Shown here: positions 1 to 64,000 of the stretch, piece by piece
How the letters are laid out: each line of letters begins with the position of its first letter
Position numbering within the stretch: position 1 is the stretch's first letter
The notes under the pieces: model-generated
Seen by the model: only the letters and a program-made list of their open reading frames with translations
Database searches by the model: none
What the model was told of the DNA's origin: nothing
Translations under genes and position numbers: made by a program
Origin: Phreatobacter stygius
GTDB taxonomy: Bacteria > Pseudomonadota > Alphaproteobacteria > Rhizobiales > Phreatobacteraceae
Assembly (NCBI RefSeq): GCF_005144885.1
Contig: NZ_CP039690.1
Span: forward strand, 4,229,001 to 4,293,000
DNA: 64,000 bases
Reading direction: 5' to 3'

Positions 1-172
1 CCATGGTCACGTAGAGGATCGAACTGCCGCCGAAGACCGCGGCCAGGTCCATGTGCAGGTCGGCGGCCATGTGCCGGCCGACAATGGCGGGAAGGCCGAC
101 CGTTCCCCAGCCGATCACCTGCGCAACCGAGAGAACGAACAACACCCTGACGATCGACCTGTCAGCCGTCAT
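1..172 (-). CDS. MFS transporter, N-terminal part (runs off the window)
   Basis: The reverse strand from an ATG at 170-172 reads as the N-terminus of a major facilitator superfamily permease: a short charged start (MTADRSIVRV), then a hydrophobic first helix with the small-residue motif QVIGWGTVGLPAIV, and a second helix beginning near GGSSILYVTM at the window edge. Only about 57 residues are visible, so the substrate cannot be inferred. It is divergent from the LysR gene at 385, which may control it. The frame is open to the edge. Confidence 0.65.
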   Translation of the reverse strand, partial: MTADRSIVRVLFVLSVAQVIGWGTVGLPAIVGRHMAADLHMDLAAVFGGSSILYVTM

Positions 173-208
173 GCGCGGTATCAAATCCACCAACCACCGA
201 TCAAAATC

Positions 209-227
209 ATTGGCTAGCAGATCCAAT
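209..227. promoter_or_regulatory. Candidate LysR operator (inverted repeat)
   Basis: ATTGG and CCAAT lie as inverted arms separated by 9 bases in the AT-richer stretch between the divergent MFS and LysR genes. Position and dyad fit a LysR-type (T-N11-A) site, but the arms are short, so chance is possible. Confidence 0.3.
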
Positions 228-384
228 GTCTCAATTTCATGACGCGGTGGGGTGCCGAAAAGCGCCGGCGTCCTGCCATGCCGAGCCGTCCCGGGACTGC
301 GCGGTCATGCAGGCCATGGCCGGCGCGCGAAAATCGGGCTAGGTCATGCGGCCAGAGGTCGTCTTGTCAGGAGCCCGCAGGTCG

Positions 385-1305
385 ATGCGCCTTCCATCGC
401 TCAATGCGCTGAGAGCTTTCGAGGCCGTCGGCCGCACCGGCAGCATCAAGGCGGCAAGCGATGAGCTGGCGGTCAGCCCGACGGTCGTCTCCCGGCATAT
501 TCGCAACCTTCAGCTCGATCTCAATGTCGCGCTGGTCGAGGCTCATGGTCGGGGCCTGCTGCTGACCACCGCGGGCGAAGCCTTCCATGCCCAGATCAGC
601 CGCGCCTTCGACATCATGCGCCAGGCCAATGAGGACATCCGCCCGTCGAGCCGGCGCAGCCTGACGATCTGGTGCATTCCCGGCATCGCCAATCAGCGTC
701 TGCTCGCCCGCTTGCCGCTGTTGCAGAGCCGCCTGCCGAATTACGACATCCTGCTGCAGCCGACCCTGTCGCGCCCGGATTTCGCCCGCGGCGAGGCCGA
801 TGCCGAGGTGATTCACATGAACATGCTGATCACCCATCCCAATGTCAGGACCGAGCTGATCGCAGCTCCCGGTGTCCACGCGGTGGCGAGCCCTGCCTTC
901 CGCTCGCGGTTTCCGGCGGTCACCCAGGCATCCGACTTCCTCAAGCTGCCGCTGATTCACGAAGCCTCGACGCTCTATTGGGAGCAATGGTTCGAATATG
1001 CCGGGGTCACCGACCTGCCGATCCTGCGCGGGCCGCGCCTCTGGCATGCCCACCTGACCATCGAGGCGGCGCGCCAGGGGCAGGGTGTCGCGCTCGCCAA
1101 TACGCTGCTGGTGGAGGACGATCTCGCCTCGGGCCGGCTGGTCGATCTCAGCCCCCATGCGGTCAGTCTCGGCGGCTATTATTTCGTCGCGGCGGCCAGG
1201 CGCTGGGCCGATCCGGAGCTGGTGCTGTTGCGCCGCTGGCTGAAAGAGGCGCTCCAGGGCGGCGCGGCGACCGGTGCATCTGATGCACCAATGCGTGCCG
1301 AATAA
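385..1305 (+). CDS. LysR-family transcriptional regulator (GcvA-like)
   Basis: A 306-residue DNA-binding regulator. The N-terminus MRLPSLNALRAFEAVGRTGS followed by KAASDELAVSPTVVSRHIRNL is the winged HTH of the GcvA-type LysR subgroup (residues 3-62). A periplasmic-binding-fold effector domain follows (about 90-295). The start at 385 is preferred because LysR proteins begin at this motif and AGGAG lies at 369-373; an in-frame ATG at 346 would add 13 residues. It precedes the aminotransferase at 1370 by 64 bases on the same strand and diverges from the MFS gene, so either could be its target. The effector is unknown. Confidence 0.9.
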   Translation: MRLPSLNALRAFEAVGRTGSIKAASDELAVSPTVVSRHIRNLQLDLNVALVEAHGRGLLLTTAGEAFHAQISRAFDIMRQANEDIRPSSRRSLTIWCIPGIANQRLLARLPLLQSRLPNYDILLQPTLSRPDFARGEADAEVIHMNMLITHPNVRTELIAAPGVHAVASPAFRSRFPAVTQASDFLKLPLIHEASTLYWEQWFEYAGVTDLPILRGPRLWHAHLTIEAARQGQGVALANTLLVEDDLASGRLVDLSPHAVSLGGYYFVAAARRWADPELVLLRRWLKEALQGGAATGASDAPMRAE

Positions 1306-1369
1306 GCTGATTGTCCGGCGCCGAAGCGGCACCTAGCGTTTCAAGCCCATCGCCTGAAATGGATATCCC

Positions 1370-2647
1370 ATGCCGACCAATGCCGAACTGCTGTCCCGTC
1401 GCCAGGATGCCGTGATCCGCGGCGTCAGCCATGTCACGCCGATCTCGGCCCAGCGCGCGCGCAATGCCGAGGTCTGGGACGTCGAAGGCAAGCGCTATGT
1501 CGATTTCGCCGGCGGCATCGCCGTGCTCAATACCGGCCATTGCCACCCGAAGATCCTGGCGGCGGTCAGCGAGCAGATGCAGCGCTTCACCCACACCTGT
1601 TTTCAGGTGCTGATGTACGAACCCTATATCGCGCTGGCCGAGCGGCTGAACGCGCTGGCGCCGATCCAGGGACCGTTGAAGACGGCCTTCTTCACCACCG
1701 GGGCCGAGGCGACCGAAAACGCCGTCAAGATCGCCCGCGCCGCCACCGGCCGCTCGGGCGTCATCGCCTTCACCGGCGCCTTCCACGGCCGCACCATCAT
1801 GGCCTCGGCCATGACCGGCAAGGTGGTGCCCTACAAGAAAGGCCTTGGCCCCTCGCTGCCCGATGTCTGGCACGTGCCGTTCCCGGTGCCGCAATTCGGC
1901 GTCAGCGTCGAGGATTCGCTCAAATATCTCGGCTATATCTTCAAGGCCGATGTCGATCCGTCCCGGGTCGCCGCCATCATCATCGAGCCGGTCCAGGGCG
2001 AGGGCGGATTCCACCAGGCGCCGCCGGAACTGATGCGGGCGCTGCGCCGGCTGTGCGACGAGAACGGCATCGTGCTGGTGGCCGACGAGGTGCAGACCGG
2101 GTTCGGCCGCACCGCCAAGATGTTCGCCATGGAGCATTACGACGTCACGCCGGATCTGATCTGCGTCGCCAAGAGCCTGGCCGGCGGCTTTCCCCTGTCC
2201 GGTGTCATCGGCCGCGCGGCGATCATGGACGCGGCCGACCCGGGCGGTCTCGGCGGTACCTATGCCGGCAATCCGCTGGCCTGTGCCGCGGCGCTGGCGG
2301 TGCTCGACATCTTCGCCGAAGAGAAGCTGCTCGATCGGGCGGTGGCGCTCGGCGCGCGGCTCAAGACGCGGCTCGAAAGCCTGCGCATGCGCAACGGCCT
2401 GATGCCGATCGCCGACATCCGGGGACTTGGCGCCATGGTCGCTTTCGACATCGTTAGGGATCGTGGCGGCGCCGAACCCGACGCCGAGGCGACCCGGCGT
2501 GTCGTTCAGTTCGCCCATGAGAACGGCTTGATCCTGCTGTCCTGCGGCACCAATGCCAATACCATCCGCATTCTGACGCCGCTGACCGCGGAGGACACGG
2601 TGGTCGACGAGGGGCTCGATATCCTCGAGGCCGCGCTCGCCTCCTGA
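1370..2647 (+). CDS. gabT: 4-aminobutyrate-type aminotransferase (class III)
   Basis: A 425-residue PLP enzyme expected to move the amino group of GABA or a related omega-amino acid to 2-oxoglutarate, giving succinate semialdehyde. Class III landmarks are all present: GGIAVLNTGHCHP, the cofactor-binding TTGAEATENAVKIAR, AFHGRT, IIEPVQGEGGF, the VADEVQTGFGRT Asp, and the Schiff-base Lys268 in CVAKSLAGGFPL. Length and motif order match GabT. A second GabT lies at 59939-61222. A nearby LysR gene and the downstream polyamine-type importer suggest putrescine/GABA use, but another omega-amino acid is possible. Confidence 0.9.
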   Translation: MPTNAELLSRRQDAVIRGVSHVTPISAQRARNAEVWDVEGKRYVDFAGGIAVLNTGHCHPKILAAVSEQMQRFTHTCFQVLMYEPYIALAERLNALAPIQGPLKTAFFTTGAEATENAVKIARAATGRSGVIAFTGAFHGRTIMASAMTGKVVPYKKGLGPSLPDVWHVPFPVPQFGVSVEDSLKYLGYIFKADVDPSRVAAIIIEPVQGEGGFHQAPPELMRALRRLCDENGIVLVADEVQTGFGRTAKMFAMEHYDVTPDLICVAKSLAGGFPLSGVIGRAAIMDAADPGGLGGTYAGNPLACAAALAVLDIFAEEKLLDRAVALGARLKTRLESLRMRNGLMPIADIRGLGAMVAFDIVRDRGGAEPDAEATRRVVQFAHENGLILLSCGTNANTIRILTPLTAEDTVVDEGLDILEAALAS

Positions 2648-2693
2648 TCTCAGCGGCCGGCGGGCGCCCGTCGGCCGACCTGGACTATCCGGA

Positions 2694-2749
2694 AGCGCCC
2701 GATCGCGACCCGAACCCTCGAGGTTCGGCTGTCGCGGTCGGGCGCTTTG
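2694..2749 (+). terminator. Rho-independent terminator after gabT
   Basis: A 16-bp stem (2694-2709 with 2731-2746, one G:U pair) encloses a second perfect hairpin (CCGAACC/GGTTCGG, 2710-2728). It is followed by a short T-rich tail. It ends the gabT transcript before the ABC operon. Confidence 0.6.
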
Positions 2750-2973
2750 CGTTGGTCCCGGCCATAAGCCGTCGGGCAATATTTGCTCCGCCCGGCCCCG
2801 CCAATCGTTCAAAAAAAACACCATTCATGTGCAAATTAGATGATTGTTGCGCTCCAGGCCGTCGGTCACACTTTTCAAAATTGAACAAGACTATCGAGCG
2901 TTTCGCGGGCGTCCCGCGGGCGCGCTTCAAGATAGCGGCAAATTAAAAGTGGCGACAGCGGGGTATAAATAGA
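2750..2973. other. Intergenic region, probable promoter of the polyamine-type ABC operon
   Basis: An AT-richer stretch with A-runs near 2813-2820 and 2876-2890, no credible gene, lying upstream of the eight-kilobase operon. Position suggests the operon promoter; no convincing -35/-10 pair could be fixed. Confidence 0.35.
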
Positions 2974-4074
2974 GTGACGTCGGCTGTTCAGATTGGCCAT
3001 GATTTAAATATCGACAGCCTGAGTAAGTTCTACGGAGGATTTACCGCGCTCGACAACGTATCCCTGGAGGTCAAGCGCGGCGAGTTTCTGACCCTTCTCG
3101 GGCCATCCGGCTCGGGCAAGACCACGCTTCTGATGTCGATCGCCGGCTTCGTTCAACCCGATCGCGGCGACATCCTGCTCGACCAGCGCAGCATCGCCCA
3201 CCTGCCGCCGGAGCGGCGCAATTTCGGCATGGTGTTCCAGGGTTACGCCCTGTTCCCGCACATGTCGGTCTACGACAATGTCGCCTTCCCCTTGAAGGTG
3301 CGCAAAAGGCCTGTTGCCGAGATCAAGGACAAGGTCGATGCCGCGCTCGACCTGGTGCAATTGGCCTCGCGCGCCGACCGTTATCCAAGCCAGCTCTCCG
3401 GTGGCCAGCAGCAGCGTGTGGCGCTCGCCCGCGCCATGGTGTTCACGCCCCACCTGCTGCTGCTCGACGAACCCTTGAGCGCCCTCGACAAGAAGCTGAG
3501 GGCCGAGCTGCAGGAGGAACTGAAGCGCCTGCACAAACGGGTTGGCCTGACCTTCATCTATGTCACCCACGATCAGGACGAAGCCCTGTCCATGTCGGAC
3601 CGGATCGTCGTCATGCGCGACGGCAAGGTGGTCCAGCAGGGGGCGCCGGGCGCGCTCTATGACCGGCCGGCAACGAGCTTCGTCGCCGACTTCCTGGGCA
3701 AGAGCAATTTCCTCCGGGGCACGGTCGAAACCCACACGGCGGAAGGCTTCGTGCTGACCCGCCAGGGCGTCAGGATCGCCCAGGCGAGCGCCGCGGGCGA
3801 GCGCCCGCCGATCGGCCAGGAGGTGGTGATCGCGCTCCGGCCGGAGAAGATCACGGTCGCCACCGGTGGTCGCCCGCACGACAACGCCCTCAAGGGCATC
3901 GTCTCGGAATGGAACTATTTCGGGTCGCAGTTCCGCCTGGTCGTCGACACGCTGGAATTCGGCGCCATCGCGGTGGTGATCCCGACCTGGAAATACGGCG
4001 AGCCGCCGGCGGCCGGCCAGCCGGTGACCATTGGCTGGGACCGCGGCGCCGGCACGCTGGTCGACGACGCCTGA
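2974..4074 (+). CDS. ABC importer ATPase, spermidine/putrescine (PotA) type
   Basis: A 366-residue ATPase energising import of a polyamine-like or other organic cation. Walker A LGPSGSGKTT (43-52), Q-loop MVFQGYALFPHMSVYDNVAFPL, signature LSGGQQQRVALARA, Walker B LLLLDEPLSALD and H-loop VTHDQDEAL are intact; a C-terminal TOBE-like domain (about 245-360) follows, as in PotA/FbpC. The frame starts at a GTG (2974) with only a weak purine run before it; no ATG is in frame near the conserved N-terminus. It is first of a co-directional operon running to 11353. Polyamine is inferred from subunit type. Confidence 0.88.
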   Translation: MTSAVQIGHDLNIDSLSKFYGGFTALDNVSLEVKRGEFLTLLGPSGSGKTTLLMSIAGFVQPDRGDILLDQRSIAHLPPERRNFGMVFQGYALFPHMSVYDNVAFPLKVRKRPVAEIKDKVDAALDLVQLASRADRYPSQLSGGQQQRVALARAMVFTPHLLLLDEPLSALDKKLRAELQEELKRLHKRVGLTFIYVTHDQDEALSMSDRIVVMRDGKVVQQGAPGALYDRPATSFVADFLGKSNFLRGTVETHTAEGFVLTRQGVRIAQASAAGERPPIGQEVVIALRPEKITVATGGRPHDNALKGIVSEWNYFGSQFRLVVDTLEFGAIAVVIPTWKYGEPPAAGQPVTIGWDRGAGTLVDDA

Positions 4075-4122
4075 ACATCACGCATCGCATCAAAACCAAG
4101 ACAAACAGACGGGAACCTTGCC

Positions 4123-5187
4123 ATGACCAAACACAACGCGATCTCCGCTCTCTCCAGGCGCAACCTCCTCAAGGCCGGTGCCGGCCTCATCACGGCCCCG
4201 GCCGTGCTCGGCTCGGCAAGCGCGTTCGCCCAGGCGCGCAAGGAGGTCGTCCTGGTCAACTATGGCGGCGCCGCCATGAAGGCCTTCGATGAGGCCTATG
4301 TGCAGCCTTTCGCAGCCCAGGGCGGCCGGATCGTGCTCGACGGCAGCGGCCCGCTGAACGGCAAGATCCTGACCATGGTGCAGTCGCGCAACGTCACCTG
4401 GGACATCTGCGATGGCGGTATCACCACGCTCGCCGAGCTCGGGCCGCGCAATGCGCTTGAGAAGATCGACTACAGCATCGTCGACAAGACCAAGGTGCCG
4501 GCCGAATTCGCCTATGAGAACGGTGTGGTGAACTACATGTTCTCGTCGGTGCTCGCCTGGGACACGGCCAAGGTCAAGGAGACGCCGACGCTCGCCGATT
4601 TCTTCGACCTGAAGAAATATCCGGGCCGGCGCATGATGCGCAAGGACTCGCAGGCCATGCTCGAACTGTGCCTGCTCGCCGATGGCGTGCCGCTCGACAA
4701 ACTCTATCCGCTCGACACCCGACGCGCCTTCGCCAAGCTCGCCACGATCAAGAAGGAAGTGCTGTACTGGAACAGCGGCGCCGAGAGCCAGAGCCTGATG
4801 CGCGACGGCGAATGCGTCATGGGCCTGCTGTGGCACACCCGCGCCAATATCCTGAAGGGCGAGACCAATAACCGCATCGCCTTCACCTTCAAGGACGGCC
4901 TGCTGCAGCCCGGCCTCTGGGTCGTGCCGAAGGGCAATCCGGCCGGCGCCGAGGCGTTTCGCGCCATCGCCTCGATGCAGCAGCCCGAGGGCCAGGTGAA
5001 GCTGCTGGCCGCCATGGGCAACGGTCCGTCCAACCCGGCGGCGCAGGCCCTGGTGCCGGCAGCCCAGCGGGCGATGAACCCGGCCGATCCCGCCAATGCG
5101 GCGGTCCAGGCCAAGATCAACGCCGCCTGGTACATCGAGAACCACTCGAAGACCTTCCAGGCCTATCTCGACTTCATCTCGTCCTGA
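4123..5187 (+). CDS. Extracellular substrate-binding protein, PotD/F-like, Tat-exported
   Basis: A 354-residue periplasmic receptor of the spermidine/putrescine-binding class. It starts with a twin-arginine signal (SRRNLLKAG, residues 10-18) and a cleavage-like SAFAQA. The mature part begins VVLVNYGGAAMKAFDEAYVQPF, typical of this group, and contains DICDGGITTLAEL and the late LWVVPKGNPAGAEAFRAI segment. It follows the ATPase by 48 bases and precedes two permeases. The ligand cannot be read from sequence; polyamines, guanidino compounds and iron are all handled by related proteins, and the neighbouring amidohydrolase and guanidine-modifying genes favour an organic nitrogen compound. Confidence 0.88.
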   Translation: MTKHNAISALSRRNLLKAGAGLITAPAVLGSASAFAQARKEVVLVNYGGAAMKAFDEAYVQPFAAQGGRIVLDGSGPLNGKILTMVQSRNVTWDICDGGITTLAELGPRNALEKIDYSIVDKTKVPAEFAYENGVVNYMFSSVLAWDTAKVKETPTLADFFDLKKYPGRRMMRKDSQAMLELCLLADGVPLDKLYPLDTRRAFAKLATIKKEVLYWNSGAESQSLMRDGECVMGLLWHTRANILKGETNNRIAFTFKDGLLQPGLWVVPKGNPAGAEAFRAIASMQQPEGQVKLLAAMGNGPSNPAAQALVPAAQRAMNPADPANAAVQAKINAAWYIENHSKTFQAYLDFISS

Positions 5188-5280
5188 GCCGGCGCGCCGG
5201 CGGCGTGGTCCTTTCGGGGCCGCGCCGCCCAGGCCTCACCATCAAGCCTCGCCACGCCCGAATGCCTGGATATCAAACCG

Positions 5281-6162
5281 ATGACCGCCCCTGCCGCTAG
5301 GCCGATGCCGTCGCTGCCGCGCGGCCTGCATTTCAGCGCCACCGGACGCTACTGGCTGCTGATCATGCCGGCTCTCGCCATGATGGTGGTGTTCTATCTC
5401 TACCCGATCTCCAGGGTGCTCTGGATGAGCGTCACGGAGCCGCAGCCGGGCATCGACAATTTCGCCCTGCTGGCGACCAGCGCCTCGATCCAGCGCATGC
5501 TCATGACCACCGCGCGGATCAGCATCATCACCACGCTGATCACCCTCGTGCTGGCCTATGTCGTGTCCTACGTGCTGGTTCATTCGAGCGAGCGGGTGCA
5601 GCGCTGGATGTTCCTCGGCGTGCTGGTGCCCTTGTGGATCTCGGTGCTGGTGCGCGCCTTCGCCTGGTTCGTGCTGCTCAGGCGCGAAGGCCTGATCAAC
5701 AACACGCTGATCTCGACCGGCCTCATCGACACGCCGCTCAGCCTGATCTGGAACGAGACCGGCGTGATGATCGGCATGGTCCATTACATGCTGCCCTTCG
5801 GCATCCTGCCGATCTACGCCAATATGCGCGACATCGATCAGCGTTGCATCGCCGCCGCCCGCGGGCTCGGCGCCACCCGTGGCGTCGCCTTCCGCAAGGT
5901 GTTCCTGCCTTTGTCGACGCCCGGCGTCGTCGGCGCCGGCATCCTGGTCTTCATCTTCTCGCTCGGCTTCTTCGTCACGCCGGCCATTCTCGGCGGCGGC
6001 AAGACCTTGATGATCGCCGAATATATCAAGGTGCAGATCCTCGAGATCGTCCGCTGGGGCGTCGGCACCATGCTGGCCGCCACGCTGCTGATCGTCATCG
6101 GCGGCTTGCTGGCGGTGCTCAGTCGCATCGTCGACCTGCGCAAACTGTTCGGGGCGGGCTGA
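5281..6162 (+). CDS. ABC importer permease, PotB type
   Basis: A 293-residue inner-membrane permease with about six helices, starting with the long first helix YWLLIMPALAMMVVFYLYPI. The cytoplasmic EAA loop, which docks on the ATPase, is AAARGLGATRGVAFRKVFLPLSTPGV. The region LGFFVTPAILGGGKTLMIAEYI is characteristic of the PotB subfamily. It lies 93 bases after the binding protein and 3 bases before the second permease. Confidence 0.9.
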   Translation: MTAPAARPMPSLPRGLHFSATGRYWLLIMPALAMMVVFYLYPISRVLWMSVTEPQPGIDNFALLATSASIQRMLMTTARISIITTLITLVLAYVVSYVLVHSSERVQRWMFLGVLVPLWISVLVRAFAWFVLLRREGLINNTLISTGLIDTPLSLIWNETGVMIGMVHYMLPFGILPIYANMRDIDQRCIAAARGLGATRGVAFRKVFLPLSTPGVVGAGILVFIFSLGFFVTPAILGGGKTLMIAEYIKVQILEIVRWGVGTMLAATLLIVIGGLLAVLSRIVDLRKLFGAG

Positions 6163-6165
6163 GCC

Positions 6166-6960
6166 ATGACCAGTTCCGGCTTCGGCTCGACCTCGCTGAT
6201 GACCCGCTCGATGGCCTGGGCCATCATTTGCTTCCTGGTCCTGCCGATATCGATCGTCTTCGCGGTGTCGGTGACCGACCGGCCCTATCTGTCGCTGCCG
6301 CGGGACGGCGTGTCGCTGCAATATTACGGCAATCTCGTCACCAGCCAGGCCTGGCTCTCCAGCATCCTGCACAGCCTGATCATCGCGGTCGCCTCGACCG
6401 CCATCGCGGCGGTTGCCGGCACGCTCTGCGCCATCGGCTGCTGGCGCCTGAGCAACCGCGCCAGCAACATCATCCGGCTGGTCATGCTGATGCCGATCAT
6501 GGTGCCGACCATCGTCTATGCGCTCGGCATCTATCAGTTCTGGATCGATCTCCGGCTGATCGACACCTATACCGGCGTGATCATCGCCCATGCGGTGACC
6601 GGCATTCCCTATGTCGTCATCACCGTGTCGACGGCGCTGGCCGGTTTCGACCCGAGGCTCGAACAGGCAGCCCTCAATCTCGGCGCCAGCATGGCCCAGA
6701 CGCTGCGCCTGGTGATCATTCCGAACATCCTGCCGGGCGTCATCTCCGGGGTGATCTTCGCCTTCATTCACAGCTGGGACGAACTGGTGATCGTGCTGTT
6801 CATCGCCGGCCGCGGCGTCTTCACGCTGCCGCGCCGCATGTGGGACGGCATCAACGAACATCTCGACCCGACCATGGCGGCGGTCGCCGCCGTGCTGGTG
6901 CTGATCACGCTTGGCCTCCTGTTCATCGACATCGCGATCCGGGCGCGCCGCGCCCGCTGA
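6166..6960 (+). CDS. ABC importer permease, PotC type
   Basis: A 264-residue partner permease. It has helices from residue 13 on, the EAA loop QAALNLGASMAQTLRLVIIPNILPGV, and the PotC-type segment FAFIHSWDELVIVLFIAGRGVFTLPRRMW. It starts 3 bases after the PotB-like stop and completes a four-component importer (ATPase, receptor, two permeases). The catabolic part of the operon starts 113 bases later. Confidence 0.9.
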   Translation: MTSSGFGSTSLMTRSMAWAIICFLVLPISIVFAVSVTDRPYLSLPRDGVSLQYYGNLVTSQAWLSSILHSLIIAVASTAIAAVAGTLCAIGCWRLSNRASNIIRLVMLMPIMVPTIVYALGIYQFWIDLRLIDTYTGVIIAHAVTGIPYVVITVSTALAGFDPRLEQAALNLGASMAQTLRLVIIPNILPGVISGVIFAFIHSWDELVIVLFIAGRGVFTLPRRMWDGINEHLDPTMAAVAAVLVLITLGLLFIDIAIRARRAR

Positions 6961-7073
6961 GCCGCTCGACATCAGGACGCCAGGCGTCCGCCCCTCTTCC
7001 AGCCACGCGGACGCTCCGCGCCCGCCCTTTCCAGACATGCGTGCGGTCGCACGCGCCAGACGGAACGAGTTTC

Positions 7074-8675
7074 ATGACCCGACGCGACGCCTTCGGCCCC
7101 GACAAGGTTCTCGCCCTCGACTGGATCGACGAGAACAGCCCGCGGCTGTCCCGCGACCACATGACCATCTGGGATTTCCACGAGCCGTCCTGGCGCGAGT
7201 ACAAGTCGGCGGCCTGGTATGTCGAACGCCTGCGCGCCGAAGGTTTCGAGGTCGAGGTCGGATCCGGCGGCATGCCGACCGCCTTTTGCGCGACCTGGTC
7301 GAACGGCGAGGGGCCGACGATCGGCGGTTATGCCGAATATGACGCGGTGCCCGGCACCTCGCAGGATCCGGTGCCGCGGCGCCAGCCGCGCGTCGGCGTG
7401 AACCGCCACGCCGCCGGCCATACCGATCCCCATTCGGCGCTCGGCATGGGGTCGTTTACCGGTTTCCTCGCCGCCAAGCAGGTGATGCAGCAGCGCGGCA
7501 TCAAGGGCCGCCTGAAATTCCTCGGCGAGCCGGCCGAGAAGATGTGCGGCTCGAAGCCGGTCCATGCCGCCAAGGGCTATTACGACGACCTGGACGCGGC
7601 GATCAGCTTCCACCCGCACTCGTTTCCGAGGCTCGCCAACAGCTGTTTCTGGGACACCCACAGCGCGCCCTACTGGAGCCGCATCTACACCTTCGAATGC
7701 GAGAACCCGGAGACCTGGCAGAATTCCGGGGCGGTGACCGGCGTCACCCACAGCCATTCGGCGGCCCGCGCGCCGGGCGCCATCGACGCCGTCTGCCTGA
7801 TGTACACCTCGTCGAAATACATGAAGGAATCCATGCTGCCGCACCATGGCAGCTGGAGCCTGAACGAGTTCATCCTGCATGCCGGCCAGGCGGCGGCCGA
7901 CAATATCGCGCCGGGCCTCGGCCAGATCCAGTATTCGCTGCGCGCGCCCACCCTCGACATGTGCGAGCGGGTGTTCGAGGTGCTCGACCGCAATGCCGAG
8001 CATTGCGCCGCCATGACCCACAGCAAGGTGACCGCCGCCTGGATCACCCGCACCCGGGCGGGCCTGGCCAACCACGCCATGGCCGAGGTCGCCTGGCGCA
8101 ATTTCGCGGCGATCGGCGCGCCCGAATGGGGCGACGAGGCCAAGGCCTTCGGCCGCGAGATCCAGGCTGGCCTCGGTCTTGCGCCGATGGCCGATCCGTT
8201 CACGCCGGAGATCCAGCAACTCACCGCCCCCTGGGACGGCGAGACGGCGTTTCGCGAGCAACTGCCGCCCTGGCAGACCAATCTCGCAGCCGACGACTAT
8301 GTCGACTACACGTGGCATGCGCCGACCGTGCGCCTCTATGTCGGCCGCCCGACCTTGCGCGCGCCCAATCCCGGCTATCGCTATCCCGACTGGACCCGCT
8401 ACGCCATGGGCGGCGTGCCTGCCTGCATCGACCCGATGTGGCTGACCGCGGCCAAAGTCATTGCCGCCACCATTCTCGACCTTTTGACCGATGGTCAGTC
8501 GCTCGCCAAGGCCCAGGCCGAGTTCCGCGAGCGCACTGGCGGCGGCGTCGGCGGCTCGAAATGGGTGGCGCCGCTGCTGCCTGGGGATTTCCAGGCGCCG
8601 GTTCACTACCGCTGGCCCGAATATGTCGAAACCGCCCGCGGCCTGGAATGGACCATTCCGACCGCCGCGCCGTGA
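7074..8675 (+). CDS. M20-family amidohydrolase (AbgB-like)
   Basis: A 533-residue cytosolic metallo-amidase of the M20 peptidase group, close in layout to AbgB (p-aminobenzoyl-glutamate hydrolase subunit B). Visible landmarks are GGYAEYDAVPG, the metal-site region GHTDPHSALGMGSF, FLGEPAEKMCGSK, the DLDAAISFHPHS segment and a final NPGYRYPDWTRYAMGG stretch. The family cleaves N-acyl or amide bonds of amino-acid conjugates. The ATG at 7074 was chosen because the translated M20 homology begins there; open frame continues upstream without family similarity. It sits between the importer and the guanidine-modifying enzyme. The substrate is unknown. Confidence 0.85.
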   Translation: MTRRDAFGPDKVLALDWIDENSPRLSRDHMTIWDFHEPSWREYKSAAWYVERLRAEGFEVEVGSGGMPTAFCATWSNGEGPTIGGYAEYDAVPGTSQDPVPRRQPRVGVNRHAAGHTDPHSALGMGSFTGFLAAKQVMQQRGIKGRLKFLGEPAEKMCGSKPVHAAKGYYDDLDAAISFHPHSFPRLANSCFWDTHSAPYWSRIYTFECENPETWQNSGAVTGVTHSHSAARAPGAIDAVCLMYTSSKYMKESMLPHHGSWSLNEFILHAGQAAADNIAPGLGQIQYSLRAPTLDMCERVFEVLDRNAEHCAAMTHSKVTAAWITRTRAGLANHAMAEVAWRNFAAIGAPEWGDEAKAFGREIQAGLGLAPMADPFTPEIQQLTAPWDGETAFREQLPPWQTNLAADDYVDYTWHAPTVRLYVGRPTLRAPNPGYRYPDWTRYAMGGVPACIDPMWLTAAKVIAATILDLLTDGQSLAKAQAEFRERTGGGVGGSKWVAPLLPGDFQAPVHYRWPEYVETARGLEWTIPTAAP

Positions 8676-8727
8676 GCCCCCGATAACCAGCCACACACCG
8701 AATATCGCCCTTGAGGGAGAGACATCC

Positions 8728-9735
8728 ATGTCGATCATTTCCGAACCCGAATATCGCTACAACATGCTGATCAAGGCCTTCCCCTCGCGCGCCGAGCCGG
8801 CCTTCGAGACCGAATCCGAACAGGTCGGCGTCTGGGGCCGCCGCTGGGGCTGCAACAACGATGTCGGCCAGATCCGCATGGTGCTGATGCACCGTCCGGG
8901 CGCCGAACTGAACATTGTCGAAGCCAACAAGCGGCTGCCCGACATCGGCGCCTTCGGCGATCCCGAGCAGGGCTGGTACTGGCGTGGTGACACGATCCCG
9001 GATCTGGCGGCCCAGCAGGCCCAGCACGATGCTCTCTCGGCCGCGCTGCGCGAGGAGGGGGCCGAGGTCGTCTATGTCGACCAATGCGCGCCGGGCAAGA
9101 TGAAGACCGTCTATACCCGCGACAGCGTCATCGCCGTCGACGGCGGCGCCATCGTCACCCGCCTCGGGCCGCCGATCCGGCGTGGCGAGGAACTGCCGGT
9201 CAGCCGGACGCTGGCCAAGCTCGGCATGCCGATCCTCCGGACCATTTCCGGCACCGGGCTGATGGAAGGCGGCAGCTTTGCCTTCATCACGCCCAAGGTG
9301 GCGGTTGTCGGCCTGTCGAGCCGGGTCGACGAGGAGGGCGCACGCCAGCTCGAGGAGGTGCTGCGCACCCAAGGCGTCGAGCTGCTGCGCGTCCATCTCA
9401 CCGGCTACCGCCTGCATATCGACGGCATGTTCGTGATGATCGACCGCGACACCGCCTTCGTGAACCCGACGCTGCTGCCGTTCTGGTTCCTGGAGAAGCT
9501 GAAGGAGTTGAAGATCCGTCAGATCGAGGTTTGTCCCGATGATCAGAACTGGGTGATCAACTGCCTTGCCGTGCGCCCGGGCCATGTCATCGTGCCGGTT
9601 GGCATCTCGCCGCGGACCATGGAGAAATTCGCTCGAGCCGGCATCACCACCCGGGTCGTCGCCTATGACAAGGTTGCACTCGGCGGCGGCGGCATTCATT
9701 GCTCCACCTCGCCGCTCATTCGCGACCCCTTGTGA
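8728..9735 (+). CDS. Guanidine-modifying superfamily enzyme (amidinotransferase/deiminase-like)
   Basis: A 335-residue enzyme of the superfamily containing arginine deiminase and DDAH. The catalytic set is visible: Asp132 in VYTRDSV, Glu180 in LMEGGS, His230 and Asp232 in LHIDGMF, and the nucleophile Cys325 in GGGIHCSTSPL. The usual EGGD substrate-binding Asp is Ser183, so the substrate probably differs from free arginine. The start at 8728 follows a good GGGAGAG site; earlier open frame is coding sequence of the M20 gene in another frame. It would hydrolyse a guanidino or amidino group of an imported compound. It is third of the three enzymes placed directly behind a polyamine-type importer. 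Confidence 0.82.
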   Translation: MSIISEPEYRYNMLIKAFPSRAEPAFETESEQVGVWGRRWGCNNDVGQIRMVLMHRPGAELNIVEANKRLPDIGAFGDPEQGWYWRGDTIPDLAAQQAQHDALSAALREEGAEVVYVDQCAPGKMKTVYTRDSVIAVDGGAIVTRLGPPIRRGEELPVSRTLAKLGMPILRTISGTGLMEGGSFAFITPKVAVVGLSSRVDEEGARQLEEVLRTQGVELLRVHLTGYRLHIDGMFVMIDRDTAFVNPTLLPFWFLEKLKELKIRQIEVCPDDQNWVINCLAVRPGHVIVPVGISPRTMEKFARAGITTRVVAYDKVALGGGGIHCSTSPLIRDPL

Positions 9736-9746
9736 GTCGCGGCGGG

Positions 9747-9772
9747 GGCCGGGCTGTTCGAGCCCGGCCTTT
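9747..9772 (+). terminator. Intra-operon hairpin, possible weak terminator
   Basis: GGCCGGGCT (9747-9755) pairs with AGCCCGGCC (9761-9769) over a GTTCG loop, followed by TTTGC. The T-run is short, so it may reduce rather than stop read-through into the ThDP gene. Confidence 0.45.
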
Positions 9773-9808
9773 GCGAGCGCGCACCGACAACAGACGGCAG
9801 GAGATGAC

Positions 9809-11353
9809 ATGAACGGCGCCGAGAGCCTGGTGAGAACGCTGATCGCGGGCGGGGTCGATACCTGTTTCGCCAACCCCGGTACCTCGGAGATGCATTTCGT
9901 CGCCGCGCTCGACCGCGTCGGCGGCATGCGCTGCGTGCTGTCCCTGTTCGAGGGCGTCGTCTCCGGCGCGGCCGATGGTTATGGCCGGATGGCCGATAAG
10001 CCGGCTGCGACGCTGCTGCATCTCGGCCCCGGTCTCGGCAATGCGCTGGCCAACCTGCACAATGCCCGCAAGGCCAATACGCCGATCGTCAATATCGTCG
10101 GCGAACATGCCACCCATCACCGCCAATATGACGCGCCGCTGACCGCCGATGTCGAAGGCGTCGCTCGCCCGATGTCGGGCTGGGTCAAGACCTCGATGGA
10201 TGCCCGTTCGGTGGCCGGCGACGGCGCCGAGGCGATCACCGCCGCGCTGACGTCGCCAGGCCAGATCGCCACCCTGATCCTGCCGGCCGATACCGCCTGG
10301 AACCTCGCCGACGGCCCGGCCCCGGTGGCCAAGGCCCCGGACCGGTCCAAGGTTTCCGACAGCGCCGTGCTGGAGGCCGTCGAGGCGCTGCGCTCCGGCG
10401 AGCCGGTGCTGCTTTTGGTCGGCGGCCGGGCCTTGCGGGCGAACCCGCTGAAGATCGCCAGCGCCATCGGCCAGGCGACCGGCGCCCATTTGATCGCGCC
10501 GACCTCCAACGGCCGGGTCGAGCGCGGCGCCGGCCGCTCGCCGGTCAGCCGGATCTTCTATCCGATCAAGCAGGCGCTGACCCAGCTCGAGCGCTATCGC
10601 CATGTCATCTTGGTTGGCGCCAAGACGCCGGTCGCCTTCTTCGCCTATCCGGACACGCCGAGCCTGGTCATGCCCGAGGGCTGCGCCGAGCATGTGCTGG
10701 CCGAACCGCAGGACGATATCGAGGACGCGCTGACGCGGCTCGCCGAAGCGGTCAAGGCGCCGCTCGGCGGCGCCGTCATCCAGCAGGCCGGGCGGCCGTC
10801 CCTGCCGACCGGTGCGATCACGCCTGATACGGTTGGCGCCGTCATCGGCGCGCTGCTGCCGGAAAACGCCATCATCGTCGACGAGGCGATCAACTCCGCC
10901 GGCACCACCTATGCCCAGACCGCCGGCTGCCCGCCGCATGACTGGCTGGCCTTGACCGGCGGTTCGATCGGCATTGGCCTGCCCATGGCCACCGGCGCGG
11001 CGGTGGCCTGTCCCGACCGCCGGGTGGTTGCGCTGCAGGCCGACGGCAGCGGCATGTACACGTTGCAGGCACTGTGGACCCATGCCCGCGAGAACCTGAA
11101 CATCACCACCATCATCTTCGCCAACAACGCCTATCAGAGCCTCGATATCGAGCTGAGGAATGTCGGCGCGCTCAATCCCGGCCGCATCGCGCTCGACATG
11201 CTCGACATCGGCCGGCCCGATCTCGACTGGGTCAAGCTTGCCGAGGGCATGGGCGTGGAAGCCGCGCGCGCCGATACGCTCGAGGAACTGATCGATCTGT
11301 TCAAGGCGAGCCTCGCGCGTCCCGGGCCGTTCCTGATCCAAGTTCCGATCTGA
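9809..11353 (+). CDS. ThDP-dependent enzyme, acetolactate synthase/decarboxylase-like
   Basis: A 514-residue thiamine-diphosphate enzyme of the acetolactate synthase/benzoylformate decarboxylase fold. The catalytic Glu48 is in LSLFEGVVSGAADGYGRM. The central domain starts near 185. The C-terminal ThDP/Mg motif runs QADGSGMYTLQALWTHAREN..IIFANNAYQSL (GDGS..NN type). It starts at 9809, eight bases after GGCAGGAG. No regulatory subunit follows, and the GHG-type substrate residues are not those of IlvB, so it more likely decarboxylates or ligates a 2-oxo acid than makes branched-chain amino acids. It is last in the operon and convergent with the TetR gene. Confidence 0.8.
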   Translation: MNGAESLVRTLIAGGVDTCFANPGTSEMHFVAALDRVGGMRCVLSLFEGVVSGAADGYGRMADKPAATLLHLGPGLGNALANLHNARKANTPIVNIVGEHATHHRQYDAPLTADVEGVARPMSGWVKTSMDARSVAGDGAEAITAALTSPGQIATLILPADTAWNLADGPAPVAKAPDRSKVSDSAVLEAVEALRSGEPVLLLVGGRALRANPLKIASAIGQATGAHLIAPTSNGRVERGAGRSPVSRIFYPIKQALTQLERYRHVILVGAKTPVAFFAYPDTPSLVMPEGCAEHVLAEPQDDIEDALTRLAEAVKAPLGGAVIQQAGRPSLPTGAITPDTVGAVIGALLPENAIIVDEAINSAGTTYAQTAGCPPHDWLALTGGSIGIGLPMATGAAVACPDRRVVALQADGSGMYTLQALWTHARENLNITTIIFANNAYQSLDIELRNVGALNPGRIALDMLDIGRPDLDWVKLAEGMGVEAARADTLEELIDLFKASLARPGPFLIQVPI

Positions 11354-11374
11354 GGTCGGGAAGCGCCCGAACGA

Positions 11375-12121
11375 CTAGTCCGGGATCTGCGCACGCAATC
11401 CGGCAATGAAGGCTTCGACATAGAAATCGAAGCCTGAGGTGAGCGGCACCTCGACGCCGCCTTGCCAGCGCACGATGAAGGCGCGGTTGGCGAGCCTGTC
11501 GAGATTGCCGGTCAGCCGCGGGTAGTCGCTGGGCGACAGCGAACGGATCTTGCCTTCGAACGCGCTCGCCCAGCCGGTCGGGTCATCGCTCGGCTTGGGG
11601 GCGAGCTCGAGCGTGACATAACCGAGCATGGCGGCGATGACCGCGTTATAGGCGTCGACAAGTCTGTCGCCGGCAAAACCCGCGGCTTCCAGGGCCGCCA
11701 GAACCTGCTCGACCAGTTGCGGATTGACCCCGGCATTGGAGACGAGCTGCGCGCCGAGCAGCGGCGCGACATTGGGGTGGCGCCTGAGATTGTCGCGGTA
11801 GCGCTGGAACAGGCCGCGGATCCATTCGGCCCAGTCGTCGCCGGTGCGGAACGGCTGGGCGACATCGCCGAGCGCTGCCGCCGCAGCCTCCGCCAGCAAC
11901 GTGTTGCGGCCGCCGGGCAAATGCCAATAGAGCGCGGTCGGATAGACGCCGAGCAGGCGAGCCACCTCGCGCAGGCTGAAGCCGTCGAGGCCGGCCTCGT
12001 CAATCAACCGGAGCGCGGTCTCGACGATTTGCTCGCGGCTGAGGCCCGGCGGGTCAGGGCGCGCTTTCGCGGCCTTAGCACGGGTTCTCGCCGTCGCCGC
12101 GCCGGCGCGACCAGGGGCCAT
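11375..12121 (-). CDS. TetR-family repressor
   Basis: A 248-residue regulator. The N-terminal basic linker leads into the HTH SREQIVETALRLIDEAGLDGFSLREVARLLGVYPTALYWHL (about residues 26-66); the YWHL end is that of the TetR(C)-type subgroup. The ligand-binding domain follows. The ATG at 12119-12121 is preferred because the upstream extension (to 12280) would run through the operator region and has no family similarity. It diverges from the binding-protein gene at 12300, and two TTGTAC-type palindromes lie between them, so it probably represses both itself and that operon. Confidence 0.85.
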   Translation of the reverse strand: MAPGRAGAATARTRAKAAKARPDPPGLSREQIVETALRLIDEAGLDGFSLREVARLLGVYPTALYWHLPGGRNTLLAEAAAAALGDVAQPFRTGDDWAEWIRGLFQRYRDNLRRHPNVAPLLGAQLVSNAGVNPQLVEQVLAALEAAGFAGDRLVDAYNAVIAAMLGYVTLELAPKPSDDPTGWASAFEGKIRSLSPSDYPRLTGNLDRLANRAFIVRWQGGVEVPLTSGFDFYVEAFIAGLRAQIPD

Positions 12122-12234
12122 CAGGACACTCCGCCATTTGCGGGCGCTGCCGATCGCCCGTCTCGCGTGCTTATCAGGCCGACCAGCAAATCGCCATCCG
12201 CGGCAACACCTCCGGGTGCATCCGAAACTCCGTC

Positions 12235-12271
12235 CTGTACACTGGACAAGACTTAATTGTACGATGTACAA
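12235..12271. promoter_or_regulatory. Two tandem TetR operator palindromes
   Basis: A perfect palindrome TTGTAC-GAT-GTACAA lies at 12257-12271. A degenerate copy with the same 6-3-6 architecture, CTGTAC-ACT-GGACAA, lies at 12235-12249. The centres are 22 bp apart, about two helical turns, so two dimers would bind the same face of the DNA. They sit between the TetR start and the binding-protein start (29 bases downstream). Confidence 0.75.
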
Positions 12272-12299
12272 GAGAGGCAATCAAAAAGGGGAGGGGCCG

Positions 12300-13544
12300 A
12301 TGCATCGGGTCGAACGAGCTGTCCGGTTTTCGCGTCGCATTGGGGTTCTGCTTGCCGCGGCGGCCGCGATCGTGCCGTTCGCAACAGCCCGGGCGCAGGC
12401 GCCGCAGCCCTTCATCATCGGGGTCAGCGGCGACCAGAGCGGTCCCTATATCGACGTCACCGGCCCCGGCCAGGTGCTGGCGGCCGAACTGGCCGTGGCG
12501 GATTTCGGCGGCCAGGTGCTCGGCCGGCCGATCGTCATCCGCTCCGCCGATGACCAGAACCGGCCGGACATCGCCTCGGCCAATGCCCGGCGCTGGTTCG
12601 ATGTCGACCGTGCCGAGGTGATCGTCGGCGGCGGCAATTCGACCACCGCCTTCGCGGTGCTCAATGCCGCGCGCCAGGCCGGGCGCAGTTTCCTGGTCGT
12701 TGGCGCCGGCAATCCGGATTTCGCCGGCAAGGAATGTTCGGCCGTCTCGACCCAATGGGCTTATGACACCCATGCCCAGGCGGTCGCGACCGGCGTCTAT
12801 CTGAGCCGCGGCGTCGGTGTCGGATCGTGGTTCTTCATCACCGCCGACTATGCCTTCGGCCATGCCCTGGAGCGCGACACCGGCCGGGTCGTCGCGGCCG
12901 CCGGCGGCCGGGTGGCCGGCAGTGTCCGGGCGCCGCTCGGGACCGCCGACTTCTCGTCCTTCCTGTTGCAGGCGCAGGGTTCGCGCGCCGGCGTCATCGC
13001 CCTGGCGCTCGCCGGCCAGGACCTGATCAACGCCATCAAGCAGGCCGGCGAATTCGGGCTCGTTGGCGGCGCCGGCGGCCAGCGCCTCGCCGGCCTCAGC
13101 CTGTTGTCCAACGACGTGGTCGGCATCGGGCTCGCCGCGGCCGAAGGTCTGGTCGCCAGCGAATCCTTCTACTGGGACCGCACCGAGGAAACCCGCGCCT
13201 GGACCCGGCGGTTCAATGCCAGGCTGCCGGGCAAGATCCCCAACATGGTCCATGCCGCGACCTATTCGGCCGTGCTGCATTATCTGCGCGCAGTCCAGGC
13301 GGCCGGCACGGTGGAGGCCCGCACCGTCAATGCCAAGATGAAGGAACTGCCGGTCAACGACTTCAACAATGCAGACGTGCGTATCCGTCAGGACGGCCGC
13401 GTGCTGAACCCGATGTATATCTTGCGGGTCAAGTCTCCCCGGGCCTCGACCGGCCCGTTCGACGTGCAGGAGGTGCTGGCGACGCTGCCGGCCGAACAGG
13501 TCTTCCGGACTGCCGAAGAGGCCGGCTGCCGGCTCAGCAATTGA
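12300..13544 (+). CDS. Branched-chain amino-acid-type (type I) substrate-binding protein, orphan
   Basis: A 414-residue periplasmic receptor of the Leu/Ile/Val-binding class. A Sec signal (residues about 1-35, ending TARAQA) precedes PQPFIIGVSGDQSGPYIDVTGPGQVLAAELAV and the hinge region VIVGGGNSTTAFAVLNAARQAGR. FITADYAFGHALERDTGRVV is a typical inter-lobe segment. The start at 12300 has GGGGAGGGG just upstream. No permease or ATPase follows: the next genes are enzymes. It therefore either supplies a transporter encoded elsewhere or acts as a sensor. A similar protein at 28680 heads a complete Liv operon. Likely TetR-controlled through the palindromes at 12235-12271. Confidence 0.87.
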   Translation: MHRVERAVRFSRRIGVLLAAAAAIVPFATARAQAPQPFIIGVSGDQSGPYIDVTGPGQVLAAELAVADFGGQVLGRPIVIRSADDQNRPDIASANARRWFDVDRAEVIVGGGNSTTAFAVLNAARQAGRSFLVVGAGNPDFAGKECSAVSTQWAYDTHAQAVATGVYLSRGVGVGSWFFITADYAFGHALERDTGRVVAAAGGRVAGSVRAPLGTADFSSFLLQAQGSRAGVIALALAGQDLINAIKQAGEFGLVGGAGGQRLAGLSLLSNDVVGIGLAAAEGLVASESFYWDRTEETRAWTRRFNARLPGKIPNMVHAATYSAVLHYLRAVQAAGTVEARTVNAKMKELPVNDFNNADVRIRQDGRVLNPMYILRVKSPRASTGPFDVQEVLATLPAEQVFRTAEEAGCRLSN

Positions 13545-13563
13545 CCATCAGGTCCCACTGGGG

Positions 13564-14208
13564 ATGAACGCCATGCGCTTCGGTTTCCTTGTCTATCCCG
13601 GCGTCGAGGAACTCGACCTGGTCGGCCCCTGGGAAATGGCGACGATGTGGCGGAGTTACGCCAAGGGACCGGAATGCCTGACGGTGAGCGAGACAGGCGG
13701 CGCGACCGCCTGCGCCAAGGGTCTGAAGATTGCGGCCGACCTGTCGTTCGAAGCTTGCCCGGCGCTCGACTACCTGCTGGTGCCCGGCGGTTTCGCGGCC
13801 CTCGAAGAAGCGCGCAACCCGCGGCTCGTCGGCTTCGTCGCGGCCCAGGCCAGATCCTGCCGCCACGTGCTGTCGGTCTGCACCGGCGCGCTGATCCTGG
13901 AGGCGGCCGGGCTGTTGAAAGGCCGACGGGCGACCACCCATTGGAAGCTGCTGGCCGGTCTGCGGGCTCTGCCCGAGGTGACCGTCGTGGAGGAGCGTTT
14001 TGTCCGCGACGGCAATATCTGGACCTCCGCCGGCGTCTCGGCCGGCATCGACCTGACGCTCGCCTTCATCGCCGACGAGGCCGGCGCCGAGGCGGCCTCG
14101 ATCGTCCAGCACAATGCCGAATATTTTCCCGACGGCCGGATCTACGGCACCGCCCACCAGGGCGATGCGTCCTCGGCCTATTTCCGCAGGCTGCCGCCGA
14201 CCGCCTGA
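13564..14208 (+). CDS. DJ-1/PfpI-family protein (isonitrile hydratase-like)
   Basis: A 214-residue class I glutamine amidotransferase-like protein. Glu15 (GVEELDLVGPWE) and the nucleophile-elbow Cys106 in LSVCTGALILEAAGLL form the conserved pair of this fold, and His126 region ATTHWK follows. VPGGFAALEEARN supplies the oxyanion loop. There is no AraC HTH domain, so it is an enzyme rather than a GlxA regulator. Family members include isonitrile hydratases, glyoxalase III and deglycases; which applies here is open. It starts 19 bases after the binding-protein stop and precedes the phosphotriesterase-like gene by 38 bases, so it is in the same operon. Confidence 0.8.
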   Translation: MNAMRFGFLVYPGVEELDLVGPWEMATMWRSYAKGPECLTVSETGGATACAKGLKIAADLSFEACPALDYLLVPGGFAALEEARNPRLVGFVAAQARSCRHVLSVCTGALILEAAGLLKGRRATTHWKLLAGLRALPEVTVVEERFVRDGNIWTSAGVSAGIDLTLAFIADEAGAEAASIVQHNAEYFPDGRIYGTAHQGDASSAYFRRLPPTA

Positions 14209-14246
14209 CGGCGAAACGCCGATCATTCCGCAAAAGGGAGAGACAC

Positions 14247-15293
14247 ATGGCCGGGGTCACAAGGGACCAGCTTCGTGGCAAGGCGCAGACGGTGCTCGGA
14301 CCGGTCGATCCGGGCGAGCTCGGGCCGACCTTGATGCATGAACATCTGATCTGGGACATCCGGACCAAGGTCATGGCCGACGATCCCAACCAGGGCCCGG
14401 AGATCGACCTCTGCAATTGCTACCGGATCAATTACGGCCGCCTGAAAGTGCCGGGCAACCTGGTGCTGCGCTGCCGCGACACGGCGGTCGCCGAGATTGC
14501 CGAGATGCGCGCGGCCGGTGGCCGCACCGTGGTCGAGCTCACCTGCGGCGGTCTGAAGCCCGATCCGGAAGGCCTCGCCGAGGTGGCGCGCCGCACCGGC
14601 AGCCATATCGTCATGGGCTGCGGCCACTATGTCGACGAATACCAGGACCGGGCGAACGAGACGCGCACGCCCGAGAGCTTCGCCGCGGAAATGATCGGGC
14701 AGGTCTTTGGCGGCGCCTGGGGCACCGCGGTGCGCGCCGGCATCATTGGCGAGATCGGCTGTCAGGCGCCCTGGACGGCACTCGAGAAGCGGGTCATGCG
14801 CGGCGCGCTCGCGGCACAGGCCGAAACCGGGGCTGCCATCAATGTCCATCCCGGCCGCCATCACGACCAGCCGCAGGAGGTCGCCGATTTCATCCGTGCC
14901 GAGGGCGGCGACATCGAGCGGGTGGTGATCAGCCACATCGACCGGACGATCTTCGACGAAGGCCGGCTGCTGCGCCTCGCCGACAGCGGCTGCGTGCTGG
15001 AGTTCGACCTGTTCGGCCAGGAGCAGAGCTATTACCCGCTCTCCGACATCGACATGCCCAATGATGCCGGCCGGCTCAAGCTGATCCGCGCGCTGATCGA
15101 CCGGGGCCATCTCGCCCGCGTCGTGATCAGCCACGACATCTGCTACCGGACCCGGCTGACCCAGTTCGGCGGCCATGGCTATGGCCACATCTACACCAAT
15201 GTCGTGCCGATGATGCGCGCCCGCGGCTTCAGCCAGGCCGAGATCGACGCCATCCTGATCGGCAATCCGAAACGTCTTCTGACCTTCATCTGA
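14247..15293 (+). CDS. Phosphotriesterase-related (PHP-type) metallohydrolase
   Basis: A 348-residue amidohydrolase-superfamily TIM-barrel. Metal ligands are recognisable: His31 and His33 in LMHEHLIWD, then [21 protein letters not shown], and the final Asp in [10 protein letters not shown]. The bridging residue lies in GIIGEIGC, where a Glu replaces the carboxylated Lys of true phosphotriesterase, as in phosphotriesterase-homology proteins. This points to a lactonase- or esterase-like role on a small acid rather than phosphotriesters. The start at 14247 follows AAGGGAGAG. It sits between the DJ-1-like and aminotransferase genes. Confidence 0.83.
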
Positions 15294-15312
15294 AAACCCG
15301 GGATGCCTCGTC

Positions 15313-16653
15313 ATGACCAGCCAGCAGGCGCTATCGGCGACAGTCAATATCGATATCGACGCGGCACTCGCCGATGTCCGCGAGCGCTTCGTCGCGCGCA
15401 ACCCGGAAAGCCTGAAACAGCATGAGGCGGCCTGCGCCGTCATGCCGGGCGGCAATACCCGCTCGGTCCTGTTCTACGCGCCGTTTCCGCTGGTCATCGC
15501 CGAGGGCAGGGGCTGCCGTGTCCGCGACGCCGACGGCCATGACTATGTCGATTTCCTCGGCGAATACACCGCGGGGCTGTTCGGTCATTCGCATCCGGTG
15601 ATCCGCGCCGCGATCGACAAGGCGCTCGACGCCGGCATCAATCTCGCCGGGCACAACCTCCTGGAGGCGAAGCTTGCCCGGGTGGTCTGCGATCGCTTTC
15701 CCTCGGTCGAGCTTGTCCGCTTCACCAATTCCGGCACGGAGGCAAACCTGATGGCGGTTGCCACCGCCGTGGTTGCGACCGGCCGCTCCAAGGTGCTGGT
15801 CTTCAAGGGCGGTTATCATGGCGGCCTGCTGAGTTTCGGCGGCGGCGCCAGCCCGCTCAATGCGCCTTACGATCTGGTGATCGGCCGCTATAACGATGTC
15901 GCCGAGACCGAACGCCTGCTCGCGATCCATGGGCCGGAGCTCGCCGCCATCCTGGTCGAGCCGATGCTCGGCTCCGGCGGCTGCATTGCCGGCGACCGGT
16001 CATTCCTCGGCGCGCTGCGCGCCGGCGCGACCCGCCATGGTGCCCTGCTGATCTTCGACGAGGTGATGACCTCGCGGTTGTCGCCGGGTGGGCTGCAGCA
16101 GGCGCTCGACATCCTGCCGGACCTGACGACGCTCGGCAAATATGTCGGCGGCGGCATGTCGTTCGGCGCCTTTGGCGGGCGCGAGGACCTGATGGCGCTT
16201 TACGATCCACGCCGGCCGAACGCCTTGCAGCATGCCGGCACCTTCAACAACAACGTGCTGACCATGGCCGCCGGCCATGCCGGCATGACCGAGATCTTCA
16301 CGCCATCCGCCGTCCTGGCGCTCAACCAGCGTGGCGACGATCTGCGCACGCAGCTGAACCGGCTCTGCCGCAAGCACGGCGCGGCGCTCGAGTTCACCGG
16401 CATCGGCTCGCTGATCACCGCGCATTTTTCCGCCGTTCCGGTGCTGACCCCGGCTGATGCCGCGGCCGGGGACCCGCGGCTGAAGGAATTGTTCTTTTTC
16501 GACATGCTCGACCGCGGCATCTATCTGGCGCGCCGCGCCATGATGGCGCTCAGCCTCGAGATCGGTGATGCCGAATGCACCGGCTTGACCGAAGCGGTCG
16601 AGGACTTCCTGCTCAGCCGGCGGCCGCTTCTGGCGTCCCGCGTCTGGTCATGA
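15313..16653 (+). CDS. Class III aminotransferase / glutamate-1-semialdehyde aminomutase-like
   Basis: A 446-residue PLP enzyme. It shares layout with glutamate-1-semialdehyde 2,1-aminomutase: [25 protein letters not shown] near residue 45, [26 protein letters not shown] (cofactor phosphate), [28 protein letters not shown], and Schiff-base Lys276 in [17 protein letters not shown]. The haem-pathway enzyme is usually elsewhere in a core locus, so here a catabolic omega-aminotransferase is more likely. It starts 19 bases after the phosphotriesterase-like gene. Its stop overlaps the start of a small membrane protein gene. Confidence 0.85.
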
Positions 16654-16853
16654 CGTCAGGCATCTTCGGCATTCCGCTGCCGGGCTTTGCCGGCCAGGTG
16701 CTGTTCGACTGGATCACCGCAGCCATCGAGGCCCTGGGCCTGAGGCTCCTGGCGAGCCTCAGCTCCGGCCTGGCGGCGACCTTGGTCGCCGGCTCGATCG
16801 CTGTCGTCGGGCTCTTTTTGGTTCGCCGAAGGCTGATCGGCAAACGGCCGTGA
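16650..16853 (+). CDS. Small membrane protein, unknown function
   Basis: A 67-residue frame that starts with an ATGA overlap on the aminotransferase stop, indicating translational coupling. The sequence has an amphipathic first half ([26 protein letters not shown]) and a clear hydrophobic helix ([17 protein letters not shown], about 43-60) ending in the basic tail RRRLIGKRP, which predicts an inside C-terminus. No family is recognised. The overlap and composition argue that it is real. It is convergent with the nitroreductase at 16899. Confidence 0.55.
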
Positions 16854-16898
16854 TGGCCAGGTCGAACGTGGGCATGGGCCGGCCCGTTCGAGACCCGG

Positions 16899-17714
16899 TC
16901 AGCCGATCTTGCCGCCAGGATTGGGCCGCGGTCCGGTGAAGGCCTCTTTCCACGGACCCAGCCGCTTGTCGGCATCCTCCCAGTGGCCGGCATCCTCTTC
17001 GCCGCGATACATGGCGAACTGCCTGACCTCCTGGACGTAATAGTCGAGCATGGCCTGGGGCCGGAATTTCTCCGGGTCGTAGCCGTTCCAATGGACGACC
17101 TGGTCGAGCGGCCGGCGGTAGCGCGACGCCAGGTCCTTTTCCGGCACGCCGATCGGGATCGTGCCGACGGCGCGCAGGCCCTCCGGGAAACCCAGCACCC
17201 GCCGCAGGTCTTCGTTGGTGGTGTCCTCGCCGCCGCCCGACAGCCAGGCCGAGGTGAGCCCGACGGCGGTCACCGCCAGCTGGATGTTCTGCACCGCCGC
17301 GCCGATCGAGGCGATCAGGATGCGCTCGTTGTTCTCGTGATATTCGCGTTCCCAGGCAGCGGTGGTGGCCTGTGGAAAGGCCTGTTTCCAGCGCTCGTCG
17401 GCCAGCACGATGACGATGGCGACGGTATTGGCCAGATAGGTCTTCTTGACCGCCGGAAAACCTTTGACGTGGTCGATCAGCCGGTTCGACTGGTCGATGA
17501 ACACATCGAGCACGGCGTCGCGCACCTTGGGGTCGTCGACGACGACAATGTCGAAACATTGCGAGTTGGCGCCGGTCGGTGCCCATCGCCCGGCCTCGGC
17601 GATCTTGAGCAGCACGGCGCGATCGACCGTCTGGCCGGGCTCGAAGCGGCGCACGCTGCGCCGCCGCCTCATGACATCGATCAGATCCGTGTAGCGGTCG
17701 GTCGCGCTTTCCAT
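16899..17714 (-). CDS. Nitroreductase-family flavoprotein
   Basis: A 271-residue FMN enzyme. The family signature is at the N-terminus: MRRRRSVRRFEPGQTVDRAVLLKIAEAGRWAPTGANSQ (Arg and Asn contacts to FMN, about residues 14-52), then FDIVVVDDPKVRDAV. The central AAVQNIQLAVTAVGLTSAWLSGGGE and later VPEKDLASRYRRPLDQVVHWNGYDPEKF follow the usual order. It reduces nitro groups, quinones or activated double bonds with NAD(P)H. A second, unrelated-in-detail nitroreductase follows 60 bases upstream on the same strand, suggesting they act on one compound. Confidence 0.87.
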   Translation of the reverse strand: MESATDRYTDLIDVMRRRRSVRRFEPGQTVDRAVLLKIAEAGRWAPTGANSQCFDIVVVDDPKVRDAVLDVFIDQSNRLIDHVKGFPAVKKTYLANTVAIVIVLADERWKQAFPQATTAAWEREYHENNERILIASIGAAVQNIQLAVTAVGLTSAWLSGGGEDTTNEDLRRVLGFPEGLRAVGTIPIGVPEKDLASRYRRPLDQVVHWNGYDPEKFRPQAMLDYYVQEVRQFAMYRGEEDAGHWEDADKRLGPWKEAFTGPRPNPGGKIG

Positions 17715-17774
17715 GCCGGTTCCCCCTTGGGCTGTCAGGTCCGGCGCCGCGCCTCGTTCAGCTTGGGAGCGGCG

Positions 17775-18452
17775 TCACAGATAGGATGCGATCTCATTCA
17801 GCGGCTTCTTCTCGATCGCATGGGCGGGGATGGTGGCGTCATCGGCGGGATAGCCGACGACCATCAGGATATAGGGCTTCTCGGTCTCCGGCCGGCCGCA
17901 GATCTCATTCAGGAAACCCATCGGGTTCGGCGTGTGGGTGAGGGTCGTCAAGCCGGCATAATGCAGCGCGGTCAACAGGATGCCCGTGGCGATGTTGACC
18001 GATTCCGGCACGTAGTAGTTCTTGCGCAACACGCCGTCGGCGCTCGGGCTCTTGCGCGCGCCGAAGATGCAGATCAGCCAGGGCGCGGTCTCCAGGAACG
18101 GCTTGTGCGGATCGGTGCCGAGCGGCTTCAGCGCGGCGAGCCATTCCTCGCCGGCCTTGCCGGCATAAAACCGCTCCTCCTCTTCTTCGGCCGCTTCGCG
18201 GATCCGCCGCTTCACGCCCGGGTCGCCGATGACGCAGAAGTGCCAGGGCTGGTGATTGGCGCCGTTCGGCGCCGTGCCGGCGGCGCGCAGGCAGGTGTCG
18301 ATCAGGTCGCGCGGCACCGGACGCGGCGAGAAATCGCGCACCGTGTGGCGCTGCCGGACCATGTCGTAGAATTCGGCAGCGCGCCGCCGCATCTCCTCGA
18401 GGGGCATTTCCCGGTAGTCGGGCAGGGGGATCGGCTGATAGTCGGTGATCAC
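17775..18452 (-). CDS. Nitroreductase-family flavoprotein (BluB/deiodinase-like branch)
   Basis: A 225-residue FMN enzyme starting [32 protein letters not shown] contacts [14 protein letters not shown] and [19 protein letters not shown] are clear, and [20 protein letters not shown] plus [24 protein letters not shown] match the BluB/iodotyrosine-deiodinase-like branch. The GTG at 18450-18452 is preferred: GAGGA lies 7-8 bases before it and homologous sequence begins here. An ATG at 18527 would add 25 residues with no family similarity. The enzyme may do reductive dehalogenation or flavin chemistry rather than nitro reduction. It lies between another nitroreductase and a LysR gene, all on the same strand. 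Confidence 0.82.
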
Positions 18453-18574
18453 GTCGATATCCTCGGGGCGCGCGCGGGTGCCGCGTTCAAGATGTGAGTC
18501 TAGCGCGCCGCGCCCAGCTGGTGCCATGCCGCCGGCGGCATGATCTGCATAACCGATCGGAATGATCTCGGCCG

Positions 18575-19519
18575 TCAGTCGGCGCGCGCAGGACCGCCGA
18601 AGGTCCGGTGTACCAGGGCGCGCAACCATTGGTGGCCGGCGTCGCGGTGATAGCGCTCATGCCAATATTGAGCGATCTCGATCTTCGGCAAGACGAGCGG
18701 CGGGCGGAAGGCGACGAGACCGATTTCGCGTCCGAACCCCTGCGCGAGCCGGCCCGGCAGCGTGGCGATCGCCTGGCTGCGCGCGGCGGCAAGCGCGGCG
18801 CCGACGAAGCTCGGCACGCTCAGCACGATCCGGTCGGCCGGGATCTCGGTGGTCAGGGCTTGCTCGGCCATGACATGGGCGCCGTGCCCGGTATAGGAGG
18901 CCGCGACGATGATATGCCGCTCGGCGAGAAAGCCGGCCCGGCCGGTCAATTGCGCAAGCCGTGGATGGTCGGCGCGCGCGACGCTCAGATAGCCTTCGCT
19001 GTAGAGCCGCTGGCGCCGCAAGCCTTGGGTGGCGCGCGGAAAGGCGCCGAGCGCGATATCCGCCACGCCGGTCTCGAGCTGGGCCTGGAACTGCCTGATA
19101 TCGAGCGGCAGCGCGACCAACTGGACATGCGGCCCCTCGGTGACCAGCGCATTCATCAGCGGCGGCAGGAAGCGCAGCTGGCCGACATCGCTGACCAGCA
19201 GCCGATATTGCCTGAAGGAGGACGTCGGATCGAAGTTGACCGGCGCCCGCCCCAGCGCTTCGGCCTGGGCCAGCAATTGGCGCAGCGGCTCGGCCAGCAG
19301 CAAGGCCTTGGGTGTCGGCTGCATGGTGGCACCGACGCGGACGAACAGCGGATCGTTGAATTCGAGCCGGAGCTTCGCCAGCACCTTGCTGATCGCCGGC
19401 TGGGTGGTGCCGAGCAGGGTCGCCGCCCGCGTCAGGCTCTTCTCGAGCATCAGCACATGCAGCACCCGCAACTGGCGGAAGCTGATATCGGCGATATCGC
19501 GGAACAGCATGGTATCCAT
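18575..19519 (-). CDS. LysR-family transcriptional regulator
   Basis: A 314-residue regulator. [40 protein letters not shown] (about residues 14-52), then [23 protein letters not shown] and an effector domain. [23 protein letters not shown] resembles the GbpR/CbbR-like branch. Starts at M1 (19519) or M4 are both possible. It reads in the same direction as the two nitroreductases downstream, so it probably regulates them. The effector is not known. Confidence 0.87.
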
Positions 19520-19582
19520 AGCCGTCCGAGCATAGTCAGCTGGCGGCCGGGGTACCAGACCGGAGGCGGACCGTTCCGGACG

Positions 19583-20032
19583 TCAGATGTGATAGACGAA
19601 GGAATCGAACGGGTCGCGCACCAGGTCGCGCAGCTCGGCGAGCGACAGGGCGTCGACCACGCCGGCGATCGCGTCGCCGACCTGGACCATCAGCAGGCGG
19701 GTGGCGCAGGCATTCTCATCCGGGCAATCGTCGCAGCGCTGATAGGCCGAACGGCTGGCGCAGGCGATCGGCGCCAGCGAGCCGTCGAGCGTCCGGATCA
19801 GCTCGCCGACCAGGATGTCTTCGGCCGGACGCGACAGGCGATAGCCGCCGCCCCGGCCCTTCTTGCTGTGCAAAAATCCGGCGGTGCGCAATTCGCCGAG
19901 GATGGCGTCGAGGAATTTCTTGGGGATCGCATTGGCGGTTGCGATATCGGCGACCAATGCGGTCTCGCCCGACGGACGGTTCGCCAGATGAATCATGGCC
20001 TTGAGGCCATATTTGCCCTTCTTCGTCAGCAC
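19583..20032 (-). CDS. Rrf2-family regulator, probable Fe-S sensor
   Basis: A 149-residue winged-helix regulator with the standard Rrf2 start MLTKKGKYGLKAMIHLA (GTG codon at 20030-20032). The recognition region is IPKKFLDAILGELRTAGFLHSKKGRGGGYRLSRP. Four cysteines follow: Cys91, Cys100, Cys103 and Cys109 (pattern C-X8-C-X2-C-X5-C), the region that binds an Fe-S cluster in IscR/NsrR/RsrR-type members. That makes redox, NO, iron or sulphur sensing likely. It diverges from the polar amino-acid importer at 20605, and similar AT-rich motifs lie before both genes. Confidence 0.88.
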   Translation of the reverse strand: MLTKKGKYGLKAMIHLANRPSGETALVADIATANAIPKKFLDAILGELRTAGFLHSKKGRGGGYRLSRPAEDILVGELIRTLDGSLAPIACASRSAYQRCDDCPDENACATRLLMVQVGDAIAGVVDALSLAELRDLVRDPFDSFVYHI

Positions 20033-20162
20033 GCCCTGATCCCTGCGCTCTGGTCCCGGCCCGGCGCGACGACCCGGCGGCGCGGGTCATCGCCATGCGA
20101 AAAGTCGTCTCTCTTTCGGGGCGAAAGGAGATCATGATCTGTGCAACACCTGCTCAAGAAAC

Positions 20163-22193
<2,031 letters not shown>

Positions 22194-22253
22194 CGCGGCG
22201 GCCCATGGGCCGTGCCGGATCGCGGCGCTCCAGGACGAAGAGAGACGATCGAC

Positions 22254-22940
22254 GTGCCATCTGATTGGGACAGGTTCCTCGCGACATTTTTCGATCCGGA
22301 GATTGCCGCGCGCTATTTCCCGGCGATCCTCGGCGGGGTTGCGGTCACCGTCCTGATCGGCATCGCGGTGATCGTCACGGGCATAACCGCTGGCCTTGGC
22401 CTTGCCGTGCTGCGGTCCCTCGGCAAGCGCCCCCTGACCTTCGCCATCATCGTCTTCGTCGACATCTTCCGCGCCTTGCCGCCGCTGGTGCTGATCCTGC
22501 TGATCTATTTCGGCCTGCCCAATATCGGCATCGTGCTGCCGAATTTCATCGTGCTCTGGCTGTCGCTCGCCGCCGTGCTGGCGGCCTTCGCCGAGGAGGT
22601 GTTCTGGGCCGGCATCACCTCGGTTCCATCAGGGCAATGGATGGCGGCGCGCTCGACCGGCCTGACCTTCGGCCAGACCCTTGGCTCGGTGGTGCTGCCG
22701 CAGGCGGTGCGCCTGGCCATTCCGCCGCTCACCAACAAGACCATTTCGATCACCAAGAACACCGCGCTCGGCAGCGCCATCGGGGTCAGCGAGATCCTCG
22801 GCCGCTCGATGTCGGCTCAGGCCTTCTCCGGCAATGCCACGCCGCTGATGATCGGGGCTGCGCTCTACATCGTGGTGTTCTTCCCGCTGGTCGTCGCCTC
22901 GCGCTGGCTCGAGCGCCGTTATGGCTGGAGGCGCGCCTGA
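22254..22940 (+). CDS. Polar amino-acid ABC importer permease 1
   Basis: A 228-residue membrane protein of the HisM/GlnP group. It has the N-terminal helix AAILGGVAVTVLIGIAVIVTG type region, VDIFRALPPLVLILLIYFGLP, and the EAA loop AARSTGLTFGQTLGSVVLPQAVRLAIPPL. The GTG at 22254 is preferred (GAGAG upstream, homology begins at once); an ATG at 22212 would add 14 unlike residues. It overlaps the second permease by one base. Confidence 0.9.
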   Translation: MPSDWDRFLATFFDPEIAARYFPAILGGVAVTVLIGIAVIVTGITAGLGLAVLRSLGKRPLTFAIIVFVDIFRALPPLVLILLIYFGLPNIGIVLPNFIVLWLSLAAVLAAFAEEVFWAGITSVPSGQWMAARSTGLTFGQTLGSVVLPQAVRLAIPPLTNKTISITKNTALGSAIGVSEILGRSMSAQAFSGNATPLMIGAALYIVVFFPLVVASRWLERRYGWRRA

Positions 22941-23605
22941 TGGATATTTTCATCAGCGAATTCTTCAACATCGAGATCATGCTGAAAGTGGCGCCGCTGA
23001 TCTTCAAGGGCCTCGTCACCACGCTGCTGCTGTGCCTGCTGCTCATCCCGATCGGGCTTCTGAGCGGCATCGGCACCATGCTGCTCGCCACCAGCAAATA
23101 CCGGGCGATCCGCTGGACCGCGATCGTCTTCATCGATTTCTGGCGCGCCTTTCCGCCACTCGTCCTGTTGATCTTCATCCATTCCGGCCTGCCTTTCGCC
23201 GGCATCCGGCTCGGGCCGACCGGCTCGATCTGCGTCGCCTTCCTGCTCAACGCCTCGAGCTATTACGGCGAGATCTACCGGGCCGGCGTCGAAAGCGTAC
23301 CCGCTGGCCAGATCGAGGCCGCCCGCTCGACCGGGCTCAGCGCCGCGCAGACCTTCATCCACGTGACCTTGCCCCAGGCGGTGCGCAACGTGCTGCCCGA
23401 CTTGTTGTCCAATACGATGGAACTGGTGAAGCTGACCTCGCTCGCCAGCATCGTCGCGGTGCCGGAACTGCTCTATTCGGCCGATCTCGCCCGCTCGCTC
23501 ACCTACAACACCTCGCCGCTCGTGCTCGCCGCCCTGATCTACCTGGTCCTGCTCTGGCCGGTGGTGCGCCTGATCGCGCGGGTCGAGCACAAGATCGCGC
23601 GGTGA
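22940..23605 (+). CDS. Polar amino-acid ABC importer permease 2
   Basis: A 221-residue partner permease, starting at the ATG that shares its A with the previous TGA. FIDFWRAFPPLVLLIFIHSGLP and the EAA loop AARSTGLSAAQTFIHVTLPQAVRNVLPDLL are the conserved features; about five helices are predicted. With the genes at 20605, 21432 and 22254 it completes the importer. It ends 45 bases before the convergent LysR gene. Confidence 0.92.
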   Translation: MDIFISEFFNIEIMLKVAPLIFKGLVTTLLLCLLLIPIGLLSGIGTMLLATSKYRAIRWTAIVFIDFWRAFPPLVLLIFIHSGLPFAGIRLGPTGSICVAFLLNASSYYGEIYRAGVESVPAGQIEAARSTGLSAAQTFIHVTLPQAVRNVLPDLLSNTMELVKLTSLASIVAVPELLYSADLARSLTYNTSPLVLAALIYLVLLWPVVRLIARVEHKIAR

Positions 23606-23650
23606 CCGATGAGATCAGCTCCGACCCCGCCGCGTCGAGCGCCGCTCATG

Positions 23651-24868
23651 TCAGGCGAAAGGCCGTTCCTGAACCAGTTCGCGGATCAGCTGGACCTGGG
23701 CGCTCGCCTGTTTCGCCGGGGTCCAGATCAGGCTGGTGATCAGGCCGGCGCCGGGCAGCGGCAGGGCGCGGACCCTGGGATCGGTGTGCGGCAGCGAGCC
23801 CTCGGGGATGATCGTGCAGCAGGTGCCATTGATCACCAGGCGCATCAGCACGGGGATCGAGCCGCATTCGATGGTCCGGCGCGGCGCATGCAGGCCGGCC
23901 CCCAGCAACTGGTCGATGGCGCGCCTGAGGCCGGTGCCGGTCATCGGCAGGGCGAGCGGCAGCCGTTCGATCAGATCGGCGGCGGCGTCGCCATCCCGAT
24001 AGGCCGCCGCCGGCGCCATGACATGAAGCGGCCGGCGGGCGATCTCGAGCCGCATGAACTGTTCCGGCACTTCCGGAATATCGACGATTGCGGCGTCGAG
24101 CGCGCCGGCGAGCAACTGTTCCATCAGGAGCTGCGCCGGCCCGGTGCTGACCGAGACGAAGCGGTTGCGGTCGCGCTTGGTATAGTCCTCGATGATCCGG
24201 GCCAGCAGCACGGCCAGGCTGCTGTCGACGCCGGCCGGCATCACCGAGCCGAGCCGGATGTCGCGCACCTGGTGCAGGAAGCCGATATCGGCGCGCCTCA
24301 TGATGGCGCTGGCCAGCGCCTCGATCTCGGCGACCGAGGCATGCAGCCGGAGCGCCGCGGCGGTCGGGCTGGACCCGGCGCGGCCGCGGTCGAACAGCGC
24401 GACGCCGAGGAAGCGTTCGAGGTCGCCGATGCGCCGGCCAAGGGTTGGCTGGGTGATGGCGAGCCGGCGCGCGGCGCCGGAAATGCTGCGCTCTTCCGCG
24501 GCCAGCGCAAAATGCGACAGGGTCCTGAGCGAGACCGGCGCGGCGAGCAGCATGGCAAGCGTGGCGAGCCCGATGGGCACGCCGTCGTCGGGGGTTGCGG
24601 CACGCGTCTCGCCGCCGACGATCGCGGGCAATCCGGCGGTCCAGTTCAGAATCAGGATCGCGGTCCGCTGCAGCTGTTCGCCTTCGAAGGAGGCGACGAT
24701 GCCATCCGGCCGGCGCACGATCAGCCGGGTCGCCAGTTCATATTCCAGCACGCTCAAGGCGCGGCTGACGGTCGAGGTGCGCACGCCGAGATCGGCCGCC
24801 GCCTGCTTCATCGAGCGGCACTGCAGCGTGCGGACGAAATAGACGAGCGAGTGGATTTCCAGCGCCAT
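23651..24868 (-). CDS. LysR-type regulator with two N-terminal HTH domains
   Basis: A 405-residue protein, about 100 longer than usual. A first HTH (residues 6-65: LVYFVRTLQCRSMKQAAADLGVRTSTVSRALSVLE) is followed by a linker and a second complete HTH (112-172: LRTLSHFALAAEERSISGAARRLAITQPTLGRRIGDLE..LFDRGRAG). A LysR effector domain (about 195-400) follows. Both HTHs keep the canonical LysR spacing. It is convergent with the importer and divergent from the DUF917/urocanase-like pair, so it probably controls the latter and perhaps the importer. The double HTH could recognise a composite operator. Confidence 0.85.
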   Translation of the reverse strand: MALEIHSLVYFVRTLQCRSMKQAAADLGVRTSTVSRALSVLEYELATRLIVRRPDGIVASFEGEQLQRTAILILNWTAGLPAIVGGETRAATPDDGVPIGLATLAMLLAAPVSLRTLSHFALAAEERSISGAARRLAITQPTLGRRIGDLERFLGVALFDRGRAGSSPTAAALRLHASVAEIEALASAIMRRADIGFLHQVRDIRLGSVMPAGVDSSLAVLLARIIEDYTKRDRNRFVSVSTGPAQLLMEQLLAGALDAAIVDIPEVPEQFMRLEIARRPLHVMAPAAAYRDGDAAADLIERLPLALPMTGTGLRRAIDQLLGAGLHAPRRTIECGSIPVLMRLVINGTCCTIIPEGSLPHTDPRVRALPLPGAGLITSLIWTPAKQASAQVQLIRELVQERPFA

Positions 24869-25014
24869 CAGGACGGCCCACCCCAGACCCTGGTCCGCAT
24901 CAAGCGGCGCCCGGCGCGGGTGGTCTTTCTCCGGTTGAGCGAAACGGGGCGGGGACGATCCCTAGCAGGAACGTCGCCGGCCGCAAATCAGTCAGACGAG
25001 AGGAACACTGAGCC

Positions 25015-26112
25015 ATGGGACGCATTCTGAAGGCAGCCGATGTCGATGCGGCGGTGAAGGGCGGATCGATCTTCGCGGCCGGCGGCGGCGGCTGGGTCCG
25101 TCATGGCATCATGCTCGGCACCGCCGCGGTCAATGCCGGCGCGCCGGAACTCGTCGCCATGGACGAGGTGCCCGACGATGCCTGGATCGCCACCGCCGCG
25201 GCGATCGGCGCGCCCGGCGACAATACCGACTGGCAGATGCTCGGCGTCGACTATGTCAATGCGGTGAAGCTGTTGCAGGAGGCGCTGGGCGCGCCGATCT
25301 ACGGCCTGATGATCGGCCAGAACGGCATGTCCTCGACACTCAACGCCTGGCTTCCGGGGGCGATCCTCGGCACCAAGGTGATCGATGCGGTCGGCGACAT
25401 CAGGGCGCATCCGACCGGCGACATGGGTTCGATCGGCATGGCCGGCTCGCCCGAACAGGTGATCCAGACCGCGGTCGGCGGCAACCGCGCCAACAACCAA
25501 TATATCGAGCTGGTGGTGCGCGGCGCGACCGCCAAGGTCTCGCCGATCCTGCGCACCGCCGGCGACATGGCCGGCGGTTTCATCGCGTCCTGCCGCAATC
25601 CGCTGCGCGCCTCCTATGTGCGTGAGAATGCAGCGCTCGGCGGTATTTCGCGGGCGCTTGAACTGGGGGCTGCGATCATCAAGGCCGAACCGAAGGGCGG
25701 CGCTGCCGTCATCGACGCGATCTGCGAGACGGCCCAGGGCTCGATCCTGTTCCGGGGCAAGGTCAGCGCCAAGAACCTGGTTTATACCAATGACGCCTTC
25801 GACATTGGCACGATCACGCTGAGCGCCGGCGGCAAGGCCTGCAAGCTGCACGTCATGAACGAATATATGGCGACCGAGGACGAGACCGGCGCGCGCACTT
25901 CGACCTACCCGGATGTGATCGCCACCCTCGACACCGAAGGCCGGCCGATCTCCGCGGGCCATATCAAGGAGGGCATGGAGCTCCTGGTGCTGCACATTGC
26001 CAAGACCCGCATCCCCTTGAGCTCGAGCGCCACCGACCGGAGCGTCTACCCCTATGTCGAGAAGGCGCTGGGCATTCCGCTGGTCGACTATGCCCTGGAC
26101 CATGTCGCATGA
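25015..26112 (+). CDS. DUF917-family protein, probable S-methyl-thiohydantoin desulfurase
   Basis: A 365-residue protein recognised from FAAGGGGWVRHGIMLGTAA near the start, ILGTKVIDAVGDIRAHPTGDMGS in the middle and YPDVIATLDTEGRPISAGHIKEGMELLVLHI late, the order seen in DUF917. That family is now described in Pfam, as I recall, as the S-methyl thiohydantoin desulfurase domain. The reaction would release methanethiol from an S-methyl-thiohydantoin to give the hydantoin. It overlaps the urocanase homologue by ATGA, which would make exactly such a ring product. Family membership is well supported; the exact substrate is inference from the pair. Confidence 0.72.
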   Translation: MGRILKAADVDAAVKGGSIFAAGGGGWVRHGIMLGTAAVNAGAPELVAMDEVPDDAWIATAAAIGAPGDNTDWQMLGVDYVNAVKLLQEALGAPIYGLMIGQNGMSSTLNAWLPGAILGTKVIDAVGDIRAHPTGDMGSIGMAGSPEQVIQTAVGGNRANNQYIELVVRGATAKVSPILRTAGDMAGGFIASCRNPLRASYVRENAALGGISRALELGAAIIKAEPKGGAAVIDAICETAQGSILFRGKVSAKNLVYTNDAFDIGTITLSAGGKACKLHVMNEYMATEDETGARTSTYPDVIATLDTEGRPISAGHIKEGMELLVLHIAKTRIPLSSSATDRSVYPYVEKALGIPLVDYALDHVA

Positions 26113-27761
26113 GGGACGATTTTCAGGTCGCCTCGGGCAATGATCTGCGCTGCAAGGGCTGGCGCCAGGAGGGGCTCTTGCGCCTGCTGGAAAACGTGCT
26201 GGCGGTCGGCGAGGATCCGGACAATCTCATCGTCTACGCAGCACTCGGCCGGGCCGCGCGCGACTGGCCCTCGCACGACGCCATCGTCCGCGCGTTGAAG
26301 ACCATGGGCGAGGACCAGACGCTGCTGGTCCAGTCCGGCAAGCCGATCGGCATCGTCCGGACGCACCGCGAAGCGCCGATCGTGATCATGGCCAATTGCA
26401 ACATTGTCGGCCAATGGGCCAAGGCCGAGACCTTCTACGCGCTGCAGGACAAGGGGCTGATCTGCTGGGGCGGGCTGACCGCCGGCGACTGGCAATATAT
26501 CGGCTCGCAGGGGGTCATTCAGGGCACCTACGAGATCTTCATGCGCATTGCCGAGCGTCATTTCGGCGGCGACCTGAAGGGCCGCTTCGTGCTGACCGCC
26601 GGGCTCGGCGGCATGGGCGGCGCCCAGCCACTGGCCGGCCGGATGGCCGGCGCCGCGACGCTGGTCGTCGATGTCGATCCGGAGCGGATCACCAAGCGCC
26701 TGGATATCGGCTATCTCGAACGCCGCGCGGCGAACCTCGACGAGGCGCTGGCGATGATCGCCGAAGCCGTGGCCGCCCGTCGGCCGCTGTCGGTCGGTCT
26801 CTCAGGCAATGCCGCCGAGATCTATCCGGACATCCTGGCGCGCGGCATCGTGCCCGATGTCGTCACCGACCAGACCTCGGCCCATGACCTTGTCTATGGC
26901 TATGTGCCGGCGACCCGGACGCTCGCCGAGGCGCGCGCCATGCGCACCTCCGACCCGAAGGCGCTGATGGCCGAAAGCCGCGCCTCGATCGTCAGGCATG
27001 TCGAAGCCATGCTCGGTTTCCAGGCCAAGGGCGCCATCGTCTTCGACAATGGCAACCTGATCCGCACCCAAGCGAAAGAGGGCGGCGTCGGCAGGGCCTT
27101 CGACATCCCGATCTTCACCGAGGCTTTCCTCAGGCCGCTATTCGCCCGCGCCATCGGGCCATTCCGCTGGATCGCGCTATCGAATGACAGCGCCGACATC
27201 GCGCGCATCGACGACCTGCTCCTGGAGATGTTCCCGGACAACCGGATCGTCACCAACTGGATCAGGCTCGCACGTGAACATGTGCCTTTCGAGGGGCTGC
27301 CGGCACGCATCGCCTGGCTCGGCCATGGCGAACGCACCGCGCTGGCGCTCGCCGTCAACAGGCTGGTCGCCTCGGGCGAACTCGCCGGTCCCATCGCCTT
27401 CACCCGCGACCATCTCGATGCCGGCGCCATGGCCCATCCCAACATCATGACCGAGAACATGAAGGACGGTTCGGATGCGATCGCCGACTGGCCGCTCATC
27501 GACGCCATGATGCTCTGTTCGTCCAAGGCCGATCTCGTCGCCATCCATTCGGGCGGCGGCGGTTATGCCGGCTACATGACCAGCGCCGGCGTCACCCTGA
27601 TCGCCGACGGCACGCCGGAGGCCGAGGAGCGGCTCGACCTGTCGCTGACCAATGACACCTCGCTCGGCGTCATGCGTTATGCCGATGCCGGTTACGACGA
27701 GGCGATCGACGAGGTCGCCCGCAAGGGCATCGGCCATATCGCGTTGGGAGGCGGCCGTTAG
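26109..27761 (+). CDS. Urocanate hydratase homologue lacking the catalytic Cys; probable S-methyl-thiourocanate hydratase
   Basis: A 550-residue NAD-dependent hydratase of the urocanase family. The NAD-binding loop TAGLGGMGGAQPLAGRMAGA, DQTSAHDLVYGYVP, FTRDHLDAGAMAHPNIMTENMKDGSDAIADWPL and TNDTSLGVMRYADAGYDEAI follow the HutU order over the full length. The urocanase signature FQGLPxRICW reads FEGLPARIAW here (residues 394-403), so the conserved Cys is Ala402; the HHGGGVGMG-type loop reads HSGGGGYAGY. A simple histidine-pathway HutU is therefore unlikely, and no other hut gene is present. Coupling to the DUF917 gene points to a substituted urocanate such as the S-methyl-thio form. Confidence 0.75.
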   Translation: MRDDFQVASGNDLRCKGWRQEGLLRLLENVLAVGEDPDNLIVYAALGRAARDWPSHDAIVRALKTMGEDQTLLVQSGKPIGIVRTHREAPIVIMANCNIVGQWAKAETFYALQDKGLICWGGLTAGDWQYIGSQGVIQGTYEIFMRIAERHFGGDLKGRFVLTAGLGGMGGAQPLAGRMAGAATLVVDVDPERITKRLDIGYLERRAANLDEALAMIAEAVAARRPLSVGLSGNAAEIYPDILARGIVPDVVTDQTSAHDLVYGYVPATRTLAEARAMRTSDPKALMAESRASIVRHVEAMLGFQAKGAIVFDNGNLIRTQAKEGGVGRAFDIPIFTEAFLRPLFARAIGPFRWIALSNDSADIARIDDLLLEMFPDNRIVTNWIRLAREHVPFEGLPARIAWLGHGERTALALAVNRLVASGELAGPIAFTRDHLDAGAMAHPNIMTENMKDGSDAIADWPLIDAMMLCSSKADLVAIHSGGGGYAGYMTSAGVTLIADGTPEAEERLDLSLTNDTSLGVMRYADAGYDEAIDEVARKGIGHIALGGGR

Positions 27762-27830
27762 AGCGTGATCGCTTCGGGGTGAGGTGCGAGCGCAGCGAGC
27801 CTCGAAGGACGGCCGACCTGTGTGCAAAGT
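27762..27830. repeat. Remnant of a dispersed intergenic repeat
   Basis: The stretch after the hydratase stop has AGAGCGTGATCGCTTCGGG and then GGTGCGAGCGCAGCGAGCCTC, an internally palindromic GAGCGCAGCGAG-type element often scattered between genes in Rhizobiales. A related GAGCGTG start lies just after the stop at 61940. No gene is seen here. Confidence 0.4.
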
Positions 27831-27894
27831 GCGGGCGTTTCCGTCGCGAACCGTCATGCTTTGGCGAGCATCCGCTCGTTGAAGCCGTCGGGCG

Positions 27895-28500
27895 TCAGGC
27901 GCCGCTTCGCGCAGCCATCAAGGTTTCGAAGACGCCGAGCGCCCGTTCCGGGAAATCGCTCTGGATGCCCTCCACCGTCGCGATCATGTTGAACCAGACC
28001 GCGCCGAAGGTCAGGTCGAGCATCATTTCGACATCGAGGCCAGCCGGCAGCTCGCCCTTATCCTTCGCCTGAAGCAGGACGCGGCGCAGCGTTTCGCGGC
28101 GCGGCGCGACGATCTTGGCGATGAACAATTGCCTGAGATCGGCATCGCTCTGCGCCTCGATCATCAGGCCCTTCAGCACATTGGCATAAGCCATGTCCCG
28201 CTGGCGCTGGACCGTCTGGCTCATCAGCGCCTTGAAGTCCGGTCCGAAGCCGGTGCCCGGCAGCGGACGGGCGCTTTCCAGCCCGTCCATGTAGAGGTCG
28301 ATCAGGAGCGCGCCCTTGGATGCCCAGCGCCGGTAGATCGACTGTTTGGCGACTGCTGCCCGGGCCGCCACCGCCTCGATCGAGAAGCTTCCATAACCCT
28401 GCTCCGCGATCAGGTCGCGGGCGGCATCGAGGATTGCGCGGTTGACCGCCTGGTCGCGCGGCCGGCCGGTCCTGACGGAAGCGACTTGGGTCACAATCAT
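27895..28500 (-). CDS. TetR-family repressor of the Liv-type operon
   Basis: A 201-residue regulator. HTH: NRAILDAARDLIAEQGYGSFSIEAVAARAAVAKQSIYRRWASKGALLIDLY (about residues 19-69), followed by a C-terminal ligand domain of the TetR_C type. The ATG at 28498-28500 is chosen because AAGGAA lies directly upstream; an ATG at 28515 and a TTG at 28521 would begin inside the operator. It diverges from the importer operon at 28680, with a perfect dyad operator and promoter in between. Confidence 0.87.
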   Translation of the reverse strand: MIVTQVASVRTGRPRDQAVNRAILDAARDLIAEQGYGSFSIEAVAARAAVAKQSIYRRWASKGALLIDLYMDGLESARPLPGTGFGPDFKALMSQTVQRQRDMAYANVLKGLMIEAQSDADLRQLFIAKIVAPRRETLRRVLLQAKDKGELPAGLDVEMMLDLTFGAVWFNMIATVEGIQSDFPERALGVFETLMAARSGA

Positions 28501-28508
28501 TTTCCTTA

Positions 28509-28537
28509 TTGACATACGCAACGGTGCGTATTGTATT
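28509..28537 (+). promoter_or_regulatory. Sigma-70-type promoter with TetR operator in the spacer
   Basis: TTGACA (28509-28514) and TTGTAT (28531-28536) form a -35/-10 pair with a 16-base spacer. Within it, ATACGCA (28514-28520) and TGCGTAT (28525-28531) are perfect inverted arms around ACGG. A repressor bound here would cover both promoter boxes of the importer operon and sit next to the TetR start. Confidence 0.75.
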
Positions 28538-28679
28538 TGCCTGACCAGAGAAAATCAAACGGGGCCTGGCGAAAGGGATGTCGCATCAAGGGCAGCGCCG
28601 CAAGCCCAGGGCTTGGCGGACACGCCTTGGCACGCCCGCCGTCGCACCCGGCGACACGATCAAAAAGAGGGGAAGAGGC

Positions 28680-29903
28680 ATGTCGTCGACGATTTCACGC
28701 AGAGCACTGCTGGCATCCACCGGTTCGCTGCTGGCAGCGGCGCCACTCCAGATGGCCTGGGGACAGTCCGGCGGTGCCCGGCCGGTCACCATTGGTCTGG
28801 TCACGCCGAGCACCGGCACATTCGCCTTTGCCGGCGAGCTGATCGGCCAGGGCGCGGCACTGGCGGTCGCGGCGCGCGGCGGGCAGGTCCTGGGGCAGCC
28901 GGTCAGGCTGATCACCCGTGACGACGAGGGCAAGCCCGCCGTCGGCGTCCGGCGGGTCCAGGAGGCGGCCAGCAGCGACGGCATGCGCTTCTTCCTCGGC
29001 GCCTATTCGAGCGCCGTCGGCCTCGCCGAATCCGAAGTCGCCCAGCGCGAGAAGCTCCTGCAATATGCCGCCGGAGGGTCGGAGGATTTCACCGGCTCGC
29101 GTTGCGGTCGCTACACCTTTCAATGGTCGGCGCATCCCTACACCGCGGTGCGCGCCACCCTCGAACATGTCAGGAAGGCCCATCCCGACAAGAAGAAGAT
29201 CTACAGCCTGAGCGCCGACTACGTCTTCGGCCATGCCCTGCTGAAATACACCCAGGTGGTGGCGGCCGAACTCGGTTTCGAACTGGTCGGCAATGACAAT
29301 CACCCGCTCGGCGAACGCCAGTTCACCTCTTATCTCACCAAGGTGGTGACCGCCCGGCCGGATATCCTGTTCCTCAACACCGCCGGCGCCGACGCCGTGA
29401 CCGCCATTCGCCAGTTCTCCAGCTTTGGTGCCGGCCGGATCGCGGTCGTCGGCCCCTGGACCCTCGAAGTGGATCAACTGCCGGAACTCGCCCCGGAGAT
29501 GCGGGCCGGCATGATCCTCGGCCAGAACTACTATCCCGCCATCGATACGCCGGCGAACCAGGAGTTCGTGAAGCTTTACCAGCAGCGCCACCGGGGCGCG
29601 CCGGGTTATGCCGCAGCCTATGGTTATGATGCGGTCCGCTCGCTGCTGCTGGCGATGGAACAGGCCAAATCGGCCGAGGTCGGCGCCGTCGTCACGGCGC
29701 TCGAAACCATGCGCTGGGACGGCGTGCTGGGTCCCATGTCGGTCGATCCGGCGACGCACCAGACGGTGCGGCCCTATTTCGTCGTGCGCTGCAAGGCCGC
29801 GGCCGAGATGAAGGATGCCACCGACTTCGCCGAGATCGTCGCCACCAGCACCCAGACGCAGCCCGCAGCCCTCAATGCCTGCAAGGCGATGCCGCCGCTC
29901 TGA
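28680..29903 (+). CDS. Liv-type ABC substrate-binding protein (Tat signal)
   Basis: A 407-residue type I periplasmic binding protein. The signal has twin arginines (STISRRALLASTGSLLAAAPL) and a WGQS cleavage region near residue 30; the mature part starts PVTIGLVTPSTGTFAFAGELIGQGAALAVAARGG. FFLGAYSSAVGLAESEVAQREK and YSLSADYVFGHALLKYTQVVAAEL are typical. GGGGAAGAGG precedes the ATG. It is first in a five-component importer operon ending with an amidase-like gene, so the ligand may be an amide or an amino-acid derivative rather than leucine. Confidence 0.9.
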   Translation: MSSTISRRALLASTGSLLAAAPLQMAWGQSGGARPVTIGLVTPSTGTFAFAGELIGQGAALAVAARGGQVLGQPVRLITRDDEGKPAVGVRRVQEAASSDGMRFFLGAYSSAVGLAESEVAQREKLLQYAAGGSEDFTGSRCGRYTFQWSAHPYTAVRATLEHVRKAHPDKKKIYSLSADYVFGHALLKYTQVVAAELGFELVGNDNHPLGERQFTSYLTKVVTARPDILFLNTAGADAVTAIRQFSSFGAGRIAVVGPWTLEVDQLPELAPEMRAGMILGQNYYPAIDTPANQEFVKLYQQRHRGAPGYAAAYGYDAVRSLLLAMEQAKSAEVGAVVTALETMRWDGVLGPMSVDPATHQTVRPYFVVRCKAAAEMKDATDFAEIVATSTQTQPAALNACKAMPPL

Positions 29904-29941
29904 TCCAAGGCCGACCCTGGCAGCGCAACGGGAAGCTTCTG

Positions 29942-30802
29942 ATGACCTGGCTCATTCTCGCCCAATTGGTCAACGGCATCGCCATCGGCATGATCTATGC
30001 GCTGATGGCGTTCGGCCTGTCGATCATCAAGGGGCTGTTGAACATCCCCAATTTCGCTCATGGCGCCTTCTACGCGCTCGGCGCCTATCTCTGCTATTCG
30101 GCGATCAAGGCGGGCGTGCCCTTCCTGCTGGCGTTGACGCTCGCCGCGATCGGCAGTGCCGCGGTCGGGCTGTTCTTCGATCGTCTTGTCCTGCGCCGGG
30201 TGAAGGACGGTGACTACCTGCCGCAACTGATCATTCTGTTCGGCGTGGCGCTGGTCATCGAACAGTGCCTGCTGATCGGCTGGGGCACCATCGGGCTGAG
30301 CGCCGCGCCGCCGCCGCTCCTGTCCGGTGCCATCGATCTCGGCTTCACCCTGGTGCCGCGCTACATCATCTTCGCCAGCGTCTTTTCCGCGCTGGTCATT
30401 TCCGCCGTCTGGCTGCTGATCGAGCGGACCAGGCTCGGCGCCTTCATCCGGGCCGGCATCGACAAGCCCCACATGGCCCAGGCGCTCGGCATCAATGTCG
30501 ACCTGCTGCTGGCCTTCGGCATGGCGCTGGGCACGGGCCTTGCCGGGCTTGCCGGCGCGCTGGCTTTGCCCTTGATGGGTGCCACCTCCACCATGGGCGG
30601 CGACATGACGGCGCTTGCCTTCGTCGTGCTGGTGATCGGCGGGCTCGGTTCGCTCTACGGCGCCATCGTCGCCGGCGTCCTGGTCGGCGTGGTGCAAAGC
30701 CTGATGACGGTCATCGCGCCCTCCGCCAGCACCGTGATCATCTATGTCGCGATGATCGCGATCCTCCTCATCCGGCCGCAAGGCCTCCTAGGCGAGCGCT
30801 GA
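29942..30802 (+). CDS. livH: Branched-chain amino-acid-type ABC permease LivH
   Basis: A 286-residue integral membrane protein with the LivH start LAQLVNGIAIGMIYALMAFGLSIIKGLLNIPNFAHGAFYALGAY. RAGIDKPHMAQALGINVDLLLAFGMALGTGLAGLAGAL is the conserved cytoplasmic loop, and FVVLVIGGLGSLYGAIVAGVLVG follows. About eight helices. It lies 38 bases after the receptor gene and 3 bases before livM. Confidence 0.93.
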   Translation: MTWLILAQLVNGIAIGMIYALMAFGLSIIKGLLNIPNFAHGAFYALGAYLCYSAIKAGVPFLLALTLAAIGSAAVGLFFDRLVLRRVKDGDYLPQLIILFGVALVIEQCLLIGWGTIGLSAAPPPLLSGAIDLGFTLVPRYIIFASVFSALVISAVWLLIERTRLGAFIRAGIDKPHMAQALGINVDLLLAFGMALGTGLAGLAGALALPLMGATSTMGGDMTALAFVVLVIGGLGSLYGAIVAGVLVGVVQSLMTVIAPSASTVIIYVAMIAILLIRPQGLLGER

Positions 30803-30805
30803 TCC

Positions 30806-31831
30806 ATGGCTTCCGAACCCGAATCCGCCGTGGCGGTCGCCGACGGCAGTGCCGTCGCGGCGATCGAAGCGCCGCGCCGACAATCCGGCCTTGTTCCCAC
30901 CCTGGCGCTGGTCGCCGCCGTGGCGCTGCTGCCCTTCGCGATCCCGGTGAACATTGCCACCGAGATCGTCATTTTCGGCCTCTTCGCCATGTCGACCAAT
31001 CTGCTGATCGGCACGGCCGGCCTCTACTCCTTCGGCCAGGCCGCCTTCTTCGGGGTCGGGGGTTATGCCGCCGGCTATCTTGCCGCGCGCGGCCTCGCGC
31101 CGCTGCCGGTCATGCTGCTGGCGGCAGCACTCGCAGCCGGCCTGCTCGCCCTGGTCATCGGCGCCTTCAGCATCCGGCGTACCGGCATCTATTTCATGAT
31201 GCTGACCTTCGCCTTCAACCAGCTGGTCTATTACATCTCCTATTCCTGGCACTCGGTGACCGGCGGCGAGGATGGCCTCGCCGGCATCAAGCGCATGCCG
31301 CTCGACCTGCCTGTCATCGGTCAGCTGAGCTTCGACAATCACCTGGCCTTCTATTGGCTGTCGGCCTGCATCTTCCTGGCCGGAATGGTCGCGTTGCGCC
31401 GGGTCGTCGACAGTCCGCTCGGCATGGTGCTGACGGCTGCGCGGCTCAATCCGCGCCGCACCGCTTCGCTCGGCTATCCCGTGCATACGGCGCAGTTGAT
31501 CGCCTTCGTCATGGCCGGCGCGATCGCCGGCATCGCCGGCGCCCTGTTCGGCATGCTCTACCGGATCATGCCGATCGACTCCGTGCACTGGGTGGCGTCG
31601 GCCTATGTGGTGTTCATGGTGCTGATCGGCGGCACCCGCTCCATGCTCGGCCCGGTCATCGGCGCGGCCATCTTCATCTGGCTCCAGGGCCTGTTCAGTC
31701 TCGTCTGGGCACGCTGGCCGCTGCTGCTCGGCCTGTTCGTGATCGTCGTCATGCTGTTCCTGCCGGGCGGCGTGCTCGACCTCGTCGAGAAGGCACGCCA
31801 TTGGGTCACGCGCCTACGGAGCCGGTCATGA
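30806..31831 (+). CDS. livM: Branched-chain amino-acid-type ABC permease LivM
   Basis: A 341-residue membrane protein. After a polar N-terminal tail of about 30 residues come helices with the LivM landmarks FAMSTNLLIGTAGLYSFGQAAFFGVGGYAAGYL, TGIYFMMLTFAFNQLVYY, TSLGYPVHTAQ-like NPRRTASLGYPVHTAQLIAFVMAGAIAGIAGALFG, and VVFMVLIGGTRSMLGPVIGA. Its stop overlaps the livG start (ATGA). Confidence 0.93.
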   Translation: MASEPESAVAVADGSAVAAIEAPRRQSGLVPTLALVAAVALLPFAIPVNIATEIVIFGLFAMSTNLLIGTAGLYSFGQAAFFGVGGYAAGYLAARGLAPLPVMLLAAALAAGLLALVIGAFSIRRTGIYFMMLTFAFNQLVYYISYSWHSVTGGEDGLAGIKRMPLDLPVIGQLSFDNHLAFYWLSACIFLAGMVALRRVVDSPLGMVLTAARLNPRRTASLGYPVHTAQLIAFVMAGAIAGIAGALFGMLYRIMPIDSVHWVASAYVVFMVLIGGTRSMLGPVIGAAIFIWLQGLFSLVWARWPLLLGLFVIVVMLFLPGGVLDLVEKARHWVTRLRSRS

Positions 31832-32586
31832 CTGCCGCTGCGAAACGGATCATTCTGTCGGCCGAAGCCCTGCTCAAGGCCTTTGGCGGCAATGTCGCGG
31901 TGCAGAACGTCTCGATGGCCTTCGCCGAGGGTCGGCTGCACAGCATTCTCGGCCCCAACGGCGCCGGCAAGACGACGTTGTTCAACCTGCTGACCAAGGA
32001 CCTGACCCCGGATACCGGCACCGTCCGGCTCGAAGGTGCCGACGTCACCGGGCTGAAGCCGCACCAGATCGCCCGCCGGGGGCTGTCGCGGTCCTATCAG
32101 ATCTCCAGCGTCTATCTCGACATGACCGCGCGCGAGAATGTCTGGGTCGCGTCCTATCGGGCGCTGGCCGGCGGCGCGCTGGTGTTCTGGCGCCGCGCCG
32201 ATCGCGACGCCGCCGTGCGCGACCATGCCGATACCTATCTGCGCCGCCTCGGGCTCATGTCTTTCGCCGACGTGCCGACCAAGGAACTGTCCTATGGCGA
32301 TCAGCGGCTTCTGGAAATCGCCGTGACGCTTGCCTCCGAGCCCCGGATCATCCTGCTCGACGAGCCGACCGCAGGATTGTCCCGGCAGGAAACCGAAAAG
32401 GTGAAGCGCGTGATCGCTGCGCTGAAGGGCGAATTCACCATCGTCATGATCGAGCACAACATGGGCGTGGTCATGGAGATTTCCGACGAGATCTCGGTGA
32501 TGAACCGCGGAGCCGTGATCGCGCACGGGTCGCCCGCCGAGATCCAGGGCAACAAGACCGTGCAGGAGGCCTACTTTGGAGGTTGA
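31828..32586 (+). CDS. livG: Liv-type ABC importer ATPase LivG
   Basis: A 252-residue ATPase. Walker A ILGPNGAGKTTLFNLLTKDLTPDTG, the LivG-specific IARRGLSRSYQISSVYLDMTARENV, signature KELSYGDQRLLEIAVTLAS (SYGDQR in place of SGGQQ, normal for LivG) and Walker B IILLDEPTAGLSRQE are present. It starts at 31828 within the livM stop and overlaps livF by 11 bases. Confidence 0.93.
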   Translation: MTAAAKRIILSAEALLKAFGGNVAVQNVSMAFAEGRLHSILGPNGAGKTTLFNLLTKDLTPDTGTVRLEGADVTGLKPHQIARRGLSRSYQISSVYLDMTARENVWVASYRALAGGALVFWRRADRDAAVRDHADTYLRRLGLMSFADVPTKELSYGDQRLLEIAVTLASEPRIILLDEPTAGLSRQETEKVKRVIAALKGEFTIVMIEHNMGVVMEISDEISVMNRGAVIAHGSPAEIQGNKTVQEAYFGG

Positions 32587-33286
32587 AACCCCGCTGCTCG
32601 AGGTCGCCGGCGTCGACGCCTTTTATGGCCGCAGCCAGGCCTTGTTCGACGTCAGTTTTTCGATCGGCCCGCGCGAAGTGGTCGCCATTCTCGGGCGCAA
32701 CGGCGCCGGCAAGACCACGACCTTGCGCACCATCATGGGCTTCAATGTTCCAGGCCAGGGCTCGGTTCGTTTCGACGGGCGCCTGATCAGCGGGCAGAAG
32801 CCGCACCGGATCGCCCGCCAGGGCATTGGTTATGTGCCGGAAACCCGCGACGCGTTCTCGCTGCTGACGGTCGAGGAAAACATCATGCTCGGCTATCGCG
32901 CCGGCTCGCCCTACACGCTGGAGCGGTTTCTCGGCTGGTTTCCCGAATTGCAGGGATTGACGCGGCGGCGCGGCGCCCAGCTCTCCGGCGGCCAGCAGCA
33001 GATGATGGTGATCGGCCGCGGGCTGGCGCCGGCGCCCCGGCTGCTGCTGCTCGACGAACCCTCGCAGGGGCTCGCGCCGGTCGTGGTCAAGTCGGTCGCC
33101 CGGGTCCTGACCGAGCTCCGCGACGAGGCGATCTCGATCATCCTGGTCGAACAGAACCTCGCTTTCGCCCTTCAGATCGCCGACCGGGTGATCGTCATGG
33201 AAAACGGCACGGTGGTCGACATCCTGACCGCTGAAGAAGGGCGCCGGGCGCCCGCGCGGATCGAACGCTATCTCGCCATTCACTAA
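32576..33286 (+). CDS. livF: Liv-type ABC importer ATPase LivF (TTG start)
   Basis: A 236-residue ATPase. Walker A ILGRNGAGKTTTLRTIMGF, IARQGIGYVPETRDAFSLLTVEENI, signature QLSGGQQQMMVIGRGLAPAPRLLLLDEPSQGLAPVVV and the H-region IILVEQNLAFALQIADR are typical of LivF. The start codon is TTG at 32576, supported by AGGAGG (32564-32569) six bases upstream; no ATG or GTG is in frame before the conserved region. It overlaps livG by 11 bases and is followed after 45 bases by the amidase-like gene. Confidence 0.92.
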   Translation: MEVETPLLEVAGVDAFYGRSQALFDVSFSIGPREVVAILGRNGAGKTTTLRTIMGFNVPGQGSVRFDGRLISGQKPHRIARQGIGYVPETRDAFSLLTVEENIMLGYRAGSPYTLERFLGWFPELQGLTRRRGAQLSGGQQQMMVIGRGLAPAPRLLLLDEPSQGLAPVVVKSVARVLTELRDEAISIILVEQNLAFALQIADRVIVMENGTVVDILTAEEGRRAPARIERYLAIH

Positions 33287-33331
33287 GCGCGCGGCGCGAC
33301 CTGCGCCGGCGCTCGACGTTTTGGAAACCCC

Positions 33332-35524
33332 ATGCTGCCCCCCATTATCGGCTATTGCGACCCCCTGCGCGGGCGCCCCGGCGACACGATCAATTTCCAC
33401 ATCAGTTCGGCGGATGGCCTGCCCTTCGATGCCCGTCTTGTCCGGGTGATCTGTGGTGATCCCAATCCGGCCGGCCCGGGTCTGCGGATGGACGCGGTGC
33501 CGAGCGCCGTCGAAGGCCGCCATGACGGCAAGGCCCAGTCCGTGCCGATCGGGTCCTGCGCGCGCGCTCCCTTGCCGGCGCTTGGCGATGCCGGCGCCAT
33601 GGTTCTCATCCTCAATCTCCGGCCGACCCGGCTCGACACGGATCTGCGCGCGATCGCCAGCTTGCAGGATGAGGCCGGCCGGTCGGTCCTTGCGGTCGCG
33701 CTCGAAGGCCGCCGCCTGGTGCTCGTGCTGCGCCGGCAGGGCGAGGAGAGCCGCACGGTCACCGGGCTCGAGCTCGATATCGGCGCCTGGCATTCGCTCG
33801 GCCTCGGCTTCAGCCATGGCCGCTCCGCCGTCGTTGTCGAGCTCGCCCGGCTCGACCAGCGCCGCGGCATGCGGGAGGTTCGCCGCCAGGTGCTGCAACT
33901 GGCCGGTGAGGTTGGCATGTCCCAATGGACGCAGGTGGCCTTCGCGGCGATCTGGGCCGGCAAGCCGACGGCGAGCTTCAACGGCCAGATCGAGCGTCCG
34001 GCGCTTCGGCGCGGCCTGGAACCACGGCTCGCCGAGACCGGCGGCGCCTTGGGCGTGCCGGTTGAGGATGCCCTGGCCTTGTGGGACTTTTCAGGCGCGA
34101 TCGACGAGCAGAGATTTCCCGAGCGGCTTGGCCATGGCGACGGTGTCCTGGTCAACGTCCCGACCCGGGCGGTCAGGGGCTCGAACTGGGACGGCAGCGA
34201 ACTCTGCTGGCGCCATGCGCCGGCGCATTATGGCGCCATTCATTTCCACGACGACGACCTCGCCGACTGCCAATGGGAGCCGGGTGCCAGCTTCGCCATT
34301 CCGCCTGATCTCGAGAGCGGCATCTACGCGCTCGAGGTGCAGAACGCGCAGGGCAGGGACACCATTCCCTTCTTCGTCCTGCCGGCGCGCGACGGACCGA
34401 AAAAGCCGATCGCGGTGCTGGCCTCGACCTTCACCTATCTCGCTTATGCCAATCACGCGCGCGGCAACTTCGAGGGCGGCTTGAAAGCGCGGGCTGCAGC
34501 CTGGGGCGCCTATCCCTGGAATTCCGACGAGGTGCCCGACTTCGCGCTGTCGACCTATAACTACCATTCCGATGGATCGGGCGTTTCGCTGTCGTCCCGG
34601 CTGCGCCCGATCATGACCATGCGGCCGGGCTATCTGACCTTCGACGATCAACGCGGTTCGGGCCTCAGGCATTTTCCCGCCGACACCCATCTCGTCGCCT
34701 GGCTGCACCGCAAGGGCTACGATTTCGACATCGTCACCGACGAGGATCTCGACGATGACGGCGTCGCGGCGATCGCCGGCTACCAGGTCGTCGTCACCGG
34801 CAGCCACCCGGAATATCACACGGAGCGCTCGCTGAACGCGCTGCAGGACTACCGCGAGGCCGGCGGCCATTTCGCCTATCTCGGCGGCAACGGTTTCTAT
34901 TGGCGCATCGGCCGGCGCGGCGACCTGCCCCATATGATCGAGATCCGGCGGGCCGAAAGCGGCATCCGCGCCTGGGCCTGCCGGGTCGGCGAATATTACC
35001 AGCAGCTCGACGGCGCCTATGGCGGCCTCTGGCGTCGCAACGACAGGCCGCCGCAAATGCTGGCTGGCATCGGTTTCGCCATCCAGGGGCTTTATGAGGG
35101 CTCCTATTACCGGCGGACAGCCGAGTCGCGCGACCCGGCGATGTCCTGGCTGTTCGAGGGTGTCGGCGGTGACATCTTGGGCGATTACGGCCTGTTCGGC
35201 GGCGGCGCGGCCGGGTTCGAGCTCGACCAGGTTTCCGAGCCGCTCGGCACCCCCGCGGGAACCGTGGTCGTGGCGCGCTCGGCCGGCCACGGCCCGAGCT
35301 TCCAGCTGGCGCCCGAGGAGATCCTGACCCACACCCTGGCGCTGACCACCAGTCCTGGCGTGGAGGCGCATATGGTGCTTGGCACGCCGCCCGGCGAAGG
35401 CGCGTTTTTCGCCAGCGGCTCGATCACCTTCATCGGCAGCCTTAGCCACAACGGCGACGACAACGACGTGTCGCGCATTCTCGACAACGTCCTGCGCCGC
35501 TTCCTGTCATTGCCGGCAGGATGA
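33332..35524 (+). CDS. N,N-dimethylformamidase large-subunit-like protein
   Basis: A 730-residue protein. Residues about 1-110 form a small beta domain (GYCDPLRGRPGDTINFHISS). Residues about 110-280 are LamG-like. The rest is the DMFase catalytic region, with LASTFTYLAYANHARGNF, LSTYNYHSDGSGVSLSSRLRPIMTMRPGY, HFPADTHLVAWLHRKGYDFDIVTDEDL, GSHPEYHTERSLNALQDY and GGHFAYLGGNGFYWRI. DMFase opens formamide C-N bonds using a mononuclear iron held by Tyr and Glu; suitable Tyr and Glu occur in the motifs above. No small-subunit gene is adjacent. Placed at the end of the Liv-type operon, it probably hydrolyses the imported amide. The true substrate is unknown. Confidence 0.8.
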   Translation: MLPPIIGYCDPLRGRPGDTINFHISSADGLPFDARLVRVICGDPNPAGPGLRMDAVPSAVEGRHDGKAQSVPIGSCARAPLPALGDAGAMVLILNLRPTRLDTDLRAIASLQDEAGRSVLAVALEGRRLVLVLRRQGEESRTVTGLELDIGAWHSLGLGFSHGRSAVVVELARLDQRRGMREVRRQVLQLAGEVGMSQWTQVAFAAIWAGKPTASFNGQIERPALRRGLEPRLAETGGALGVPVEDALALWDFSGAIDEQRFPERLGHGDGVLVNVPTRAVRGSNWDGSELCWRHAPAHYGAIHFHDDDLADCQWEPGASFAIPPDLESGIYALEVQNAQGRDTIPFFVLPARDGPKKPIAVLASTFTYLAYANHARGNFEGGLKARAAAWGAYPWNSDEVPDFALSTYNYHSDGSGVSLSSRLRPIMTMRPGYLTFDDQRGSGLRHFPADTHLVAWLHRKGYDFDIVTDEDLDDDGVAAIAGYQVVVTGSHPEYHTERSLNALQDYREAGGHFAYLGGNGFYWRIGRRGDLPHMIEIRRAESGIRAWACRVGEYYQQLDGAYGGLWRRNDRPPQMLAGIGFAIQGLYEGSYYRRTAESRDPAMSWLFEGVGGDILGDYGLFGGGAAGFELDQVSEPLGTPAGTVVVARSAGHGPSFQLAPEEILTHTLALTTSPGVEAHMVLGTPPGEGAFFASGSITFIGSLSHNGDDNDVSRILDNVLRRFLSLPAG

Positions 35525-35544
35525 TGGCAAGCGTCTGACGAGGC

Positions 35545-36975
35545 TCAGGCCGCGCGCCTGACTGCCCAGCGTTCGGCATCCGGATCCTGGCCGATCAGTG
35601 CCAGGCCATAGGCGATCGATTCGAACTGGTCGGTATTGGTCAGTCGCTCCTCGCCGAAGCGCTGGACGAACAGCTTGCGGATCGCCGGCACGAAGGAGGT
35701 GCCGCCGGTCAGGAACACCCGCTCGATCGCGCTCTCGCCGACGCCCGAACGCGCCAGCACCTCGTCGACCGTCTCGGCGATGCGTGCCACGTCGGGCGCG
35801 ATCCAGGCCTCGAAATCGCGCCGGGTGATGGTCGCCTGAATGTCGACGTCATATTCGACGAAACGGAAGGCTGCGGTTTCCGCGGTCGAGAGCGTCATCT
35901 TGGCGGCCGATACGGCGCGGTAGAGCGCCAGCCCGAGATCGTAATCGACGACATCGATGAACTTGTGCAACTGGCCCGGCTCGAGCGCCACTTTGGCGAG
36001 ATCCTGCAGGCCCTTGAGGTCGCCGTTGGTCTTCATCATGGCGAGCTGATGCCAGCGCGCCAGGTTGGCGTAATAGTGGCTCGGGATGGTCAGCAGCTTG
36101 TCGAAGGAACGGTAGCTCGAGCCCTTGCCGAGCCGGGGCGAGACCACCCGGTCGACGATGCGATAGTCGAAGGTGTCGCCGGCAATGCCGACGCCGGCAT
36201 GACCGAGCGGTTCGGCGCGCAGGGCGCCGCCCGAACGCTCGAAACGCATGACCGAGAAATCGCTGGTGCCGCCGCCGAAATCGGCGACCAGCACGGTCGC
36301 ATCATGGTCGAGCTTGCTGGCATAGAAGAAGGCGGCACCGACCGGCTCGTAGACATAGGTGGTCGTCGCCGCGCCGAGCTTGCCGAAGGCGGTGGCATAA
36401 CGCTCCATCGCCAGCCCGTCATTGGGATGGCTGCCGGCGAATTTCACCGGCCGGCCGATGACCAGCCGGGCGCCCTGGAAGTCGAGGCCGCCATTGCCGT
36501 GGCTGACGAGGGTGTCGAGGAAAGCCGAGAGCAGATCCTCGAACCGGTAGCGGGCGCGGAAGATCCGGGTCTCCTGGAAGCTGGCGCTGGCCGCAAAGGT
36601 CTTGAACGACTGGATGAAGCGATGGGCCGACGTGCCGGCGAGCAACTGGTCGATCGCCCAGGGACCGCCTTCGATCCGAAGGCGCGGGACGCCGGTGCCC
36701 TTGCGTTCTTCCCAGAAGCACAACGCGGTGACGAAGCCGCTGAGGCGCTGGCTGCCATGGTCGAAACTGATGACCTCGGCCCGGCCATCCGGCGTGGCGA
36801 TGGCGACGACGGTATTGCTGGTGCCGAAATCGACGCCGATCGAAATATCTTGCGGGCGGGCGGACAAGGCGGACGCATCCTGAGGCCGGAGAGCGGCCGG
36901 CCCGATTAGCCGATGTCGGCCGACAAGGCCAGCGGCAAGTCCCGATCGCAAGTTCGTCCCGACAGATAGGCGCAA
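35545..36975 (-). CDS. Hsp70-family ATPase (YegD-like)
   Basis: Up to 476 residues, shorter than DnaK because only the actin-fold ATPase is present. ATP-phosphate loops are clear: ISIGVDFGTSNTVVAIATPDG (about 45-65), VLVADFGGGTSDFSVMRFE and VFLTGGTSFVPAIRKLFVQRFGEE; a substrate-binding beta domain is missing. YegD-type proteins are chaperone-like ATPases of unclear role. The first 40 residues look poorly conserved, so the real start may be inside the frame. It is convergent with the DMFase-like gene and divergent from the hydroxyacid genes; no functional link is evident. Confidence 0.85.
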   Translation of the reverse strand: MRLSVGTNLRSGLAAGLVGRHRLIGPAALRPQDASALSARPQDISIGVDFGTSNTVVAIATPDGRAEVISFDHGSQRLSGFVTALCFWEERKGTGVPRLRIEGGPWAIDQLLAGTSAHRFIQSFKTFAASASFQETRIFRARYRFEDLLSAFLDTLVSHGNGGLDFQGARLVIGRPVKFAGSHPNDGLAMERYATAFGKLGAATTTYVYEPVGAAFFYASKLDHDATVLVADFGGGTSDFSVMRFERSGGALRAEPLGHAGVGIAGDTFDYRIVDRVVSPRLGKGSSYRSFDKLLTIPSHYYANLARWHQLAMMKTNGDLKGLQDLAKVALEPGQLHKFIDVVDYDLGLALYRAVSAAKMTLSTAETAAFRFVEYDVDIQATITRRDFEAWIAPDVARIAETVDEVLARSGVGESAIERVFLTGGTSFVPAIRKLFVQRFGEERLTNTDQFESIAYGLALIGQDPDAERWAVRRAA

Positions 36976-37076
36976 TGCATTTCGGCGGGTCGCCCGGCGC
37001 AGGTGCCGGCCCTAGAACGGGAGGACCGGCTTCGGGCGGCGATCCGCCGAAGCCACCTGTTCCGAGGAGCGCTGCC

Positions 37077-38237
37077 ATGTGGGGTGCATCGGCCCGATCC
37101 CTGGCGAAGGCGGCGTCCATCGCCGATCTGCGCGTGCTCGCCCGGCGGCGGCTGCCGAAAGCGGTGTTCGACTTCATCGATGGCGCGGCCGGCGACGAGA
37201 CGACGCTCGCCGACAATCAGGCGGCCTTCGGCGACTGGCAGCTGATGCCGCGGGTCGGCGTCGATGTCAGCCGGCGCGATCTCGGCGCCGACTTCCTCGG
37301 CCGCGCCGCCAAATTGCCCCTGATGTTGTCACCGACCGGGCTCACCGGCTTCTTCTGGCCGCATGGCGAGATCGCCGCGGCGCGCGCCGCCGGCAACCGG
37401 GGCATCCCGTTCTGCCTCTCGACCAATTCGGTCGCCGCGCTCGAACAGGTCGCCGAGGCCGCGCCCGACACCGACCTCTGGTTCCAGCTCTATGTCATGC
37501 GCGACCGCGGCCTGACCGATCAACTGGTCGCCCGCGCCGCCGCTGCCGGCTACCGGGTGTTGTGCATCACCGTCGACCTGCCGCTCACCGGCCGACGCGA
37601 GCGCGACGTCCGCAACGGTTTCACCATGCCGTTGAAGCCGCGCCTGTCGAACATGCTGGATCTGGCGCGCCGGCCCGGCTGGCTGTTGGGGGTGATGCGC
37701 GCGCCGCCGACCTTCGGCAATTTCAAGACCGACAATGCCTCGGGCTTCACCAATATCGCCCAGCATGTCAGCACGCTGTTCGATCCGTCGGTGACCTGGG
37801 ACGACATCGCGCGGTTGCGACGGCTCTGGAAGGGACCGGTGGCGATCAAGGGCATCCTGCATCCCGACGATGCCCGCATGGCGGTCGACATCGGCGCCGA
37901 CGCGGTGATCGTGTCCAATCACGGCGGCCGCCAGCTCGACCACGTGCCGGCACCGATCACCGCGCTGCCCGACATTGCCGAAGCCGTCGGCGAAAGGGCC
38001 CAGCTGATCGTCGACAGCGGCGTGCGCCGCGGCACCGACATCCTCACCGCCCGCGCGCTCGGCGCCGTCGGCTGCAGCATCGGACGCCCGTTCCTGTGGG
38101 GACTGGCCAGCGCCGGCGAGGCTGGCGTCGACCATGCCATCAAGCTGCTGGCCGCCGAGATCGACATTGCCATGGCGCTGCTCGGCACGGCGAGCCTCGA
38201 CGCCATTACCGCCGATCACCTGCGCCGGCGGCGCTGA
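37077..38237 (+). CDS. FMN-dependent alpha-hydroxyacid dehydrogenase (LldD/glycolate-oxidase family)
   Basis: A 386-residue TIM-barrel flavoenzyme that oxidises an L-2-hydroxyacid to the 2-oxo acid. LPKAVFDFIDGAAGDETTL begins the barrel, LMLSPTGLTGFF and WFQLYVMRDRGLTDQLV bind FMN, VLCITVDLPLTGRRERDVRNGF follows, and the catalytic His282 is in VSNHGGRQLDHVPAPITALPDI; IVDSGVRRGTDILTARALGA binds the FMN phosphate. The ATG at 37077 has GAGGAG upstream. It begins a three-gene run of 2-hydroxyacid oxidoreductases. Confidence 0.9.
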   Translation: MWGASARSLAKAASIADLRVLARRRLPKAVFDFIDGAAGDETTLADNQAAFGDWQLMPRVGVDVSRRDLGADFLGRAAKLPLMLSPTGLTGFFWPHGEIAAARAAGNRGIPFCLSTNSVAALEQVAEAAPDTDLWFQLYVMRDRGLTDQLVARAAAAGYRVLCITVDLPLTGRRERDVRNGFTMPLKPRLSNMLDLARRPGWLLGVMRAPPTFGNFKTDNASGFTNIAQHVSTLFDPSVTWDDIARLRRLWKGPVAIKGILHPDDARMAVDIGADAVIVSNHGGRQLDHVPAPITALPDIAEAVGERAQLIVDSGVRRGTDILTARALGAVGCSIGRPFLWGLASAGEAGVDHAIKLLAAEIDIAMALLGTASLDAITADHLRRRR

Positions 38238-38256
38238 AATCAACACGAGACCGATC

Positions 38257-39219
38257 ATGAAACCCTATTCCGTCCTGGTCGCCTGCCAATTGCCCGAAGC
38301 GGTCGAACGCGACCTCGCCAGCGCGCTCGACGTCGACTTCATGCCCGATGCCAGGCAGCGTCCCGTCGCCGAGCTCGTCGCCCGTCTGGACGGCCGCGAC
38401 GCCCTGCTGCTGCTGGCCATGACGCCGGCGGATGCCGCGCTCATCGAGGCCCTGCCGGCCTCGGTCAAGGCGATCGCGACCTATTCGGTCGGGCTCGACC
38501 ATATTGACCTGGCGGCCGCCCGCAAGCGTGGCATCGCCGTGCTGCACACGCCTGACGTGCTGACCGACGCAGTGGCCGAGACCGCGTTGCTCCTGCTGCT
38601 GGGGGCGGCCCGGCGCGCCACCGAGAGCATCGATCTGGTCCGCTCCGGTGCCTGGCAGGGCTGGACGCCGACCCAGCTGATCGGGGTCGAGCTATCAGGC
38701 AAGACCCTCGGCATTCTCGGCATGGGGCGGATCGGCCGCGGCATCGCCGAGCGCGCCCGGGCCTTCGGCATGACGATCTGCTACCACAACCGCTCGGCGT
38801 TGCCGCCGGACCTCGCCAAGGGCGCGGTCCACCACGCCGATGCCGTCGAGTTTCTCGGCGCGATCGATGCGCTGGCGATTGCCTGTCCGCTGACGGAGGC
38901 GACGCGCGGTTTCCTCGATGCCGAGCGGATCGCGGCGATGAAGCCGGGCGCCATCGTCGTCAATATCGCCCGCGGCCCCGTGATCGACGACGATGCGCTG
39001 ATCGCCGCCTTGCAGAGCGGCCATGTCAGGGCGGCGGGCCTCGATGTCTTCACCAACGAACCGAAGCTCGACCCGCGTTATCTCAACCTCGGCAATGCTT
39101 TCCTGCTGCCACATATCGGCAGCTCGACGGTCGAGAGCCGGCGCGCCATGGGCCGGACGCTGATCGACGGTTTTGCCGCGCTCGCCGCCGGCCGGAACCC
39201 GGACAACCGGGTGGTTTGA
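38257..39219 (+). CDS. D-isomer-specific 2-hydroxyacid dehydrogenase
   Basis: A 320-residue NAD(P)-dependent enzyme interconverting a D-2-hydroxyacid and a 2-oxo acid. Landmarks: IATYSVGLDHIDLAAARKRGI (74-93), the Rossmann loop LGILGMGRIGRGIAERARAFG (GMGRIG at 155-160), ACPLTEATRGFLDAERIAAMKPGAIVVNIARGPVIDDDAL with the substrate Arg, and the Glu/His pair in FTNEP and LLPHIGSSTVESR. The ATG at 38257 is 19 bases after the FMN enzyme stop. Glyoxylate/hydroxypyruvate reductase-like specificity is the best guess. Confidence 0.9.
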   Translation: MKPYSVLVACQLPEAVERDLASALDVDFMPDARQRPVAELVARLDGRDALLLLAMTPADAALIEALPASVKAIATYSVGLDHIDLAAARKRGIAVLHTPDVLTDAVAETALLLLLGAARRATESIDLVRSGAWQGWTPTQLIGVELSGKTLGILGMGRIGRGIAERARAFGMTICYHNRSALPPDLAKGAVHHADAVEFLGAIDALAIACPLTEATRGFLDAERIAAMKPGAIVVNIARGPVIDDDALIAALQSGHVRAAGLDVFTNEPKLDPRYLNLGNAFLLPHIGSSTVESRRAMGRTLIDGFAALAAGRNPDNRVV

Positions 39220-39241
39220 GCAGCGGGTTCGGAACCAGGCC

Positions 39242-40210
39242 ATGCGATATTCCAAGGAGCGTGCACGGCAACTGGCGTGGCGCGCCGCGATGGGTGCCGG
39301 GGCGAGCCATGCCGCCGCGGCATCATTGGCGGATGCGACGGTCGCGGCGGAACTCTCCGGACGCGGCGCGGTCGGATTCGCGCATCTTCTCGACTATCTC
39401 GAAGGCTTCGTCGCAGGTCGTATCGCGGGCGGGGCTGAACCCGATATCGGCTTTCCGACTCCCGCGATCATCCGGGTCGATGCCAAGGGCGGCATCGCCC
39501 AGCTCGGTTTCGATCTGGCGTTCGACGAATTGCGCGCCCGCGCGGACCTCTATGGCATGACGGTCTTTGCGCAGGAGAACAGCTATACGGCAGGCGAATT
39601 GGGCTATTACACGCGGCGCCTCGCCAATGCCGGACTGGTCGCGCTTGCCGCCTCCAATGGACCGGCCTTGATGACAGCGGGCGCGAGCCGCGCGCCGGTC
39701 TATGGCACCAACCCCCTGTCCTTTGCCGCTCCGGTCGAGAACGGGCGTCCCTTGGTTGTCGATCAGGCCTCGAGCGCGACAGCCTTCGTCAACGTCAGGT
39801 GCGCGGCGGACAATGGCGAGGCGATTCCCGAAGGCTGGGCGGTCGACCGGAACGGCCAGCCCACCACCGATGCGCGCGAGGCCGTCAAGGGCCTGCTTCT
39901 CGCCTTCGGCGGCGCGCGGGGCGCCAATATCGCGCTGATGGTCGAAATTCTCGCGGCAGGGCTGACCGGCGCGAATTGGTCCTGTGACGCCCCGTCCTTC
40001 GCGGCTGGGAGCCGATCGCCAGGCGTCGGACTGTTCATCGTCGGGCTGAAAGCCGATGTCTTCGCACCCGGATTTTCGGCACGGCTGGCGTCGCAGATCG
40101 AGCGCCTCGCCGCCCAGGGAATTCATATTCCCGGCCGAAGTCCTGATACGGGCGACGTGGAACTGCCCGGGTCGCTTGTCGCCGCCATCGAGCAATACGG
40201 CAAATCCTGA
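39242..40210 (+). CDS. Ldh2-family (malate/L-lactate/ureidoglycolate DH) protein, catalytic His replaced
   Basis: A 322-residue member of the NAD(P)-dependent type-2 malate/lactate dehydrogenase fold, recognised by GFPTPAIIRVDAKGGIAQLGFDLAFDEL, ANAGLVALAASNGPALMTAGASRAPVYGTNPLSFAAPV and the late IHIPGRSPDT. The catalytic motif of the family, NSxHfGaaGYY, reads NSYTAGELGYY at residues 113-123, so the catalytic His is Thr116. The N-terminal RGHxSHG-type motif reads GRGAVGFAHLLDYL. The protein may have a changed activity or be non-catalytic. It starts 22 bases after the D-hydroxyacid dehydrogenase gene and is the third in the operon. Confidence 0.78.
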   Translation: MRYSKERARQLAWRAAMGAGASHAAAASLADATVAAELSGRGAVGFAHLLDYLEGFVAGRIAGGAEPDIGFPTPAIIRVDAKGGIAQLGFDLAFDELRARADLYGMTVFAQENSYTAGELGYYTRRLANAGLVALAASNGPALMTAGASRAPVYGTNPLSFAAPVENGRPLVVDQASSATAFVNVRCAADNGEAIPEGWAVDRNGQPTTDAREAVKGLLLAFGGARGANIALMVEILAAGLTGANWSCDAPSFAAGSRSPGVGLFIVGLKADVFAPGFSARLASQIERLAAQGIHIPGRSPDTGDVELPGSLVAAIEQYGKS

Positions 40211-40569
40211 ACCAAGCCGACGCGCTCGCGGCGCACCGTCACGATGCCTCATGGTCGCCGGCGGAGGAGGCAGATCCGCGGAACACATTGGCCGGCATGT
40301 CAGGAAGCGCTTGATTTGACTTGAATAGTTGCGGCGGCGGCAGGGCAGGATAAAGCGCGATGCGGCGATCCGGCTTGCCGTCCGGCCGCTCAATCGATCC
40401 GGCTGCTCCGGTATGAACTTCCTTCACGTCGCGCATAACAAAGAATCATACCAAACTGGCTGACGGCCGCTGGGCTTTGATCTCTAATCGTCACCTCGGT
40501 CGATGGATCGGTGCGCCGCGCGAGACGGCGCGCCGGCCTTGGCCCTTTATGAGAGCTGGGAGCGAAACG
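40211..40569. other. Intergenic region before the amine-oxidase operon
   Basis: About 360 bases. A 65-codon reverse frame (40239-40436) exists but has no recognisable similarity or good ribosome site, so no gene is called. The AT-rich part near 40430-40460 is the likeliest promoter area for the amine-oxidase operon. Confidence 0.3.
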
Positions 40570-42168
40570 ATGTCCGAATCAGAGATGTCACCGATGAGCA
40601 GGCGCAACCTGCTGAACCTGATCGGGACTGCCGCCGGCGGCGCCGCGATGTACCAGGCGATGACCAGCCTCGGGCATGCGGCTGAATCGACCTATACCGG
40701 GCCGATCAAGCTCGACGGCGATCCCAAGGGCGCCTCCGTGCTGATCCTCGGCGCCGGCCTCGCCGGGCTGGTTGCCGCGCTGGAGCTGCGCAAGGCCGGC
40801 TACAAGGTCCAGGTGCTCGAATATCACGAGCGCGCCGGCGGCCGGAACTGGACGCTGCGCGGCGGCGACAAGTTCACCGAGCTCGGCGGCATCGAGCAGA
40901 AATGCGAATTCGAGCGCGGCAACTACATCAATCCCGGCCCGTGGCGCATCCCCTACAATCACCACGCGATCCTGGATTATTGCAAGCGGCTCGGCGTCGC
41001 CATGGAGCCCTTCGTCCAGGTCAATTACAACGCCTATATGCACAACAAGGACGCTTTCGGCGGCAAGCCGCAGCGCTTCCGGCACATCTATTCCGATTTC
41101 CAGGGCGGCGTCACCGAACTGCTGTCCAAGGCGGTCAACCAGGACAAGCTGGAAGAGGCGGTGACCAAGGAGGACAAGGAGGTCCTGCTTGCGGCGCTGC
41201 GCCAATGGGGTGCTCTCGACGCGAATTACAAATATGCCAAGAACGGCCTGACCAGCGACCGCCGCGGTTATGACCGCGATCCGGGCGGCGGCCTGAGCGG
41301 CGAGCCCGTCAACTCCGAGCCGTTCAGCTTCAAGGACGTGGTGAAGTCCAGGCTGTGGAACCGCATGCAGACCGGCGGTGTCTATGAATTCCAGTCGGCG
41401 ATCTTCCAGCCGGTCGGCGGCATGGACATGATCGCCAAGGCGTTCCAACGCGAGGTCGGCCGGCTGATCAAGTTCAACGCCAAGGTCACCACCATCAAGC
41501 AGGACAATCGCGGCGTTACCGTCACCTATGTCGATGCCAAGAAGGGCGGCCGGCCGCAGACGGCAACCGCCGACTATTGCCTGTGCACCATCCCGCTTTC
41601 GGTGTTGTCGCAGATCGACATCAATGTCGGCTCGGCGATGAAAGCGGCGATCGACGCGCCGCCCTATGCCGCGTCGATCAAGATCGGCCTGCAGTTCAAG
41701 CGCCGGTTCTGGGAAGAGGACGAGCAGATCTACGGCGGCATCAGCTATACCAACCTGCCGATCGCGATGATCCAGTACCCCTCGTCGAACTTTTTCAGGA
41801 CCGGCAAGGGCGTGTTGCTCGCAGCCTATACGTTCGGCGCCAATGCCTATGAATGGACCGCACTGCCGCCGGCCGAGCGGTTGAAGAAGGCGGTCGAGTT
41901 CGGCGCCCAGATCCATCCTCAGCAATATCAGAAGGAGTTCGAGAACGGCATTTCGGTGGGCTGGCACCGTGAGCCGGCGACGCTCGGCTGCTACGCCGTG
42001 TGGACCGATGCTGCGCGCAAGCAGCACTACAACAATCTCTGCGCCATGGACGGGCGGATCATGCTGGCCGGCGAGCACGCTTCCTACCTGCCGGCCTGGC
42101 AGGAAGGCTCGGTGCTCTCCGCGCTGGATGCCATCTCGCGCTTGCACAAGCGTGTCGTGGCCCGCTGA
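40570..42168 (+). CDS. Tat-exported flavin amine oxidase/dehydrogenase
   Basis: A 532-residue FAD protein of the monoamine/L-amino-acid oxidase family. A twin-arginine signal SRRNLLNLIG (residues 10-19) and LGHAAES cleavage region show export to the periplasm. Dinucleotide-binding VLILGAGLAGLVAALELRKAGYKVQVLEYHERAGGRNWT (57-95) and the C-terminal FAD motif GRIMLAGEHASYLPAWQEGSVLSALDAI are intact. FQPVGGMDMIAKAFQREVG is typical of the substrate-domain hinge. The ATG at 40570 has GGGAGCGAAA upstream. Coupling to a cytochrome c suggests electrons go to the respiratory chain rather than to oxygen. The substrate amine is unknown. Confidence 0.88.
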   Translation: MSESEMSPMSRRNLLNLIGTAAGGAAMYQAMTSLGHAAESTYTGPIKLDGDPKGASVLILGAGLAGLVAALELRKAGYKVQVLEYHERAGGRNWTLRGGDKFTELGGIEQKCEFERGNYINPGPWRIPYNHHAILDYCKRLGVAMEPFVQVNYNAYMHNKDAFGGKPQRFRHIYSDFQGGVTELLSKAVNQDKLEEAVTKEDKEVLLAALRQWGALDANYKYAKNGLTSDRRGYDRDPGGGLSGEPVNSEPFSFKDVVKSRLWNRMQTGGVYEFQSAIFQPVGGMDMIAKAFQREVGRLIKFNAKVTTIKQDNRGVTVTYVDAKKGGRPQTATADYCLCTIPLSVLSQIDINVGSAMKAAIDAPPYAASIKIGLQFKRRFWEEDEQIYGGISYTNLPIAMIQYPSSNFFRTGKGVLLAAYTFGANAYEWTALPPAERLKKAVEFGAQIHPQQYQKEFENGISVGWHREPATLGCYAVWTDAARKQHYNNLCAMDGRIMLAGEHASYLPAWQEGSVLSALDAISRLHKRVVAR

Positions 42169-42207
42169 TCCTTCGTCATTTCCCTAATGGTTCCAGAGGG
42201 TTTCACC

Positions 42208-42618
42208 ATGATCCCGTCATTCCAAACGTCGCTGAAGATCGGCCTCACCGCCGCCGTGCTGGTCGCCGGGGCAACCGCCGCCCTGTCGCAGTCCTCGGCG
42301 CTGTTCTCGAGCCCCGCCCGCTTCGCCTATCAGGACGGCGAATCGATCTATCGTTATGTCTGCGCGGGCTGCCACATGCCCGAAGGCCGTGGCGCCATCG
42401 GCGCCGGTGCCTATCCGTCGCTGGCCAACAATGCCAAGCTCGAGGCCGGGGGCTATCCGGTCTATCTGGTCGTCAACGGGCAAAAGGCGATGCCGGGTTT
42501 CGCCAATCAGCTCAACGACGGCCAGGTCGCCGCGGTGGTCAATTATATCAGGAGCAATTTCGGCAACCGCTATACCGACCAGGTCAGCGCCGACGACGTC
42601 AAGGCCGCGCGCCAATAG
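42208..42618 (+). CDS. Periplasmic c-type cytochrome
   Basis: A 136-residue monohaem cytochrome with a signal peptide (residues 1-28). Haem attachment CAGCH is at 52-56, and the likely axial Met95 is in GQKAMPGFANQLNDGQVAAVVNYIRSNFGN, the class I C-terminal helix. The ATG at 42208 is chosen over one at 42187 because AGAGGG lies before it and the signal peptide begins there. It lies 39 bases after the amine-oxidase gene and is the probable electron acceptor of that enzyme, as known for nicotine oxidoreductase and its cytochrome partner. Confidence 0.9.
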   Translation: MIPSFQTSLKIGLTAAVLVAGATAALSQSSALFSSPARFAYQDGESIYRYVCAGCHMPEGRGAIGAGAYPSLANNAKLEAGGYPVYLVVNGQKAMPGFANQLNDGQVAAVVNYIRSNFGNRYTDQVSADDVKAARQ

Positions 42619-42670
42619 GCGCGGCCGGGCCGGGTGGGCTTCTGGCCCAGCCGGTCTATCGACCACGATG

Positions 42671-42697
42671 GGGCATGGGCCTGAAACGGCCATGCCC
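42671..42697 (+). other. Intercistronic hairpin
   Basis: GGGCATGG..CC (42671-42681) pairs with GGCCATGCCC (42688-42697) just before the RidA ribosome site (AAAAGGAG). No T-run follows, so a role in RNA processing or stability is more likely than termination. Confidence 0.4.
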
Positions 42698-42726
42698 GCG
42701 TTTGATTCCATGAAAAGGAGTAATCC

Positions 42727-43230
42727 ATGTTCCGCAAGACGAGTTTCGTTCTGACGCTTGCCGCTTCGCTGATCGCCGCCGCCGGCGTCGCCAGTGCCCA
42801 GGATGTCACCCGCCATCGCACGCCCGGCTCGACCTTTCCGATCGCCGCGGCGGTCGAGGTGCCGGCCGGCCGCACCACGGTCTATGTCAGCGGCATGGTG
42901 CCGACGGTGACCAACGAGCAGGCGCCGCGCAACAGCCTGGCCGCCTTCGGCGACACCAAGGCCCAGACCGTGACCGTGCTGCAGGCGATCGAGCGGACAC
43001 TGCAGCGGCTCAACCTGCAGATGAAGGACGTCATCAAGATGCAGGTCTTCCTGGTCGGCGACCCGACCAAGGAAAACCGCATGGACTTCGCCGGCTTCAT
43101 GGAGGGCTACACCCAGTTCTTCGGCACGCCGGCGCAGCCGAACCTGCCGTCGCGTTCGGTCATGCAGGTTGCCGGCCTGGTCAATCCGGGCTGGCTGGTC
43201 GAGATCGAAGTGACCGCGGTTCGTCCCTGA
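42727..43230 (+). CDS. Secreted RidA-family imine deaminase
   Basis: A 167-residue RidA/YjgF protein with an N-terminal Sec signal (MFRKTSFVLTLAASLIAAAGVASAQ, residues 1-25), unlike the cytosolic RidA. The catalytic-type Arg143 (PSRSVMQVAGL) and Glu160 (WLVEIEVTAVRP) are conserved, as is DVIKMQVFLVGD. RidA hydrolyses reactive imines to ketones and ammonia. Its export and position after an exported amine oxidase and cytochrome strongly suggest that it acts on the imine made in the periplasm. AAAAGGAG precedes the start. Confidence 0.88.
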   Translation: MFRKTSFVLTLAASLIAAAGVASAQDVTRHRTPGSTFPIAAAVEVPAGRTTVYVSGMVPTVTNEQAPRNSLAAFGDTKAQTVTVLQAIERTLQRLNLQMKDVIKMQVFLVGDPTKENRMDFAGFMEGYTQFFGTPAQPNLPSRSVMQVAGLVNPGWLVEIEVTAVRP

Positions 43231-43256
43231 CCATTGAGCGCCCGGGCCGGTGGGTT

Positions 43257-43276
43257 CACCTGTTTGAAAACAGGTG
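43257..43276 (+). terminator. Hairpin after the RidA gene
   Basis: CACCTGTTT and AAACAGGTG are perfect arms around GA. An outer CCGG/CCGG stem extends it. There is no clear T-run, so termination is possible but not certain. Confidence 0.45.
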
Positions 43277-43510
43277 GCTCGCCGGTCCAGCCGACCGGCC
43301 GCAGCCCCGCCGGTCCGGTGGCATCGGTTCCGGTCCTGGCCGGGAACTGCCGGCTCATTTGATATCTCGACGCTTGCGAGCCTGATCGGTGGCGGCGCTC
43401 GTCGAGCGACCTGGGCATTGTGCTATCAAGATCGTCGTCATCTTTCTCCGGGTCGTCGGCCGGCTGGCCGGTCCGGGTGACGTCATCGGTTCCGCAACGC
43501 CGAGGTCGCA

Positions 43511-43957
43511 ATGCACATCCTCGCCATTCTGGTGGTCCTGCTTCTCGGTGGCGGGCAAAGCCGCGCGATGAGCGGTCTGAGTTGCACGGTTGACGACCGG
43601 GACCTGAAGCTCGAGGTTTCGAGCGGGCTGAACGGGGCGGGCGGCGGGCTGTTCGAATTCGGTGGCGAACTCCAGCTCCTTCAGCCGTCCGCCCCGACCG
43701 ATTTCCGCAAACTGACCCTCGGTGCAGGCCAGGTCATGCAAAGCTGGCTGAGCCGCGAAGAGCTCAAGCTCGAACTTTATTGGGAGCGTCCGGCCGGGCG
43801 TTATGGGTTTCTTCGGATCGTGATCGAGACGAGAGCCATTGAGGAAGCCTCCTACCGGGGCAGTTATGTCCTGACCACCTATCAAGCCGCGGCCGACAGC
43901 GATGCCGCGCCCGTGCAAACCGAAACGCGCGGAGCCGCCTCCTGCTCGGTGGGATGA
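43511..43957 (+). CDS. Putative secreted protein, unknown
   Basis: A 148-residue frame with a short Sec-type signal (MHILAILVVLLLGGGQSRAM, 1-20) and a mainly beta-rich mature part (LKLEVSSGL, ELKLELYWERPAGRYGFLRIVIETRAI, YRGSYVLTTYQ). Two cysteines (25 and 146) could form one disulphide joining the ends. No family is recognised. It stands alone between the RidA gene and the convergent fumC, separated from both by more than 150 bases, with a bidirectional terminator after it. Confidence 0.55.
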   Translation: MHILAILVVLLLGGGQSRAMSGLSCTVDDRDLKLEVSSGLNGAGGGLFEFGGELQLLQPSAPTDFRKLTLGAGQVMQSWLSREELKLELYWERPAGRYGFLRIVIETRAIEEASYRGSYVLTTYQAAADSDAAPVQTETRGAASCSVG

Positions 43958-44070
43958 GCGGCTGAAATTTTGCCATGCGGCCGTCGCCCATCGTCGGAAT
44001 CGTAGATCGCTGCCGCGGCGCCATGCGAACAGTCCGGCGGGCCTTGTCTCTTGGGCCGGCCGGAGACACC

Positions 44071-44103
44071 CAAACGGGGCCGGCGCACCACCGGCCCCGT
44101 TTG
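44071..44103. terminator. Bidirectional terminator between the secreted-protein gene and fumC
   Basis: CAAACGGGGCCGG (44071-44083) and CCGGCCCCGTTTG (44091-44103) are perfect 13-bp arms around a 7-base loop, located between convergent genes. Confidence 0.7.
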
Positions 44104-44138
44104 CATGCGGGTGTCGTCGCGCCCCGGCCGGGCGCGGT

Positions 44139-45530
<1,392 letters not shown>

Positions 45531-45886
45531 GGCTGTCTCTATGGGATCGGTCAAATCGGGGAGGGCGCCCGTTGGGCGAGCCGCGGCACGGCTGGATCTG
45601 GCTTATGCCGTCGAAAACCGCGGAACAGTACGCCAGCAGCGCCGGTTCCACGATGGTCTTTTTGTCTGACGCGCGGTCCTGCGGACGACCAATGGCCTTG
45701 GCCTGCGGCATTCTGTCCCGCTTTTCCGTATCGCAGGTCGATGCGCCGTCCTGACAACGGACCGGTCGATGGGCCCTGGCGAGGCCTGTGCGGCCACGGT
45801 CGGCCAGGGAATGTCATGTAGACTCTGGGGAATTGTGCCGCGTCCTCGCAGGCCGGCCACGTCTTGGATAAGTGGCGGAAAAATCA
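45531..45886. other. Intergenic region upstream of fumC
   Basis: About 350 bases between divergent fumC and the TonB receptor. Short frames exist on both strands but none has similarity or a good ribosome site, so no gene is called. The fumC promoter should lie here. Confidence 0.3.
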
Positions 45887-45985
45887 GATGAAAATCATTA
45901 CAAACTGCTGATGCTCAAATTCGCATAGTCCGTATGCTCAGAATTGAGACATATTGTTGACAGATAAACTCAATTTTTCTAGAGC
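45887..45985 (+). promoter_or_regulatory. Promoter region of the haem-uptake operon with Fur-like site
   Basis: GATGAAAATCATTAC (45887-45901) matches much of a Fur-box half pair. Further down, TTGACA (45957-45962) and an AT-rich TCTAGA near 45978-45983 could be -35/-10 boxes, and CTCA-GAAT-TGAG forms a short dyad between them. Iron-responsive control is likely for a haem receptor; which regulator (Fur, RirA or Irr) is not decided. Confidence 0.4.
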
Positions 45986-46099
45986 TCCGGCATTGGACGG
46001 GGCTGATGCTTTCCACCCCGCCGCCATGCCAGCCAGCTGAACGCCGTCCGCCTCAAGCCAGCCAGCCATCACACAATCTGGCCAAGGGGCTTCGGGGCG

Positions 46100-48403
46100 A
46101 TGACACGATCCGGCACTGCGACGCTGTGCGCGTCGGTTTCCATTTTGTTTCTGGCACTGGCGACGGCGGCAGCTCTCGCTCAGGCGACCGCGCCGTCGCG
46201 CGCCGAGACCGAGGCGGCGAGGGCAGCCAATGTGTCTTCGGCCGACGAGATCACGGTCACCGCCACCCGCGAGGAGCGTCAGCGGTTCGATGTGCCGGCC
46301 AATATCTCGGTCATCTCGCGCCAGCAGATGGATGACCGGGCCACCCGCGACATCCAGGACCTGGTCCGCTACGAACCGGGTGTCAGCGTCGACCGGGTCA
46401 CGACAGGCACCGATCCCTGGCACAATCTCGGCGGCTTCACCATTCGTGGCGTCACCGGCAACCGCGTGCAGATCCGTGTTGATGGCGCCCGCGTCATGGA
46501 GCGCATCACCGACGGCACCCGTGACCTCGTCGACCTGCCCTATATGAGATCGGTCGAGATCATGCGCGGGCCGGGTTCGGTGCTGTGGGGCGCCGACGCG
46601 CTCGGCGGCATCGTCGCTTTCCGTACCCTCGATCCCGACGACCTGCTGCGCGGCAAGGGCAGGCCCTGGGCGGTGCGGCTGCAAACCTCTTACGACAGCC
46701 TGGACCAGGCCTTCGTCAAGACCGGCATGACCGCCATCCAGTTCAGCCCGGTCCTGCAGGGCATCTTCGTGCTCAGCCAGAGAAGTGCCCAGGCCGCGAG
46801 CCTGTCGACGGCGCAGGCCAATGGCGGGATCTGGGGCTGCCCAGCGATCCGCGCGCTCGCCTGCAACGAACTCGATCCGCTCAATTCCAGCACCTGGAAC
46901 GGCTTTGCCAAGCTGATCTGGCGGCCGGCGGACAATCACGAAGTGCGCCTTGTCGCGGAAGCCTTCAACCGCAATACGACGGTCGACCAGCGTTATGACT
47001 TTGGTCAGACCGTTTCGGTGTCCGGCGCCCCCCACCGCAACGGCCAATATCTGCGCAACCAGGTCCTGGGCCGGCAGAACTTTGCCATTGCCCATGACTG
47101 GACCCCGCACTGGGGCTGGATCGACGCGGTGCGCTGGAACGTCTCCTATTCGCCGCAGAGCCGCATGCTCGACAGCAACCGCTATCAGCTGAACCTGAAC
47201 ACCAACCAGCAGCGGCGTACCAATGCGATCCTGAACTATCAGGAGAACTTCCTGCAGGGCGAGGTTCAGCTGACCTCCCGCTTCAACCTCGGCCCGGCCC
47301 AGCACATCCTGACCTATGGCTTCCAGGGCGACACCACCAAGACCGACTATTTCCGCCAGGACACGGTGATCAACGCCACCACCGGCAACCTCATTTCGGT
47401 CACCAGGGGTTCGGGTTTCAATTTCGCCAATGCCAATACGACGCGGGCGGATCTCTATCTCCAGGACGAGATCCAGCTGTTCGACGGCCGCTGGACCATC
47501 ACGCCGGGCCTTCGCTGGGCCAATTACACCATCGATCCCCGGCCTGATGTCAACTACAGGCCGGTGCCGGGCGTCGAGCCGCGGCAGATTTCGTCGAGCC
47601 GTTTCATCCCGCAGCTCGGCTCGGTGTTCAAGCTGACCGATATCTATTCGGTCTATGCGCGTTATGCCGAAGGCTTCAAGATGCCGACGGCGCAGCAGCT
47701 CTACCTGTCCCTGCCGGGCGGCGCCGGCGGCGGCGGCAGCCTTGTTCCCAATCCCAATCTTCGGCCTGAATCGGCCAGGTCCTACGAGGCTGGTTTCCGC
47801 GGCCGGTTCGAACGCGGCTGGTTCTCGGTGGGGGCCTTCTACACGACCTACAAGGACTTCATCCTGGCCTTCCAGCCGCCGTCGCCCGGTTCGATCGACC
47901 TCACCAACACCAATGTCTCGGCGGTGACGATCTACGGTGTCGAAGCCTCGGCCCAATACCGGATCACCGACGACCTGATCCTCAATGGCGGCCTGTCCTA
48001 TCAGTTCGGCGAACAGCGGGCGACGCCGACATCGGCCAAGGTTGCCTTTGATGCGATCATGCCACTGACCGCCACTGTCGGGCTGCGCTGGTTCAAGCGC
48101 GAGTGGAATATCGACGGCGAGGTGCTGGCGAGCTTTGGCGCGCCGATCGGCCGCACCAGCGCGCCGAACATCTACAAGCCCGGCGGCTATGCGGTGTTCG
48201 ACAGCTTCATCAACTGGCGCCCGACCGCCAACCTGACGCTGCGCGCCGGTGTCCAGAACATCTTCGACACCCGCTATTTCCAGAACCTCTACGGCAATTA
48301 CACCAACACGCCGGCATCCGCCGCGGTGGCCCAGACCAACCCGCTCGAACTGCAGGTCGCGCCGGGCCGGACCTTCAAGCTTTCTGCGACCGCCGACTTC
48401 TGA
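46100..48403 (+). CDS. TonB-dependent receptor, haem/haemoglobin type
   Basis: A 767-residue outer-membrane receptor. The signal peptide ends near residue 29 (AAALAQA). The TonB box is EITVTATREE (about 50-59), the plug has LVRYEPGVSV..GFTIRGVTGNRVQIRVDGAR and MRGPGSVLWGADALGGIVAF, and a 22-strand barrel ends FKLSATADF. The haem-receptor FRAP/NPNL pair is present as FKMP and NPNLRPE, but the conserved His between them is absent. A HemS-like gene follows. The C-terminal aromatic residue is normal. Confidence 0.9.
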   Translation: MTRSGTATLCASVSILFLALATAAALAQATAPSRAETEAARAANVSSADEITVTATREERQRFDVPANISVISRQQMDDRATRDIQDLVRYEPGVSVDRVTTGTDPWHNLGGFTIRGVTGNRVQIRVDGARVMERITDGTRDLVDLPYMRSVEIMRGPGSVLWGADALGGIVAFRTLDPDDLLRGKGRPWAVRLQTSYDSLDQAFVKTGMTAIQFSPVLQGIFVLSQRSAQAASLSTAQANGGIWGCPAIRALACNELDPLNSSTWNGFAKLIWRPADNHEVRLVAEAFNRNTTVDQRYDFGQTVSVSGAPHRNGQYLRNQVLGRQNFAIAHDWTPHWGWIDAVRWNVSYSPQSRMLDSNRYQLNLNTNQQRRTNAILNYQENFLQGEVQLTSRFNLGPAQHILTYGFQGDTTKTDYFRQDTVINATTGNLISVTRGSGFNFANANTTRADLYLQDEIQLFDGRWTITPGLRWANYTIDPRPDVNYRPVPGVEPRQISSSRFIPQLGSVFKLTDIYSVYARYAEGFKMPTAQQLYLSLPGGAGGGGSLVPNPNLRPESARSYEAGFRGRFERGWFSVGAFYTTYKDFILAFQPPSPGSIDLTNTNVSAVTIYGVEASAQYRITDDLILNGGLSYQFGEQRATPTSAKVAFDAIMPLTATVGLRWFKREWNIDGEVLASFGAPIGRTSAPNIYKPGGYAVFDSFINWRPTANLTLRAGVQNIFDTRYFQNLYGNYTNTPASAAVAQTNPLELQVAPGRTFKLSATADF

Positions 48404-48449
48404 CCTCAGCATCGGCGGCGGCGCGTTTGAGCCACGCGCCACGCAAACT

Positions 48450-48480
48450 GGGGCGCCCCGATGCGGGCGCCCCGCTTTTC
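48450..48480 (+). terminator. Terminator between the receptor and the HemS-like gene
   Basis: GGGGCGCCC (48450-48458) and GGGCGCCCC (48465-48473) form a perfect 9-bp stem over a 6-base loop, followed by GCTTTTCTTTC. It should reduce read-through and set a higher receptor than HemS-like level. Confidence 0.75.
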
Positions 48481-48506
48481 TTTCAGCCAATCCGCGAGGG
48501 CCCCGC

Positions 48507-49232
48507 ATGACCGCCACCAAACCCATTCGAGAAATCCTGCCCGGCACCGTCGCCGATGCTGTCGCGACGGTTGGCGCCATGGGCCGGGTCATGCTCGCGG
48601 CTTCGGCCGGCGGCGCCACCCATGAGCGGATCGGTCCGGTCGCGGCGGTCCGGCATGAGGCCGGCACGCTCCGCCTGTCGGGCGAGGCCCATGACGCGCT
48701 GATCGATCTCGCCGTGATCGTCAGCGTGGTTGCCGACCGCTCCGGCCGGATGAAGGACCGCGTGCTGCCGCGGCTCGAATTGCTGGACGCGGCCGGCGAA
48801 ACCGCTTTCAGCCTGATCTGCCTTGACGGCCTGGAGCCCTTCGACAAGGCCATCGAGGGCCTCGGCGCCGGCACGGTCCTGCCCGAAAAAGCGCGTCAGA
48901 CGGCCGTGGAGCCGGGGCCCGCGCCGGCTGGCGACGATCCGGGCGCGAATTTGCTCGAAGCCGCGCGCGCCGGCGGCGAAGCGGTGACCGTGCTGTTTCG
49001 TTGCACCGGGCTGGAACAGACCTGGACCGGCATCATTGGCGAGGTGAAGCCGGCCATGGGTTTTCTCAACATCATCCAGCCGGACTTCCACCTGCACCTG
49101 AAAGATCACGCGGTCGCCCATTGGCGTCGCGATGCATCGGACGGCGCGATCGCATTCCATGCCGAAGCGGCCGACGGCTCGGCGCTTGGCCTGGTGCTCA
49201 GCGGTCCAGGCTCGGCTTTTGCCGGCGCCTAG
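48507..49232 (+). CDS. Compact HemS/HmuS-like haem-handling protein
   Basis: A 241-residue cytosolic protein. The C-terminal half WTGIIGEVKPAMGFLNIIQPDFHLHLKDHAVAHWRRD matches the second repeat of HemS/HmuS (GPWFNVLDPDFNLHLRED type). The N-terminal half (GAMGRVMLAASAGGATHERIGPV ... LLDAAGETAFSLICLD) matches the first repeat. Two repeats in 241 instead of about 340 residues make it a compact form. It likely binds or transfers haem taken up by the preceding receptor. The start at 48507 has GCGAGGG upstream; the earlier open frame belongs to the receptor region. Confidence 0.75.
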   Translation: MTATKPIREILPGTVADAVATVGAMGRVMLAASAGGATHERIGPVAAVRHEAGTLRLSGEAHDALIDLAVIVSVVADRSGRMKDRVLPRLELLDAAGETAFSLICLDGLEPFDKAIEGLGAGTVLPEKARQTAVEPGPAPAGDDPGANLLEAARAGGEAVTVLFRCTGLEQTWTGIIGEVKPAMGFLNIIQPDFHLHLKDHAVAHWRRDASDGAIAFHAEAADGSALGLVLSGPGSAFAGA

Positions 49233-49268
49233 CGCCGGTTCCCGACGGTCTCTTGCAGCGAGGTTTCC

Positions 49269-51017
49269 ATGCTTGCCAGCCTTGGTCAGATCTGGCGCCT
49301 CTGCGTCCTCTGCGCATGGCGACCGGGAGGCCGGCTCGGGATCGTCTATTTTGCTGTTGTCTTCGGCCTCGGTCTTGTCGGCGTCCATATCTCAGTCAGG
49401 CTGATCCGCTGGACCGCCGACTTCTTCAATGCCCTGCAGAAGCTGGATGTCGACGAGGCCATCCGCCAGATCGGCGTGTTCTTCATTCTGATCGCCATCA
49501 GCGCCGCCCTCAATCTGAGCGGGACCTATATCCGCAAGCTCCTGCAGATCCGCTGGCGCCGGACATTGACCGACGCCATGCTGGATCACTGGCTGGCGGG
49601 CAAGGCGTTCTGGCACCTGCGCGCCCGTACCGAATTCGGGCTCGACAATCCGGACCAGCGCATTGCCGAGGATTGCCGCATCTTCGTCTTTCGCCTGACG
49701 ACCGAAGCGCTGGAACTGATCACCAATATCGTGGCGTTGGTGTCGTTCGTCGCCATTCTGTGGTCGCTTTCGACCTTCGCATTGACCTTTACGCTGTTCG
49801 GAGCCGAGATATCGATCCCGCGCTATATGGTCTGGGCCGCACCAGCCTATGTCGCCATTTCCAGTGGCATAACCCATTGGCTTGGTAAGCCGTTGCTGGC
49901 ACTGAATGTCGAGCAGCAAAAGACCGAGGCGGATTTTCGTTTCGGGCTGGCCCGCTTCCGCCAGACCGGCGAAGCCGTGGCGCTCGCCGGCGGCGAGGCG
50001 ACCGAGCGGCGCATCTTCAAGAATGGCTTCGAAGCCATAGCCGACAATTGGCGTCAGCTCATTCGGCGCGAATTGATCCTGGGCATGTTCACCCGGCCCT
50101 ACATGCAGACGGTGTTGCGCATTCCGCTATTCCTGGCTCTGCCCGCCTTCCTGGCCGGCAAGCTGACCTTTGGCGGGCTGATGCAGATCGGCTCGGCCTT
50201 CCAGAACGTGGTGACCACCCTGTCCTGGTTCATCTTCTCCTACCGCGATCTCGCCGAACTGGCTTCGGCGTCAGCGCGGCTCGACCATTTTGTCGCGGCG
50301 ACCATGGAGGCCAGGGCCGGCACCAGCGATGTCAGGATCGAGCCTTCCGCTGACGGCACGCTCAAGCTGGCCGGTCTGCAGCTCTCGTCGCCCGGCGGCC
50401 GCCCGATTCAGGCACTTGACGATGTCGTCCTCCGGCCAGGAGAGACGATTTGGCTTCAGGCGCCCTCCGGCTTCGGCAAGACCACGCTGCTGCGCGCCAT
50501 TGCCGGGCTCTGGCGTCATGGCCAAGGCCGGATCGAGCGTCCGCTCGAGGCTGCCAGTTTCCTGCCGCAACTGCCCTATTTCCCGCTTGGCGGCATCGCA
50601 GCGGCTACGGTCTATCCGGCGGCGGCCGAGACGGTGCCGCGCGAACAGGTTGCGGAGTGGCTGCGGGCGGTCGGGCTCGGGCGTCTGGTCGATATTGCTG
50701 ATGCCGAAGCGGGCGCGGCGCTTGCCGGTCTTTCCGGCGGTGAGCGCCAGCGGCTCGCCTTGATCCGGCTCGTGGTCGAATGTCCGGCCTGGGCCTTTCT
50801 CGACGAGCCGACCAGCGCGCTCGACGAAGGCGCCGAACGCAACCTGATGCAATGGCTGCGCGGGGAATTGCCGGAGACGACATTTGTCATCGTCGCCCAT
50901 CGCCGACCACTCGGTCTCGGTCCGGTGCGCGAGCTTTGCCTGTCGGCGGCACCGCTCGCTGTGGAAGAACCAACTGCGCGGACGAAGCCGGACTTGGTGG
51001 CCTCGCCCGCGAGCTGA
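49269..51017 (+). CDS. BacA/SbmA-like ABC transporter with fused ATPase (YddA-like)
   Basis: A 582-residue half-transporter. The membrane domain (about 1-330) has the SbmA/BacA-type signature: VRLIRWTADFFNALQKLDVDEAIRQIGVFF, RWRRTLTDAMLDHWLAGKAFWHL and DNPDQRIAEDCRIF. The ATPase domain (about 360-580) has Walker A APSGFGKTTLLRAIAGLW, signature LAGLSGGERQRLALIRLVVE and Walker B WAFLDEPTSALDEG. Related proteins import peptides, B12 and other bulky solutes. It lies 36 bases after the HemS-like gene and may be the inner-membrane step of this locus, since no HmuTUV set is visible. Confidence 0.85.
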   Translation: MLASLGQIWRLCVLCAWRPGGRLGIVYFAVVFGLGLVGVHISVRLIRWTADFFNALQKLDVDEAIRQIGVFFILIAISAALNLSGTYIRKLLQIRWRRTLTDAMLDHWLAGKAFWHLRARTEFGLDNPDQRIAEDCRIFVFRLTTEALELITNIVALVSFVAILWSLSTFALTFTLFGAEISIPRYMVWAAPAYVAISSGITHWLGKPLLALNVEQQKTEADFRFGLARFRQTGEAVALAGGEATERRIFKNGFEAIADNWRQLIRRELILGMFTRPYMQTVLRIPLFLALPAFLAGKLTFGGLMQIGSAFQNVVTTLSWFIFSYRDLAELASASARLDHFVAATMEARAGTSDVRIEPSADGTLKLAGLQLSSPGGRPIQALDDVVLRPGETIWLQAPSGFGKTTLLRAIAGLWRHGQGRIERPLEAASFLPQLPYFPLGGIAAATVYPAAAETVPREQVAEWLRAVGLGRLVDIADAEAGAALAGLSGGERQRLALIRLVVECPAWAFLDEPTSALDEGAERNLMQWLRGELPETTFVIVAHRRPLGLGPVRELCLSAAPLAVEEPTARTKPDLVASPAS

Positions 51018-51021
51018 CGGT

Positions 51022-52335
51022 TCAGGCGGCCTTGGCGAGGCCGCCGGCGGCAACCAGGGCCTGGTCGAGATCGGCCAGGATGTCGTCCATATGTTCGAGG
51101 CCGACCGACAGGCGGACATAGCTGTCCGACACGCCGGTGGCGTGCTGTTCCTCGGCCGACAATTGCGAGTGGGTGGTGCTCGCCGGGTGAATGGCCAGGC
51201 TGCGCGCATCGCCGATATTGGCGACGTGGTAGAACAGCTGCAGGGCATCGATGAAGCGCCGCCCGGCATCCTTGCCGGCGGCGAGCTCGAAGCCGACCAG
51301 CCCGCCATAACCGCCCTTCAGATAGGTGTCGGCACGCTCGCGCGCCGCGCCGGTCTGTTGCGAGGGGTGAATGACCCTGACGACTTCCGATCGCTTGGCC
51401 AGCCACGCGGCGACGGCGGCGGCGTTCTGGACATGGCGCTCGATGCGCAAGGCGAGCGTCTCGATGCCTTGCAAGGTCTGGAAGGCATTAAACGGCGACA
51501 GCGCCGCGCCGAGGTCGCGCAGCAGGGTGGTGCGGGCCTTGATGATATAGGCGATCGGGCCGAGCGGTTTCACCGCTTCGGTCCAGACCGCACCATGATA
51601 GCTCGGGTCCGGCGTGTTGAGTGCCGGCTGCCGCTCGGGGAATTTCTCCCAGTCGAAATTGCCGCCATCGACGATCAGGCCGCCGATCGAGGTGCCGTGG
51701 CCGCCGAGATATTTGGTGCTGGAATAGACCACGACGGCAGCACCATGGTCGAAAGGGCGGGCCAGCAAGGGCGCGGCGGTATTGTCGACGATCAGGGGAA
51801 TGCCGAACTCGCGGCCGATGGCGGCGACCTCGGCGATCGGGAACACGGTCAGCTTCGGATTGGGCAGGGTCTCGGCATAATAGGCGCGGGTGCGCGCGTC
51901 GGTCGCCTTGCGGAAGGCTTCCGGATCGACCGGATCGACGAAGCGCACTTCGATGCCCTGGTCGCGCAAGGTGTTGGCGAACAGGTTCCAGGTGCCGCCA
52001 TAGAGATCGGTGGAGGAGACGATGTTGTCGCCGACCCGCGCCAGGTTCTGGATGGCGATGGCGGACGCCGCCTGGCCGGACGCCAGCGCCAGCGCCGCAA
52101 CACCGCCTTCCAGCGCCGCGACGCGCTGTTCGAGCACATCGGTCGTCGGGTTGCCGATGCGGGTATAGATATTGCCGAGCTCCTTCAGCGCGAACAGGTT
52201 GGCCGCATGTTCGGTGTCGCGGAACTGATAGGAGGTGGTCTGGTAGATCGGCACCGCGACCGCGCCGGTAGCGCTGTCGGCGCGCCATCCCGCATGAAGG
52301 GCAAGGGTTTCCGGTTTGTGTCTGGTGGTCGTCAT
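51022..52335 (-). CDS. metY: O-acetylhomoserine sulfhydrylase (MetY)
   Basis: A 437-residue PLP enzyme of the Cys/Met-metabolism family that joins O-acetylhomoserine with sulphide (or methanethiol) to make homocysteine (or methionine). Landmarks: TLALHAGWRADSATGAVAVPIYQTTSYQF, YTRIGNPTTDVLEQRVAALEGG, ASGQAASAIAIQNLARVGDNIVSS, LIVDNTAAPLLARP, and Schiff-base Lys in VVVYSSTKYLGGHGTSIGG; the insertion before the C-terminal part is typical of MetY rather than MetB. The ATG at 52333-52335 is preferred over one 12 codons upstream. It ends 5 bases from the convergent ABC gene. Confidence 0.95.
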   Translation of the reverse strand: MTTTRHKPETLALHAGWRADSATGAVAVPIYQTTSYQFRDTEHAANLFALKELGNIYTRIGNPTTDVLEQRVAALEGGVAALALASGQAASAIAIQNLARVGDNIVSSTDLYGGTWNLFANTLRDQGIEVRFVDPVDPEAFRKATDARTRAYYAETLPNPKLTVFPIAEVAAIGREFGIPLIVDNTAAPLLARPFDHGAAVVVYSSTKYLGGHGTSIGGLIVDGGNFDWEKFPERQPALNTPDPSYHGAVWTEAVKPLGPIAYIIKARTTLLRDLGAALSPFNAFQTLQGIETLALRIERHVQNAAAVAAWLAKRSEVVRVIHPSQQTGAARERADTYLKGGYGGLVGFELAAGKDAGRRFIDALQLFYHVANIGDARSLAIHPASTTHSQLSAEEQHATGVSDSYVRLSVGLEHMDDILADLDQALVAAGGLAKAA

Positions 52336-52378
52336 GGCTTGAGTTCCTGTTGTGTGGGGCGGGGTGGCCAACCCGGGC

Positions 52379-52525
52379 CTACCGGGTCACGCTCGCCGCC
52401 ACGGTGGTGACTTGCGGTCCGGCCGGGACCTCCGGGCGGGTGGTGACGGCATAAAGCACCAGCGCGAAGGCAAGCCCCGTCAGGGCCAGATCCTTGAAGC
52501 GATGGAAGGTGTCGCGGGGTGGCAT
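52379..52525 (-). CDS. Small single-pass membrane protein upstream of metY
   Basis: A 48-residue reverse-strand frame, MPPRDTFHRF then KDLALTGLAFALVLYAVTTR and PEVPAGPQVTTVAASVTR. GAGGG lies 7 bases before the ATG at 52523-52525. A single hydrophobic helix (about 13-28) with positive residues before it predicts an inside N-terminus. The same frame stays open upstream to a TAA near 52603 but has no ATG or GTG there, so this start is the best one. It precedes metY by 43 bases and could be cotranscribed with it. No family is recognised. Confidence 0.6.
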   Translation of the reverse strand: MPPRDTFHRFKDLALTGLAFALVLYAVTTRPEVPAGPQVTTVAASVTR

Positions 52526-52810
52526 CGCAGATCCCTCGTCAGCGGTCAGGCCGGCCGCGCGCAGGGCCGCCAGCTGTTCGTCCGATGTCCAGAAGAGCAG
52601 GTTTTACCCGTTGATCAATAAGGGGTTTTCAGAAAAGAGCGTTCTTCCAAACAGGCCGGCAATGGCAGTGGCGGCCTTCCCCGCTCGACCACTGTCCGGA
52701 GAATGACATCATGCGTTGCATCGGCTCGGTTCGTTGCCCATCGAAGCTCAAGCGAGGGCGTTCACTGAACGAGGTTGCGCAAAGGGGAGGTCGTGACGAC
52801 GGGCAGAGCG

Positions 52811-53011
52811 ACTGCCAGCACATCCTCTACGTCATCCCCGGCCGACGGAGCGAAGCGAGGGAGGGGAAGGGGATCCAGGAGCCGTTTCACCCGCGCTCTC
52901 GGCTTCATTTGGGTCGGGAATATTGCAGCGCCGCGGTTCGCCCAAGCCGCCCCTGGATCCCCTTCCCCTCGCTTCGCTCGGCCGGGGATGACGTCGAAGA
53001 TGTGCCGGCAG
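52811..53011. repeat. Long imperfect inverted repeat, Rhizobiales-type intergenic element
   Basis: Arms at 52811-52880 and 52952-53011 match in reverse complement over about 60-70 bases. The core is CGTCATCCCCGGCCGA .. AGCGAAGCGAGGG .. GGGGATCCAGG; the left arm has two small insertions (CGG and AGGG). The 70-base loop contains no gene. Short frames crossing it are repeat artefacts. Elements with GTCATCCCCGG and GCGAAGCGAG are widely dispersed in this order. Confidence 0.8.
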
Positions 53012-53079
53012 CCGGTCGGTTCGCTTCGCCTCCCAGAGAAGTGTCTCGTCGATGCCAACACGTTCCTGTAACGGGACCG

Positions 53080-54435
53080 TCACCAGGTCAGTTCGGCGAC
53101 CGCGATGCGGTTCTCCGAAGCCGGCCAGGCGCGGGCCACGATGCGCTCCTCGTTGAACAGGCCGACCACCGGCCGGCCGATCTCCGATGTGGCGAGCCTG
53201 AGCGTCGCCGCCGCATCGTTCGGCACGCCGCGCGTCACGTCGGCCGGCTCCTTGCCGTCGATCAGCACGACGTCGCGCGGGATGCCGAAATAGCCGCGCG
53301 GGCGGGTCATCTGGACGATGGCGCCGGCGGCCTTGTCGGCATCGGCGAAGGGCCGGGCCGGCCGCAGATGCACGACATCGGAGGAGCGCGGAAAGGGCGA
53401 CCGATAGGTGTGGCTGACCGGATGATCGGCAACCGTCAGGACAAATTCCAGGCAGTCCGTCGGCGCCACCGTGAGCGGCCCCCAGCGGCCATCGGCGCCG
53501 GAGGTCTTGCTGAGCAGCGCCTGGCCCTGCCGTTCGCCGGTATCGGCGGCGACCCGATAGATCTCGACGCCGGCGCCGGCGACCGGCCGGTTCGACGGCA
53601 CGCCGGCCGGATTGCCGGTCACCAGCCCGTCGAGCGTGACCTGCGCTTGCGCCGCCACGGCAATGGTTTGCGGTTCGGCGCCGGCGATGAACCGGTAGAT
53701 TTCGCGAAAGGCGCGCGGGTGGAACGCCACCTCGCGGTGATCCAGCGGGCCGAGCGCGATATTGCTGGCGCCGCGCAACGACGGCCCCTCCGTCGTGATG
53801 CCGGTCGGCACGCCCGGCCGCCCCAGAAGGCGGCCGTCCGGCTGGGCAAATTTGTCGTTGCCGGCGCTGCGCAGCGTCAGGAAGGCGGTCTCGGGCACGA
53901 CATCGCTGTCGCGGCCGTTCAACCGCTTCAGGAAGGGTCCGCGGCCATTGTATTCGCTGCCCGGATTGGCGTCCCAGTCGAACACCCCGCGATTGGGTGT
54001 GCCGCACAGCACCGCATGGCTCACCTGGGCCCCGCCGCCGGCCTCGACCACGACGTTGCGGATGGCATAGCCGCCGCGTGAACTGCCGACCAGGGCAACC
54101 CTGGCCGCGCCGGTGCGGGCCCTGACCTCGGCGATCACGGCGGTCAGTTCCCGCAGCTGGTCCTCGGTGCCCGAGCGGCCGGCCATGGGCACGGCGTCGT
54201 CATTGCGCGACAGCGGATCGGTGAAGTTGAACGCGGTCAGCCGGTCGCGCGGCCAGCCATTGCTCTCGAACCGCCAGAGCGTCGTCAGCCAGAGCGCGGC
54301 ATGGTCGCCATTGCCGTGCACGAAGATCACCGGCGGCCGAGCGTCTTGCGCCAGGGCGCGGCGCACCAGCCATGGTCCTGAAGCGAGCATGGCCGCGGTC
54401 ATGCCGCTGAGCGCCTGGCGTCTGGTCATTGTCAT
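53080..54435 (-). CDS. Exported alpha/beta hydrolase
   Basis: A 451-residue secreted hydrolase. The N-terminus MTMTRRQALSGMTAAMLASGPWLVRRALAQD has a twin-arginine-like motif and cleavage site. The fold begins PPVIFVHGNGDHAALWLTTLWRFESNGW, and the nucleophile elbow is VALVGSSRGGYAIRNVV (Ser in GSSRG). A His near LGPLDHREVAFHPRAFREI may be the third triad member. After about residue 250 comes a beta-rich C-terminal part. Lipase or polyhydroxyalkanoate/cutin-like esterase activity is plausible. It lies alone beside the repeat element. Confidence 0.82.
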   Translation of the reverse strand: MTMTRRQALSGMTAAMLASGPWLVRRALAQDARPPVIFVHGNGDHAALWLTTLWRFESNGWPRDRLTAFNFTDPLSRNDDAVPMAGRSGTEDQLRELTAVIAEVRARTGAARVALVGSSRGGYAIRNVVVEAGGGAQVSHAVLCGTPNRGVFDWDANPGSEYNGRGPFLKRLNGRDSDVVPETAFLTLRSAGNDKFAQPDGRLLGRPGVPTGITTEGPSLRGASNIALGPLDHREVAFHPRAFREIYRFIAGAEPQTIAVAAQAQVTLDGLVTGNPAGVPSNRPVAGAGVEIYRVAADTGERQGQALLSKTSGADGRWGPLTVAPTDCLEFVLTVADHPVSHTYRSPFPRSSDVVHLRPARPFADADKAAGAIVQMTRPRGYFGIPRDVVLIDGKEPADVTRGVPNDAAATLRLATSEIGRPVVGLFNEERIVARAWPASENRIAVAELTW

Positions 54436-54619
54436 GGCGTTTCTCCCCGGGACGGGATCGTCGGGCGCAAGCCATTGGCGGTCAAGGCGCCGCAGTGCGA
54501 TCGACTCCTGACCCTATCCGCGTCACAATCCCCGCCCATCCCTCTTCGTTCAACGAGTCGCGGCCGTTCCGCAGCGTGTTTCGCGCTGCCGCGACGCATT
54601 TCCGACCGGGTTTTTTTCA

Positions 54620-56485
54620 ATGTTTCGCTATTTCGAAAGCCGTATCGACCCGACCGCCGCGCCGCCGCCCGGAGACCCGCCGGCCAGCCTCCTGGCGTTC
54701 TATTGGTATTTCACCAAGCAGGCGAAGGGCGTCTTCGCCGCCTTTTTCGTGGTCAGCCTGGTGCTGGCGCTCTTGGAAACATCGGTGCCCTATTTCATTG
54801 GCCAGTTGGTCGGCCTGCTCGCCCATACGCCGCGCGAGGCGCTGATCGAGACCGCCTGGCCGACGCTCGCCATGATGCTCGTGGTCATGCTGGTGATCCG
54901 CCCGGCCGTGACGCTGCTGCACCGGCTGATCTCCAACCAGGCGATCGTCCCGCCGTTCAACACGCTGATCCGCTGGCAGAGCCATTTCCACGTAGCCCGG
55001 CAATCCCTCGGCTTTTTCCAGAACGATTTTGCCGGCCGCATTGCCAACCGGGTCATGCAGGCCGGCCCCTCGGTCAGGGAAACCCTGGTCGCGCTGATCC
55101 GCTCGGTGCTGCACATCATCTTCTACGGCCTCGGCGCGGTCGGATTGATGCTGATGCAGGACTGGCGTCTCGCCATGCCGATGATCATCTGGGTCGGCTT
55201 CTATCTGGCGCTGCTGATCTTCACTATTCCGCGCCAGCGCGAATTGTCGCGCGAGGCCTCCGCCAAGCGTTCGGCGGTCACCGGCAAGGTGGTCGACAGC
55301 TATACCAACATCCTCACCGTCAAGCTGTTCGCCAAGTCCGACGACGAAGACCGTTATGTCCGCGACAGCATGCAGGAGCTGACCGACGCCTTCTTCGCGC
55401 AGCAGCGGATGAACACGCTTTTCATCTTCCTGCTGACGGCTCTCAACGCGCTTCTCCTGACCGGCACCGGCGCGGTCGCGGTCTATCTCTGGCAGCTCGG
55501 CCGGGTCGACATCGCAACGTTGGCCATGGTGCTGCCGCTGACCTCGCAGATCATTGCCATGTCCGGCTGGGTGGCCTTCGAGATCCAGGGCATTTTCGAG
55601 AATGTCGGCATGGTCCAGGAGAGCATGCTGTCGATCTCGAAACCGCTGACCATGCAGGACGAGCCGGACGCCAAGCCGCTGGCGATGACCGAGGGCGAGA
55701 TCCGCTTCAACGAGGTCAGTTTCGGTTACGGCCGGCAGGACATGCCTGTCATCGACGACCTGACGCTGGTCGTCCGTCCGGGCGAGAAGGTCGGGCTGGT
55801 CGGGCGTTCGGGCGCCGGCAAGTCGACGCTGGTGAGCCTGCTCCTGCGCTTCCACGATGCCGAGCAGGGCACCATCACGATCGACGGCCAGGACGTGCGC
55901 GGTGTCACCCAGGAGAGCCTGCGCGGCGCCATCTCGGTGGTCACCCAGGACACCTCGCTCTTGCACCGGTCGATCCGCGACAACATCCTCTACGGCCGGC
56001 GCGGCGCCACCGAGGCGATGGTCGCCGCCGCCGCCGAGAAGGCCCAGGCCGCGCGCTTCATCGCGGGGCTGGAGGATGCCAATGGCCGCACCGGTTATGA
56101 CGCCTATGTCGGTGAGCGTGGCGTCAAGCTTTCCGGCGGCCAGCGCCAGCGCATCGCCATTGCCCGGGTCATCTTGAAGGATGCGCCGATCCTGGTGCTG
56201 GACGAGGCGACGGCGGCGCTCGACAGCGAGGTCGAGGCGGCGATCCAGGACAATCTCGCCGACCTGATGGCCGGCAAGACGGTGATCGCCATCGCCCACC
56301 GCCTGTCGACCTTGCAGATCATGGACCGGCTGGTGGTGCTCGACCAGGGCCGCATCGTCGAGGAGGGCACGCATGAGGCGCTGATCGCCAGGGGCGGGCT
56401 TTATGCCGAGCTCTGGGCGCGCCAGTCCGGCGGCTTCATTGTCGAGCCGAAGCGCATCGGCGAGCCGAAGCAGGCGGCGGAATGA
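54620..56485 (+). CDS. MsbA-like ABC exporter (fused membrane and ATPase domains)
   Basis: A 621-residue half-transporter that should act as a homodimer. Six helices (about 30-330) follow a polar start; NDFAGRIANRVMQAGPSVRETLVALIRSVLHIIFYGLGAVGLM and SREASAKRSAVTGKVVDSYTNILTVKLFAKSDDEDRY are typical of type IV exporters. The ATPase has Walker A LVGRSGAGKSTLVSLLLRFHD, signature VKLSGGQRQRIAIARVILKDAPILVLDEATAALDSE and IAIAHRLSTLQIMDRLVVLDQGRIVEEGTHEAL. Lipid, drug or peptide export is possible. It diverges from the hydrolase gene and ends 2 bases before the convergent LysR. Confidence 0.9.
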   Translation: MFRYFESRIDPTAAPPPGDPPASLLAFYWYFTKQAKGVFAAFFVVSLVLALLETSVPYFIGQLVGLLAHTPREALIETAWPTLAMMLVVMLVIRPAVTLLHRLISNQAIVPPFNTLIRWQSHFHVARQSLGFFQNDFAGRIANRVMQAGPSVRETLVALIRSVLHIIFYGLGAVGLMLMQDWRLAMPMIIWVGFYLALLIFTIPRQRELSREASAKRSAVTGKVVDSYTNILTVKLFAKSDDEDRYVRDSMQELTDAFFAQQRMNTLFIFLLTALNALLLTGTGAVAVYLWQLGRVDIATLAMVLPLTSQIIAMSGWVAFEIQGIFENVGMVQESMLSISKPLTMQDEPDAKPLAMTEGEIRFNEVSFGYGRQDMPVIDDLTLVVRPGEKVGLVGRSGAGKSTLVSLLLRFHDAEQGTITIDGQDVRGVTQESLRGAISVVTQDTSLLHRSIRDNILYGRRGATEAMVAAAAEKAQAARFIAGLEDANGRTGYDAYVGERGVKLSGGQRQRIAIARVILKDAPILVLDEATAALDSEVEAAIQDNLADLMAGKTVIAIAHRLSTLQIMDRLVVLDQGRIVEEGTHEALIARGGLYAELWARQSGGFIVEPKRIGEPKQAAE

Positions 56486-56486
56486 G

Positions 56487-57383
56487 CTAGGCCGCGCTCA
56501 TCGCCTGGGCGAAGGCGGCGAACTCCCTCGCCAGCCGCGTCTGGCGGCCCTCGTGCCAGGCGATGCTGATATCGAAACTGGCATGCGGGTCGCTGATCGG
56601 CACGGCGACGATGTCGGGCTGCAGCATGGGCGCGATGGCCGAGCCATAGAGCGTCACGCCACGGCCGAGCGAGACGAGCTGCAACAGCACCGGCACGTCG
56701 TCGGCCTCTTCGGCAATATCGGGCACGAAGCCGGCGCCGAGGCAGACATTGGTGATCAGTGCGCGGAAGCTCGACCAGCGCTTCGGCGTGCCGATGACGA
56801 AGGGCGTGGCGGCGAGTTCGCCGAGGCTGATCGAAGCTCGGCCGGCCAGCGGGCTTTGCCGCGACACCAGCATGACGAAGCGCTGGCGCGCCACCACCAC
56901 GTGGCGCAGCGGCGGCTTGCAGGCGGCCGACAGGAGAAAGCCGAGATCGATCGTGCCGTTGTCGATCGCCGGCAGCTGTTCCTGCGAGGACAAGGAATAG
57001 AGGCTGACCTGGGCGCTCGGATAGGCGCTGCGGAAGCGGATGATGATCTCCGCCATGGGCCCGTGGGTGGCCTGGGCCGAATAGCCGATGATGAGTTCGC
57101 CGGCGTCACCCGCGGCGACCTGTCCGGCATCCCTGACGGCGCGTTGCAATTGCTGCAGCGCCTCGCTCGCGTCGCGCGCCAGCACGGCGCCGGCCGGCGT
57201 CAGCGCCACCCGGCGTGTCGTGCGCTCGAACAGCTTGAAACCGATCTCCGCTTCCAATTGCTGCACGGCGCGGCTGACCGCCGGCTGCGCCACGTTGAGC
57301 CGGCCGGCGGCCTCGCGAAAGCTGAGCGCTTCGGCGACGGCGACGAAATAGCGAAGCCTGGCGAGGTCGGGAAGGTGGGACAT
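56487..57383 (-). CDS. LysR-family regulator, divergent from a nitrilase gene
   Basis: A 298-residue regulator. HTH: LARLRYFVAVAEALSFREAAGRLNVAQPAVSRAVQQLEAEIGFKLFERTTRRVALTPAG (residues 6-65), then an effector domain with LIIGYSAQATHGPMAEIIIRF, resembling the CatR/BenM-like subgroup. It diverges from the nitrilase gene at 57584; a perfect 21-bp palindrome lies 15 bases upstream of its start codon. Self-control and control of the nitrilase/MHS genes are likely. Confidence 0.9.
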   Translation of the reverse strand: MSHLPDLARLRYFVAVAEALSFREAAGRLNVAQPAVSRAVQQLEAEIGFKLFERTTRRVALTPAGAVLARDASEALQQLQRAVRDAGQVAAGDAGELIIGYSAQATHGPMAEIIIRFRSAYPSAQVSLYSLSSQEQLPAIDNGTIDLGFLLSAACKPPLRHVVVARQRFVMLVSRQSPLAGRASISLGELAATPFVIGTPKRWSSFRALITNVCLGAGFVPDIAEEADDVPVLLQLVSLGRGVTLYGSAIAPMLQPDIVAVPISDPHASFDISIAWHEGRQTRLAREFAAFAQAMSAA

Positions 57384-57398
57384 TGATGCCTACGGATT

Positions 57399-57419
57399 AT
57401 CAATCATGACATGATTGAT
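57399..57419. promoter_or_regulatory. Perfect 21-bp palindrome, probable LysR operator
   Basis: Arms ATCAATCATG (57399-57408) and CATGATTGAT (57410-57419) flank a single A. It lies between the LysR start and the nitrilase gene and has the dyad form expected for a LysR recognition site. Confidence 0.75.
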
Positions 57420-57583
57420 CTTAGACTCGCCGAAAATTCTGTTGTCAAACCATTAGCCCAAGCGACGGGTGTCGCCGGATCTCCGGTGGCGGTCCCGCGC
57501 TGCCGCGCGTGCCTCTTGGTGTCCGAGGTCAAGCCGATCCCAAACGGGCGCGCGGGACGTGCAGCCATCCCGGAGAATGCCCG

Positions 57584-58426
57584 ATGAGTGATACGCCAGA
57601 ACGCCTGCCCGACGCCGCGGTCACCGTGGCGGTCGCCCAGTTTGCCGGCACGGCCGACGTCTCGGCCAATCTCGCCGGCATTGAGCGGCTGGCGGGCGCC
57701 GCCGCCGCCCGGGGGGCGGCCATCGCCGTGTTTCCGGAAGCCTCGATGTATGACTTCACGGCTCCCGCGGCACGGATCGCCGAAATTGCCCGCAGCGACG
57801 GCGGCCGTTTCGAGGCCGAAGTGCACGCCATCGCCCGGCGTCATGGCATAGCGATCGTTGCCGGCACGTATGGCGACAGCGGCGGGCCGCTGGCGCGCAA
57901 TAGCCTGATCGTCGCCGACGCCAAGGGCGAGAGCCTCGGACGCTACGAGAAGCTCCACCTGTACGACGCCTTCCACTATCGCGAGTCCGACAAGAACGCG
58001 CACGCGCCGCTGCAGCAGGGCTTCGGTGAACTGACGACCTTCGATCTCGCCGGCTTTCGCTTCGGCCTGCTCAATTGTTACGACATCCGCTTCCCGGAAA
58101 TGGCCCGCCTGCTGATCGACCGCGGCGCCAATGTGCTGCTGGTCGCGTCCGGCTGGGTCGCAGGTCCTTTGAAGGAGCTGCATTGGGAAACCCTTTTGAA
58201 GGCGCGCGCCATCGAGAACACCTGCTACGTCGCGGCGTCCTGCCAGCCGGCGCCCCTGTCGGTGGGCTTGAGCATGATCGTCGATCCCTCCGGGCTGGCG
58301 GCGGCCACCGCGGTCGGCGGCGAAGGGCTGGCGATCGCAACCCTCACCGCCGGCCGGCTCAATGCCGTTCGCGAGCTGCTGCCGAGCCTGCGGCACCGGC
58401 GCTATGCCGTGGTGCAGAAGCAATAG
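57584..58426 (+). CDS. Carbon-nitrogen hydrolase (nitrilase superfamily)
   Basis: A 280-residue amidase-type hydrolase. The triad is Glu52 (VFPEASMYD), Lys123 (YEKLHLYDAF) and Cys165 (LLNCYDIRFPE). The layout ARNSLIVADAKGESLGRYEKLHLYDAF and ARAIENTCYVAASCQ matches the Nit1/Nit2-like amidase branch more than true nitrilases. The ATG at 57584 has CCGGAGAA upstream, and the nitrilase fold begins there. It is followed by an MHS transporter on the same strand, so imported substrate and hydrolase may be linked. Amide substrate unknown. Confidence 0.88.
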   Translation: MSDTPERLPDAAVTVAVAQFAGTADVSANLAGIERLAGAAAARGAAIAVFPEASMYDFTAPAARIAEIARSDGGRFEAEVHAIARRHGIAIVAGTYGDSGGPLARNSLIVADAKGESLGRYEKLHLYDAFHYRESDKNAHAPLQQGFGELTTFDLAGFRFGLLNCYDIRFPEMARLLIDRGANVLLVASGWVAGPLKELHWETLLKARAIENTCYVAASCQPAPLSVGLSMIVDPSGLAAATAVGGEGLAIATLTAGRLNAVRELLPSLRHRRYAVVQKQ

Positions 58427-58427
58427 C

Positions 58428-58449
58428 GGCCGGCCGATCCCGGCCGGCC
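58428..58449 (+). terminator. GC-rich hairpin between the nitrilase and MHS genes
   Basis: GGCCGGCC (58428-58435) and GGCCGGCC (58442-58449) pair around a 6-base loop. Only ATTT follows, so it is at best a weak terminator. Confidence 0.4.
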
Positions 58450-58506
58450 GGATTTCAACATGTCAAGAATGCCGGTTCTGAACCGGTCTGTCTCGGAGGA
58501 CGTCCT

Positions 58507-59847
58507 ATGAGTGCACAGTCAAGCGCAACGGCCGTGGCGGGCGCCGTGCCCGAGGTCCATGACAAGAGCGCGCTGCGCCGGGTCCTGACGTCGGCCGCGC
58601 TCGGCCAGTTCGTCGAATGGTACGATTTCGTCGTCTACGCCTATTCGGCGGCGATCATCGCCAAGCTGTTCTTCCCGAATTCCGACCCGACCGCGGCGCT
58701 GCTGTCGACTTTTGCCGTCTATGCGGTCGGCTTCGTCATGCGCCCGCTCGGCGGTTTCATTTTCGGCAGCCTCGGCGACCGCATCGGCCGCCGCCGCGTG
58801 CTGTCCTTCGTCATCTTGATGATGGGCGCGGCGACCATCGCCATCGGCCTGTTGCCGACCTATGCCCAGGTCGGCATTCTCGCGCCGATCCTGCTGGTGG
58901 TCTGCCGGCTGGTCCAGGGTCTCTCGGCCGCCGGTGAGACGGTCGGTTCCAATGCCTTCGTCGCCGAGCATGCGCCCGGCGAGCGCCGCGGCCTCTATGT
59001 CGCCTTCACCTATTCCTTCGCCAACCTGCCGCCGATCGCCGCTGCCCTTCTGGTGCTGCTGCTGACCAATGTGCTGACCGGCGATGCCTATGCCTCCTGG
59101 GGCTGGCGCATTCCCTTCCTGATCGGCGGGCCGCTCGCGCTGGTCGGTCTCTATATCCGCCGGCAGGTCGATGAATCGCCGGCTTTCAAGGCGACCCAGG
59201 CGGCCAAGCGTGTCGCCGCGACGCCGATCAGCGATGCCGTGCGCGACCAGAAGAAGGCGATGGGTTTCTCCTTCGCACTGGCCGCCTTCTCGAGCCTCGG
59301 CTTCTATACGCTGGCCGGCTATTTCGTCAGCTATCTGATCGCCACCGTCCGTCTCGACAGCAATTCGGCGCTGATCTCCAACAGTGTCGCGCTGTTCGTC
59401 GCCTTCCTGGCGATGATCGCCGGCGGCGCCCTGTCCGATCGTTTCGGCCGCAAGCCGATCCTGCTGATCGGTCTTGCGATCAATGCCGCGGTCTGCATTC
59501 CCGCCTATCTGCTGGCGGCGCAGGGCAGCCTGGTCACCGCCATCGCCGGCCAGAGCCTGCTTGCCATTGGCTGCGGCCTGTTCTGGGGACCGGTCGGCAT
59601 CGCGCTTTTGGAACTGTTCCCGACCCGCACCCGCTTCAGTGCCGCGGCGATCAGCTACAATCTCGCCTATACGATTTTTGGCGGCACGGCGCCTTTCCTC
59701 GGCACCTGGCTGATCCTGCAATCGGGCTCGAAGATCGCCCCGGCGATCTATATGGCTGTTGTCTCGGCGGTGGTCTTCCTGGTCGTGCTGATGATCCCGG
59801 AGACCTACAAGAAGTCGCTCGTCCATGCCGAGGACATCGGCGGCTGA
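58507..59847 (+). CDS. MFS metabolite:H+ symporter (MHS family)
   Basis: A 446-residue 12-helix importer of the MHS group (KgtP, ShiA, ProP relatives). The start LTSAALGQFVEWYDFVVYAYSAAIIAKLFFPNSDP is diagnostic, followed by the loop GGFIFGSLGDRIGRRRVLSFVILMMG, VCRLVQGLSAAGETVGSNAFVAEHAPGERRGLYV, and the second-half motif GGALSDRFGRKPILLIGL. MHS members import organic acids or betaines with protons. It starts 80 bases after the nitrilase gene. A strong terminator follows. Confidence 0.92.
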   Translation: MSAQSSATAVAGAVPEVHDKSALRRVLTSAALGQFVEWYDFVVYAYSAAIIAKLFFPNSDPTAALLSTFAVYAVGFVMRPLGGFIFGSLGDRIGRRRVLSFVILMMGAATIAIGLLPTYAQVGILAPILLVVCRLVQGLSAAGETVGSNAFVAEHAPGERRGLYVAFTYSFANLPPIAAALLVLLLTNVLTGDAYASWGWRIPFLIGGPLALVGLYIRRQVDESPAFKATQAAKRVAATPISDAVRDQKKAMGFSFALAAFSSLGFYTLAGYFVSYLIATVRLDSNSALISNSVALFVAFLAMIAGGALSDRFGRKPILLIGLAINAAVCIPAYLLAAQGSLVTAIAGQSLLAIGCGLFWGPVGIALLELFPTRTRFSAAAISYNLAYTIFGGTAPFLGTWLILQSGSKIAPAIYMAVVSAVVFLVVLMIPETYKKSLVHAEDIGG

Positions 59848-59880
59848 CGCCCGTCCCGCAGCATTCGATCCGGCACGAAA

Positions 59881-59917
59881 AGGCCGCATCCGGGGTACCG
59901 GATGCGGCCTGATTTTT
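59881..59917. terminator. Strong bidirectional terminator
   Basis: AGGCCGCATCCGG (59881-59893) and CCGGATGCGGCCT (59898-59910) form a perfect 13-bp stem with a GGTA loop, followed by GATTTTT and preceded by an A-run. It separates the convergent MHS and gabT genes. Confidence 0.9.
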
Positions 59918-59938
59918 GGGCGCGGAAGCTCTGGGGGA

Positions 59939-61222
59939 TCAGTTCTTCACGACGGCGGCGAGCGAGGCTTCCAGGATGTCCATGCCCTTCCTGGCCTGCT
60001 CGATCGGCGTGGTCAGGGGCGCGAGCAGACGGACGACATTGGCGTCCGGTCCGCAGGACAAGAGGATCAGGCCGCTCTCCTCGGCCTTGGCGATCAGCGC
60101 CGAGGTCAGCGCCGCATCCGGCTCGCGGGTCTCGCGATCCTTGACCAGCTCGAAAGCCACCATGGCGCCGAGGCCGCGCACGTCGCCGATGCAGGAGAAG
60201 GAATTGCGCTTGGCCATTTCCTTCAGCCGGTCGATCATCATGTCGCCGAGCGCCGCCGCCTTGGCGCACAGGTCTTCCTTTTCGATCACGTCGAGCACGG
60301 CATGGGCCGCGGCGACACCCACCGGGTTGCCGCCATAGGTGCCGCCAAGGCCGCCCGGCTGGGCCGCATCCATGATTTCGGCGCGGCCGGTGACGGCGGC
60401 GAGCGGGAAGCCGCCGCCAAGACCCTTGGCCATGGTGACGAGGTCGGGCACGACGCCGGCATGCTCGGCGGCGAACATCTTGCCGGTGCGCGCAATGCCG
60501 GTCTGGATCTCGTCCAGGATCAACAGGATGCCGTGCTCGTCGCAGACCTTGCGCAATTCCTTCAGGAACTCGGCGGGCGCGACATAGAAGCCGCCTTCGC
60601 CCTGTACCGGCTCGATGATGATGGCCGCGACCCGGGCCGGATCGACGTCGGCCAGGAACAGCTGCTTCAGATTGGCCAGCGCCTGGGCGGTGTCGATGCC
60701 GTGATAGGTCTTCGGGAAGGCGACGTGGAACACCTCGGCCGGGAACGGCCCGAAGCCCTTCTTGTAGGGCGACACCTTGCCGGTGAGCGCCATGCCCATC
60801 ATCGTGCGGCCGTGGAAGGCGCCGTTGAAGGCGACGACCGCCGAGCGGCCGGTGAAATGCCGGGCGGCCTTGATGGCGTTCTCCACCGCTTCCGCGCCGG
60901 TGGTGACCAGCATGGTCTTCTTGGCATGGGTGCCGGGGGTGGCGGCGTTCAGGCGCTCGGCGAGCGCGATATAGCTCTCATAAGGCGCGACGTGGAAGCA
61001 GGTATGGGTGAAGGCGTCGAGCTGGGTTTTCACCGCCTCGATGATCGCGGGGTGGCGGTGACCGGTATTGACCACCGCGATGCCGGCGGCGAAATCGATA
61101 TAGCTCTTGCCGTCGGCGTCCCACAGCGTGGCGTTCTCGGCGCGCACCGCATAGACGCCCTTGGTCGCGACGCCGCGCGGCACGGCCTGGCTCTGGCGGG
61201 TTGCAAGGTCTGCTGTGCTCAT
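59939..61222 (-). CDS. gabT: 4-aminobutyrate aminotransferase
   Basis: A 427-residue PLP enzyme making succinate semialdehyde from GABA. Motifs: YIDFAAGIAVVNTGHRHPAII, FTHTCFHVAPYESYIALAERLN, VTTGAEAVENAIKAAR, GAFHGRTMMGMALTGKV, IIIEPVQGEGGFYVAP, LILDEIQTGIARTGKMFA and Schiff-base Lys266 in TMAKGLGGGFPL. The ATG at 61220-61222 with GAGGGAGATGA before it is preferred to one five codons upstream. It diverges from the PuuR-like regulator; a 20-bp palindrome lies in between. A paralogue is at 1370-2647. Confidence 0.94.
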   Translation of the reverse strand: MSTADLATRQSQAVPRGVATKGVYAVRAENATLWDADGKSYIDFAAGIAVVNTGHRHPAIIEAVKTQLDAFTHTCFHVAPYESYIALAERLNAATPGTHAKKTMLVTTGAEAVENAIKAARHFTGRSAVVAFNGAFHGRTMMGMALTGKVSPYKKGFGPFPAEVFHVAFPKTYHGIDTAQALANLKQLFLADVDPARVAAIIIEPVQGEGGFYVAPAEFLKELRKVCDEHGILLILDEIQTGIARTGKMFAAEHAGVVPDLVTMAKGLGGGFPLAAVTGRAEIMDAAQPGGLGGTYGGNPVGVAAAHAVLDVIEKEDLCAKAAALGDMMIDRLKEMAKRNSFSCIGDVRGLGAMVAFELVKDRETREPDAALTSALIAKAEESGLILLSCGPDANVVRLLAPLTTPIEQARKGMDILEASLAAVVKN

Positions 61223-61272
61223 GGTCATCTCCCTCACGCGTCAAAAGCGAGCGTCGTCGCCGTGATTAGCTG

Positions 61273-61292
61273 CTGCTCAAAATTTTGAGCAG
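61273..61292. promoter_or_regulatory. PuuR-like operator, perfect palindrome
   Basis: Arms CTGCTCAAAA and TTTTGAGCAG abut without spacer between gabT and the PuuR-like gene. A near copy lies before the aldehyde dehydrogenase (61986-62002). The E. coli PuuR site is also an AAAA..TGA(A/G)CA-type sequence. Confidence 0.8.
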
Positions 61293-61364
61293 ACAGCAAA
61301 ATGCACGGCAACTATGCTGCGGGTCAATGGGGTGCCCGGTGCATCCGGCTTCAGGGAAACGGTT

Positions 61365-61940
61365 ATGGATTTCGACGTCGGCGCGCGACTGCGGGAGCTA
61401 CGGGCCGCGGCAGGCTTGTCGCAACGCGAGCTGGCGACGCGGGCCGGCGTACCGCATGGGCTGATCGCCACGGTGGAGCAGAACAAGTCGAGCCCGTCGG
61501 TCGCTTCGCTGCGCAAGATCCTCGATGGTCTCGCGGTCAATTTTGTCGACTTCTTCAGTGCCGAGGCGCCACAGCAGGACAAGGTTTTCTTCGAGAAGGC
61601 GGAGTTGATCGATCTGACGTCGATCATTCCCGGTGCGATGAAAAGCAAGAAGGGGCGCATCACCTTCAAGCAGGTGGGCGATGCAAGGGCTCATAACCTG
61701 CAGATCCTGCACGAAATCTACGAGCCCGGCGCCGATACCGGAAAGGCCATGCTCGCCCATGCCTCGAAGGAGGGCGGCGTGGTCATTTCCGGCCTGCTCG
61801 AGATCACCGTCGGCCAGTCGGTCCGTGTCTTGAAGGCGGGCGAGGCCTATCTGTTCGACAGCCAGACACCTCACCGGTTTCGGAATGTCGGCAGTGAGCC
61901 GTGCGAGGTGGTCAGCGCCTGCACGCCGCCGTATCTTTAG
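61365..61940 (+). CDS. XRE-cupin regulator (PuuR-like)
   Basis: A 191-residue repressor with an HTH (residues 5-60: VGARLRELRAAAGLSQRELATRAGVPHGLIATVEQNKSSPSVASLRKILDGL) and a cupin ligand domain (about 110-185: YEPGADTGKAMLAHASKEGGVVISGLLEITV .. AGEAYLFDSQTPHRFRNVG). The layout and size match PuuR, which responds to putrescine. The ATG at 61365 has CAGGGAAAC upstream and begins the HTH; an ATG at 61314 would add 17 unlike residues. Neighbouring gabT, aldehyde dehydrogenase and shared operators support control of putrescine/GABA breakdown. Confidence 0.88.
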   Translation: MDFDVGARLRELRAAAGLSQRELATRAGVPHGLIATVEQNKSSPSVASLRKILDGLAVNFVDFFSAEAPQQDKVFFEKAELIDLTSIIPGAMKSKKGRITFKQVGDARAHNLQILHEIYEPGADTGKAMLAHASKEGGVVISGLLEITVGQSVRVLKAGEAYLFDSQTPHRFRNVGSEPCEVVSACTPPYL

Positions 61941-61985
61941 AGCGTGGGCCTCGCGCCGAATGAATTTGCAATCGCTTTGCCGCTG

Positions 61986-62002
61986 TATAAAATTTTGAGC
62001 AA
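61986..62002 (+). promoter_or_regulatory. Second PuuR-like operator (half-degenerate)
   Basis: AAAATTTTGAGCA (61989-62001) repeats 13 bases of the palindrome at 61273-61292; the left end is degenerate (GTAT in place of GCTC). It is about 90 bases before the aldehyde dehydrogenase start. Confidence 0.7.
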
Positions 62003-62006
62003 TCCG

Positions 62007-62060
62007 AGCTTCCAAGAGACTTGAAGCTCCCAAGAGACTTAACGCTTCCAAGACCTTAAA
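62007..62060 (+). repeat. Three tandem 18-bp repeats in the aldehyde dehydrogenase leader
   Basis: Units AGCTTCCAAGAGACTTGA, AGCTCCCAAGAGACTTAA and CGCTTCCAAGACCTTAAA lie end to end at exact 18-base period, between the operator and the start codon. Confidence 0.8.
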
Positions 62061-62088
62061 CTTCCTCGACATCCCAAGGAAACGCACC

Positions 62089-63516
62089 ATGTCGCAGCAC
62101 AATCTCGAATTCTATATCGATGGCGCCTGGGTTGCCCCGATCAGCAACGTGACGCTCGACGTGTTCGATCCGGCCACCGAAGAGGCCTTCACCAAGATCA
62201 CGCTGGGCACGGTTGAGGACGCCGACAAGGCGATCGCCGCCGCCAAGAAGGCCTTCGCCTCATTCTCGCGCACCAGCCGCAAGGAGCGCATTGAGCTGCT
62301 CGAGCGTGTCGTCGAGGTCTATAAGAAGCGCTCCGGCGACATGGCCGAAGCCATTTCGCGCGAAATGGGCGCGCCCATGTCGCTGGCCAAAACCGCCCAT
62401 GTCGGCGCCGGTCTCGGCCATCTCGTCCAGGCGCTGGAAGTGCTGAAGACCTATGAATTCGACGAGATGATCAACAAGACCATGGTGACCCGCGAGCCGG
62501 TCGGCGTGGTTGGCCTGATCACTCCGTGGAACTGGCCGATGAACCAGGTCGGCTGCAAGGTCGGCCCTGCGCTCGCCACCGGCTGCACCATGGTGCTGAA
62601 GCCCAGCGAGATCGCGCCCGTGTCCGGCCTGGTCTTCACCGAGATCATGCATGAGGCTGGCGTGCCTGCCGGCGTCTACAACATGGTCAATGGCGACGGC
62701 GCCACCGTCGGTCATCGCCTGTCGAGCCATCCCGATATCGACATGGTGTCGTTCACCGGCTCGACCCGCGCCGGCATCCTGGTCGCCAAGGCGGCCGCCG
62801 ACACGGTCAAGCGCGTGGCGCAGGAGCTCGGCGGCAAGTCGCCGAACATCATCCTGGGCGATGCCGACTTCGCCCGCGCCGTCACCCATGGCGCCCGCTC
62901 GTGCTTCGGCAATAGCGGCCAGTCCTGCAACGCGCCGACCCGCATGCTGGTGCCGGCCGACCGCCAGGAAGAGGTGATCGCCATTGCCCGCGGCGTCGCC
63001 GAGCAGACGGTGGTCGGCGATCCCCGCGCCGAAGGCACCACCATTGGACCGGTCGCCAGCGACGTTCAGTTCGCCAAGATCCAGAAGCTGATCGAGCAGG
63101 GCATCGCCGAGGGCGCCCGCCTGGTCACCGGCGGTCCCGGCCGCCCGTCGGGCCTCAACAAGGGCTATTATATCCGCCCGACCATCTTTGCCGATGTGAC
63201 CAATTCGATGACCATCGCGCGCGAGGAAATCTTCGGGCCGGTGCTGTCGATCCTGCCCTATTCCTCGGAAGAAGAGGCGATCGAGATCGCCAACGATACG
63301 GTCTACGGCCTGTCGAGCTACGTCACCTCGGGCGATCTCGACCACGCCCGCAAGGTGGCCCGCCGCATCCGTGCCGGCATGGTCCATATCAACGGCGCCG
63401 GCGGCGATCTGGCCGCGCCCTTCGGCGGCTACAAGCAGTCCGGCAACGGCCGCGAATGGGGCCGCTATGGCTTCGAGGATTTCCTCGAGGTCAAGTCGAT
63501 GTTCGGCCACCAGTGA
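62089..63516 (+). CDS. Aldehyde dehydrogenase (NAD(P)+)
   Basis: A 475-residue aldehyde dehydrogenase. The Rossmann part has GVVGLITPWNWPMNQVGCKVGPALATGCTMVLKPSE and FTGSTRAGILVAKAA; catalytic Glu246 is in RVAQELGGKSPN and nucleophile Cys280 in FGNSGQSCNAPTRMLVP; EIFGPVLSILPY and PFGGYKQSGNGREWGRYG close the fold. AAGGAAA precedes the ATG. With the neighbouring gabT and PuuR-like gene and a shared operator, it likely oxidises an aminoaldehyde or semialdehyde of polyamine/GABA breakdown. The exact substrate is not visible. Confidence 0.92.
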   Translation: MSQHNLEFYIDGAWVAPISNVTLDVFDPATEEAFTKITLGTVEDADKAIAAAKKAFASFSRTSRKERIELLERVVEVYKKRSGDMAEAISREMGAPMSLAKTAHVGAGLGHLVQALEVLKTYEFDEMINKTMVTREPVGVVGLITPWNWPMNQVGCKVGPALATGCTMVLKPSEIAPVSGLVFTEIMHEAGVPAGVYNMVNGDGATVGHRLSSHPDIDMVSFTGSTRAGILVAKAAADTVKRVAQELGGKSPNIILGDADFARAVTHGARSCFGNSGQSCNAPTRMLVPADRQEEVIAIARGVAEQTVVGDPRAEGTTIGPVASDVQFAKIQKLIEQGIAEGARLVTGGPGRPSGLNKGYYIRPTIFADVTNSMTIAREEIFGPVLSILPYSSEEEAIEIANDTVYGLSSYVTSGDLDHARKVARRIRAGMVHINGAGGDLAAPFGGYKQSGNGREWGRYGFEDFLEVKSMFGHQ

Positions 63517-63554
63517 TCTGACAGGGCGGCTCTTGCCGTCCGGATAGACCAGAG

Positions 63555-63593
63555 CGGCTCCCGTTTCGAATGAAGCGGGAGCCGTTCCTTTTT
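63555..63593 (+). terminator. Rho-independent terminator after the aldehyde dehydrogenase gene
   Basis: CGGCTCCCGTTTC (63555-63567) pairs with GAAGCGGGAGCCG (63572-63584), one G:U pair, 4-base loop, followed by TTCCTTTTT. Confidence 0.85.
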
Positions 63594-63642
63594 GCGCCGG
63601 TGGGGCAGCGGGCTAGTTCCGAGGGTTCCTCCGTGAGCTATT

Positions 63643-63748
63643 TCAGGCGGCGTAGACGCCGTCATTCCCCGGCGTGCCGACCTCTTTCGCTGCCCTGGCG
63701 ATTCAGTCGCGGAAGGCCTTGACCCGCGGCGCCTTGGCCTTGTGCTCG
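63643..63748 (-). pseudogene. Fragment of a LysR regulator C-terminus, with internal stop
   Basis: The reverse strand reads EHKAKAPRVKAFRD, then a TGA (63703-63705), then IARAAKEVGTPGNDGVYAA and a second stop (63643-63645) in the same frame. RVKAFRDW-I is the usual end of LysR effector domains, with Trp where the TGA stands. The rest of the gene is missing; the fragment joins the next one without a gap. Best explained as a decayed remnant. Confidence 0.5.
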
Positions 63749-63871
63749 CTTGGTCAAGGTTGGATCGGTATCGTTGATTTCAACGCTGGCAAACAGATGG
63801 CCGATCTCGCTTCCGCCAAGGCCGTCACCTGTGTTGCCGAGCGCGTCGGCGATGGCTTGCAGTTTACCGTC
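63749..63871 (-). pseudogene. Fragment resembling the N-terminus of a TIGR02391-like protein
   Basis: The reverse strand reads KLQAIADALGNTGDGL, then GGSEIGHLFASVEINDTDPTLTKR. The pattern (G-S-E-I-G followed by a D-x-x-P-x-x-TK box) resembles the start of TIGR02391/abortive-infection-type proteins. There is no start codon in frame, and a frame change just upstream separates it from LKRFDAR, which also looks like part of the same protein. The 3' part of the gene is absent. Confidence 0.4.
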
Positions 63872-64000
63872 TCGCGTCGAACCGCTTGAGGGCGAGATGG
63901 GCGGTCAGCAACACGACGTGCAATCGAAAACTGCTATCCTGTTGGTCGGATAGTCCAGGGTGAGAACCGTGCGGATGAAGTCGTGCCATCAGGCCATTGA
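63872..64000. other. Non-coding or remnant sequence at the window end
   Basis: No complete gene is seen on either strand in the last 130 bases. The reverse-strand text TAHLALKRFDAR may continue the decayed gene upstream. Confidence 0.3.

Follow-up and report, generated by a model that had tools for sequence, protein, structure and literature searches.

Three adjoining genes of Phreatobacter stygius probably encode a periplasmic L-amino-acid deamination unit with a cytochrome c acceptor and an exported Rid3-like protein

Work on Rid proteins has centred on the cytoplasm, where they guard PLP enzymes. What would a Rid protein with an export signal do beside an exported flavoprotein and a cytochrome c? 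The question is raised by a locus of Phreatobacter stygius that lies in a stretch of 64,000 nucleotides (contig NZ_CP039690.1, positions 4,229,001 to 4,293,000; this whole stretch is the window), in which positions 40570-43230 hold three intact ORFs running in one direction:

40570..42168, + strand: lao, LAAO-type flavoprotein with a Tat signal, putative L-amino acid dehydrogenase, 532 aa (SRRNLL, PF01593, match to 2jae, AF2 model, conserved residues)
42187..42618 (start may be 42208), + strand: cccA-like monohaem cytochrome c with a Sec signal (CAGCH, PF13442, conserved residues)
42727..43230, + strand: ridA of the cluster, Rid3-like putative imine hydrolase with a Sec signal of ~24 residues, 167 aa (PF01042, 9bka/9bkc, conserved residues)

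Our analysis suggests that the three genes probably encode a periplasmic L-amino-acid deamination unit, composed of an LAAO-type flavoprotein, a cytochrome c acceptor and an exported Rid3-like imine hydrolase. The flavoprotein would leave the cytoplasm folded, via Tat, and remove a hydride from the α-carbon of some L-amino acid; its reduced FAD would be reoxidised by the adjoining cytochrome c in two one-electron steps, and the cytochrome would pass the electrons to terminal oxidases; and the exported Rid3-like protein would convert the imino acid to a 2-keto acid and ammonia, preventing imine build-up or reaction in the periplasm. The proposal is built on gene order, export signals recognised by motif and by a simple signal rule of our own, family resemblance, residue conservation and co-occurrence. 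A sequence-only reading had described three adjoining co-directional genes, each with an export signal, and the motifs confirm this (Tat for the flavoprotein, Sec for the cytochrome and for the Rid). A promoter scan of the locus found no promoter, and the three terminator-like sites there are about the number expected from shuffles.

The Tat signal of the flavoprotein shows an SRRNLL twin-arginine motif with a hydrophobic stretch; an RRxLL-like motif occurs in 73 of the 76 loci having an LAAO, and the three misses (L065, L104 and L108) all have broken or cut reading frames. The protein matches PF01593 (E 9.9e-57), and its best solved match, by both sequence (E 2.1e-95) and fold, is the R. opacus LAAO 2jae: the AF2 model (pLDDT 87) aligns with it at E 1.4e-52, rmsd 1.8 Å, TM 0.86/0.95 and 37% identity in the fold alignment, and human MAO-A appears first at rank 43 among the best 50 matches listed in the fold search. 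We know of no cytochrome or Rid partner of the R. opacus enzyme. Lys371, Tyr420 and Trp510 are kept in 72/72 aligned rows and Arg126 in all 71 rows in frame at that site. In the R. opacus LAAO, chain positions 83 and 370 correspond to Arg126 and Tyr420; that enzyme thus shares the carboxylate Arg/Tyr positions, and through it the two residues are the counterparts of Arg90 and Tyr372, described as holding the carboxylate in the snake (C. rhodostoma) LAAO (PMC6149928). Judged by sequence and model, the flavoprotein is of the LAAO type of the FAO superfamily and not a generic amine oxidase; since it is LAAO-like and possesses the α-carboxylate Arg/Tyr pair, L-amino acids are its expected substrates and an imino acid its expected product, in contrast to NicA2, which acts on plain amines. 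Fold and residues indicate an LAAO, and a substrate of the plain-amine type used by NicA2 or MAO was therefore set aside. The earlier label of flavin amine oxidase therefore holds as to an exported flavoprotein but not as to substrate class; likewise, of the earlier proposal of a periplasmic imine, a cytochrome acceptor and an exported Rid hydrolase, the scheme of three parts (flavoenzyme and imine hydrolase both exported, cytochrome c as acceptor) has the best support, whereas the plain amine is not retained.

A substrate larger than a free proteinogenic L-amino acid, or a modified amino compound, is rather unlikely. It would fit the TonB-dependent receptors found near the unit in at least 5/19 loci with listed flanks and confirmed among the 10 flanking proteins searched against Pfam; a haem-type TonB receptor lies ~3 kb downstream in both the window and the same-genus relative L131. 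The retained α-carboxylate pair and LAAO fold argue against it. Three 2-hydroxyacid-type dehydrogenase genes lie upstream in the window, and we claim no link between them and the trio: in a same-genus relative two of the three are kept, but at a distance of ~4.4 kb across other DNA, and the stretch of the relative examined has no match to the Ldh_2 gene.

Directly downstream of the flavoprotein gene in the window is the cytochrome, in which a hydrophobic signal precedes the CAGCH haem site, as had been read from the sequence before; it matches PF13442 (E 1.5e-12). An alternative ATG at 42208, preceded by GAGGG, may be the true start. Both haem cysteines, the haem histidine and Met102, the candidate haem Met ligand, are present in 67/67 cytochrome rows, and our signal rule is passed by the cytochromes of 60 of the 66 loci that carry the trio. 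We infer from relatives that the cytochrome serves as electron acceptor. According to PMC12224317, a Tat signal together with a neighbouring cytochrome c predicts that an FAO is a dehydrogenase using this cytochrome; ‘LAAO’ and ‘amino acid oxidase’ are absent from the main text of that paper, and extending its rule to LAAOs is therefore an extrapolation. NicA2-CycN, Pnao and the other cytochrome-using FAO dehydrogenases described there share with the window a Tat-signal FAO flavoprotein and a neighbouring Sec-signal cytochrome c, but they were found as NicA2 relatives and are not of the LAAO type; RidA, moreover, is absent from the main text, whereas the window trio has a Rid.

The role of the cytochrome bears on whether the LAAO could instead be an O2-using periplasmic oxidase, the cytochrome serving another purpose such as peroxide removal. 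The nearest solved relatives of the LAAO do carry oxidase names, and of the Tat-signal FAOs tested that lack a neighbouring cytochrome, most reacted fast with O2, one being an exception (PMC12224317). The distribution of the cytochrome gene makes such an oxidase unlikely: in an LAAO-seeded survey it adjoins 9/9 LAAOs of at least 42% identity (window included) vs. 0/10 of those below 42% (Fisher p 1.1e-5, uncorrected for relatedness); one clade holds 33/34 cytochrome-linked LAAO rows; and the cytochrome is present in 66/80 loci of a Rid-seeded survey. In the LAAO-seeded survey a Rid gene lies within 3 kb of 8/9 of the close LAAOs and within 3.4 kb of 2/10 of the distant ones.

Conservation of the neighbourhood in related genomes, which the sequence-only reading had proposed as a check, is borne out: those 66 Rid-seeded loci, which come with the others from Proteobacteria and cyanobacteria (25/80 are titled Xanthomonas), keep lao, cytochrome and rid in the order and strand of the window, more than chance would give. 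A further 10/80 have lao and rid without an adjoining cytochrome gene, which would be expected if the Rid targets the imino acid. One close LAAO-cytochrome pair (G226), whose genome is outside the 11 Rid-bearing genomes, lacks a Rid within 1.5 kb; among the 11, one (G187) shows no LAAO over the 12.5 kb read.

The third protein matches PF01042 (E 4.1e-18), and its best PDB matches by sequence and fold are 9bka (PSPTO_3006) and 9bkc (PFL_1385), both placed in Rid3 (PMC5619798). Ile39, Ser55, Arg143 and Glu159 are kept in 80/80 rows; Ile39 aligns with Tyr17 of TdcF, and Rid3 is described as having Ile where RidA has Tyr17 (PMC4433059). By these residues the window Rid is Rid3-like, with Ile in the place of Tyr17 and the catalytic Arg and Glu retained. 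Of the two residues previously named as kept, Arg143 stands, while Glu160 needs correction: Glu159 aligns with TdcF Glu120, and residue 160 is Ile. Its relatives lead us to infer imine hydrolysis as the function of the Rid. PFL_1385 and PSPTO_3006 are reported to lower semicarbazone formation from LAAO-made imines of Leu, Gln, Phe, Met and His, the Phe rates in Table 4 being 3 with either protein, 16 with RidA and 21 without Rid; the title of the figure on rescue of a ridA mutant names only RidA and Rid1 proteins (PMC5619798).

Might the Rid be bound to the LAAO as a subunit with a structural or activating role, and not be a free imine hydrolase? A Chlamydomonas periplasmic complex of an LAAO (M-alpha) with a RidA-type M-beta subunit is cited in PMC5053998, and LAO1 and LAO2/RIDA are drawn as periplasmic in a figure legend of PMC10805672. 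The invariant Arg143 and Glu159 would be superfluous in a purely structural part, however, and subunit and hydrolase roles are compatible; we regard the subunit role as unlikely. The Chlamydomonas system resembles the window in an extracellular or periplasmic LAAO, a RidA protein and clustered genes; it differs in being eukaryotic and releasing H2O2, with no cytochrome mentioned in the part of PMC10805672 available.

The signal of the window Rid, MFRKTSFVLTLAASLIAAAGVASA, is of Sec type. A non-functional signal, with the Rid acting in the cytoplasm, would agree with the usual view of Rid proteins as cytoplasmic and with the lack of any export experiment in the literature searched. We consider this very improbable: N-terminal extensions of at least 22 residues are found in 79/79 Rid loci with a found start (L081 being the one without), across Proteobacteria and cyanobacteria; our signal rule is passed by 70 of the 79 vs. 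21/126 flanking ORFs, whose starts are uncurated; and some Rids, e.g. those of L071 and L113, have lipobox-like cysteines. The nine failures, read by eye, are candidate start-choice effects. A signal-like stretch also begins PFL_1385 in its alignment with the window Rid, although ‘signal’ and ‘periplasm’ are absent from PMC5619798.

The gene trio itself is already published: the lao-cccA-ridA cluster of Gluconacetobacter diazotrophicus PAL5 (GDI2456-2454) was described in 2016 with nearly the same hypothesis, its authors proposing cytochrome and RidA as helpers of the LAAO (PMC5053998). The likeness, compared by description, lies in the three gene types and their order. In that organism RT-qPCR suggested one operon; the LAAO has a Tat signal, as in the window, and was compared by the authors with the R. 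opacus enzyme; and the authors report that Caulobacter crescentus and Xanthomonas species keep this organisation. Two insertions of Tn5 in lao abolished IAA, with low indolepyruvate and a large peak of tryptophan left unmetabolised, and ccm mutants, in earlier work cited there, made 5% of the IAA (PMC5053998). As the insertions also reduced the cccA and ridA transcripts, the roles of the three genes cannot be told apart by them. Auxin production in the genome studied here is unsupported: the indolepyruvate decarboxylase family was matched only below cut-off, likewise in all 14 control genomes.

A difference concerns the Rid. The accessible part of PMC5053998 places the LAAO alone in the periplasm and does not report RidA export, whereas the window Rid has a Sec signal. 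In the open-access literature searched, little or nothing on an exported bacterial Rid is documented: the accessible parts of PMC9537276 (a RidA-family protein of a chitin pathway, its neighbour enzymes called cytoplasmic) and PMC7688666 (a Rid6 of a nicotine cluster) describe none. Within that literature the earlier statement that an exported RidA is not well described stands; as to novelty, that part survives, while the trio and nearly the same idea had a precedent in G. diazotrophicus, and a periplasmic LAAO/RIDA pair one in Chlamydomonas. The recurrent export of Rid, also where the cytochrome is absent, seems undocumented there. We lean towards the wider view that an exported Rid3 imine hydrolase family serves the oxidation of L-amino acids in the envelope of Proteobacteria and cyanobacteria, staying with the LAAO whether this is cytochrome-partnered (a putative dehydrogenase) or not (a putative oxidase).

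A Rid exported beside an enzyme that makes imines would show that these compounds cause trouble, or limit a step, in the periplasm as well, where one does not expect the usual PLP targets of Rid. Through a cytochrome-linked LAAO, extracytoplasmic amino-acid deamination would be coupled directly to respiration, yielding ammonia and keto acids (auxin in one bacterium) by a route that does not require H2O2 release. If the family reading is true, control of periplasmic imines would be the constant need while the electron acceptor varies, and the LAAO branch would add another cytochrome-c-dependent dehydrogenase lineage to the FAO superfamily.

The sequence-only reading had taken window positions 40570-43230 for three adjacent co-directional genes with export signals, and this is borne out: all three genes are intact, with reading frames free of internal stops, and they carry Tat, hydrophobic and Sec-type signals, respectively; a 108-base gap precedes the Rid gene. 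The trio and its flanking genes are as follows.

35545-36975, minus strand: short Hsp70-type protein, 476 residues
36975-40210: three co-directional dehydrogenase genes (FMN-dependent 2-hydroxyacid type, D-2-hydroxyacid type and Ldh_2)
40570-43230, first gene: flavoprotein, Tat signal, PF01593
40570-43230, second gene: cytochrome c, CAGCH and hydrophobic signal, start at 42187 or possibly 42208 (the latter may be the correct one)
40570-43230, third gene: Rid protein, PF01042, Sec-type signal of about 24 residues
43511-43957: 148-residue ORF immediately following the Rid gene
46100-48403: TonB-dependent receptor that scores over the cut-offs of TIGR01786 (haemoglobin/transferrin) and TIGR01785 (haem receptor)

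The L-amino acid oxidase (LAAO) of Rhodococcus opacus is the top solved match of the flavoprotein in a sequence search (E 2.1e-95), and an AlphaFold2 model of the flavoprotein (pLDDT 87) superimposes on it at 1.8 Å rmsd; human MAO-A first appears at rank 43 among the fold matches listed for the model. LAAOs bind the substrate carboxylate through an arginine and a tyrosine, Arg90 and Tyr372 in Calloselasma (PMC6149928, available portion). Alignment through the R. opacus enzyme places Arg126 and Tyr420 of the flavoprotein at these positions. Tyr420, Trp510 and Lys371, the last occupying the flavin-lysine site of the superfamily, are identical in 72 of 72 aligned LAAOs (the window plus 71 of 76 LAAO-bearing loci found through Rid; L058, L099, L101, L104 and L108 were left out because their reading frames were short or could not be found), and Arg126 is identical in all 71 sequences in frame at that site, L065 being out of frame there. 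Given the best match, the LAAO-type fold and the kept Arg/Tyr pair, L-amino acids are the likely substrates, and the enzyme would release an imino acid. The earlier comparison with nicotine oxidoreductase holds for the electron acceptor and fails for the substrate class.

PSPTO3006 and PFL1385, which PMC5619798 places in the Rid3 subfamily, are the two top solved relatives of the Rid protein, by sequence and by fold, and PFL1385 likewise starts with a signal-like stretch in the sequence alignment. The Rid3 hallmark, an isoleucine replacing Tyr17 (PMC4433059, available portion), is present as Ile39 in 80 of 80 aligned Rids, together with Arg143 and Glu159. The earlier reading had named Arg143 correctly (conserved in 80 of 80); its Glu160 was the wrong residue, because residue 160 is an isoleucine and the catalytic-type glutamate is Glu159. 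An N-terminal extension of at least 22 residues occurs in all 79 loci with a found Rid start. A simple rule of our own, rather than SignalP, scored a signal in 70 of 79 Rids and in 60 of 66 cytochromes, compared with 21 of 126 background ORFs. Of the 76 flavoproteins, 73 show a Tat motif, and the three that lack one have cut or broken reading frames.

A scan of genome contigs yielded 240 Rid relatives; the 80 best of them were retained, a biased set in that each locus was found via its Rid. The sequence-only reading had proposed looking for the same neighbourhood in related genomes, and LAAO, cytochrome and Rid indeed keep order and strand in 66 of these best 80 of 240. In ten of the 80, nine from cyanobacteria and one from a gammaproteobacterial metagenome genome, LAAO and Rid are present and no cytochrome was matched; a CxxCH ORF lies beside the LAAO in none of the ten, and the one short CxxCH ORF of L044 sits on the opposite strand, about 3.5 kb further downstream. 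The LAAO is absent from four: L062 (a 5.4 kb contig), L081 (Rid at the contig edge), L112 (Rid near the contig end) and L072 (Xanthomonas codiaei). In L072 the Rid gene remains, adjoined by a 31-residue match to a cytochrome end, and the locus looks like a decayed cluster.

A survey of the class, covering 385 genomes and seeded with Rid (E up to 1e-15, no more than nine candidates scored per genome), returned 11 genomes, with an LAAO in 10 and a cytochrome in eight within the stretch read; G187 has neither there. Four of the 11 have the trio order, G311 and G215 have a TonB receptor separating Rid from LAAO, Rid comes first in G054, and Rid is on the opposite strand in G139. An LAAO-seeded survey of the same class (E up to 1e-60, at most three candidates scored per genome) returned 19 genomes, nine at 42% identity or more (window included) and ten at 40% or less. 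The cytochrome is adjacent in nine of nine close genomes and in none of ten distant ones within the 1.5 kb read either side (Fisher p = 1.1e-5); Rid lies within 3 kb in eight of nine, G226 being the sole exception, and is near in two of ten distant ones, G304 (adjacent) and G052 (3.4 kb away) (p = 0.0055; both values uncorrected for relatedness). The remaining eight distant genomes are not among the 11 Rid-bearing ones, whose survey, judged by its identifiers, drew on the same sample. Among 11 other genomes of the window's genus, only G003 has a close Rid; the unit is therefore patchy.

In a tree of 46 LAAOs thinned at 85% identity (34 cytochrome-linked, 12 without), with root and depth unsure and the L065 row partly out of frame, 33 of the 34 cytochrome-linked sequences form one clade (100/99) and 11 of the 12 others another group (100/99), the twelfth being the R. 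opacus LAAO. The cytochrome-bearing G054 groups with R. opacus LAAO, a join flagged as long-branch. Since Rid occurs with both cytochrome-linked and cytochrome-less LAAOs, the imino acid is, on a cautious reading, a likelier target for it than the cytochrome. L041 and L071, titled Mycobacterium or Mycobacteriaceae, have LAAOs that group with proteobacterial sequences, so these labels may be wrong.

As for the flanks, the same-genus relative has the TonB-dependent receptor too, at 90% identity and on the corresponding side of its trio; such receptors also lie near the LAAO unit in L060, L071, L123, L125 and L127, between Rid and LAAO in L123 and L125, and may hint at an imported substrate. The same-genus relative (L131, from G003) retains the first two dehydrogenase genes, there separated from the trio by about 4.4 kb. 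The ORF at 43511-43957 matched nothing in Pfam or NCBIfam at E 0.001, and the top NCBIfam match of the Hsp70-type protein, PRK11678, is under its cut-off.

The best account is that the flavoprotein would act as an envelope L-amino acid dehydrogenase passing electrons to its own cytochrome, and that Rid would hydrolyse the imine it releases. The acceptor is supported by a rule for flavin amine oxidases, in which a Tat signal together with a cytochrome gene next door predicts that the enzyme uses a cytochrome (PMC12224317, available portion). The account as a whole is supported by G. diazotrophicus: lao insertions gave no IAA (auxin), with tryptophan remaining unmetabolised, and in earlier work cited in the same paper ccm mutants made 5% of IAA (PMC5053998, available portion). 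Counting against it, the lao insertions lowered cccA and ridA transcripts too, LAAOs go unmentioned in the main text of PMC12224317, and G226 lacks a nearby Rid. The view that a periplasmic RidA is little described stands: a description of an exported bacterial Rid was not found in the open-access literature searched, which leaves most subscription papers outside. The available portion of PMC5053998 cites a periplasmic LAAO/RidA complex of Chlamydomonas and, for its own lao-cccA-ridA cluster, assigns the LAAO alone to the periplasm. The window trio matches that cluster, for which the authors had already suggested that the LAAO is assisted by the cytochrome and RidA; it is therefore an already-known kind of cluster, to which the present analysis adds a modest new angle.
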